From positions 1 to 45,487 of the forward strand of contig PBSU01000048.1 in assembly GCA_002726415.1 (NCBI GenBank): a DNA stretch of 45,487 bases. The letters are read 5' to 3'. This DNA is from Acidiferrobacteraceae bacterium. GTDB lineage: Bacteria > Pseudomonadota > Gammaproteobacteria > Arenicellales > UBA868. The number at the start of each line of letters is the position of its first letter. Position 1 is the first letter of the stretch. Below, one piece after another: positions 1 to 45,487 of this stretch. A program made the position numbers and the translations under genes. The notes under the pieces were generated by a model that saw only the letters and a list, made by a program, of their open reading frames with translations, searched no databases and was not told the origin of the DNA.

Positions 1-1
1 A

Positions 2-100
2 CTGATTAACCCGATCGCCATGGAGGAAGGCTTGCGCTTCGCCATTCGTGAAGGGGGCCGTACCGTCGGTGCCGGTGTGGTATCGAAGATCTTGGCGTAA
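2..100 (+). CDS. tuf: Elongation factor Tu, C-terminal fragment (truncated by window start)
   Basis: Translation [32 protein letters not shown] matches the EF-Tu C-terminus; lies immediately upstream of rpsJ. Confidence 0.95.
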
Positions 101-132
101 GCTAAACAGAAACAGTTAACGGGCAAAGAATT

Positions 133-456
133 ATGGCAGTGAACGTCAGCAACCAGAAGATTCGAATCCGGCTAAAGGCATTCGATCACCGGATGATCGA
201 TAAATCCGCGATTGAGATCGTGGATACCGCCCGCCGGACTGGTGCGGTCGTGCGCGGACCAATCCCGCTACCTACCCGCAAGGAACGCTTCAACCTGCTG
301 CGCTCACCCCATAAATACAAGGATTCTCGTGACCAGCTGGAGATTCGTGTGCATAAGCGCATCTTGGATATCGTCGAGCCGACAGAGAAAACCGTCGACG
401 CCCTGATGAAGTTGGATCTGGCGGCCGGTGTCGATGTCGAGATTAAGTTGGGCTAA
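133..456 (+). CDS. rpsJ: 30S ribosomal protein S10
   Basis: [14 protein letters not shown]...[12 protein letters not shown]. Confidence 0.98.
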
Positions 457-493
457 GGTCACCAGGCAGGATATAGGAAAGGAGCAGGACAGG

Positions 494-1180
494 ATGTCGT
501 TAGGACTGGTCGGAAAAAAAGTCGGGATGACGCGGGTGTTCGATGAGAACGGCGTGTCAACCCCTGTCACGGTCGTTCAGGTCGAGCCGAACCGTGTCAC
601 CCAAGTTAAGCAGCATGAAACCGATGGCTACGTTGCTTTACAGATGACCACGGGTTCACGACGCGCCCACCGCGTGACCAAACCGTTACGAGGTCACTTC
701 GCCAAGGCCGGCACCGAGCCAGGCCGCAACCTGTGGGAGTTTCGGGTCGATGCCGAGACCGCCGGCCAGTATCCTGCGGGTGCTGAGTTGACCGTGGCGC
801 TTCTTGAAACCGGGCAGAAAGTTGATGTACGTGGTACCACGATTGGACGTGGCTTCGCCGGCGTTATGCGCCGGCACAACTTTGGGGGCGGGCGTGCCAC
901 GCATGGCAACTCCAAGGCGCACCGCAAGCCGGGTTCAATCGGCCAGAACCAGGATCCCGGGCGGGTATTTAAGGGTAAGAAAATGGCGGGCCATATGGGT
1001 AACGTAACCCGGGTACAGCAGAATCTCGAGGTAGTTCGCGTCGATGCAGAGCGCAACCTGGTCCTAATCCGTGGCTCAGTTCCAGGACCCCGCGGCTTTG
1101 ACCTGATCATCCAGCCATCGATAAAAGGGGCGGGCACCGCGTCGGGTCAGCCAGTGCAGTCTGATCCCGCGAACTCATAA
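494..1180 (+). CDS. rplC: 50S ribosomal protein L3
   Basis: [16 protein letters not shown]; internal Met of the 428 ORF is the likely start. Confidence 0.97.
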
Positions 1181-1208
1181 CAGGCAGGAAATTCAAAGGA
1201 TTTTAAAC

Positions 1209-1829
1209 GTGGAACACGCAGTCGTAAAACTCGATGGCACAACAGATCGCCAGGTCAGCCTGGCTGATACCGTGTTCAGCGTCGACTTTAAAGAACCGTT
1301 GGTGCATCAGGTCGTCTGTGCTTATCTGGCGGGTGCCAGAGAAGGCACCAGCAGCCAGAAAAATCGCTCAGCAGTCAGTGGCGGTGGTGCCAAGCCCTGG
1401 CGACAGAAAGGAACCGGGCGAGCCCGAGCGGGAACCAGTCGCAGTCCGCTGTGGCGTGGTGGTGGCTTGACTTTTCCCGCATCGCACCGCAGTTACGCTC
1501 AAAAAGTCAATCGCAAGATGTATCGGGCCGCAATCCGCTCGATTCTGTCAGAGTTGGTCCGGCAGGGACGTGTTCGCATCTGTGACGAGATTCAATTAGC
1601 AGAGCCCAAGACAGCCCGTATGGCCGATGCCCTGGGCCAGTTGGGCGTGACTGGCCGGACATTGCTGGTGACGGCGGAGTACAACCAGAATGTGATGTTG
1701 TCTGCCCGCAACCTGATCAGCGTCGATACGTTGGAAGCCGCGCAACTTGACCCGGTCAGCCTGGTTGGAAGCGAAAACGTCGTATTCACGGTAGACGCAG
1801 TTCGTAAAGTGGAGGAAGCCCTGCAATGA
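1209..1829 (+). CDS. rplD: 50S ribosomal protein L4 (GTG start)
   Basis: GGGAKPWRQKGTGRARAGTSRSPLWRGGG motif. Confidence 0.97.
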   Translation: MEHAVVKLDGTTDRQVSLADTVFSVDFKEPLVHQVVCAYLAGAREGTSSQKNRSAVSGGGAKPWRQKGTGRARAGTSRSPLWRGGGLTFPASHRSYAQKVNRKMYRAAIRSILSELVRQGRVRICDEIQLAEPKTARMADALGQLGVTGRTLLVTAEYNQNVMLSARNLISVDTLEAAQLDPVSLVGSENVVFTVDAVRKVEEALQ

Positions 1830-2125
1830 ACCCGGAAAGACTCCATCAGGTTCTGCTCTCTCCGGTTATCTCGGAGAAAAGTACCACCGCGGCGGATTCG
1901 GCTAATCAGGTCGTCTTTGAAGTCCTGGTCGATGCGACAAAACCCGAAATCCGCGAGGCAGTAGAGCAGCAGTTCAGTGTTTCGGTGGAAGCGGTACAGG
2001 TGGTAAATGTGCGGGGAAAAATGAAACGTTTCGGTAAGACTCCTGGGAAGCGCCGCAATTGGAAAAAAGCCTATGTCCGCCTGGCGCAGGGACATGACAT
2101 CGACTTCATGGGTGGCGGGGCCTGA
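1826..2125 (+). CDS. rplW: 50S ribosomal protein L23
   Basis: SPVISEKST...KMKRFGKTPGKRRNWKKAYV; ATGA overlap with rplD. Confidence 0.97.
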   Translation: MNPERLHQVLLSPVISEKSTTAADSANQVVFEVLVDATKPEIREAVEQQFSVSVEAVQVVNVRGKMKRFGKTPGKRRNWKKAYVRLAQGHDIDFMGGGA

Positions 2126-2161
2126 TTAGGCCCAAGACACGCGCGAGACAGGATAGCAACC

Positions 2162-2986
2162 ATGCCAGTAATTAAGCAGAAACCGACCTCCCCGGGTCGT
2201 CGCGGTATGGTCCGGGTGGTTTCTACCGGACTACACAAGGGGCGATCCGTCGCCTCGTTAACAGAGCCCAAGACTGCGACTAACGGTCGCAATAACGCTG
2301 GACGCATCACCGTACGACACCGCGGTGGTGGCCATAAACGCCACTATCGTGTGATTGACTTTGTACGGACCAAAGACAATATTCCGGCTCGCGTGGAGCG
2401 CCTGGAATATGACCCTAACCGCAGCGCGCATATCGCACTTTTGCTTTACGCTGATGGGGAACGACGTTACATCATTGCGCCTAAAGGCCTCGCCGTGGGC
2501 GATTCGGTCTCTTCAGGAAGTGACGCACCGATTCGCACGGGTAATGCTCTGCCACTGAAGAATATCCCGGTTGGTACGGTGGTGCATTGCGTGGAACTTA
2601 AGCCGGGCAAGGGCGCGCAGCTCGCTCGTTCTGCCGGGGCGTCAATCCAGTTTCTAGGGCGCGAAGGGACGTATGCTCTGATGCGGCTGCGCTCGGGTGA
2701 GACCCGAAAAGTCCTGGTCGAGTGCCGCGCAACCATTGGTGAAGTTGGAAACGCCGAGAATTCACTGCGCAAGCTCGGTAAAGCGGGCGCTAAGCGCTGG
2801 CGGGGCATCCGGCCTACAGTTCGTGGTGTCGCGATGAACCCGGTAGATCACCCCCATGGCGGTGGTGAGGGACGAACTTCCGGGGGCCGTGATCCGGTCA
2901 GCCCGTGGGGTGTTCCAACTAAGGGTTTTCGTACTCGCCGTAACAAACGCACCACCTCTATGATCATCCGCAGACGGAAGAAATAA
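2162..2986 (+). CDS. rplB: 50S ribosomal protein L2
   Basis: [30 protein letters not shown]. Confidence 0.98.
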
Positions 2987-2988
2987 AT

Positions 2989-3261
2989 ATGCCCCGTTCG
3001 GTTAAAAAAGGTCCCTTCGTGGACTACAGTCTCTGGAGCAAGGTCTCAAAAGCCAAAGAAGAAGGCTCCCGTCGCCCGATCAAGACCTGGTCGCGGCGCT
3101 CAATGATCATGCCAGAGTTTGTCGGCCTGACGATTGCGGTGCATAACGGTCGGCAGCATGTCCCGGTCCTTGTCTCCGAGAATATGGTGGGGCACAAGCT
3201 TGGCGAATTTGCTGCAACCCGGACCTTTCGTGGCCACGTCGCGGATCGTAAGGTCAAATAA
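2989..3261 (+). CDS. rpsS: 30S ribosomal protein S19
   Basis: [12 protein letters not shown]...[15 protein letters not shown]. Confidence 0.98.
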
Positions 3262-3279
3262 AAGGCAGGAGAGAAGAAC

Positions 3280-3627
3280 ATGGAGGTCAAAGCCGTTGCC
3301 CGTTTTGTACGACTGTCGCCACAGAAAGGCCGCCTGGTCGCGGATCAGGTACGACGGATGCCAGTTGGCAAGGCGTTGGAACTGCTTCAATTCAGCCCGC
3401 GTAAAGCGGCCTCGACGATCCGCAAGGTTCTGGAATCGGCAATCGCGAATGCCGAGCACAACGAGGGTGCTGATATTGATGAATTGCGGATCAGCCAGAT
3501 CATGGTGGACGAGGGCCCTGTGCTGAAGCGGTGGCGACCAAGAGCCAAGGGTCGTGCGACACCAATCATCAAGCATACCAGTCACATTACCGTCAGCGTC
3601 AGCGACGGATCGTCAGGGGGTAACTAG
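3280..3627 (+). CDS. rplV: 50S ribosomal protein L22
   Basis: [30 protein letters not shown]. Confidence 0.97.
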
Positions 3628-3630
3628 CAG

Positions 3631-4314
3631 ATGGGCCAGAAGATTCACCCAAATGGATTTCGCCTGGGAATCATCCGGGACTGGGATGCGAAATGGTTTG
3701 CCACCGGCAAGACCTACGCCCGCAACCTGGTGGCCGACCAGGGCATTCGTGGATTCCTGCGCAAGCGACTTGCCAACGCAGCAGTCAGTCGTATTGAACT
3801 GGTGCGGGCGGGAGAAACCCTCAACGTCACGATTCATACCGGACGTCCGGGCATTGTCATCGGCAAAAAGGGTGAAGATATTGAACGCTTGCGCCGGGAT
3901 GTGTTGGCTCTGAACAATCATGTTCCCGTGCAGATTGCGGTCGAAGAGATCCGCAAGCCTGAACTTGACGCACTGCTGGTTGCAGAAAATGTATGCCAGC
4001 AACTGGAGAAGCGGATCATGTTCCGCCGGGCGATGAAGCGGGCGGTCCAAAACACGATGAGACTTGGCGCCAAGGGTGTCAAGATCATGGTTGCCGGACG
4101 GCTGAACGGTGCTGAGATTGCGAGAACCGAGTGGTATCGTGAAGGCCGGGTTCCCCTACATACGTTACGCGCGGATGTCGACTACGGCTTTGCAGAAGCC
4201 CACACCACCTACGGGGTCATTGGGGTCAAGGTATGGATTTTCAAAGGTGAGATTATGCCAGGTGCTGCTGAACTGGAAACCCCCAAGGCGGCCCAGACCG
4301 CGGCAACGGCGTGA
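3631..4314 (+). CDS. rpsC: 30S ribosomal protein S3
   Basis: [16 protein letters not shown]-domain [15 protein letters not shown]. Confidence 0.98.
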
Positions 4315-4326
4315 GGATAGTCTGCG

Positions 4327-4740
4327 ATGCTGCAACCTAAAAGAACTAAGTACCGAAAACAGCAGAAGGGGAGAAACCGAGGCCTCGCTGTGCGCGGAAG
4401 TAGCGTGAGTTTCGGTGATTTCGGCCTGCAGTGTGCTGGGCGTGGCCGTCTTACCGCACGGCAGATTGAAGCCGCGCGACGCGCGATCAACCGCCACGTT
4501 AAGCGCGGCGGGCGGGTCTGGATCCGGGTCTTCCCGGACAAGCCGGTGTCGAAGAAGCCGCTCGAAGTTCGCATGGGCAAGGGCAAAGGTAATCCGGAGT
4601 ACTGGGTTGCACTGGTGCAGCCGGGGACCATGCTCTACGAAATTCAAGGTGTTGAGGAAGATTTAGCGCGCGAGGCCTTTCGCCTTGCTGGAGCCAAATT
4701 GCCCATCGCCACATCATTTGTAAGACGCCTGGCAGCCTGA
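4327..4740 (+). CDS. rplP: 50S ribosomal protein L16
   Basis: [19 protein letters not shown]. Confidence 0.98.
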
Positions 4741-4741
4741 C

Positions 4742-4939
4742 ATGGCAGAGAAAAAAGTTACCGAAATGGATTCAACTGAGCTCAAGGGCGAGTTGCTCGA
4801 GCTTCGTAAAGAGCAGTTCAACCTGCGGATGCAGCGCGGCACAGGCCAGTTAGCTAATCCTTCCCGCTTCAAAGTGGTCCGACGGCAGATCGCCCGGATC
4901 AAGACCCGGATGGTTGAAATCAACAGGACCGCATCATGA
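4742..4939 (+). CDS. rpmC: 50S ribosomal protein L29
   Basis: [21 protein letters not shown]; syntenic. Confidence 0.95.
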
Positions 4940-5241
4940 GTGACGATAAAACAGCAGCTCCACCAGCACGGGCCCGCAGTGTTCAGGGCAATGTGCAAAG
5001 CGCAAAGATGGATAAGACCATCACCGTCCTGGTTGAGCGTAAATTTCAGCACCCGCTCTACAAGAAATACATCAGGCGCTCTACCCGGTTGCATGCACAT
5101 GACGCTGAGAACGAATGCCGCGAGGGCGACCTTGTGGTGATTGAAGAGTGTCGCCCGGTGTCCAAGCTTAAGAGCTGGCGCCTGGTTCGCGTGCTCGCCC
5201 GGGCTGAGGCCAGCGCCCAGCCCAGCGCGACCAAGGGCTGA
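4936..5241 (+). CDS. rpsQ: 30S ribosomal protein S17
   Basis: [35 protein letters not shown]. Confidence 0.96.
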
Positions 5242-5309
5242 TCACCGGCTCCATTTCCCTTTACCCGTATTCAGTCAGAAAAATTTAAGAGCATAAGGCG
5301 GTAGCAAAG

Positions 5310-5678
5310 ATGATCCAGATGCAGACCAATCTCGACGTCGCTGACAATAGCGGCGCACGGCGAGTGCAGTGTATTAAGGTGCTTGGTGGTTCCAAGCGCC
5401 GTTACGCGGGCATCGGCGATATCATCAAGATCAGCGTTAAAGAAGCTATCCCTAACAGCCGCGTAAAAAAAGGTGAGGTGTTTCACGCCGTCGTAGTGCG
5501 CACGCGCCATGGCGTGCGCCGGGCAGATGGGTCACTGATTCGTTTTGACCGTAATGCAGCCGTTTTGCTCAACGCACAGTATCAGCCTTTGGGAACCCGC
5601 ATTTTTGGCCCGGTCACACGTGAACTGCGGTCAGAGCGCTTTATGCGCATTATTTCTCTCGCACCCGAAGTGCTTTGA
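5310..5678 (+). CDS. rplN: 50S ribosomal protein L14
   Basis: [33 protein letters not shown]. Confidence 0.98.
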
Positions 5679-5688
5679 GGCCTGTGAA

Positions 5689-6009
5689 ATGAAGAAGTTT
5701 AAGAAAGGTGATGATGTCGTCGTGTTGACCGGTCGGGATAAAGGTAAACGCGGCACCATCCTGAGAATATTGGATCCAGAGCGCGCTCTGGTCGATAGCG
5801 TGAATGTGGTCAAAAAACACGTACGCCCGAATCCCAACAAAGGGGAGACCGGGGGGATTATCGAAAAGGAGTCGCCCATCCGAATCTCTAATCTGGGTAT
5901 GTATAACCCCAACAGCAAGAAGGCAGATCGCGTGGGCATTAAGCACCTCGAAGATGGGCGCCGGGTCCGGATTTTCCGATCGGATGGCGAGGTTATTGAC
6001 GTCGGCTGA
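5689..6009 (+). CDS. rplX: 50S ribosomal protein L24
   Basis: [24 protein letters not shown] motif; start at internal Met of the 5545 ORF. Confidence 0.96.
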
Positions 6010-6029
6010 CGTCGGACAGGCAAATCGTT

Positions 6030-6569
6030 ATGACAAGACTTCAAGAGCATTACCAGGAAAGCGTGGTGCCATCATTGATGGAGCAATTCAAATACTCCAG
6101 CGTGATGCAGGTACCCCGGATCACCAAGATCACTCTCAATATGGGAGTCGGTGAGGCAATAGCCGACAAAAAGGTGATGGAGGCCGCGGTCAATGATCTA
6201 ACCCGGATTGCCGGGCAGAAACCAGTGGTGACTAAAGCCCGTAAGTCGGTTGCGGCATTTAAGATTCGAGAAGGCTGGCCGATCGGCTGCAAGGTGACCT
6301 TGCGCCGGGATCGGATGTACGAATTTCTCGATCGCCTGATCTCAGTTGCCTTCCCGCGTGTCCGCGATTTTCGCGGCGTGTCAGCCCGAGCTTTTGATGG
6401 CCGCGGCAACTTCAGCGTGGGATTTAAAGAACAGATCGTATTTCCCGAAATTGACTATGACAAGGTGGATGCGATTCGAGGCCTGGATGTAACGATCACG
6501 ACGACGGCCCAAACCAATGAAGAGGGTGAAGCTCTTCTGCGGGGATTTAACTTTCCGCTTAGAAAATAG
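6030..6569 (+). CDS. rplE: 50S ribosomal protein L5
   Basis: [16 protein letters not shown]...[16 protein letters not shown]. Confidence 0.98.
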
Positions 6570-6580
6570 GATCCGGCTTT

Positions 6581-6886
6581 ATGGCTAAAAAATCAATGAT
6601 TGCCCGCGAGGTAAAGCGCCGCAAACTGAATCAACAGTATCGGGCGCAACGCGAAGAGTTAAGAAAACAGATTGTGGATGAATCGTTTTCTTATGACGAT
6701 CGTTGGCAGGCAATGCTCGACCTGCAGCAGTTACCCCGGGATTCTTCCCGGGCAAGGCAGCGAAACCGTTGCGCGCTGACGGGTCGTCCGCGTGGATACT
6801 TTCGCCGATTCGGGTTGGCCCGCAATGCCCTAAGGGAAGTGGTCATGCGTGGCGAAGCACCGGGTGTTGTTAAGGCAAGCTGGTAG
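6581..6886 (+). CDS. rpsN: 30S ribosomal protein S14 (long form, 101 aa)
   Basis: [13 protein letters not shown]...[24 protein letters not shown]. Confidence 0.97.
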
Positions 6887-6905
6887 CACAGAAGGAAATC
6901 GATTT

Positions 6906-7301
6906 ATGAGTATGTCCGATCCCATCGCTGATATGTTGACGCGGATTCGAAACGCCCTGGCGGCGAGGAAGCGCACTGTCAGTATGCCTTCATCGAGAAT
7001 GAAGCAGGCAATCGCCAAGGTGCTCAAGGATGAAGGTTACATAGAGGAATTCGCCGTCGATGGTGACGGCGCAATCCAGAGCATGACCATCACTCTGCGC
7101 TACGCCGCCGGAGAAGGCGCGATTGAAGAGATTCAGCGCGTCAGTCGACCAGGCCGCCGGGTGTATTGCAGCGCGTCGGATATGCCGCAGGTAAACGGTG
7201 GACTCGGCGTCGTGATGGTTTCGACGTCAAAAGGGCTGATGACAGATCGTCAGGCCCGCTCCGCCGGTGTTGGCGGCGAAGTGGTCTGCCGAGTCTTTTA
7301 A
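6906..7301 (+). CDS. rpsH: 30S ribosomal protein S8
   Basis: [15 protein letters not shown]...[14 protein letters not shown]. Confidence 0.97.
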
Positions 7302-7330
7302 ACCCGAAACCGAGTCCTGGAGCAGCTTTT

Positions 7331-7858
7331 ATGTCCCGCGTAGCGAAGAATCCGATTAACCTCCCTAGTGGAGTCGAGGTGACACTCGAGGCCACTGCCG
7401 TGAGCGTGAAAGGCCCCAAGGGTGAACTCGCACTGAGCCTGCATCCCACGGTAGGGGTAGACCGGACAGATGATGTCCTGCAGGTGAGCGCGCGAAGCGA
7501 TGCGGCGAGAGCGATGGCAGGAACCTTTCGCTCTTTGATTTCCAACATGGTCACCGGCGTGAGCGCGGGTTTTGAAAAGAAACTCCAGATCATCGGCGTT
7601 GGGTATCGCGCCCAGGCCCAGGGCTCGAAACTAAATCTCAGCCTGGGTTTCTCCCACCCGGTGGTTTACGACATGCCCGAAGGTGTCTCAGTAGAGACCC
7701 CGACGCAGACAGAAATTGTCCTCACAGGCGCTGATAAACAGCGTGTGGGGCAAGCTGCAGCCGAGATCCGTAGTTTCCGCCCGCCCGAGCCGTACAAAGG
7801 CAAGGGGATCCGTTACGCCGGAGAGTATGTGGCTCGTAAACAGGCTAAGAAGACGTAG
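7331..7858 (+). CDS. rplF: 50S ribosomal protein L6
   Basis: [19 protein letters not shown]...[19 protein letters not shown]. Confidence 0.97.
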
Positions 7859-7883
7859 CAGTTGACAGGAAAAGGTCCTAAGC

Positions 7884-8240
7884 ATGAGCGATAAAAAAAC
7901 GTCACGACTCCGTCGCGGTACCCGAACCCGAGCGCGCATCGCGCGCGACCGGGAGAACCGAATGTGCGTATTCCGCACACCGCGACATATCTACGTACAG
8001 ATCATCGATCCGACGGGTGCAAAGGTGCTTGCAAGTGCTTCAACATTGGAGTCCCAGGTAAAGACCGAAGTGAGCAATGGCGGTAATGTCACTGCCGCCA
8101 GCGCTGTGGGTAAGCGGATTGCAGAAAAGGCGAAAGCGGCCGGAGTGGAGCGCGTCGCGTTCGATCGCTCCGGTTTCAGATATCACGGCCGGGTGAAGGC
8201 CCTGGCGGAGGCCGCACGAGAGGGCGGTCTACAGTTTTAA
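7884..8240 (+). CDS. rplR: 50S ribosomal protein L18
   Basis: [17 protein letters not shown]-type core, [28 protein letters not shown]. Confidence 0.96.
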
Positions 8241-8265
8241 CAGCTGAGGAACAGCGGAAAGTCAT

Positions 8266-8778
8266 ATGGCCACAAAAGCAGATCAGATCAGTACTGACGG
8301 CGAAGGCTTCATAGAGCAGCTCATAAACGTACGCCGTGTTGCCAAGGTCGTCAAAGGCGGGCGTATTTTTGGCTTCTCGGCATTGACCGTGGTCGGCGAC
8401 GGCAAAGGTCGGGTCGGCATCGGGCGCGGTAAAGCTCGGGAAGTGCCGGTTGCAGTGCAAAAAGCAATGGATGAAGCCCGCCGCAATATGCGCAAGATCA
8501 ACCTGAGAAAGGGGACCTTGCACTACGCCACGGTCGGCCGCCACGGGGCAGCCCGGGTCGTTATGCGTCCGGCATCTGAAGGCACCGGGATCATTGCCGG
8601 CGGCACGATGCGGGCGATCTTTGAGGCAGCAGGTGTTAAGAACGTTTTGGCCAAGGTCATCGGAACCACCAATCCGGTCAATGTGGCTCGGGCAACGATT
8701 GCAGGTCTCGGTGGGGTGCGTAACGCCCGGGAAATCGCAATACGCCGTGGCAAGGCTGTTGAGGAAATTACAGGATAG
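8266..8778 (+). CDS. rpsE: 30S ribosomal protein S5
   Basis: [30 protein letters not shown]. Confidence 0.98.
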
Positions 8779-8788
8779 GAAGGTACAG

Positions 8789-8974
8789 ATGTCAGCTAAA
8801 CGTATCAGGGTGACTCTGGTGAAGAGTAAGTATGGGCGGGGTGCCAGGCAACTCGCTTGCGTGCATGGTCTCGGACTACGGCGAATGCATCAGACTGTTG
8901 AGGTGGAAGATTCGCCCATGGTTCGGGGCATGGTCAATAAGGTTGCCCATCTCGTTCGGGTAGAGGAAAGCTGA
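8789..8974 (+). CDS. rpmD: 50S ribosomal protein L30
   Basis: [34 protein letters not shown]; internal Met of the 8594 ORF. Confidence 0.95.
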
Positions 8975-8975
8975 A

Positions 8976-9410
8976 ATGCGGTTGAACGAATTAAAGCCAG
9001 CCCAGGGCTCACGCCCTGGCGCGAAACGGGTGGGTCGCGGCCCAGGATCAGGATCGGGCAAGACCGCGGGTCGTGGCATGAAGGGTCAAAAATCCCGTTC
9101 TGGCGGGTATCACAAGATCGGTTTCGAAGGCGGTCAAATGCCGCTGCAACGGCGTCTGCCAAAACGCGGTTTCCGCTCGCTGGTGCGCCGTCGGGTGGCC
9201 GAAGTCCGTCTCCATGAGTTGCAGCAGGTCGAGGCCGGAGATATCGATCTTACTGCGTTAAAGACAGCAGGCATTGTCAGACACGACGCGATTCGGGCCA
9301 AGGTCATTGCATCTGGCAGTATCGAACGTGCCGTGGTGCTACGTGGCATCGGGGTGACTCGTGGCGCCAAAGAAGCCATTGAACAAGCCGGAGGCAAGGT
9401 CGAGGCCTGA
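8976..9410 (+). CDS. rplO: 50S ribosomal protein L15
   Basis: [43 protein letters not shown]. Confidence 0.98.
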
Positions 9411-9414
9411 GGTT

Positions 9415-10749
9415 ATGGTAGCTTCTTCGCTCGCAAGCTTAGGTAAGATGACCGAATTGCGCCAGCGCATTCTTTTTGTGCTTGGGGCAATGGTCGTCTT
9501 CCGGATGGGCACGCACATTCCTATCCCCGGGGTTGATCCAGCTGCTGTGGCGGCATTATTCGAACAGACTCGCGGCTCGATAGTAGATATCTTTAATATG
9601 TTCTCAGGTGGTGCACTTGAGCGTCTTTCGCTGTTCGCTTTGGGCGTAATGCCCTATATTTCGGCATCGATCATTATCCAGATGATGACGTCTGTTATCC
9701 CCCAACTGGAAGCGCTGAAAAAAGAAGGGGAGTCAGGCCGCCGCAAGATTACCCAGTACACCCGGTACGGGACCGTGGCCTTAGCGACCTTCCAGGGATT
9801 AGGTATTGCGATTGCTATAGAGGGGCAGCAGGCTGCCGGTGGACCCGTGGTTCTGGTCCCAGGATTGGGCTTTAAGATTACCACCGTAGCGACACTGGTG
9901 ACGGGCACGATGTTTCTGGTGTGGCTCGGCGAACAGATCACCGAGCGGGGCATTGGCAACGGCATCTCGCTTATCATCTTTGGCAGCATTGTCGCCGGCC
10001 TACCCTCTGCTGTGGCAGGCACACTTGAATTGGCCCGCACCGGCGCGTTTACTCCGCTGGGCGTCCTGGCGCTGTTTGTCGGCGCGATTGGAGTCACCGC
10101 AGTCGTCGTCTTTGTCGAAAGAGGGCAGCGGCGGATTACGGTGAATTACGCGAAACGCCAGCAGGGCCGCCGTATGCTGGCCGGGCAGTCCAGCCACTTA
10201 CCACTGAAGCTCAATATGGCCGGGGTAATCCCACCGATCTTCGCATCCAGCATTATCCTTTTCCCGGCCAGCCTGGGTAGCTGGTTTGGTCAGAGCGAAG
10301 GAATGGGCTGGCTCCGTGATATATCGACTACGCTTTCCCCGGGGCAGCCGATCTACACCCTGGTCTATGCCGGGATGATCATCTTTTTCTGTTTTTTCTA
10401 TACGGCACTGGTCTTCAATCCCAAAGAGATTGCAGACAACCTCAAAAAGTCAGGTGCTTTCGTGCCCGGAGTTCGCCCTGGTGTTCAGACTGCAGGGTAT
10501 ATCGACAAGGTCGTGTCCCGCCTGACATTGGCCGGTGCAGCTTATCTGACCGTCGTCTGCCTGATACCTGAGTTTATGATTGTGAAATGGAGCGTTCCGT
10601 TTTACTTCGGAGGGACTTCGCTGCTGATTATTGTGGTGGTCATGATGGACATGATGTCCCAGATTCAGTCTTATCTTATGTCCAGGCAGTATGAGAGCCT
10701 GATGAAGAAGTCATCTCTGGTGGGCGGCATGGGCGGCATGCCCCGCTAG
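9415..10749 (+). CDS. secY: Preprotein translocase subunit SecY
   Basis: [13 protein letters not shown], multispanning, [19 protein letters not shown]. Confidence 0.97.
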
Positions 10750-10770
10750 GCGAATACCAGGAGAACACTA

Positions 10771-10884
10771 ATGAAAGTCCGCGCATCCGTTAAGAAAATG
10801 TGCCGTAACTGCAAGATCATCCGCAGGAATGGAAGTGTTCGCGTGATCTGTGTTAATCCCAGGCACAAGCAGCGCCAGGGCTGA
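10771..10884 (+). CDS. rpmJ: 50S ribosomal protein L36 (37 aa, Cys-containing)
   Basis: [37 protein letters not shown]; too short for the ORF track. Confidence 0.97.
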
Positions 10885-10930
10885 GTAAAACTAAACACAG
10901 CTTTGCAACCAACAGCAAGAGGCAAGAATA

Positions 10931-11287
10931 TTGGCACGTATATCAGGCATTAACCTACCGGCGAACAAGCACGTCGAAATCGCCTTGACCGCGGTTTACG
11001 GCATAGGCCGGGTGACAGCGCAGAAGGTCTGTGATCAGGCCGGGGTTGCGCGGAACACCAAGGTGCATGATCTTTCTGAAGATGATGCTGACCGGTTACG
11101 CTCACAGGTTGCCTCGATTCCAGTCGAGGGCGACCTGCGGCGAGAAGTATCAATGAATATCAAGCGGTTGATGGACATGGGCAGTTATCGTGGGATGCGA
11201 CACCGTCGCGGTCTGCCGGTGAGGGGTCAGCGTACCTCAACCAACGCACGCACGCGCAAAGGACCCAAGCGCCCCATTCGGAAATAA
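10931..11287 (+). CDS. rpsM: 30S ribosomal protein S13 (TTG start)
   Basis: [25 protein letters not shown]. Confidence 0.97.
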
Positions 11288-11304
11288 GCAGCAGGAACTG
11301 ATTA

Positions 11305-11700
11305 ATGGCCAAGGCACAGACCAAGAGACGCACCAAAGCAAAAGTTCGCAAGAACGTGCTGGAAGGAGTCGCCCATATCCATGCAACTTTTAACAACACG
11401 ATCATCACCATTACCGATCGGCACGGCAATGCCCTGGCGTGGGCCACATCCGGTGGCGCAGGATTCCGGGGTAGTCGTAAGAGTACTCCCTTTGCGGCCC
11501 AGGTTGCAGCCGAAACAGCAGGGCGCACCGCACAGGAATTTGGAATGAAACAGCTTGATGTCAAGATCAAAGGGCCAGGACCGGGTCGGGATTCATCGGT
11601 TCGAGCGCTCAATAACTTGGGTTTCGAGATTAGTTCGATTACTGATGTGACCCCTGTCCCGCATAACGGTTGCCGCCCGCCTAAGCGCCGGCGCGTCTGA
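11305..11700 (+). CDS. rpsK: 30S ribosomal protein S11
   Basis: [44 protein letters not shown]. Confidence 0.98.
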
Positions 11701-11716
11701 CGAGAAGAGAAAAGAT

Positions 11717-12340
11717 ATGGCCAGATACCGAGGACCAACCTGTAAGCTCGCCCGCCGTGCAGGCACCGATTTGTTCCTGAAGAGTCCCGTTCGGGCGTTG
11801 GACTCCAAATGTAAATTCGATCGTCCACCGGGATTCAAAGCAGGCGCACGGCGTCCCCGCGTAACGGTCTACGGGACGCAACTTCGGGAGAAGCAGAAAT
11901 TGCGGCACATGTACGGGCTCATGGAAAAGCAGTTCCATAGTTATTATCTTGCAGCGGCCCGCAGCAAGGGCTCCACCGGTGAGAAGTTGTTGCAGCTGCT
12001 GGAATCACGACTTGACAGTGTGGTCTATCGTATGGGATTCGGCATTACCCGGGCAGAGGCACGTCAGTTGGTGGGCCATAATGCTGTTTTGGTAAACGGG
12101 TCGAAAGCGAATATCGCCTCTTACCAGGTCAAGCCGGGTGACGAGATCACTGTACGGGAGCGATGCCGAAGCCAGTTGCGAATCAAATCAGCACTGGAGA
12201 TTGCCGAACAGTTGGGATTCGTTCCATGGGTTGATGTGGACACGAAAGCTTTCAAAGGTATTTTTAAAGCCATGCCTGATCGTGCCGAGCTGTCCCAGGA
12301 GATAGACGAGTCGCTCGTTGTCGCCCTGTATTCCAAGTAA
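11717..12340 (+). CDS. rpsD: 30S ribosomal protein S4
   Basis: [20 protein letters not shown]4 domain. Confidence 0.98.
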
Positions 12341-12427
12341 GCAGCATAACCCACGTACGCTACAGTTCCGATCGCTTGATCTTGTTACTGAAACCGAAAT
12401 ACGCCACCTTCCAGAGGTAAGCATTCA

Positions 12428-13429
12428 ATGCCCCAGACCAGAGAAGAATTTCTCAAGCCAACCGTGATCAATGTTGATACGGTCGACGACACTCGCGCCC
12501 GCGTCACCCTGGAACCCCTGGAGAGAGGGTTCGGCTACACGTTAGGGAACGCACTGCGCCGGATTCTGTTGTCATCCATGCGTGGTGCTGCAGTCACAGA
12601 AGTACGAATTGACGGCATCAGTCATGAGTACTCAGCGGTCCCCGGCGCCCAGGAAGATGTGATTGCGATCCTCCTCAACCTCAAGAATCTTGCCGTGCGG
12701 ATGCATAACCGGGATGAAGCGGTCCTGCGGGTCTTTAAGAAAGGGCCCGGACCGGTGACTGCGGGAGATATACAACTGGATCATGATGTTGAGGTGGTCA
12801 ATCCGGATCACCTGCTGGCGAATCTGTCGGCGGACGGTGAGTTGAATATGGAGATTACGGTCAGTACCGGGCGGGGCTATCAGGTAGTTGACCCGGATGC
12901 GGATAATGCTGAAACGCGTGGCGTGGGGATATTGCGCCTCGACGCCTCTTATAGCCCCATTCGCAGGGTTTCATACACGGTCGAGAATGCCCGTGTTGAA
13001 CAACGGACCGATCTGGATAAACTGGTCATGGAGATCGAGACAAATGGCACCATCGATCCCGAAGATGCGGTGCGCCGTGCCGCTACTATTCTGCATGAGC
13101 AGATCTCAGTCTTTGTGCGACTGAAAGAATCTGAGCACACCGATGCAGAAATACTCGAGGAGAAGATTGATCCAGTATTGTTACGCTCAGTGGATGACCT
13201 GGAGCTGACTGTCCGTTCTGCTAATTGTCTCAAGGCTGAGAATATCTACTATATCGGTGACCTGATCCAACGGACTGAGGTTGAGTTGCTTAAAACACCA
13301 AACCTCGGTAAGAAGTCACTAACGGAGATCAAGGACGTGCTTGCAACCCGCGGTCTATCGCTGGGAGTCAAGCTCGAGAACTGGCCGCCCGCGTCCCTGC
13401 AACGGGAAAAGCGCGAGAGCCTGCACTGA
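12428..13429 (+). CDS. rpoA: RNA polymerase alpha subunit
   Basis: [33 protein letters not shown]-terminal [14 protein letters not shown]. Confidence 0.98.
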
Positions 13430-13450
13430 ACCCATTTCGGAGAGACGGTT

Positions 13451-13831
13451 ATGCGTCATCAGAAAACCGGCCGCCAACTTGGCCGTGATTCAAGCCACCG
13501 TAAGGCCATGTTCGCGAATATGGCCGTATCGCTGTTCACCCACGAACAGATTCGCACCACCTTGCCCAAGGCAAAGGAACTACGTCGGGTTGCCGAACCA
13601 CTGATTACCTTGGCGAAGTCCCCTACCGTCGCGAACCGGCGCCTGGCCTATGCGCGTCTGCGCGATCGGGAAGCCGTCAGCAAGCTTTTCGATACCCTGG
13701 GACCTCGTTTTCAGGAAAGAGCCGGAGGCTACACGAGGATTCTCAAGTGTGGGTTGCGTTCCGGCGATAATGCGCCAATGGCTTACGTGCAGTTGCTTGA
13801 CCAGCCGGATTCAGAAGAATCAGACGAATAG
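13451..13831 (+). CDS. rplQ: 50S ribosomal protein L17
   Basis: [29 protein letters not shown]. Confidence 0.98.
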
Positions 13832-13851
13832 TTAGGCTCAAGGCCTGACCG

Positions 13852-13886
13852 TCGAAAAAGCCCTGCCTGCTGGCGGGGTTTTTTCG
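13852..13886. terminator. Hairpin terminator between convergent rplQ and feoC, plausibly bidirectional
   Basis: CGAAAAAGCCCTGCC-TGCT-GGCGGGGTTTTTTCG; A-tract/T-tract flanks on both strands. Confidence 0.85.
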
Positions 13887-13919
13887 GCCAGCGCCAAAAA
13901 AGCGTGATCACGGCTCAGG

Positions 13920-14180
13920 TTAACACTTTGGGCAAGATAGACTTTTGGCTGAGGTCCGACCTTCTATCCAGTGGTATATCTCGGTGGTTTCTTGTGCGCA
14001 CTGGTTACACCCCACACCGCAGCGCTGGGTTATGCGCTCGACGCTGACGAAACCCCGGTCGAGCCACAGCCTTAACATGCCGCGCACGGCCTGCGCATCG
14101 GCTTCAACGTGAAGCGCGATATCCTCCAGGCTGGCGCAACCGCGGCGGATAAGGTAGCCCCGGATCTGTGTCAGCATCAT
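13920..14180 (-). CDS. feoC: FeoC-like protein with Cys cluster
   Basis: Winged-helix-like MLTQIRGYLIRRGCASLEDIALH plus CGVGCNQC...CPKC; downstream of feoB. Confidence 0.8.
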   Translation of the reverse strand: MMLTQIRGYLIRRGCASLEDIALHVEADAQAVRGMLRLWLDRGFVSVERITQRCGVGCNQCAQETTEIYHWIEGRTSAKSLSCPKC

Positions 14181-14193
14181 GGCTGTGGTCGGG

Positions 14194-16506
14194 TCAGTGG
14201 CATTCTCGCGTAACAACGGTATTTTGAGGACTAGCCACAGCCTTGTCCCAATGGTTTCGTTGCCCCTGGCGCCTTAGCAGCGCTAACGTGGCAGGGATCG
14301 CGAGTAGCACGAAAGCGATCCAGAGTAATGAACGCATCGGGTGGGCGTTGAACGTGGCGGCCTGATAGAAAAATGTGGCAGCGCCATAGGCAATGCCGGT
14401 GGTCCAGGCTGCGGTAAACATGGCCCAGGCTGCCCCCGTCTCGCGATACACAGCGCCGATCATGGCGGCACAGGGAAAGTAGAGCAAAATGAAAAGCAGG
14501 TAGGCGAAGGCACCGGCACGGCCATCGAAACGTGCCGCCATTGCGCCGAAGACCCTTTCTTCTACCTGCAGGTCGTTTGCGGCGATGGTCGTATCGCCAT
14601 GGATAGCACCGATACCCAACGGATCCAACAGGGCGCCGGCGAGTCCGGCAAGATTCTCCGGGATAGTGGCGCCAGCCTGCCGAAGGGCGCGACCAAGATC
14701 GAAAGGTAAGTCTGCTGTGCTTTTTTCCTCGGGCGCACCCAACGCGCCATACACATGATCCAGCGTGCCGACTACGGCCTCTTTTGCGAGAATTCCGGTA
14801 AAAATACCCACTGTCGCTGGCCAGTTCTCTTTTTCCAACCCCATAGGTGAGAACAGCGGAGTCAGAGCGCGGCTAGCGGTCCCCAGCACCGATTCCGATA
14901 TGGGGCGTTCGCCAAAGGTGCCATCGGTGCCGACGGACTGCAGGACATTTAATACCAGCACCATGGCGATAATGACCCGGCCAGCGCCGCGCACGAAGAC
15001 GCGTAAGCGGTCCCAGGTTCTCAGGAGCATGCCTCGAAGGGTTGGGAGATGATACGGTGGCAGCTCCATAACAAAGCTCTCAGCGTCACCGGGAAGCAGT
15101 GTCTGCCGCAGCGCATAGCCCGTGGCGATAGCGGCGCCAATACCGATCAGGTAGAGCAGAAAGACAATACTCCCTCCTGTTGCTGGAAAAAATGCGGCTG
15201 TGAACAGAACGTACACCGGAAGTCGGGCACCGCAGGACATAAAGGGTGACATCAGGGTTGCCAGTCTACGATCAGTGGGGTCTTCTAGGGTTCGGGTCGC
15301 CATGACCGCCGGCACGTTGCATCCGAAACCGACGATCAAGGGCACGATTGCTTTGCCAGGAAGGCCGACACGCCGCATGAATCGTTCCATCACGAAAGCG
15401 GCCCGCGCGATATAGCCCGAATCTTCAATCGCAGACAAGAACAGATAGAGGCACCCCACAATGGGAATGAAGGTTGCGACTACTTGCAGGCCACCACCTG
15501 CACCATTTGCGCAGAGTATGATCAGCCACTCTGGCAGGGCGAGTGTCCTCATCAAGTGAGCCAGGCCATCTACAAAAATCGCACCCGCAAAGCCGTCGAA
15601 GAAATCAATGAAGGCGCTACCGATGTGGATTGTGAAGATGAACATCAGATACATGACGAGCAAAAACAACGGTATTCCAGTGAATCGACCCAGCGCCACC
15701 CGATCGATGGTGTCAGTCAGTGATCGTCCGAGGCGGTTACGTTGACGTATGGCGGCCCTGCTTAACTCGTGCGCCAGATCGTAACGGGCATCTGCGACAT
15801 GAAGATCGAGCTCCAGATCTCCCTGGGTTTTCAGTTCTTTTCGTAAACTCTGTGCCAGTTCCAAAGCATCTGTGGGTAGATCTTGGGGTAGGGCTCGTTC
15901 TTCGAGCAGGCTGACCCACTGCCAGCGTGCGATCTGCTTATTGTTTTCACTGAGCGCAAGAGTCTCAAGGGCCTGTCCAATGTGGGGGCCGTAATCTACT
16001 GCGAGCGGGCCTGGCAGCTGGCGGGCAGCCAGGTGTAAGGCCGTTTTGAGACTTGCCATGCCTTCTCCGGTGACAGCGCAGACCGGGATCACGGGGCAAC
16101 CGATTTTTTGAGCCAAGGTATCCGTGTCGAGATGAAGTCCGTTTCGCCGGGCCACATCAATCATATTGAGCGCAATAACCTGTGGTATCCCGGTCTCGCG
16201 AAGTTGTACCGAGAGATAAAGGTTTCGTTCGAGATTTGAGGCATCCACAACGTTGATAAACACATCAGCTGAAGCGGACAGCAGATAGTTCTTGGCGATC
16301 TGTTCGTCCGGTGAGGCCACATCCAGGGAATAGATGCCTGGTAGATCGATGACGCTGATCTTCTCGCCCTGCAGGGTAAGGCGTCCTTCCTTTTTCTCTA
16401 CCGTGACCCCCGGCCAGTTTCCGGTACGTTGTCGTACACCAGCAAGCGCATTAAAAAGTGTGGTTTTGCCGCAATTGGGGTTCCCCGCAAGCGCTACGGT
16501 TAGCAC
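14194..16506 (-). CDS. feoB: Ferrous iron transport protein B
   Basis: N-terminal G domain GNPNCGKTTLFNALAG...DLPGIYSL; multispanning C-terminus. Confidence 0.97.
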   Translation of the reverse strand: MLTVALAGNPNCGKTTLFNALAGVRQRTGNWPGVTVEKKEGRLTLQGEKISVIDLPGIYSLDVASPDEQIAKNYLLSASADVFINVVDASNLERNLYLSVQLRETGIPQVIALNMIDVARRNGLHLDTDTLAQKIGCPVIPVCAVTGEGMASLKTALHLAARQLPGPLAVDYGPHIGQALETLALSENNKQIARWQWVSLLEERALPQDLPTDALELAQSLRKELKTQGDLELDLHVADARYDLAHELSRAAIRQRNRLGRSLTDTIDRVALGRFTGIPLFLLVMYLMFIFTIHIGSAFIDFFDGFAGAIFVDGLAHLMRTLALPEWLIILCANGAGGGLQVVATFIPIVGCLYLFLSAIEDSGYIARAAFVMERFMRRVGLPGKAIVPLIVGFGCNVPAVMATRTLEDPTDRRLATLMSPFMSCGARLPVYVLFTAAFFPATGGSIVFLLYLIGIGAAIATGYALRQTLLPGDAESFVMELPPYHLPTLRGMLLRTWDRLRVFVRGAGRVIIAMVLVLNVLQSVGTDGTFGERPISESVLGTASRALTPLFSPMGLEKENWPATVGIFTGILAKEAVVGTLDHVYGALGAPEEKSTADLPFDLGRALRQAGATIPENLAGLAGALLDPLGIGAIHGDTTIAANDLQVEERVFGAMAARFDGRAGAFAYLLFILLYFPCAAMIGAVYRETGAAWAMFTAAWTTGIAYGAATFFYQAATFNAHPMRSLLWIAFVLLAIPATLALLRRQGQRNHWDKAVASPQNTVVTRECH

Positions 16507-16781
16507 GGTACAAGATTCCCGCCCGCAGCCACAGCAGGTTGGGGCGCGCCGTCGGGGGGCTGGATAATCAGGGTTGCCGCAATATCCGGGCCTATAGCCA
16601 GGCGGCCGCCATCGAGACTCAGCACAGCGGCCTGGCCCCGTTTATGCAGGATCGTAAACTCACTGCCTGGGCGCACGCCCAGGGCGAGGAGGTGCTTAAT
16701 CTGTTCTCTGGGTGCATCAATCCTGCTGATTCTCGCCCGGAGACCAGGGGGGCAGTCGCTGACGGTGGCGTGTGGGGGCAT
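16500..16781 (-). CDS. feoA: Ferrous iron transport protein A
   Basis: SH3-like FeoA fold sequence HLLALGVRPGSEFTILHKRG; directly upstream of feoB. Confidence 0.88.
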   Translation of the reverse strand: MPPHATVSDCPPGLRARISRIDAPREQIKHLLALGVRPGSEFTILHKRGQAAVLSLDGGRLAIGPDIAATLIIQPPDGAPQPAVAAGGNLVPC

Positions 16782-16908
16782 CGGGGAGATTCTGTGTGAA
16801 AAATACAAATAGGAATGGTTCGCAGTCGCAAGTATGATGGCGGGATACTGAAGCGTCAATATGCATTAAGGTTTGTGGCCGCGCTAGATTGGATTCGTCA
16901 TCACTTTA

Positions 16909-16922
16909 TTGATCCCAATCAA
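16909..16922. promoter_or_regulatory. FNR-type binding site upstream of feoABC
   Basis: TTGATCCCAATCAA, exact TTGAT-N4-ATCAA. Confidence 0.75.
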
Positions 16923-17102
16923 ACTTAAGAGCGTGCCAGTGGGTCGGCAAGAGGGGATTCGGACGATCAAATGCTAATCGGGGCCACGGCGTACCGTGAA
17001 AACCGTGGCCGTTGTATTTTCATGCGGCCAGGCGTGAGAGAGATGCTGATATATTTCCCTTATTGTACGTAAGCTCCCGGGCCGCTTTAGCAGGAATAAA
17101 CT

Positions 17103-17669
17103 ATGAATGATGCCCCTTGCGTCATAGATCCTGAAACCGGCTTTGTTTCCGGAATTGCGTGCCTGTGTTCCCCACATTGTGATGACCGGCCAGTTGCTGG
17201 CGAGATCAGTTTGCTGGTGGTGCACGCCATCAGTTTGCCGCCCGGTGAATTTGGCACCTCAGCTATTCATGACCTTTTTCTCGGATGCCTTGATCCCACG
17301 GCACACCCGTACTTCAGGGATATCTCCATGGCGAAGGTATCCACCCACTTTCTGATCGACCGGCTGGGAAAACTGACTCAGTTTGTGCCCGTTACCCGCA
17401 GGGCGTGGCACGCAGGTGCCTCCTATTTTGAGGGCCGCGATAAGGTCAATGATTTTTCGGTTGGCATTGAACTTGTCGGCTCGGATGAGTCCGCCTTCAC
17501 CGATGCACAGTACGATCGCCTCGTTTCGTTAACTAAGGCTTTGCAGTCTGCCTGGCCGGCGATCGACTCAAGCCGTATTGTGGGTCATAGCGATATCTCC
17601 CCCGGGCGCAAGACTGATCCAGGCCCTCATTTTGACTGGGCACGGTATCAACGCTTACTGGCGACCTGA
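17103..17669 (+). CDS. ampD: 1,6-anhydro-N-acetylmuramyl-L-alanine amidase AmpD
   Basis: VVHAISLPPGEFG...STHFLIDRLGKLTQFVPVTRRAWHAG...IVGHSDISPGRKTDPGPHFDW. Confidence 0.95.
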   Translation: MNDAPCVIDPETGFVSGIACLCSPHCDDRPVAGEISLLVVHAISLPPGEFGTSAIHDLFLGCLDPTAHPYFRDISMAKVSTHFLIDRLGKLTQFVPVTRRAWHAGASYFEGRDKVNDFSVGIELVGSDESAFTDAQYDRLVSLTKALQSAWPAIDSSRIVGHSDISPGRKTDPGPHFDWARYQRLLAT

Positions 17670-18710
17670 CAGGGCCAGACCCGCGATAAGGAAAGCAATC
17701 ACATAGACGATCAGACGGTATGTCACCATGGACCCCGGCGGGATACAGATAAAGGACATGCCGGTCAATCCGCGTTTGCCGATCTCATGGGACAAACGGA
17801 TGATCTCATAGTCCGTCATCCCCATGGGCTCAGCCAGTTCCCCCAGGATATCTCCAGGCGCTGGCCCAGCTCCGCCCAGGATGTCCATATCGAAGTGCAC
17901 GTAGACAGCCTCAGTTCCGTCATAGGCATGCCTTAGTTCATTACAGACGCCGTCGATGCCAAGCTCCGTGCGCACTTTCCACATCGGGTAAAAATGCGCC
18001 CCTTTATTGAGGTAATCCCGGACAGTTTCAGCCTGTTCTAGCATACCCCGCTCACCGATCTCAACCAGGTTCGAGATAGAGAAGTTAGAGAAACTGCTAT
18101 AGGTTTTGGCTTTCCAGTTGCCACTGCCGGCGATGCGTTCATCATTCGTCAGGTAATCAAGTGGCCGTGAATCCCAATGAGTATCTGTGCTGATCATGCC
18201 TACCTTGCCCGCGCACCTCTCGGCGATTGGTTTGGCGATGGCATATGAACTACAGGGGCTGTTCTGACCAATGACGATTGGAATAGCGTCTGCCTCCAAC
18301 GCTCGGTTGACGAGCTCTTCAACCGCCGCCTGTGCTCTGAGAATATTCTCAGCAGTAGGATCCATGTTGGACTCTGACGGAATATCGGCGTCACCCATGT
18401 CGATGACCCTGAGTTTTTCAAAGATATCCATATCCAACTCTTGGATATATCCGCTGGGGTAGCGCGCCGACTGTTGTCGAACCCGCATCGGGGCAGCAAG
18501 CCATTCAGATTTTTCGACTCCCGCATATTTACCACTGGCTCCGGCCACATAGGGCGCACCGATAATCGCGACGTCGGCCCCGGCAATTTCTTCGGCAGTG
18601 CGCGCGTAGGGAACCCCCATAAACGTAGGTGTCTGCGCGTTGATCATGGGCAAAGAGGCGCTGTCAATATCCGTATACCGGCCCATACCCTCCCAAGGGA
18701 GTTTAGTCAT
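17655..18710 (-). CDS. Arginase/agmatinase-superfamily protein with altered first metal motif
   Basis: Has DTHWD and HFDMD, but GQNSP where GGDHS is expected. Confidence 0.75.
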   Translation of the reverse strand: MTKLPWEGMGRYTDIDSASLPMINAQTPTFMGVPYARTAEEIAGADVAIIGAPYVAGASGKYAGVEKSEWLAAPMRVRQQSARYPSGYIQELDMDIFEKLRVIDMGDADIPSESNMDPTAENILRAQAAVEELVNRALEADAIPIVIGQNSPCSSYAIAKPIAERCAGKVGMISTDTHWDSRPLDYLTNDERIAGSGNWKAKTYSSFSNFSISNLVEIGERGMLEQAETVRDYLNKGAHFYPMWKVRTELGIDGVCNELRHAYDGTEAVYVHFDMDILGGAGPAPGDILGELAEPMGMTDYEIIRLSHEIGKRGLTGMSFICIPPGSMVTYRLIVYVIAFLIAGLALSGRQ

Positions 18711-18734
18711 CGCCCCTGTCCTCCAGAGTTCTAT

Positions 18735-19883
18735 TTAATTGTGAATGATTTGTCGTGGTACCTGGTTAACTCTCTCACAGGCACCATCGGTAACGATTGC
18801 GGTTTCACCGACACACATACTGAGGCCAGTATGATCATCCAGCAGAATCATATGCAAGAAAAAAACCATTCCGGGCTCGATAATCTGGGGGTTGTTCTGC
18901 CAGATCATTGGCCAATCCATCCAGGTCGGCGGATAGCTAATGCCGACAGAATAGCCACAGGCACTGAGCGTAGCATGGGAAAAACCGTGCACCTTCATGA
19001 TGCGCTCATGGGTTGCGTGGAGACTCCCAACTGTGTTGCCGGACCGTAGAACGTCCTGGCAGGAGTCAAGGGCCTCACAACAGGCTTCATTCATAGCGCG
19101 ATGGTGTGGGTCGACCACCCCGGTGAGAATGTTGTACATCATGCAGGTATGGTAGTGCCGGTAGGCGGCGGCAGGCTCAAAGACAATTTGATCATCTGGC
19201 GCGATCGTTTCGTCACCCGTGTGATATCGACAGAAAACTGCGGCCTCTCCTGCCCCCATAGGCCAACGGCTGGCGGTCGGGTCACCCCCTTTTGCGAGCA
19301 GCGTGTTCAGCATTGCGCCGTATATTGTCTTGACCGTCGTACCGGGCCGGGTGTGCTGGATGCTGGTCTGCAGAATATGATTGCAGATCTGCCCCGACTG
19401 ACGGATATACTCCAGTTCTAATCTGCTCTTAACCAGGCGCACCAGGCGCACGAGATCTGACGCGTCAATCAGTTGGCAAAAACCCTCAAGGGAGTGGTTG
19501 ACCATCAGGGCACGCTGCCCGGTAAGCCCATAGGCATGGTATTCGATACCAACTCGCTTGTTCGCACATCCGTGATCTTGGAGTATTCGACGCAACTCAT
19601 CCCCCGGTGAAGCGCCATCCTGGTCAACCCAGATATGAATATCCTTTATGGTAGATGTTTCGCGGGCCTGTATCCGATCTGCAGTCCTGGTCAATAGACT
19701 GAGTTGGCCATCGGCTCCCAGGTACAATGCCTGAAACATGGTATAGCCACTGGTGTCATAACCCGTCAGGTAGAACATGCTTTCCTGACGGAACAGCACC
19801 AACCCATCCAGACCAGCGGCGTCCATAGCCGCGCGGGTGCGAGACACACGTTCGGCAAATTCCTCTGGTGGAAAATGCAGCAT
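18735..19883 (-). CDS. M24 / creatinase-like family hydrolase
   Basis: FYLTGYDTSGY N-terminal creatinase domain; EPGMVFFLHMILLDDHTGLSMCVGETAIV; canonical M24 metal ligands not conserved. Confidence 0.8.
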   Translation of the reverse strand: MLHFPPEEFAERVSRTRAAMDAAGLDGLVLFRQESMFYLTGYDTSGYTMFQALYLGADGQLSLLTRTADRIQARETSTIKDIHIWVDQDGASPGDELRRILQDHGCANKRVGIEYHAYGLTGQRALMVNHSLEGFCQLIDASDLVRLVRLVKSRLELEYIRQSGQICNHILQTSIQHTRPGTTVKTIYGAMLNTLLAKGGDPTASRWPMGAGEAAVFCRYHTGDETIAPDDQIVFEPAAAYRHYHTCMMYNILTGVVDPHHRAMNEACCEALDSCQDVLRSGNTVGSLHATHERIMKVHGFSHATLSACGYSVGISYPPTWMDWPMIWQNNPQIIEPGMVFFLHMILLDDHTGLSMCVGETAIVTDGACERVNQVPRQIIHN

Positions 19884-19961
19884 GGAAGGGACTCAGTCGG
19901 GGGTATTGGATTCGTTCAACGTTCTGTGATGCATCTCAGGCTGCCAGCGATAGCGGGCTGC

Positions 19962-20519
19962 TTAGTCAGAAGGTGGCGGGTCGCGTTGCCACAGGACATC
20001 GGATTCCCCGGTTGCTTGGTTAAGGCTGCGTGCCATAACAAAAAAGAGATCGGACAGGCGATTGAGGTACTGGAGTGTTATAGCGGACAGGGCGTGCCCA
20101 TCATCCACAGCAAGGAGAGACCGCTCGGCACGTCTGCAGGTGCTTCGCGCAAGATGGCAGATGGCTGCAGCCCGGGCACCGCCGGGCAAGATAAATTCCT
20201 CTAGTGGTGGCAGTGTTTCATTCAGGCCATCCAGCATGGCCTCTACGGTTGTCACGTGTTCAGGGGTCACCAGTGCGTGCCCGGGCAGACTGAGCTCACC
20301 GCCTATATTAAAGAGGGTGTGCTGTACCGTCACGAGAAACTCTTCTATTGGCCTGGGTAGCAGTTCGGTCATCAAGAAGCCGATCAGGCTGTTGAGCTCA
20401 TCGACTTGTCCCATAGCTTCGACCCGGGTGGCGGTTTTGGATACGCGAGTCCCATCCCCAAGGCCAGTTGTGCCCTGATCTCCGGTACGCGTATAGATTT
20501 TACTCAGTCGTTTCCCCAT
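19962..20519 (-). CDS. PduO-type ATP:cob(I)alamin adenosyltransferase
   Basis: KIYTRTGDQGTTGLGDGTRVSK...ARSTCRRAERSL...LNRLSDLFFVMAR. Confidence 0.95.
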   Translation of the reverse strand: MGKRLSKIYTRTGDQGTTGLGDGTRVSKTATRVEAMGQVDELNSLIGFLMTELLPRPIEEFLVTVQHTLFNIGGELSLPGHALVTPEHVTTVEAMLDGLNETLPPLEEFILPGGARAAAICHLARSTCRRAERSLLAVDDGHALSAITLQYLNRLSDLFFVMARSLNQATGESDVLWQRDPPPSD

Positions 20520-20556
20520 TTCGTCATCACGGTCGTTCTTGTTCGTAAATAATAAA

Positions 20557-21858
20557 TCAACCGCGTCTCTGAAAACAGGCAATGGCGCGAAAATCGTTGA
20601 CATTAGTGTAGGTCGGCCCCGTTACGATTGTGTCACCCAGTTTCTCAAAAAAGACGCCAGCATCATTGCGGGCGAGGTAGGCATGCGGGTCTATTCCCAG
20701 TCGGGCGGCTCGAGCGAGGCTGTCGGGCGTAATAATGGCGCCCGCTGCATCACTGGCGCCATCAATGCCGTCGGTATCACAAGCAATAGCAAAAGTGTTT
20801 GCTCTGCCGCCAAGCTCGATCGCTAACGCCAGCAGGTACTCCTGGTTGCGCCCGCCTTTTCCCGCCCCCCGAACGGCCACCGTAGTCTCCCCGCCTGAAA
20901 GAAACAGGGTATTGCGCCCGTGGGCGCTAGCCGGATGAGATGTATGCAGCAGTTGTGCGTGGATCCGCGCCAGTTCCCGTGCGATTCCTTCCTCACGGTC
21001 TCCCCGGTTGATGACATCAAACCCTTGGCTTACCGCCAAGGCACCCGCTGCCGCCAATGCGTCTGCTGCAGTGCCAATGATAGAAAGCGCGGATCGGCTC
21101 AGCTGGAGCTCACCCGCAGCTGGGCTCTCGGCTGCATCCGATTGCAACAAAGTACTGATTGTCGGCGATATATTGATCTGATAGCGTGCAAGAACCGCCC
21201 GCGCGTGCGCACAGGTTGTTGAATCCCCTGTGGTGGGACCAGATGCGATCGTTGCGGGATCATCACCGGGAACATCTGAAATAACCAGACTTGTGGTCCG
21301 GGCCGGGTAGGCCGCCTGGGCTAGTCGCCCGCCTTTGATCGCGGACAGGTGTTTGCGTACGGTATTGATCTCATGAATGGTCGCACCGCACGAAAGCAAT
21401 TGGCGGGTGATCGCCTGCTTTTCCTTCAGGCAGGTGCCGGGCAGGGGTAAGCTGAGAAGTGCGCTGCCGCCACCTGAGAGCAGGCAGAGCAATAGATCGT
21501 CTGATCCTAAACTGTGGGCGAGTGTGAGGATGCGTTGAGCACCGGCTTGCCCGGCGGCATCGGGAATCGGGTGACCAGCTTCAATGATTTCAATATCACG
21601 GCACGGACGCTGATAGCCATATGGCACCAGCACCAGGCCCTGAAAGGTTCCCGACCAGACCTGTTCGAACGCCTGCGCCATGGAGGCGCCAGCCTTTCCG
21701 GCGCCGACTACCGCTATGCGGCCCTTTGGAGCCGGGGGAAGATAATCCGCAAGGACCTGCGCCGGATCTGCGCGCGCGACCGCTGCGTCGAAAAGAGCGC
21801 GTAGCAGTGCCCGTGGAGCCGCATCCGTGAGAGATTGTTCCGTCATCCATATCACCAA
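20557..21858 (-). CDS. Type-2 glycerate kinase (MOFRL family)
   Basis: VVGAGKAGASMAQAFE...LLSGGGSALLSLP...TDGIDGASDAAGAI. Confidence 0.92.
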   Translation of the reverse strand: MVIWMTEQSLTDAAPRALLRALFDAAVARADPAQVLADYLPPAPKGRIAVVGAGKAGASMAQAFEQVWSGTFQGLVLVPYGYQRPCRDIEIIEAGHPIPDAAGQAGAQRILTLAHSLGSDDLLLCLLSGGGSALLSLPLPGTCLKEKQAITRQLLSCGATIHEINTVRKHLSAIKGGRLAQAAYPARTTSLVISDVPGDDPATIASGPTTGDSTTCAHARAVLARYQINISPTISTLLQSDAAESPAAGELQLSRSALSIIGTAADALAAAGALAVSQGFDVINRGDREEGIARELARIHAQLLHTSHPASAHGRNTLFLSGGETTVAVRGAGKGGRNQEYLLALAIELGGRANTFAIACDTDGIDGASDAAGAIITPDSLARAARLGIDPHAYLARNDAGVFFEKLGDTIVTGPTYTNVNDFRAIACFQRRG

Positions 21859-22056
21859 AGCGCAGGATAGAACGATCCCTGGGCTTGGGGGATTATGCCT
21901 GACCCGAGAATATGCCAGGTCCGCCGAGAGTTACCCTCGCGGGTTATAGCCTGAAGTGGTGTAGCCCTTCGAGCGGACTTGCAACCCGATTGCCTAACAG
22001 GGCATTCTTAGGGTTTGCAGGAAATCCAATTAAAGTTTACCAAGGGGAGGGGAGAC

Positions 22057-23016
22057 ATGTATCAGTACGAGGCTTACGAGGATCCGATCCAGCGCCCACG
22101 CTATACAGGGTTACCGACTTTTATGCGCGCCCCCTACCGGGAAGACTGGCAGGATTTGGATATCGGGCTTGTGGGGGTTCCTTTCGATGGCGGTGTTACC
22201 AATCGTCCCGGTGCCCGGCATGGCCCCCGGGAGATTCGAAACCAGTCCAGCCTGATGCGCCGGCGCAATCAGGCGAGTGGTATTGGCCCCCACGATATCT
22301 GTACAGTGGCTGATCTGGGTGATGCGTGGGTGCAGTCGCCTTTTCATCTTGAAAAAAGCTTAGATGAGATACAGGCATTTTTTGTCCGTGCCCATGAAGC
22401 CGGGGTAACGCCGGTTTCGGCTGGTGGAGATCACTCAATAACCTTGCCGATCCTTCGGGCGATTGCCACTGATGGGCCAGTTGGGCTGGTGCATTTCGAT
22501 GCCCATTGCGATACCGGAGATGACTACCTGGGTTCCAAGTTCCACCACGGGGCGCCGTTTCGGCGCGCCGTTGAGGAGGGACTGGTCGACCCCAAGCGTA
22601 CCATCCAGATCGGCATTCGGGGATCATTGAATGAGCTCGACCAGTGGCAATTCAGCCACGACTCGGGCATGCGTGTGATCTACATGGAGGAGTTTTACGA
22701 AATGGGCGTCAAGGCCGTTATCGCGGAGATTCACCGGGTGACTGGCAATGGCCGTTCCTATCTGACGTTCGATGTCGATGGATTAGACCCGGCCTATGCC
22801 TCGGGCACCGGCACGCCGGAAGTTGGCGGTTTTAGCACTGTGGAGGCGCAACTGATGATTCGCGGTTGCCGTGGGCTTGATCTGGTGGGCGGTGACGTGG
22901 TGGAGGTCGCGCCGCCATTTGATCCCAGCGGCAACACAGCACTGGCTGGCGCAACCATGATGTTCGAGATCTTGTGCGTAGTCGCTGACGCGGTTGCCCA
23001 GCGTACCCACCGTTAA
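22057..23016 (+). CDS. Agmatinase-family ureohydrolase (substrate unknown)
   Basis: Complete motifs GGDHSIT, HFDAHCDTGD, TFDVDGLDPAYASGTGTPE; strong RBS aggggagg. Confidence 0.93.
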   Translation: MYQYEAYEDPIQRPRYTGLPTFMRAPYREDWQDLDIGLVGVPFDGGVTNRPGARHGPREIRNQSSLMRRRNQASGIGPHDICTVADLGDAWVQSPFHLEKSLDEIQAFFVRAHEAGVTPVSAGGDHSITLPILRAIATDGPVGLVHFDAHCDTGDDYLGSKFHHGAPFRRAVEEGLVDPKRTIQIGIRGSLNELDQWQFSHDSGMRVIYMEEFYEMGVKAVIAEIHRVTGNGRSYLTFDVDGLDPAYASGTGTPEVGGFSTVEAQLMIRGCRGLDLVGGDVVEVAPPFDPSGNTALAGATMMFEILCVVADAVAQRTHR

Positions 23017-23129
23017 ATCATGACCCGCCGTCGTTAGGGATTGGACGGCATCACAGGCTGGGGTGACAATCAGATGCACTCGGGCAGTCAGATAACACCG
23101 ACCTTACCCCTCTTTTCAGAATATTTGAC

Positions 23130-23537
23130 CTACCCGGGTCGTTTATCAAATGCCGGAATCTCCGCAGGTATGTGGTGAAAATCCTGTTTATCACAAGTAA
23201 AGATCGCCACGGCGGGAGCAAAAATAGAAGGATCATCAAAAGTCCCAACCTTCATGACGATCGAGCCAGGTCTGTTTGGTGTTTCGGAGGCAACGCCGGT
23301 TCCACAGTTTTCGCAAAAGTACCGTGTGACGGGGCGTTCAAGATCAGAACGGCGAAACTGTTTCATCTCACCGTGTTCTAGGCGAAAGGCATCAAGCGGG
23401 AAGATCATCAATGCTGCCGGATTGCCCCCACTGATGTACTGACACTCCCGGCAGTGGCAGTGAAGCGATGCCTGAGGCTCCCCGTTGATTTCATACCGAA
23501 CTTGACCGCAGTAACAGCCCCCCTCTATTCTCATCAT
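23130..23537 (-). CDS. GFA / CENP-V-like zinc-binding protein
   Basis: GGCYCGQVRYEI...CHCRECQ...YFCENCGTG. Confidence 0.92.
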   Translation of the reverse strand: MMRIEGGCYCGQVRYEINGEPQASLHCHCRECQYISGGNPAALMIFPLDAFRLEHGEMKQFRRSDLERPVTRYFCENCGTGVASETPNRPGSIVMKVGTFDDPSIFAPAVAIFTCDKQDFHHIPAEIPAFDKRPG

Positions 23538-23710
23538 ACGCCTCCCGAAAAGACTCTATGCACAGTCTGTTAACATTAGCATGATTGCCCTGGACGCCGT
23601 CGGAGGTTAATTCCCGGGTTTGCTCATTCCGTTGGGCGCTCGCGCACCCACTTGGACCATGATGAGCCTCAAGATCCTGAGTACGGGTTCGACCGGTTGT
23701 AAGTCCTGTG

Positions 23711-23739
23711 CTTATTTACGCTCAGTAAAGGTAAATAAG
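23711..23739. repeat. 9-bp perfect inverted repeat in intergenic region
   Basis: CTTATTTAC-N11-GTAAATAAG. Confidence 0.8.
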
Positions 23740-23930
23740 GCCAGAGCCTGTTAATCGGGTTGGGTTCATCCGCTATCTGATCCCGGGCAGGGCAGCTGCC
23801 ATAACCGATCGCACCCCCTTCGGCGATCCTCTAGTTTTCGCCCTGGGTAATCTGGCGGGATTCACACTGCGACGTCTTTGTCATTTGTGCTTACACTTTG
23901 GCGGTCAACACAGTCTTAAGGGGAAAGACC

Positions 23931-25094
23931 ATGATATTCAGCGATATGGAAATGCAGCGCCGGGTTGAACGGTTGCAAGCGGCCATGAGAGAGCAGGAAT
24001 TAGATCTCGTCATTATTTCATCCTATCACGGTAATTTGTACTACGCTGGGTTCTGGATGATGCCTATGGGTCGGTTCAATTTCACCGTGGTACCGGCCCA
24101 GGGGCCAGTCGCGATCATTGCACCGATCATGGAGCGTGACCGTGTCCCCGCTTATAGCTGGATAAAAGACATGTGTTTCTACAGTGATGCGGGGACTTCA
24201 TTGTCCGGGTTGGTGCAGGCCAGCAGGGAATGGTTGGTTGAGCGTGACTGTGCGCTCGACAGGGTCGGCATTGAGATGGATGTCATGCCGGTCGGTGTGC
24301 TCGAGTCGCTCAAAGTCAGCCTTCCCCGGTCGAACTTCACAGATGTGTCGACCATGCTGATGGAGCACCGAGTGGTGAAATCAAAAGAGGAGATCGATCT
24401 GCTGCGCATCAATGGCCAGATTTCGGATGTAGGAACTGAGACGCTCATGGCTGCGGTGGGAGCGGGAAGAACCGAATTGGAGGTTTCAAATGAAGCCCTG
24501 GTTGCGATGGACCGGGCATTAGTAGAGCAGTTTCCCGACCTTGAGAGTTTTGGAACCGTCATTTCTATCGCATCCGGACCCAGAAGCGTTATCCCACACG
24601 GATTATCTACGGGCAAGAGGTTGGAGCACGGGGAGATTGCGACCTTCAACATACTGTCACAGGTAAATGGTTATTACGTTTCGCTGGAGCGGACTTTATC
24701 CATCGGACCAGTTCGGGAGGACGCCAGGAAACCTTTCGAAACTGTGGTCGAAGCTCATGCTCTTGGGATGGCGGCGGTGAAGCCCGGCGTAAGTTGTGGT
24801 GAAGTTGCCCGGGTCTGCATCGAGGTTCTTGAGCGGGAGGGATATGATCAGCATCAACTGCATGGGCCTGGGCATTCCTGCGGCATCATGGGTCCATTCT
24901 GGGGCCGGGAGGAGAAGGGTGAAATCAGGGCTTATAACGACAGCATCCTTGAACCTGGCATGGTGGTGACTATTGAACCCGCTATCTACCTTCCCGGAGT
25001 AGGAGGTTTTCGACACTGTGACGTACTTGCCATCACCGCAGACGGTTATGAATTATTAACGCATTACGACCGGGGCCTGCTGGAGGTTCACTGA
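23931..25094 (+). CDS. Creatinase-like (M24, non-metal type) hydrolase
   Basis: FNILSQVNGYYVSLERTL, GPGHSCGIMGPFWGREEKGEIR, MVVTIEPAIYLPGVGGFRHCDV closely resemble creatinase motifs; M24 metal Asp ligands replaced. Confidence 0.85.
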   Translation: MIFSDMEMQRRVERLQAAMREQELDLVIISSYHGNLYYAGFWMMPMGRFNFTVVPAQGPVAIIAPIMERDRVPAYSWIKDMCFYSDAGTSLSGLVQASREWLVERDCALDRVGIEMDVMPVGVLESLKVSLPRSNFTDVSTMLMEHRVVKSKEEIDLLRINGQISDVGTETLMAAVGAGRTELEVSNEALVAMDRALVEQFPDLESFGTVISIASGPRSVIPHGLSTGKRLEHGEIATFNILSQVNGYYVSLERTLSIGPVREDARKPFETVVEAHALGMAAVKPGVSCGEVARVCIEVLEREGYDQHQLHGPGHSCGIMGPFWGREEKGEIRAYNDSILEPGMVVTIEPAIYLPGVGGFRHCDVLAITADGYELLTHYDRGLLEVH

Positions 25095-25152
25095 GTCGCC
25101 GGGTTTCTGGTCGGCACTAACCCGTTTCTTTCAGTAAGTACAGGAGAAGAAT

Positions 25153-25536
25153 ATGTTCGTTCGAAGGTTATCTGATGTGGTGGGTACGGAGCGCGACGTC
25201 GACTGGGGTAGCGGGCAAAGCCGACGGTTGCTGATCGAAAAGGACAACATGGGTTTTGCCTTTCTGGATACGATTGTCAATGCCGGTACCGATGTTCTGC
25301 TGCAATATCGGCATCACCTGGAGTCTGTCTACTGCATTGAGGGCAAAGGGGAGATCATTGACCAGGCCAAAGAAGAAAGTCACACAATAGAACCCGGTAC
25401 TCTCTACGTTCTGGACAATCACGACCTGCATCGTCTGCGCGCACGTACAGACCTGCGCCTTATCTGCGTGTTTAACCCGCCGATCCAAGGTAATGAACGC
25501 CACGATATAACGAGTGACGGTGGCTCAGCCTATTAG
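25153..25536 (+). CDS. EctC-like cupin (L-ectoine synthase family), orphan
   Basis: MFVRRLSDV...HHLESVYCIEGKGEI...LYVLDNHDLHRLRA...CVFNPPIQGNERHD. Confidence 0.88.
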   Translation: MFVRRLSDVVGTERDVDWGSGQSRRLLIEKDNMGFAFLDTIVNAGTDVLLQYRHHLESVYCIEGKGEIIDQAKEESHTIEPGTLYVLDNHDLHRLRARTDLRLICVFNPPIQGNERHDITSDGGSAY

Positions 25537-25566
25537 CCTCGCGAAAGAGCTGGAGATTTCTGTAAT

Positions 25567-25782
25567 ATGGCTGATTCTCGTCTAATGTGTGTTGACATCG
25601 GTGTGGGCGCATCGGCAGAACGTGGCTCCGAATTCGGGCAAACTGCTTGGGTGTGGGTATGTGCGTTTGCACTGATAGCGGTAGCCGTGATTACCCGGAA
25701 ACGTTCTGCTCATTTGCGAATTCCCGCACTGTTGAGCGCACAGGCCGCGTTTTTAGCCATATTTTGCCTACGCGGTAATTGA
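25567..25782 (+). CDS. Possible small membrane protein (71 aa)
   Basis: ORF 30 bp after the ectC-like gene; hydrophobic segment WVWVCAFALIAVAVI; GGAG upstream. Confidence 0.3.
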   Translation: MADSRLMCVDIGVGASAERGSEFGQTAWVWVCAFALIAVAVITRKRSAHLRIPALLSAQAAFLAIFCLRGN

Positions 25783-25808
25783 TGTGTACGTAAGTCTAAA
25801 TCTATAAT
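25779..25808 (+). promoter_or_regulatory. Candidate sigma70 promoter for acyl-CoA dehydrogenase gene
   Basis: TTGATG-N18-TATAAT. Confidence 0.45.
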
Positions 25809-25878
25809 TTATCCAACCCCGACAAGTTGCGTGTCGGCTTCTGGTGTTTTTATCAACCAAACCTTCGAGGAAGCTTCG

Positions 25879-27672
25879 ATGTCAGATTACACCGCTCCAC
25901 TGGCCGACCTGCGCTTTGCACTGAAGCAGGCTGGTATGGATGACCTCGCCTCATGGCCGGGTTTTGAGGATGCAAGCCAGGACCTGGTCGATGCTGTGCT
26001 GGAGGAAGCGTCCAAGTTTGCCACCCAGGTTTTAGCGCCCATCAATCGGGAGGGTGATCAGGCCGGTCCTATAGTCCGCGATGGTGAGGTCACAACAGCT
26101 GCCGGGTGGAAAGAAGCCTATGACCGGTTTACTGAAGGGGGTTGGACGGGTCTGGTGTTGGATCCGAAATACGGGGGCCAGGGATTACCGCAGACTCTGG
26201 CGTGCGCAGTCCAGGAGATGTGGGATGCGGCCAATATGGCATTTGGGTTGTGCCCCATGCTCTCCCAGACCGCCGCAGAAGCAATATCACTGAGGGGCAG
26301 CGAGTCGCAAAAGGCGCTATTTCTGCCAAACCTGATTTCAGGGAAGTGGACCGGAACCATGAATCTGACCGAACCCCAAGCCGGTTCAGATCTTGCTGCC
26401 GTACGCACCCGTGCTGTTGCGACAGAAGAAGGACACTACCGGCTGAGCGGACAGAAGATTTTTATTACCTACGGGGAACATGATCTTGCTGAGAACATCA
26501 TTCATCTGGTGTTGGCGCGAACCCCCGATGCACCTGCAGGTATCAAGGGTATATCGTTATTTATCGTGCCTAAATTTATTCCGGATGAAAAGGGTAATCC
26601 AGGTGAACGCAATGACGTGCGCTGCGTCTCTTTGGAGCACAAGCTGGGCATTCACGGCAGTCCGACGGCGGTATTGTCCTACGGCGACAACGGTGGGGCA
26701 GTGGGCTATCTCGTTGGCGAAGAAAATCGAGGCCTGGAATACATGTTCATCATGATGAACCGGGCCCGCCATGCTGTGGGCATCGAGAGCTACGCCATTG
26801 CGGAACGGGCGTATCAAAGGGCGTTGCAGTTTTCCCGCGAGCGGGTCCAGGGCCGTGTGGTTGGCGATATCAGCGGAGAGCGTGCCGCGATCGCGCATCA
26901 CCCGGATGTTCAGCGCATGTTGCTCAGCATGAGAAGTCGCATTGAGGCGATGCGTGCGCTGTCGTTGTATACCGCGGCCGCGGCTGACCGGGCAAGTCAT
27001 CACCCCGATGTGACAGAGCGCGAGCGGGGACAACGACAGGTAGAAGTGCTGATCCCCGTCGTAAAAGGCTGGAACTCAGAGGTGGGTAACGAGATTACCG
27101 GCCTTGCACTGCAGGTGCACGGTGGTATGGGTTACATCGAGGAGACCGGGGCAGCCCAGCATTATCGAGATGCACGCATTACCACGATCTATGAGGGTAC
27201 GACCGGAATCCAGGCAGCTGATCTGGTGGGACGCAAATTGCTTCGTGATGGCGGACAGATGGTGCAGGAATTAATCGGAACCATGGGTCAAGAACTGGAG
27301 TCGATAACAGCTAACGCCAACGGTGCTGTGAAAGAGGTGAGTGTGTCTGCGACGGCTTTGGTAGAAAGTCTGGCACGTACCACGGCAACCCTGCTGGATT
27401 GCGCAACGCGGAGCCCTCGCGCGCCTTATTTAAATTCATTCAGTTATCTGATGCTCTGGGGTGTGGCAGCAGGGGGCTGGCAAATGGCAAGGGCGGCTGC
27501 CGCAGCGCAGCGCGCGCTTGACACGGGCGAGGGCGATGAGGCGTTTTCCCGCGCCAAGTTGCTCAGTTGTCTGTATTACGCCAGACAGGTATTGCCGCAC
27601 GGTGAGGCTTATGCCCAGGCGGTGGGAGCACAGGGCCTGCCAGAACAGGATCTGGCTGAACTGGTTTCATAG
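25879..27672 (+). CDS. Acyl-CoA dehydrogenase, long form with C-terminal extension (possibly DmdC-like)
   Basis: TMNLTEPQAGSDLAAVRTRA...QVHGGMGYIEETGAAQHYRDARITTIYEGTTGIQA; about 598 aa. Confidence 0.92.
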   Translation: MSDYTAPLADLRFALKQAGMDDLASWPGFEDASQDLVDAVLEEASKFATQVLAPINREGDQAGPIVRDGEVTTAAGWKEAYDRFTEGGWTGLVLDPKYGGQGLPQTLACAVQEMWDAANMAFGLCPMLSQTAAEAISLRGSESQKALFLPNLISGKWTGTMNLTEPQAGSDLAAVRTRAVATEEGHYRLSGQKIFITYGEHDLAENIIHLVLARTPDAPAGIKGISLFIVPKFIPDEKGNPGERNDVRCVSLEHKLGIHGSPTAVLSYGDNGGAVGYLVGEENRGLEYMFIMMNRARHAVGIESYAIAERAYQRALQFSRERVQGRVVGDISGERAAIAHHPDVQRMLLSMRSRIEAMRALSLYTAAAADRASHHPDVTERERGQRQVEVLIPVVKGWNSEVGNEITGLALQVHGGMGYIEETGAAQHYRDARITTIYEGTTGIQAADLVGRKLLRDGGQMVQELIGTMGQELESITANANGAVKEVSVSATALVESLARTTATLLDCATRSPRAPYLNSFSYLMLWGVAAGGWQMARAAAAAQRALDTGEGDEAFSRAKLLSCLYYARQVLPHGEAYAQAVGAQGLPEQDLAELVS

Positions 27673-28011
27673 TCAGGCAAGCTTCAGACCATTGGCCACC
27701 GCTCGTTCGGGTTGCGCCAGTATCACTGAGCCGTCTTCGCAGGGGAACCCGGTGACCAGGCATTGTGAGCGGATCGGTCCGATCTGTTTCTCCGGAAAAT
27801 TGACCACCCCGATCACCTGCATGCCTACCAGGCTTTCGGGTGAGTAGAGGTCAGTGATTTGAGCGCTGGACTTACGGATCCCGATATCGGGCCCGAAGTC
27901 TACGTGTAATATGTAGGCTGGCTTACGAGCCTCTTTGAAGATATCTGCCGAGATGATGGTACCGGCACGAAGTTCGACGCGTTCAAAATCGGCCCAACTA
28001 ATTGAGTCCAT
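27673..28011 (-). CDS. CsaA-like tRNA-binding domain protein
   Basis: [12 protein letters not shown]...[34 protein letters not shown]. Confidence 0.93.
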
Positions 28012-28039
28012 GTGAGCTCCTTGATTCTTGGTAAGTGAG

Positions 28040-29104
28040 TCAGTTAGAGCGCTGGGATAACCCAAGCGTAGCGCGCAGTTGATCCAGGTCTGGATCAAGC
28101 GAGGTCCATTGGTGTTGCGGGATGACCTCGTCCAGCCACTCGCCTAACGGCGTAAGCAGCGGATCATTCAGGTGCTGCTGCAACAGGGCGATCACCCTGG
28201 GGATATGTTCAAGGTAAACCGGTTTGTCATCGCGTAGCGCGAGCCGACTGAAGATGCCGGCGACTTTGCAGTGACGCTGAGCTCCCAGAGACCGGTACCA
28301 GGCGTTGAAGTTATCTACATCCAGTAGCGGCATGGCGGAAAGGTATTGCTGGTGCAACTGCTCGACCAGGGAGGGCGGCAGATCACGACGGGCATCCTCT
28401 AGCAGGGAAAGCACGTCATAGGCGATCGGGCCGATCAGGGCATCCTGAAAATCCAGCAGGCCGATCTGTTGAATCGGGGTATTGCCCTGGATTCGCATCA
28501 GATTGTCGACATGGAAGTCGCGCAGCACCAGGGTAGTCGCTGGCGGGGGAAGATGGCGCAAGGCATTCTCCCAGATCTCCTGGTAACAGGTTCGCGCGGT
28601 GGGATCGACCGGGTTGCCAGTGATCAGGGGTACAAACCAGTCGGGAAGCAATAGCGCCTCAGCCATCAGTGTGGCCAGATCATACGATGGCAGCGCGATG
28701 GTGCTGGCCTGGGGGTTCTGATGAATCTGTACCAGTAGATCAACTGCGGGACTATAAAGGTGGGTCGCATCTTCACCCGTATTGAGCAAAGCGGTGAATG
28801 TGTCATTACCAAAATCCTCGACCAGCGCAAAGCCGTTAACGGTATCGGTGTGTCCTATCTTTGGTGCTCGCAGGCCCAGCCCGGTGAGATGTCTGGCGAC
28901 ACGCAAGTAAGCCTCGATGTTTTCACTTTCTGGCGGTGCATCCATCAAAAGCCAGTGTTTGCCTGAGCCAGTCAGCCTGAAATAGCGGCGAAAAGAAGCA
29001 TCCGGGCGCAATGGGTCCAGGTCCGCGTCGGCAAAGCCGGCCTGCGAAAGGAACTCGCGGCGCAACGCCTCTCGGTGGAAGAGCGGGTCAGTCAAGCAGG
29101 ACAC
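28040..29104 (-). CDS. APH-family sugar kinase, AmgK-like (cell-wall sugar kinase)
   Basis: [10 protein letters not shown]...LLMDAPP...[12 protein letters not shown]...[25 protein letters not shown]. Confidence 0.85.
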
Positions 29105-29134
29105 TCCAGGCCTGTTCTGGCGGTATGCACAGCC

Positions 29135-30676
29135 TTAGAAGATACCATGCAGGCACCACCGGCCGCTGTCGAGATCACGGAATACCCAGACTTTCAGAGC
29201 GCCGGTTGCGGCCTGGTAGTAATCGCGGCGTACCGGTTGGTTATCCCACCAGCCACTGCAAATGCGCTCACGCTGGCGCTCCAGCTGCAACTGCTGACCA
29301 CCCAGGTTCAGCAGATACCGGCGTACCTGGACAGGGCGGGGTTTTTGAAGCAGCCACAATGGGCGTTGCGCAGTGTGCGGTATAGGCCCTGATTCTCCCG
29401 GAACACAGCAGACCCAGGCTTGCTCGGGTCGGTGATCTGCCTGTATGCGAATGCCCTGTACCGCTTTGAGGCCGAGCCGGTTCTGCAGGCACTCGACCAG
29501 CACGTTACCGTCATTGGCATCGTCAGGGGTTGCTGAAAAAAGATCCTCACTGGAGGATGTTTCTGGGGCAAAGCGGTGCACCTGTAGCGCAAGGTTGGTA
29601 ATCGGCGCATCGGTTTGCCGATTCTCAAATGCCAGTTGCGAAAGACGTAACAGGTGGCAGGCCTCTCGATGGGGCTTGGCCAGTTGCACTGGGATGTTCT
29701 GTGCCGGGCCACGTTCGCTGCCCAGTTGCCACTGTAACTGTTCAGCCAGGATACGATGCTGGTGCAGATAGGTCTGTAGCTGTTCCAGTAGATGCACCAT
29801 GAAAGGCCGTAACCGTGCTGTATCAGTGCCCTCTCCATCCAGTACAGTGCGCTGTATAAATGCGGGTGGGGGCATAAAAATGGCCCAGGGATCCGGGGCT
29901 TGTCCCAGCAGTCGGTCCAGCCGGGTTAACAATTTTGGCCCCAGGCGTCGTGCCAGGCCATCCCGCGGCAGACGCAACAGATCTCCTATAGTACGGATAC
30001 CAAGTTGTACCAGTAAGCGGTGCGGCTTCGATTCCGTTATCAGCGCCTGGGCTGGCAGGTCGTGCATTGCGGCACGGATTTTGTCTTTGGTGGTGACACA
30101 CAACATCTTCCCTGCGCGCGCAGATAGGATTGCACTGGCGGGTGTTGGCGTCAGGCTGACACAGGCTGCCAGTGTCATGTGGGTGATCCAACAGCGGACC
30201 TGTTCTGCCAGTGAGGATATTCCACCGTAAAGTCGCACACTGGCGGCGATATCCAACAACAGGCCGTCTTCGAGTACTGCAACAGCGGGGGTCCAACGCC
30301 TTGCGGCTACCGCGAGACGTTCCAGATATACGCTTTCTGCTGCTCTATCCTGGACTACAACTTGCAAGGCGGGATTCAGGGTGTGGGCTGCAGCCAGCGA
30401 CATGCCCGCATATATACCGTTTTGTTTTGCCTGTGGGTTTGGCGTTACAACCTGTTGTGCCTGAGCCTGTTGTGTATAGACGGCAGTAGGTTGTTCATCG
30501 TAATAACCCAGAGATTCCAGCGGCAGATAGGGCAGGTGTATGGCAAGCCACAGGTTATCAGGCCGCGCTGATGGGTTAGTGGTGAGCGGCACTGGCGATG
30601 AGTCTGGCGCCGGGGATGGTTTACAGTGAGAGCCTTGCTGGAGGCGGGCAGATTTTTGCCGGTGTGCTTGCGTCAC
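29135..30676 (-). CDS. imuB: ImuB, catalytically degenerate Y-family polymerase homologue
   Basis: LWLAIHLPYLPLESL (catalytic Asp absent), LRLYGGISSL-type region, HhH-like GIRTIGDLLRLPRDGLARRLGPKLL; 4-nt overlap with imuA. Confidence 0.9.
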   Translation of the reverse strand: MTQAHRQKSARLQQGSHCKPSPAPDSSPVPLTTNPSARPDNLWLAIHLPYLPLESLGYYDEQPTAVYTQQAQAQQVVTPNPQAKQNGIYAGMSLAAAHTLNPALQVVVQDRAAESVYLERLAVAARRWTPAVAVLEDGLLLDIAASVRLYGGISSLAEQVRCWITHMTLAACVSLTPTPASAILSARAGKMLCVTTKDKIRAAMHDLPAQALITESKPHRLLVQLGIRTIGDLLRLPRDGLARRLGPKLLTRLDRLLGQAPDPWAIFMPPPAFIQRTVLDGEGTDTARLRPFMVHLLEQLQTYLHQHRILAEQLQWQLGSERGPAQNIPVQLAKPHREACHLLRLSQLAFENRQTDAPITNLALQVHRFAPETSSSEDLFSATPDDANDGNVLVECLQNRLGLKAVQGIRIQADHRPEQAWVCCVPGESGPIPHTAQRPLWLLQKPRPVQVRRYLLNLGGQQLQLERQRERICSGWWDNQPVRRDYYQAATGALKVWVFRDLDSGRWCLHGIF

Positions 30677-31317
30677 GAGTCTGACCCAGTGATTGCGTCA
30701 GAGTCAGCCGGGCGCTGTATCGTTAGTCCCTGGTACAACGGCCCACCCCGACACTTGATCAGATCGATTTCCAGACCACAGGCAGTACTTCGGCAGTACA
30801 GCCTCAACGCTGCCATGCTGTGGGAGTCTGCAGCGGTATGATTCTGAAAGCAGATGCCCAGTGTGCCACCATGCTCAGCGGCAAGCTGCAGCCGCCGCGT
30901 GGCAGTGCGGTGTAGAGCATTCGGCCAGCACAGTACAGCACTGCAGGCACGCGAGCGCAGTGATTGTTCTGTTGACCACAGGGTATCGCCCCGGTCAGTG
31001 GGGCGCACCAGTAGTATTTTCGATAGGTCCAGACCGCCCTGACTTAGCCCGAGCGGGTAAGGAAGAGTTGGTGGGGTAACCCAGGCCTGCCAGGAGCGTT
31101 GGGGTGCCAGTGCTGCCAGTGCTGGCAGTACCAGCCACAGCGGGCTGTATGTTACATCTTTCACCAGAATTTCTGTCAGTGCACCCAGCGGCCAGCCGCC
31201 ATTAGGCAGGTGATGATCAAGGATGGCAAAACCGGTTGTGAGGGCAAGCCCCGGTGCGGATATTTTTTTTTGACCGCGCCAGATATCCTGCCGCTGCAGG
31301 CAGGATTCCAGGCTCAC
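30673..31317 (-). CDS. imuA: ImuA (RecA/SulA-like) SOS mutagenesis protein
   Basis: [25 protein letters not shown]; 4-nt overlaps with lexA and imuB. Confidence 0.88.
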
Positions 31318-31922
31318 AACAGCGGGTCGTTGCGTATCACACCCACGCCGATGCCTTCGATCACCAGGGACTGCTGGCGCAGGTCAATCCGCACAGGCTC
31401 GAAGTCGGGATTTTTCGGCAGCAGAGTGATGACGTTGCCACGACGACGGAACTGCTTGACGGTAACTTCATCTTCTAGCCGGGCGACTACGATTTGGCCA
31501 TTAGTGGCCTCGCAGGTGCGGTGCACGGCCAGCAGGTCACGGTTGAGAATGCCGGCGTCGCGCATGCTGGTGCCACGCACCCGCAGCAGATAGTGAGCGC
31601 GGGGGCTGAACAGTCTGGGTGGCAGGGGGTAGTGGTCTTCGATATGTTCGGCAGCCAGGATTGGACTGCCGGCAGCCACTTCACCAATAACAGGCACACC
31701 GGACGGCGCCAGCAGCCGGATACCGCGTGATGCGCCTGATTGCAGCTCGATGGCACCCTTGCGGGCCAGTGCCCGCAGGTGCTCCTCAGCCGCATTGGCC
31801 GAACGAAACCCCAACTGCCTGGCGATCTCGGCACGAGTGGGGGGCATACCGGTGGTATCGACAAATGCCCGTATGCACTCAAGCACCTGAAGTTGCCGTG
31901 CCGTGAGGGGTCGATTCATCAC
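31314..31922 (-). CDS. lexA: LexA repressor
   Basis: [15 protein letters not shown]...[23 protein letters not shown]; Ala-Gly cleavage site EVAAGSP; Ser GTSM; Lys VKQF. Confidence 0.96.
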
Positions 31923-31966
31923 AGTGCCCCGGGGTCGGTCAGTTCTGGCAGGGTTTCTTTCATATA

Positions 31967-31982
31967 CTGTATATATATACAG
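31967..31982. promoter_or_regulatory. LexA (SOS) box upstream of lexA-imuA-imuB
   Basis: CTGTATATATATACAG, perfect CTGT-N8-ACAG palindrome. Confidence 0.93.
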
Positions 31983-32181
31983 TTATTGAGAGAGCCTGTC
32001 CAGTCTCGCCCTGGATTAATCTCCGGTCAGCCATGCCCCACGGGGCTCAGAAAAACAGGAGGAGCGACGAAGGTCATCGGAAAACAAACGTGAGTATCAT
32101 GGCATCCAGGTCGGCTCGGCAGTTTAATCACGGGCACAGGCTCGTTTAAACTCAGGGGCGAAGCACAACTGAGAAGCAAAC

Positions 32182-32934
32182 ATGAGTGAGACCGGTCGGA
32201 TACTGACGGTAGTCCATCAGGCGACATCGACTCCCGGGTTAGTTGGTGAGGCGCTGGTACAGCGGGGTTATTGCCTCGACCAGTGTTGCCCATGCTTGGA
32301 TGGCATACTGCCCCGTGACCTTTCGGGCTACACCGCAGTGGTGATTTTCGGGGGCCCCCAGAGTGCCACGGATGACCATGATCCGGGAATTCGCGCGGAG
32401 CTCGATTGGCTGTCTTCCACGGTTCTGCCCAGTGGAATCCCCATGTTGGGAATTTGTCTGGGCGCACAGGAGTTGGCACGAACATTAGGCGCTAAAGTGG
32501 GGCCCCGCGGCGATGGCGTGGTGGAGATTGGGTACTGGGAGGTGTCACCAACTGAACAGGGTTTGGGCTTTTTGCCTGAACCCACCACTTTTTACCAGTG
32601 GCACTCGGAGACATTTGAAATCCCACCAGGCGCCGTTCACCTCGCCGGAAACGACACTTTCGCCGGACAGGCCTTCTCTTATGGCGGGTGCGCTTTCGGC
32701 ATCGAATTTCATCCCGAGATCACTCGGGATATGATCAACCATTGGTGCACTTCAGAGCGGGGACAACCCAAACTTACACTTTGCGGCGCGCAGTCACATG
32801 AACAGCAGTTGGGCCACCATGCGCGCTATGCCTCAGGCGCCCGCCAATGGCTGGATCACTTTCTTGACCGTATTTTCTTGCCCCAAGAAAGTGCCCAGAC
32901 CTCTTCGGCGGGCCGGGCAACGACCCGAGCATAA
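32182..32934 (+). CDS. Class I glutamine amidotransferase (GMP-synthase-like)
   Basis: FGGPQSA...MLGICLGAQELA...FGIEFHPEIT. Confidence 0.92.
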   Translation: MSETGRILTVVHQATSTPGLVGEALVQRGYCLDQCCPCLDGILPRDLSGYTAVVIFGGPQSATDDHDPGIRAELDWLSSTVLPSGIPMLGICLGAQELARTLGAKVGPRGDGVVEIGYWEVSPTEQGLGFLPEPTTFYQWHSETFEIPPGAVHLAGNDTFAGQAFSYGGCAFGIEFHPEITRDMINHWCTSERGQPKLTLCGAQSHEQQLGHHARYASGARQWLDHFLDRIFLPQESAQTSSAGRATTRA

Positions 32935-33013
32935 CGGGTATTCTTTTGCAGAACCGGTCGATACCGGTTAAGGCGGGTCTCAGCCCGTCTTCAGATAGGG
33001 CGATCGAATCAGA

Positions 33014-33922
33014 TCAGGGTGCTTTTCCCAGCACCAGCAAGACGATCGCGCCGCTGAGCAGGATTACCCCGGTAATTTCCGTACGGCTGACTTTCTCTCG
33101 AAAAAGGAACACCGAAACCAGGAAGGTAAATACCAGTTCGATTTGCCCCAGGGCGCGTATATAGGCGGCGTGTGTCAGGGCAAAGGCGATAAACCAGCAG
33201 ACCGAGGCGGCCCAACCGGCGAATCCTACCCCAAGACAGGTAGGCCAATGTCTCGTGGTCTGGCTGATCTGCCCAGGCTGAAAGAGGCGTAGCCACGCTA
33301 GCAGTACCAGGCTCTGGACCGCCAGGGCGACCGCCAGGGCATAGGCCGAGCGTAACAGTAATCCGCCCTGGTCAAGAGAGAGCACGGCACCGCGAAACAT
33401 CACCGAAGAAAGCCCCAGTGCCAGGCCACAAGCGAGGCCGATCAGGGTAGTCTTTTGGCCCAGGCTACCCGCCAGTCGCGCCCAAGAGAGATGGGATTTG
33501 CCCATGACCATTACCATGACGCCACAAAACGCAATCAGAATCGCGATCAGGGCGCGTCCGGAAACGCTCTCCCCTAGCAGTAGCGCCTCCAGTATTACGA
33601 CCTGGACCACCTCAGTTTTAGAAAGCGCGGTACCGACCGTAAAGTTGGTTAACGAAAAAAGCCACATCAGTAAAAAGGTGAAAATGATCTGAGCAAGCGA
33701 TCCTCCCACTATCCAGGCGAAAAAGACCTTATTAACGTCGGGTAGCGGCAGTTGAAAAAACAAAGCGAGAAACGCAACCCACAGCAATGCAAATGGCAGA
33801 GCGTATAGAAAACGCACGGCCGCGGCGCCCAGATCTGTCAGTTCCGACTTCAGGTGGCGCTGAGCTGCCGAGCGCAGGTTCTGAAAAAACGCAGCGGCGA
33901 TGGTAAAGGGGATCCAGAGCAT
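33014..33922 (-). CDS. EamA/DMT-family permease
   Basis: About ten hydrophobic segments; EALLLGESVSGRALIAILIAFCGVMVM. Confidence 0.82.
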   Translation of the reverse strand: MLWIPFTIAAAFFQNLRSAAQRHLKSELTDLGAAAVRFLYALPFALLWVAFLALFFQLPLPDVNKVFFAWIVGGSLAQIIFTFLLMWLFSLTNFTVGTALSKTEVVQVVILEALLLGESVSGRALIAILIAFCGVMVMVMGKSHLSWARLAGSLGQKTTLIGLACGLALGLSSVMFRGAVLSLDQGGLLLRSAYALAVALAVQSLVLLAWLRLFQPGQISQTTRHWPTCLGVGFAGWAASVCWFIAFALTHAAYIRALGQIELVFTFLVSVFLFREKVSRTEITGVILLSGAIVLLVLGKAP

Positions 33923-34199
33923 GGAAGTGTTATCTGCCGGGCGAAGATCTATTCGTTAATGTTGCGTGGATTGAGCGTTCGCACCAACGTGTGGAGTGGG
34001 GGGTGTGGTGGCTTAATCAGAAACTGAGCGGTTGGTACTTATACCTCGTTATACTCGAAGGTGGGGAGCGAGCGTCCACAAAAAGATCAATCTTAACCCT
34101 TTCCAGGAAGGGCTCAAAAAGGCGCGCTGCCTGTTTCCTCCCTTTTATTATTACGAGGCAAAATATGGGTCTCTTGCCCAAACCACCTACCCCTGACTG

Positions 34200-35093
34200 A
34201 TGATTGCCCATCCTGCCATACGGGCTCATGTGGCTATGCTGCTGTTCTCGGGCGTGGTCGCGGGTTCATTCAGCCTTGGTCATGGCATTGCCAATGAAAT
34301 TAGCCCCGCGGCGTTGACGGCGATGCGCTTTATGCTTGCCGCGGTAATTATGGCTGCATGGGTATGGCGCACTCGCGGGCTTTCTCGCCGTGATCTTCAG
34401 GCGCCGTGGCGCTACCTGGTCCTGGGGGGCTTAATGGGAGCGTATTTTGTTCTCATGTTTGAAGGCTTGAAAACGGCGCCGGCGGTATCTACCTCGGCCG
34501 TATTCACGCTGACCCCGGCCTTAAGTGCCGTTTTCGGCTATGTATTGCTGTCCCAGTTTGTGACGTCTCGAATTATGGCGGCGCTGAGCATCGGCTGTAT
34601 CGGGGCCGTTTGGGTGATCTTCCGGGCAGATTTTGATGCACTTCTCGCCCTGCAGATAGGGCGCGGGGAGGGAATCTATTTTCTGGGCTGTGTAGCCCAC
34701 GCGTTCTATACGCCCTTAGTCCGTAAGCTCAACCGTGGTCAGTCGCCGGTCGCATTCACCTTCGGCACAATCGTCGGCGCGATGCTATTGCTGTTGCTGT
34801 ATGGTGGGGGTGATCTCGCGACAACCGACTATGCCGCCTTACGACCGATCGTGTGGGTAACGTTGATCTACCTCGCGGTATTTGCCAGTGCTGGATCGTT
34901 TTTTCTGGTCCAGTATTCGACGCTCCACTTACCATCAGCGAAGGTGATGGCGTATACCTATCTTACGCCGAGTTGGGTGATCCTGTGGGAAGGGGCGCTG
35001 GGAAAAGCGCTGCCGACGCCGGGTGTGTGGGTAGGTGTCGTTGCAACCATACTGGCCCTGACACTGCTTTTGCGTGATGAGTCTGCGCAATGA
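34200..35093 (+). CDS. EamA/DMT-family permease
   Basis: GVVAGSFSLGHGIANEISPAALTAMRFMLAAVIM...VFTLTPALSAVFGYVLL. Confidence 0.88.
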   Translation: MIAHPAIRAHVAMLLFSGVVAGSFSLGHGIANEISPAALTAMRFMLAAVIMAAWVWRTRGLSRRDLQAPWRYLVLGGLMGAYFVLMFEGLKTAPAVSTSAVFTLTPALSAVFGYVLLSQFVTSRIMAALSIGCIGAVWVIFRADFDALLALQIGRGEGIYFLGCVAHAFYTPLVRKLNRGQSPVAFTFGTIVGAMLLLLLYGGGDLATTDYAALRPIVWVTLIYLAVFASAGSFFLVQYSTLHLPSAKVMAYTYLTPSWVILWEGALGKALPTPGVWVGVVATILALTLLLRDESAQ

Positions 35094-35183
35094 CATGGGC
35101 GGGCGTTAACCAGATTCACATCTGTTCGGTCATGACCGAGTATTACCAACCGTCTATTTAGCCGATAAGGAGTGAGTTAGCCT

Positions 35184-36119
35184 ATGCCTCGTTCAGTCAG
35201 GTTCCGATTTCTGGAGCAATCATGGCTGCCGTTATTATTGCTTATTACGTTGGGGTTGCTATGGGGTGGGGTGACCAACGTGGCGCGTTTCGTGGGGTTT
35301 TCCGGAATCCCCCCATTTGCGTATGCATTCTGGACAGTGGCAATCGGAGCAGGGTTGCTGACGCTGGTGAATATCGTTCGCAGGCAACGATTTCCGTTCT
35401 CGCACCGGCACCTGGGTTATTACCTGGTGGTCGGTACATTGAGTTCCGGGATGCCAACGGCGAACATGTTTTTGTGTTTGAACTACATCAGTGTGGGCGC
35501 GATGTCACTCGCGTTGACGATGGTGCCATTGGCGACTTACCTGCTGTCATTTCTGGCGGGCATTGAGAAAACTAATCGAAAGCGTGCATCCGGTATTGCG
35601 TTGGGGTTATTGGGTGCTTTGCTGGTCATCATCCCGGACAACGGCCTCCCCGCGGATCAACCGGTGGGGTGGTTTGTGCTGGCCTTTCTTTCACCACTGG
35701 GCTATGCCTCAGGGAATGTTTTTACCGCCAAATTTCGCCCGCAAGATGTAGATTCACTGGTCGGGGCTAACGGGATGCTGGTGTCGTCAGCTCTGCTGCT
35801 GCTGTTGCTGACGTTAGTGACTGATCAGTGGTATCTGCTGTGGACTGAGTCACCGTGGGTAGACGGGCTGATAACCTTGCATGGCGCCGTGTCTGCCGTG
35901 GGCTTTACCTTGTTCTTTACTTTGGTACGAATCGCCGGGCCAGTTTATTTCAGCCAGGTCGCCTATCTGGTCACATTTTTCGGTATTGGCATCGCGTTAG
36001 TGGTTTTTGGCGAGCGCTACAGCCTGTGGCACTGGGTGGCGCTGGTTGTCACCGTCTTTGGCGTGTGGCTGGTGAATAGCGCACAACGCCGGGCGGTGCT
36101 GGGTACACCCCGACCTTGA
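35184..36119 (+). CDS. EamA/DMT-family permease
   Basis: LLLITLGLLWGGVTNVARFVGFSGIPPFAYAFWTVAIGAG...VVFGERYSLWHWVALVVTVFGVWLVN. Confidence 0.88.
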   Translation: MPRSVRFRFLEQSWLPLLLLITLGLLWGGVTNVARFVGFSGIPPFAYAFWTVAIGAGLLTLVNIVRRQRFPFSHRHLGYYLVVGTLSSGMPTANMFLCLNYISVGAMSLALTMVPLATYLLSFLAGIEKTNRKRASGIALGLLGALLVIIPDNGLPADQPVGWFVLAFLSPLGYASGNVFTAKFRPQDVDSLVGANGMLVSSALLLLLLTLVTDQWYLLWTESPWVDGLITLHGAVSAVGFTLFFTLVRIAGPVYFSQVAYLVTFFGIGIALVVFGERYSLWHWVALVVTVFGVWLVNSAQRRAVLGTPRP

Positions 36120-36134
36120 CAGTATGGCAGCCCT

Positions 36135-36320
36135 TCATAATGAAGGTGTCGTATCAGAGAGTTTGCGGGTCACGGCCTGTATTCCCTCAAGGGCTAGATT
36201 CTGCACCTCGTGATAACGGGGTTTATCCGGGTAGATCGCATGCACCGGCCGTTTGAGCCTTGGAGCTTCATCTACCAGGTGCAAGCAGCCTTGGCTCAAG
36301 AGAATACCAGGGCGCACCAT
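36135..36320 (-). pseudogene. Possible remnant of a LysR-type regulator C-terminus
   Basis: LHLVDEAPRLKRPVHAIYPDKPRYHEVQNLALEGIQAVTRKL resembles a LysR effector-domain tail; frame closed by TAA just upstream. Confidence 0.35.
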
Positions 36321-36639
36321 GACTGACAGGCATTATGTCTGTGATACAGACAAGATCGACGAAGAAGATCTCCTTCGATTTGATTATGAAGATCAAACCT
36401 TCTGCATCTATCACACACCCGAGGGATTTTTTGCAACCGACGGCTATTGCACTCACGAAGAACAGCATCTTGAAGGGGGCATCGTGATCGACAACGTGAT
36501 TGAATGCCCCCTGCACCAGGGTCGTTTCGATGTGCGTACTGGCAAAGCTCTGTCGGCGCCTGCCTGTATTGATCTGAAGACCTATCCGGTCACTATCGAA
36601 AATAATAAGATCTATATTTCACTGGCCAATAAAATATGA
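36319..36639 (+). CDS. Rieske-type [2Fe-2S] ferredoxin (MocE-like)
   Basis: GYCTHEEQHL...ECPLHQGRFDVRTGKALSAPA. Confidence 0.93.
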   Translation: MTDRHYVCDTDKIDEEDLLRFDYEDQTFCIYHTPEGFFATDGYCTHEEQHLEGGIVIDNVIECPLHQGRFDVRTGKALSAPACIDLKTYPVTIENNKIYISLANKI

Positions 36640-36678
36640 GGCGAAATATTTTCTTGCCTTTTCATACTGGAGGTTGTG

Positions 36679-37455
36679 ATGCCTGAATCAATCGTTACCG
36701 CAGGATCTGTTTCTGAAGCGGAGTGGGCGCTTCGCCAGGAACTCGCAGCCTGCTATCGCCTGTTTGTTAAATACGGATGGACCGATCTGATTTTCACGCA
36801 CCTAAGTGCCCGGGTTCCCGGTTGCTCAGATCAGTATCTGATTAATCCTTTTGGGTTACTCTTTGGGGAAATCACGGCTTCGAACCTGATCAAGGTCGAT
36901 TTTGCGGGTAATGTGGTATCTGGAGACTACCCTTACAATGATGCAGGCCACGCAATTCACTCTGCCGTCCTGCGATCTCGGCCTGATATTAACGTGGCCC
37001 TGCATTCGCACACCCGTGCCGGGACCGCTGTCTCCTGTATGCAGTGTGGTTTGCTCCCTTTAAGCCAGCAGGCCAACGAGATTGGCAATCTGGTCTGCTA
37101 CCACCGCTACGATCTGGCGACGGATAACGAACAGGAATGCAAAAACCTGGGGGAAGATCTGGCCGATAAATGGGCCATGATCATGCACAACCATGGCCTG
37201 CTGGCTGCCGGCCGTACCATGGCTGAAGCGTTCTATCTTTTATATACCCTTGAAAGCGCCTGCAAGATTCAGGTTGATGTGATGGCATCTGGGGCTGAGC
37301 AGATTATTCCTGACAAGAAGGCAATAGCCAGCGTTGAGAAATCCGGGCTCGTCGGAAAAGCTGAAAAAGCGCGCACGCCAGATAACTACCTGGATCGCAA
37401 CTGGCAGGCTCTGATCCGTATGCTGGATCGCGAAGACCCCTCCTACCGTGAATAA
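36679..37455 (+). CDS. Class II aldolase/adducin family protein
   Basis: FTHLSARVPGCSDQYLINPFGLLFGEITASNLIKVD...HSAVLRSRPDINVALHSHT...MIMHNHGLLAAG. Confidence 0.93.
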   Translation: MPESIVTAGSVSEAEWALRQELAACYRLFVKYGWTDLIFTHLSARVPGCSDQYLINPFGLLFGEITASNLIKVDFAGNVVSGDYPYNDAGHAIHSAVLRSRPDINVALHSHTRAGTAVSCMQCGLLPLSQQANEIGNLVCYHRYDLATDNEQECKNLGEDLADKWAMIMHNHGLLAAGRTMAEAFYLLYTLESACKIQVDVMASGAEQIIPDKKAIASVEKSGLVGKAEKARTPDNYLDRNWQALIRMLDREDPSYRE

Positions 37456-37886
37456 GATCGGGGCCTCGACGCAGCCTTTAACCTCAGCAGGATGCTCACT
37501 AATTTGCAGAACTGGGGCCCCGCTCCGGGCAGTCGATTAATCAGTGATCTGAATCTCGGGGGCTAATACCCACACTCGTACCTCTGTATCTCTTGGGCCG
37601 CATCAAAAGGCGCTATATCGACTTAATATTCGTGCAGTATTACTTTTAGTGAGGTATTGTGGTAAAACCAAGCCATAGATGAGAAGTGTTTCGTTATATA
37701 AAGAAAGCGTTTCAGTTGTGAATCGAGGCTAGAGTCACTTATATTCATATTTTATAGTGCCTATCGAGTCTTTTTTCTCAGCCCATTGCCTGTTATAGGC
37801 CCGCAACGACGCACCTGATTTTGTTAATCTCGCTATAGGCGCCCCAAGCAGGCGCTTCACCAACCCCTCTGGAGGAAGTAAGAGTT

Positions 37887-39500
37887 ATGTACGATAGACA
37901 AAAGTCCGAAATTGATCGCCTGCAGGATCAGGTAGTCAAAGGCAAGATGAGCCGACGGGAATTTCTCTCCCGCATTTCTGCGATGGGACTGGGTGCCATG
38001 GCGCCCGGCCTGTACATGCAAAGCGCAATGGCAGCGCCAAAGCAGGGCGGACGTTTTCGCCAGGGTGTGACCGGCGGCGCCACCAGCGACGTGCTGGATC
38101 CAGGGCAGATTCTGGATCACTACATGATGAATGTGCAATTTGCTCAACTTCGCAATAACCTGACCGAGGTCGCCCCCTCCGGCGATCTGGTTCCCGAACT
38201 CGCGGAGAGTTGGGAAGGCAGCAACGGCGCCAAAACATGGAACTTTAAGGTTCGCCAGGGTGTCGAATTCCACAATGGCAAATCACTCACCTCTGAAGAC
38301 GTGGTGGATTCGCTGAACCACCATCTGGGCGAAGACTCCAAGTCTGCAGCCAAGGGTCAGTTGGGCGCGGTGACCTCAGTAAAAGCAGATGGCAAGTACG
38401 GCGTAGTGGTGGAGTTGTCAGGTGGAGATGCGGACTTTCCGTTCATCCTGACTGATTATCACCTGCTGATTTGCCCCTCTAACGGAGATGGCACGATCGA
38501 CTGGCAATCCGGAGTTGGCACTGCTGGCTACACCCTGGTTGAGCATGAGCCGGGCGTTCGCACGTTAACCAAGGCCAGCCCCAATTACTGGAAGCCAAAC
38601 CGGCGTTTCTTTGATGAAGTAGAAACCCTGCAGATCGCCGACTCGGCTGCCCGGGAGAATGCCCTGCGTACCGGTGAGATCGACGCAATGAACAACGTGG
38701 CCCCCAAGACCGCTGATCTGCTCAAGCGTCAGTCGGGCATCGTGGTAGATGTGACCAAGGGTAACAAGCAGGTTACCCTGCCGATGCTGACCAACATTGC
38801 GCCGTTCGATAACAACGATGTGCGTACCGCGATTAAGTATATTGTCGACCGTGAGCAATGGCTCAAAGTGGTCGCTCGAGGGTACGGTGAGCTGGGTAAC
38901 GATAATCCCATTGGTCCGGCCAACGTTTATCGAGCCACCACCGATGAATTGCCCCAGCGTGGCTACGATCCGGACAAGGCCAAGTATCACTTGAAGAAAG
39001 CCGGTTTCGACAGTCTCAACGTCAAGTTCCACGCAGCAGAAACCGGATTTGGTGGATCAATCGACGCTGGCCAGCTGATGGCCGAGACCGCACGCCCAGC
39101 CGGCATCAATATTGAAGTCGTGCGTGAACCGGATGATGGTTACTGGTCGAACGTGTGGATGAAAAAGCCATTTAGCGCTTGCTACTGGTCGGGTCGTCCC
39201 ACCGAGAACATGATGTTCTCCACTGTTTACTGGGGAGAAGCGGCCTGGAATGATACCTACTGGAAAAACGCCCAGTTTGATGATCTGCTGCTGCAGGGGC
39301 GTATCGAGACAGATGCCACCAAGCGTCGTGCGATCTACGTAGAGATGCAACAGATCGTACACAGCGACGGTGGTACGGTGTTGCCGCTTTTCCTGCAGGA
39401 TATCTTTGCCACTAACGACAAAATCCGTCATCCTGATGTGATCGGGGGCAACTGGGAACTTGACGGCATGAAAGCCGTAGAACGTTGGTGGTTTGCCTGA
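37887..39500 (+). CDS. Dpp/Opp-type ABC transporter substrate-binding protein with Tat-like signal
   Basis: N-terminal MSRREFLSRISAMGLGAMAPG; SBP_bac_5-type LVPELAESWEGSNGAKTWNFKVRQGVEFHNGKSLTSEDVV. Confidence 0.93.
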   Translation: MYDRQKSEIDRLQDQVVKGKMSRREFLSRISAMGLGAMAPGLYMQSAMAAPKQGGRFRQGVTGGATSDVLDPGQILDHYMMNVQFAQLRNNLTEVAPSGDLVPELAESWEGSNGAKTWNFKVRQGVEFHNGKSLTSEDVVDSLNHHLGEDSKSAAKGQLGAVTSVKADGKYGVVVELSGGDADFPFILTDYHLLICPSNGDGTIDWQSGVGTAGYTLVEHEPGVRTLTKASPNYWKPNRRFFDEVETLQIADSAARENALRTGEIDAMNNVAPKTADLLKRQSGIVVDVTKGNKQVTLPMLTNIAPFDNNDVRTAIKYIVDREQWLKVVARGYGELGNDNPIGPANVYRATTDELPQRGYDPDKAKYHLKKAGFDSLNVKFHAAETGFGGSIDAGQLMAETARPAGINIEVVREPDDGYWSNVWMKKPFSACYWSGRPTENMMFSTVYWGEAAWNDTYWKNAQFDDLLLQGRIETDATKRRAIYVEMQQIVHSDGGTVLPLFLQDIFATNDKIRHPDVIGGNWELDGMKAVERWWFA

Positions 39501-39529
39501 TTAACGCAGTGCCTAAGTAGCAAAATCAG

Positions 39530-39566
39530 CCTGGTGGGGCCGGCGCGGCCCCACCAGGTTTTTTTT
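39530..39566 (+). terminator. Strong intrinsic terminator/attenuator after substrate-binding protein gene
   Basis: 12-bp perfect stem CCTGGTGGGGCC-GGCGC-GGCCCCACCAGG followed by TTTTTTTT. Confidence 0.93.
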
Positions 39567-39577
39567 GCCTCAATAAA

Positions 39578-39661
39578 ACCGGGGCACGCAGAAAGATGCG
39601 GAAAAACGAATGTGGTCGGAAAGGGGTCTGATGGCGACCGCTCGATCCGTGATGCCCCGGT
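39578..39661. other. Predicted nested stem structure in SBP-permease intergenic region
   Basis: ACCGGGGCA/TGCCCCGGT outer stem; TGCGGA/TCCGTG; GTGGTCG/CGACCGC inner stem (G-U allowed). Confidence 0.4.
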
Positions 39662-39781
39662 CTTGGCCGCTTCATTGGCAGCGCGTTTGCGTGTTGGCCG
39701 AACTCGGTTAAATTACACGAACACAAAGTGGGAATCCGGGCTTCCAAGCTTTTGTATCAAGGAAGATCGAATCCATAAGAG

Positions 39782-40756
39782 GTGCAACCAGGAGATGGGG
39801 TGTCTTCGTTAGCTAAAGTCATACTGCAGCGTTTAGGTTTGGGATTACTGACACTGTTTGTCGTCTCGCTGATTATTGCCTTCGTTGTGGAACTGCTTCC
39901 CGGGGATATTACGCAGGCGCTCCTGGGCCAATCTGCTACACCTGAGACGGTTGCAGCCTTTCGGGCAGAGATTGGACTGGATCGCCCGGCCCACATCCGG
40001 TACCTGGAATGGCTCAAGGGGATGCTGACAGGGGATATGGGGAAATCCCTGGCCAGTAAACGCGACATCACGGAGTTTGTCGGAACCCGGCTTTCCAACA
40101 CGTTGTTCCTGGGCGGGGTTGCGGCTGCCATCGCGGTGCCTTTTGCGTTATTCCTGGGTCTGCTCGCAGCGCTTTACCGCAACAGCATTTACGATCGGAT
40201 TGTGAACCTGACAACGTTAACGTCGATATCGTTTCCAGAGTTCTTTGTGGCTTATATATTGATCCTCTTTTTGTCGGTCAAGAGCGGGATTTTTCCGGGC
40301 ATCTCTAATGTCAGCACCGATCTTGCCTTTAGTGACAAGCTTTTTCGGACAATTTTGCCGGCCCTGACCTTAACCTTGGTCGTATTGGCCCATATGTTAA
40401 GGATGACGCGTGCTGCGATCATTAATCTGCTTTCTAGCCCTTATATCGAAATGGCGCACCTCAAAGGGACTCAGCCTTTCCGGGTGATTGTGCGCCACGC
40501 GTTACCTAACGCCTGGGGTCCCATTGTCAATGTCATTGCGCTGAACCTGGCATACCTCGTGGTCGGCGTTGTCGTCGTCGAAGTGGTCTTTGTCTACCCC
40601 GGGTTGGGGCAACTGCTGGTCGATAGTGTCTCCAAGCGGGATCTGCCAGTCGTACAAGCTTGCGCCATGATTTTTGCAGCCGTTTATATCCTGCTCAACC
40701 TGGTGGCAGATATCGTGGCGATTGTCTCCAATCCACGACTGCTACATCCACGCTAG
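39782..40756 (+). CDS. ABC transporter permease, DppB-like
   Basis: LTGDMGKSLASKRDITEFVGTRLSNTLFLG...RHALPNAWGPIVNVIALNLAYLVVGVVVVEVVFVYPGLGQLLVDSV; GTG start or downstream GTG at 39800. Confidence 0.92.
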   Translation: MQPGDGVSSLAKVILQRLGLGLLTLFVVSLIIAFVVELLPGDITQALLGQSATPETVAAFRAEIGLDRPAHIRYLEWLKGMLTGDMGKSLASKRDITEFVGTRLSNTLFLGGVAAAIAVPFALFLGLLAALYRNSIYDRIVNLTTLTSISFPEFFVAYILILFLSVKSGIFPGISNVSTDLAFSDKLFRTILPALTLTLVVLAHMLRMTRAAIINLLSSPYIEMAHLKGTQPFRVIVRHALPNAWGPIVNVIALNLAYLVVGVVVVEVVFVYPGLGQLLVDSVSKRDLPVVQACAMIFAAVYILLNLVADIVAIVSNPRLLHPR

Positions 40757-40768
40757 AGAAAGGGCGAA

Positions 40769-41596
40769 ATGATCAGACTCTTTCTTTCGGCCCCGTTCAG
40801 CGCAAAGGTAGGCCTTGTGGCTATTTCGGGGTACGTGCTGGTCGCTTTGCTGGCACCTTGGATCGCGCCTTACAAGGAGACGGCGATTGTGGGCGCCTCT
40901 TATGAGTTATGGTCGGATCAGTTTATGTTGGGCACCGATAATATCGGTCGCGATATGTTGACGCGATTGATTTATGGTGCGCGCAACACCATCGGGATTG
41001 CATTTGCTACCGTCGTGTTAGCTTTCCTTATCGGCGGCATCACCGGGATGCTGGCAGCGATTCTAGGTGGCTGGTACGACATGTTGATCAGCCGGGTTGT
41101 CGACATCCTGATGGCCATACCCTCACTGATTTTTGCCTTACTGCTGTTGACCATTTTTGGCACGTCGATTCCATCACTGGTGATGATCATCGCCCTGCTG
41201 GACAGTACCCGGGTATTTCGAATTGCCCGATCCGCAGCCATGAATGTTGTAGTAATGGAGTTCGTTGAGGCAGCCCGGCTTCGTGGGGAAGGGATGGGAT
41301 GGGTCATCCGCAAGGAGGTGTTGCCCAATATCACCGCTCCGTTGTTGGCAGAATTCGGGTTGCGTTTTTGCTTTGTGTTTCTCTTTATCGCGGCCCTCAG
41401 TTTTCTGGGGTTGGGAATCCAGCCACCGACAGCAGATTGGGGTTCCATGGTCCGCGAGAATGCGACCCTGATCAACTACAACGACATCACGCCTTTGTTG
41501 CCAGCGGCAGCGATTGCGGGCCTCACTGTCGCCGTGAATTTTGTCGTTGACTGGATGCTGCATCTATCCAGCGGATTGCGCAGCGATCAGCCCTGA
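40769..41596 (+). CDS. ABC transporter permease, DppC-like
   Basis: [26 protein letters not shown]...[29 protein letters not shown]...[16 protein letters not shown]. Confidence 0.93.
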
Positions 41597-41613
41597 ACAT
41601 AAGCCGAGGTTTC

Positions 41614-42249
41614 GTGAAAGACCAAGAGCACCCCCACGAACACGATCATACCGAGCCACCGGGTGATCTTGAATTGAAGGTTAAGGCGTTGGAGTCATTG
41701 CTGGTGGAGAAAGGGCTGGTGGTGCCAGCGGCCCTTGATGTGTTGATCGAGACCTACGAGCATAAAGTCGGTCCACGCAATGGGGCGCAGGTGGTGGCAA
41801 AAGCCTGGGCGCAGCCTGAGTTCAAAGAGTGGCTGCTGGAGGATGGCACGGCAGCAATTGCCTCCCTGGGCTACACCGGCCGCCAGGGAGAACACATACA
41901 GGTAGTAGAGAATACCCCTATGGTGCACAACCTGGTCGTCTGTACGTTGTGCTCATGTTACCCCTGGCCGGTACTGGGTCTTCCACCGGTCTGGTATAAA
42001 TCAGCGCCCTATCGCTCCAGAGCGGTAAGCGATCCGCGGGGCGTATTGGATGAGTTCGGCACGATCCTGGATGACCATGTTCAGATCCGGGTCTGGGATT
42101 CCACGTCAGAGATGCGTTATCTGGTACTCCCCCAGCAGCCGTCAGAAACCCAGGGGTGGCCTGAGGAGACGCTGGCGGGCCTGGTAACGCGTAATGCCAT
42201 GATCGGGGTCGAAAAAATACCCCCACCGAAGGCGCAGGGGGCACCATGA
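41614..42249 (+). CDS. Nitrile hydratase alpha subunit, Co-type
   Basis: [46 protein letters not shown] claw; His-rich N-terminus; GTG start. Confidence 0.96.
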
Positions 42250-42914
42250 CGGGCGGTCACGACCTGGGCGGAAAGCCGGGTTTGGGGCCGATTTGCCCGG
42301 AGCCTGAATCACACGAGCCAGTGTTTCATGCGGACTGGGAAAAACGGGTATTCGCTATGACACTGGCCTGCGGGTTCCTGGGTCGTTGGAATCTGGATGA
42401 ATCCCGTCATGCCCGCGAACGCCAGCGACCCGAGGATTACCTGCGTCAGAGTTACTATGAAAACTGGTTAGCAGGACTGCAGACGTTGTTGGCCGAGAAG
42501 GGGCTGGTGTCGTTGCGGGAGTTGGAAACGGGAACGGCTGTGGGGAAGCCGGCTGAAATTGCGGCGGCACTATCGGCGCAGGCGGTGCCCCAGGTTCTTT
42601 CCCGTGGGGCCCCGGTCGATATGGTGATCGAGCAAGAGGCATGTTTCTCTCCAGGAGATCTGGTGCGAGTACGAAGGGAGTCGACCGGCGGCCACACCCG
42701 AGTGCCGGCCTATCTGCGCGGTCGGGAGGGCATCATCCAGCATCATCATGGTGCTCATGTATTCGCTGATCAGCATGCGCGCGGGCAACGCGAAGGGCAG
42801 CATCTTTACAATGTTGCCTTCTCCTCAACCAGGATCTGGACTGACGAGGAGAACCCCGTTACCGACTTCATGGTGAGGGTAGATTTGTGGGAACCCCAAC
42901 TGGCGCCGCTGTGA
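42246..42914 (+). CDS. Nitrile hydratase beta subunit
   Basis: [16 protein letters not shown]...[41 protein letters not shown] overlap with alpha. Confidence 0.94.
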
Positions 42915-43291
42915 GCTTGCAGGGAATCCCACAACCTGCCGAACTCGCGGGCTTGCCGGTCGATACCGAAGGGCCAGTGTTCGCTAAACCGTGGGAGGCA
43001 CAGGTATTTGCCATCGTGATCGAGTTACACCGGCAGGGTCTTTTCTCCTGGGCGGAGTGGACTGAACGCCTATCCACCCAGATCGCTCTGGTGCGTGAGC
43101 GGGGTGAGGCAGACCTGGGAGATACCTACTATCAGCACTGGCTGACAACTCTTGAGCTGATGCTCTACGATAAAAATGTGATGCAGGATGTTGAGGTACG
43201 TCAGTATGCGGTCCGGTGGCGTCAGGCCTACCTCAACACACCCCATGGCAAGCCGGTCGCACTATCATCTGGGGATGATAAGCCGGCATAA
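42911..43291 (+). CDS. Nitrile hydratase accessory/activator-like protein
   Basis: PVFAKPWEAQVFAIVIELHRQGLFSWAEWTERLSTQI...DTYYQHWLTTLELML; GTGA overlap with beta. Confidence 0.88.
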   Translation: MSLQGIPQPAELAGLPVDTEGPVFAKPWEAQVFAIVIELHRQGLFSWAEWTERLSTQIALVRERGEADLGDTYYQHWLTTLELMLYDKNVMQDVEVRQYAVRWRQAYLNTPHGKPVALSSGDDKPA

Positions 43292-43425
43292 TTTCTCTGC
43301 ACGGTACGATCGACTACTGAACCGATATCAGGTGTCTGTCTGGGCAGGCGCAAAAATGTGACACAGAAGAGGGCAGATTCCCGTACCTTAGGGAGCTGAA
43401 ACTGGCGTAATTTAAGGAGAAAAAT

Positions 43426-43632
43426 GTGGACGAAGACGTATTCAATATTCAACTTCGAAGGTTCCTGAAGAAAGTAGGCATTCAGTCTCAACGGGAGATC
43501 GAACAAGCCGTCCGAAGTGGTATTGCCGGGGGCACGCTTGAGGATTGCACAACCCTGAAGGCATCCGTCCGGCTGCAAGTTACCGGGACCGATCTGGATG
43601 TCGTTATCGAAGACGAGATCAAGCTTGCTTGA
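43426..43632 (+). CDS. Small DUF6494-like protein (GTG start)
   Basis: MDEDVFNIQLRRFLKKVGIQSQREIEQAVR...VIEDEIKLA. Confidence 0.7.
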   Translation: MDEDVFNIQLRRFLKKVGIQSQREIEQAVRSGIAGGTLEDCTTLKASVRLQVTGTDLDVVIEDEIKLA

Positions 43633-44458
43633 ATTAAGCGGCATGTCAGCTGCTACAGGACTTGCGGTTGGCGACACAACGCCGCTTATCGAAATCACCG
43701 ACGCCACAGTCTTTCGTGGTGACACGCGGGTTTTCAATGGACTGAGCCTGACACTGCACCAGCACGAGAGTGCCGTTATTCTCGGCCCCAATGGGGCGGG
43801 TAAGACTACCCTGCTGAAGCTGCTGACGCGGGAGTTATACCCTTTGTGGCGTGATCACCCGGTCGTGCGAATTTTGGGGCAGGCTCGAGGTGGTATTTGG
43901 GCACTGCGCCGGCAACTGGGTGTCGTGTCGAGCGATCTGCAGGAGCAGTATTCACCTGGAGCGCTGGCTGAAGAAGTTGTACTTTCCGGTTTTTTCGGCA
44001 GCGTTGGAGTATGGGGTCATCAACAGATTGAGCCAGCACAGCGGATCCGCAGCCGGGAGATTCTAGAGCAGCTGGGTGTTGCGCATCTCGCCCCGCGGGA
44101 GTTTGGCACGTTGTCAACAGGCCAGCAGCGCCGTTTACTGCTCGGCCGCGCTTTGGTGAATAATCCGCCGAATCTGGTGCTGGATGAGCCTACCGGGGGG
44201 TTGGATCTTTCAGCCACCTTCCAGTGCCTCAAAACAATGCGGGAACTGATGAGTTCGGGTCACACGCTGGTGCTGGTGACGCACCATATCCATGAAATAC
44301 CCCCGGAGATCTCCAGGGTTGTGCTGTTGCACGAAGGTAGAGTCTGGGCGGATGGACCAAAGGGCGAAGTATTGACCGAGGAAAACCTGTCTGAACTGTA
44401 CGGAGTCGATATCGCTCTGATCGAGTCGGCTGGGTGGTATCAGGCGATCCCCGGTTAA
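43598..44458 (+). CDS. ABC transporter ATP-binding protein (ModF-like single domain)
   Basis: Walker A GPNGAGKTT, signature LSTGQQRR, Walker B LVLDEPTGG; likely start downstream (43644, MSAATGL). Confidence 0.9.
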   Translation: MSLSKTRSSLLELSGMSAATGLAVGDTTPLIEITDATVFRGDTRVFNGLSLTLHQHESAVILGPNGAGKTTLLKLLTRELYPLWRDHPVVRILGQARGGIWALRRQLGVVSSDLQEQYSPGALAEEVVLSGFFGSVGVWGHQQIEPAQRIRSREILEQLGVAHLAPREFGTLSTGQQRRLLLGRALVNNPPNLVLDEPTGGLDLSATFQCLKTMRELMSSGHTLVLVTHHIHEIPPEISRVVLLHEGRVWADGPKGEVLTEENLSELYGVDIALIESAGWYQAIPG

Positions 44459-45348
44459 CGGGTTCTTCGGGTCACTGAATTTGAAGCCGGGGTTTTTGGC
44501 TCAGGGGGTTGATCATAGATGACGGTATCTTCACCGTTATAAACCAGAAAATGTTTACCCTTGGCACGTGCCACCATTGTGACCCCCAGATCCTGTGCCA
44601 GTTCAAGCCCCATATAGGTAATGCCGGATCGGGATATCAGTACCGGAATGCCCATGTGAGCGGCTTTCATGACGATCTCGGATGTGAGTCGGCCTGTGGT
44701 GTAGAAGAGCTTGTCGTTGCCCGAGATCTCCGCAAGCCACATTTCTCCCGCAATCGTATCCGTCGCATTGTGTCGTCCGACATCTTCAACAAAATGCAGA
44801 ATTTTTGAACCTTCACAAAGCGCACAACCATGTACCGCACCGGCCTCCCGGTAGATCTCATTATAGGTATTGATTGTTTTCAGCAGGGCGTAGATGGTGG
44901 ATTGACGAATTTCACTTCTTGGCAGGCGAGTGTCATACAGTTTATCCAGTGTGCAGCTGAAAATGGTTCCTTGTCCACACCCGCTGGTGACGGTTCGCTT
45001 GGCAATTTTTTCATGCAGATTGGTGATGCCTTCTCCGTGCGTCGTTAGAACATCGACGGTCTCGCGTTCCCAATCGACGGTGACCTTTGCAATCTCGTTA
45101 ATGTCATCAATTAGACGTTGGTTGCGAAGATAACCCAGTGTCAGTTTCTCCGGGTAGGTGCCTAAGGTCATCAGGGTGACGACCTCGGCGTTATCAACCT
45201 TGATCGTCAATGGGAACTCTCCGGCAATATTGAGATCGCGCTCATGACCAAATTCATCTCGTGCGCGGACCGGGTGCGTTGGCTCAAGGCCCTCGTCGGA
45301 CATCAAGGGGCGTTGAATCGCGGGTACCGGTTTCCTTGTGGAGTTCAT
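44455..45348 (-). CDS. fdhD: Formate dehydrogenase accessory sulfurtransferase FdhD
   Basis: GCALC Cys motif, FVEDVGRHNATDTIAGE, TTGRLTSEIVMKAA. Confidence 0.95.
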   Translation of the reverse strand: MNSTRKPVPAIQRPLMSDEGLEPTHPVRARDEFGHERDLNIAGEFPLTIKVDNAEVVTLMTLGTYPEKLTLGYLRNQRLIDDINEIAKVTVDWERETVDVLTTHGEGITNLHEKIAKRTVTSGCGQGTIFSCTLDKLYDTRLPRSEIRQSTIYALLKTINTYNEIYREAGAVHGCALCEGSKILHFVEDVGRHNATDTIAGEMWLAEISGNDKLFYTTGRLTSEIVMKAAHMGIPVLISRSGITYMGLELAQDLGVTMVARAKGKHFLVYNGEDTVIYDQPPEPKTPASNSVTRRTR

Positions 45349-45403
45349 GGTTTTACGTCGACTTGATTGAGTAGGCTTTCAGAGCCGGTTATAGTGAACC
45401 GTT

Positions 45404-45487
45404 GTGACGGCGCAGACAACCCCCGATTTGCTAATGAAAACTCGATACCCGGTCTCAATCATCGTGGAGTGTAAGCGCTATCCAGAT
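45404..45487 (+). CDS. Partial ORF resembling DUF3305 N-terminus (truncated by window end)
   Basis: VTAQTTPDLLMKTRYPVSIIVECKRYPD...; divergent from fdhD. Confidence 0.5.
   Translation, partial: MTAQTTPDLLMKTRYPVSIIVECKRYPD

Follow-up and report, generated by a model that had tools for sequence, protein, structure and literature searches.

An orphan EctC-type cupin paired with a creatinase-type hydrolase in a probably mobile two-gene cassette of an Acidiferrobacteraceae bacterium

Ectoine synthase (EctC) forms a cyclic amidine by ring closure between an amide and an amine, and creatinase-type enzymes act on substrates with a carboxylate, from which they cut the carbon of an amidine or guanidine. 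In the EctC of P. lautus, Trp-21 and Asn-38 touch N-gamma-ADABA and ectoine, and the W21A mutation leaves 9.7% of the activity (PMC6344544). The EctC of H. elongata hydrolyses the cyclic amidines homoectoine and DHMICA and converts glutamine to ADPC in a reversible reaction whose equilibrium favours the open form; the reverse activity of EctC on ectoine itself is negligible (PMC5924519). Approximately one quarter of the EctC proteins in a published survey are orphans, the function of which was declared unresolved (PMC5924519, PMC6344544); a shifted Trp has been described in some of them (PMC6344544), and the orphan ectC of Pseudomonas syringae, which an earlier note on the present DNA had mentioned as an example, is indeed documented (PMC5924519). 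The likeness of the ectoine hydrolase DoeA to creatinase has also been published (PMC3187862).

The window, i.e., the whole stretch of 45,487 nucleotides analysed here, is one contig of a 2.0-Mb assembly that is 80% complete, and public records list the near relatives of this genome as Acidiferrobacteraceae or Arenicellales MAGs. A gene for a creatinase-type hydrolase with Creatinase_N and Peptidase_M24 domains (PF01321 and PF00557; positions 23931 to 25094, plus strand; 387 aa from the ATG at 23931), here called M24a, is followed by a gene for an EctC-type cupin of 127 aa (25153 to 25536, plus strand). The two open reading frames and the spacing of about 58 bp are those given in the earlier note. 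The 58-bp spacer (25095 to 25152, plus strand) contains a ribosome-binding-type AGGAG at 25142 to 25146 and is 59 bp long in three relatives. Upstream of M24a are ArgA, a 3-guanidinopropionase-like ureohydrolase (22057 to 23016, plus strand; 396 bits to 3nip), and a genus-conserved GFA-domain protein (PF04828; 23130 to 23537, minus strand), and an acyl-CoA dehydrogenase (ACAD, assigned by Pfam; 25831 to 27672, plus strand) lies downstream of the cupin. There are no Rfam elements in the window, and scans for repeats, promoters, and terminators around the two genes yielded nothing informative.

Two further gene groups were observed in the window. On the minus strand (17655 to 19883), an arginase-fold protein, in which the first metal motif is degenerate (GGDHS to GQNSPC), and a DoeA-like M24 protein are encoded as a pair that is kept in five congeners (L172 to L176) with ArgA nearby; this is a second unexplained arginase-fold/creatinase-fold couple. 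On the plus strand (37887 to 43291), the alpha and beta subunits of a nitrile hydratase and a separate protein matching the beta N-terminal domain only are encoded directly after a peptide-type ABC transporter; its binding protein and one of its permeases are similar to genes adjoining EctC in another locus, L006.

The cupin scores 157 bits against the Pfam family Ectoine_synth (PF06339; E = 3.1e-46, cut-off = 27) and 169.2 bits against the NCBIfam ectoine synthase model PRK13290.1 (cut-off = 128). Its best solved relatives by sequence search and predicted fold are the ectoine synthases 5onn and 5bxx, and its predicted structure is nearest to 5onm and 5bxx, with E-values well ahead of those of other cupins. 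The protein therefore falls inside EctC, as had been proposed, and does not group with non-EctC cupins. In the alignment to P. lautus EctC, the iron ligands Glu57, Tyr84, and His92 correspond to E57, Y85, and H93, and S23, R25, T40, Y52, C104, and F106 are also kept. The earlier note had judged the iron-ligand Glu, Tyr, and His to be retained and the Trp near the substrate pocket to be out of register; both points hold, since position 21 is Gly and a Trp is found at position 18 instead. Position 38, at which the canonical His or Asn contacts the substrate carboxylate, is Leu, and thus the cupin has neither the Trp-21 nor the His/Asn-38 that mark the ectoine synthase pocket.

These two positions separate EctC proteins according to their gene neighbourhood. 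In a sample clustered at 85% identity, Trp-21 is present in 38 of the 39 clusters with ectAB nearby, and 37 of the 39 have His or Asn at position 38. None of the 17 Gly-21 clusters has ectAB nearby and none has His or Asn at position 38, so that the signature of this group is W21 to G together with H/N38 to L, T, C, M, or A. The Gly-21 proteins, to which the residue table and the tree assign the window's cupin, form one clade (SH-aLRT = 95), and the seven-member subclade of the window is supported at 99, in a tree built from few columns with uncertain deeper branching. M24 genes occur near EctC in 4 of the 40 clusters without ectAB versus 0 of the 39 with ectAB, a difference in the expected direction that is not significant (p = 0.12).

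The three nearest cupin relatives from outside (66 to 72% identity) lie next to a true ectoine hydrolase or to demethylating flavoproteins, in MAGs named Gammaproteobacteria and Rhodobacteraceae. The cupin of L005 is followed by a EutC remnant and then by a true DoeA (634.7 bits, cut-off = 613), that of L006 precedes a dimethylglycine-dehydrogenase-like (DMGDH-like) protein, and in L007 sarcosine-oxidase-like genes, the cupin, a DMGDH-like gene, and two M24 genes follow one another. With a reduced length of 203 aa and two disjoint stretches of profile match, the EutC of L005 (490 to 1101) looks like a remnant. Among the more remote clade members, those of L049, L104, and L142 adjoin amidases, and others stand in settings with AMP-ligase, carrier-protein, and acyl-CoA-dehydrogenase genes or with PKS genes. 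Judged from these neighbours, the Gly-21 clade seems to be an enzyme type for forming or opening rings that several pathways have recruited.

Several other arrangements were seen among the EctC relatives. Gly-21 cupins occur with AMP-ligase and acyl-CoA-dehydrogenase genes, in some cases also with carrier-protein genes, in L141, L146, L147, L132, and L008; these loci span Alphaproteobacteria, Streptomyces, Gammaproteobacteria, and Methylobacter and may represent an undescribed type of biosynthetic cluster. Tandem proteins with two EctC-like domains, divergent at most ligand positions, are encoded in L081 (8227 to 9054), L082 (8331 to 9158), L083 (6677 to 7501), and L133 (86 to 973), and the one in L081 has a gene of the creatininase family and a glutamine-synthetase-like gene nearby. 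Orphan EctCs of a second clade, with Trp-21 and Thr-38, have as neighbours a canonical-looking creatinase in L075 (9710 to 11387) and DMGDH-like and MTTB-family genes in L080 (3486 to 8892).

The best PDB match of M24a in the sequence search is creatinase 1chm (E = 2.5e-50; DoeA, E = 4.6e-14), and its predicted structure is closer to the creatinases (TM = 0.90, RMSD = 2.5 Å) than to DoeA (TM = 0.84, RMSD = 3.9 Å). In the alignment, R48, H223, E253, R333, and E349 are invariant with the canonical creatinases; we take R48 and R333 to be the carboxylate-binding arginines, and H223, E253, and E349 the catalytic His, Glu, and Glu, of creatinase 1CHM. The metal ligands of the peptidases are absent, and M24a combines the Creatinase_N and M24 domains as creatinases do. 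The description of the hydrolase as creatinase-like is thus borne out by its architecture, its kept active-site residues, and its nearest structure. M24a is only 31 to 35% identical to the canonical creatinases, and its closest other kin, at 36 to 40% identity, are a separate family found elsewhere in the order; the substrate of M24a may therefore be something other than creatine. An assignment of M24a as DoeA is ruled out by the two NCBIfam DoeA models, against which it scores 120.2 bits (cut-off = 575) and 85.6 bits (cut-off = 613), as well as by the predicted structure and the active-site residues, as both creatinase Glu residues are kept in M24a and missing in the DoeA-type proteins compared. 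The members of its nearest sister family in L152 to L155 (approximately 38% identity) are located in clusters that, judged by eye, resemble purine catabolism, which suggests another amidine or guanidine hydrolase.

A search of the 80%-complete genome for further ectoine genes gave one match to PF06339, the cupin itself. No EctA was found by family search and no EctB above the cut-off (best EctB-family score = 182 bits, cut-off = 552), nor was EctB above the cut-off in the genomes of six relatives; neither ectD nor a dedicated ask is evident in the list of open reading frames of the window. The absence of ectA and ectB, which had been remarked for the window, therefore extends to the 80%-complete genome; ectoine biosynthesis by ectAB encoded elsewhere, which the earlier note had proposed to look for, is rejected at this completeness, and the assignment of the cupin as an orphan EctC is supported. 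This marine bacterium is apparently unable to produce ectoine. DoeB was absent by family search from this genome (80% complete) and from that of L002. Contig C24 carries a canonical-looking creatinase. On contig C6, Ehu-type transporter genes (EhuA, EhuC, and EhuD above the cut-off, EhuB below) adjoin a DoeA-like gene (416 bits, cut-off = 613), and uptake of an ectoine-like solute by this bacterium is plausible from gene content; the M24a-EctC pair is not linked to these genes. The 2.0-Mb genome has at least nine M24-family matches (contigs C24, C6, and C49), including a DddP-like gene and an M24 gene clustered with EutA-like and diaminopropionate-ammonia-lyase-like genes.

The two genes behave as a unit. 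Close homologues of M24a (at least 74% identity) and of the cupin (at least 87%) are present in the same 4 of 33 sampled family genomes (that of the window, G107, G087, and G088) and in no others, always in the order M24a, 58 to 59 bp, EctC, so that the pairing pointed out in the earlier note is a conserved one; the four genomes belong to one family, and their co-occurrence does not count as four independent events. The dN/dS ratios against the three relatives are about 0.06 to 0.08 for EctC and about 0.11 for M24a, and both genes are under purifying selection. In the window, the pair is inserted between GFA and ACAD, and in five congeners without it (L172 to L176) ArgA and GFA are followed by a large membrane protein or by nothing before ACAD, where the contig reaches that far. 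The flanks in G087 and G088 are wholly different from those of the window. In G107, the pair follows ArgA, and a transporter and ACAD are on a contig that seems to continue this one; no remnant of the downstream MFS gene of G107 was detected by tblastn after EctC in the window. G107 also carries a second M24a copy (74% identical) at the edge of contig C189. The pair is a functional, probably mobile cassette that occupies several places in the chromosomes compared. The idea that ArgA is a required third member is weakened by the five congeners, which carry it at the same chromosomal place without the cassette; it is genus-core, may be an accidental neighbour, and is probably not part of the cassette.

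Tentatively, and with somewhat less than even confidence, we regard the pair as a compact, horizontally mobile module by which a carboxylate solute with an amidine or guanidine group, and not ectoine, would be degraded or salvaged. This reading is favoured by the co-occurrence of both genes in the same four genomes, their fixed order, the differing flanks in G087 and G088, and the low dN/dS; by the creatinase site kept in M24a, the iron site kept in a cupin that has lost W21 and H/N38, and the lack of ectAB in the Gly-21 clusters; and by the catabolic genes next to the nearest outside relatives (L005, L006, and L007) and the hydrolysis of cyclic amidine analogues by H. elongata EctC. The biosynthetic-looking clusters of other cupins of the clade, the p value of the M24 enrichment, and the negligible reverse activity of EctC on ectoine argue against it. 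A cyclic amidino or guanidino acid whose ring is opened and whose amidine is hydrolysed would suit EctC chemistry and creatinase-type cleavage taken together. The metal-dependent cupin would interconvert a cyclic amidine or guanidine and its open-chain form, most likely as a ring-opening cyclohydrolase, and M24a would cleave the amidino or guanidino acid at its Arg/Arg, His, and Glu/Glu site to an amine and urea or an amide. From these relationships we infer the substrate class, the direction, the order of action, and the sharing of one pathway by the two enzymes. The conversion between cyclic and open-chain forms of an ectoine-like or other solute suggested in the earlier note fits the chemistry of both families; ectoine as that solute does not agree with the replacement of W21 and N38 and the failed DoeA models. 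ArgA, although urea-forming, is a core gene and thus does not identify the substrate. It is possible, if rather unlikely, that the Gly-21/Leu-38 subclade is a new cyclic amidine or guanidine cyclohydrolase or cyclase for an unrecognised marine solute, which with its dedicated creatinase-type hydrolase would make up a two-gene degradation pathway moving between bacteria.

An accessory role in ectoine or hydroxyectoine catabolism, in which M24 enzymes hydrolyse ectoine and the cupin either closes the by-product N-gamma-ADABA, not a substrate of DoeB, back to ectoine or acts on a related ring, is the less likely for the DoeB missing from the genomes of the window and of L002, the exclusion of M24a as DoeA, the altered ectoine-site residues 21 and 38, and the lack of linkage of DoeAB genes to the cassette. 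We consider it unlikely on balance, even though the cupin, a EutC remnant, and a true DoeA follow one another in L005, the cassette genomes of L003 and L004 carry DoeB above the cut-off with DoeA-like and EutA-like genes away from the cassette, Ehu-type genes adjoin the DoeA-like gene in the window's genome, and H. elongata DoeA in E. coli produces both N-Ac-DABA isomers, of which the gamma form is not used by DoeB (PMC3187862, PMC5924519). A DoeA-like/DoeB/EutA-like region looks near-identical in two MAGs assigned to different genera (L195 and L196), which would reflect recent transfer or mixed binning. That the cupin is a genuine ectoine synthase acting on imported N-gamma-ADABA, as proposed for P. 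syringae, whose orphan ectC made an ectC mutant of H. elongata produce ectoine again (PMC5924519), would agree with the NCBIfam score and with the kept iron ligands, S23, R25, T40, Y52, and F106; the exchange of W21 for Gly, in view of the low activity of W21A (PMC6344544), the Leu at position 38, and an M24 hydrolase as an odd partner for a synthesis-only enzyme make this improbable.

The AMP-ligase, carrier-protein, acyl-CoA-dehydrogenase, or PKS genes beside several members of the clade would suit a pair that makes or tailors a cyclic amidine natural product or solute with the cupin as cyclase. Activating and carrier enzymes do not adjoin the pair in the window, however, and the neighbours of the closest cupin relatives look catabolic, so we hold such a role to be decidedly doubtful. 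Salvage of creatine or creatinine, with the cupin opening or closing creatinine (or a guanidino-acid lactam) and M24a as a divergent creatinase, appears very unlikely: the genome already has a canonical creatinase, to the family of which M24a is only distantly related (31 to 35% identity), and lactam opening is, to our knowledge, not EctC chemistry. The kept creatinase active site, the sarcosine-oxidase and DMGDH-like genes near the cupin relatives, and the unrelated orphan EctC located 56 bp from the canonical creatinase in L075 speak for it; the L075 genes, however, are convergent and not an operon.

No description of the pairing of a creatinase-type enzyme with EctC or of the residue-38 signature was found in the literature searched, which included few subscription papers, and searches on EctC homologues in other pathways and on creatinase with guanidinopropionase gave no account of an M24a/EctC pair. 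The conserved unit with a mechanistically understood partner leads to a concrete substrate panel, by which the role of an orphan EctC becomes testable. W21 to G together with the residue-38 signature separates an orphan-only clade from the EctCs of ectoine producers, and EctC matches alone are an unsafe basis for predicting ectoine production. If true, the catabolic module would suggest that marine systems contain a cyclic nitrogenous solute that has so far escaped recognition.

Compared with ectoine synthases (P. lautus, 5ONM to 5ONO; S. alaskensis, 5BXX), the cupin of the window has the same fold, length, iron ligands, and most of the substrate-pocket residues at approximately 43% identity, whereas Gly-21, Trp-18, and Leu-38, the lack of ectAB beside it, and the hydrolase partner set it apart. 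It shares the lack of ectAB with the published orphan or solitary EctCs, in some of which a shifted Trp was reported (PMC5924519, PMC6344544); its fixed creatinase-type partner and its residue-38 signature have no counterpart in the accounts of them that were searched. M24a has the domain architecture, the catalytic residues, the metal-ligand loss, and the predicted structure of creatinase (creatine amidinohydrolase, 1CHM), although it shows low identity to the canonical creatinases and belongs to a separate subfamily. The ectoine hydrolases DoeA/EutD belong to the same M24 creatinase-like superfamily; in contrast to them, M24a lies far below the DoeA cut-offs and has the two creatinase Glu residues that DoeA-type proteins lack.
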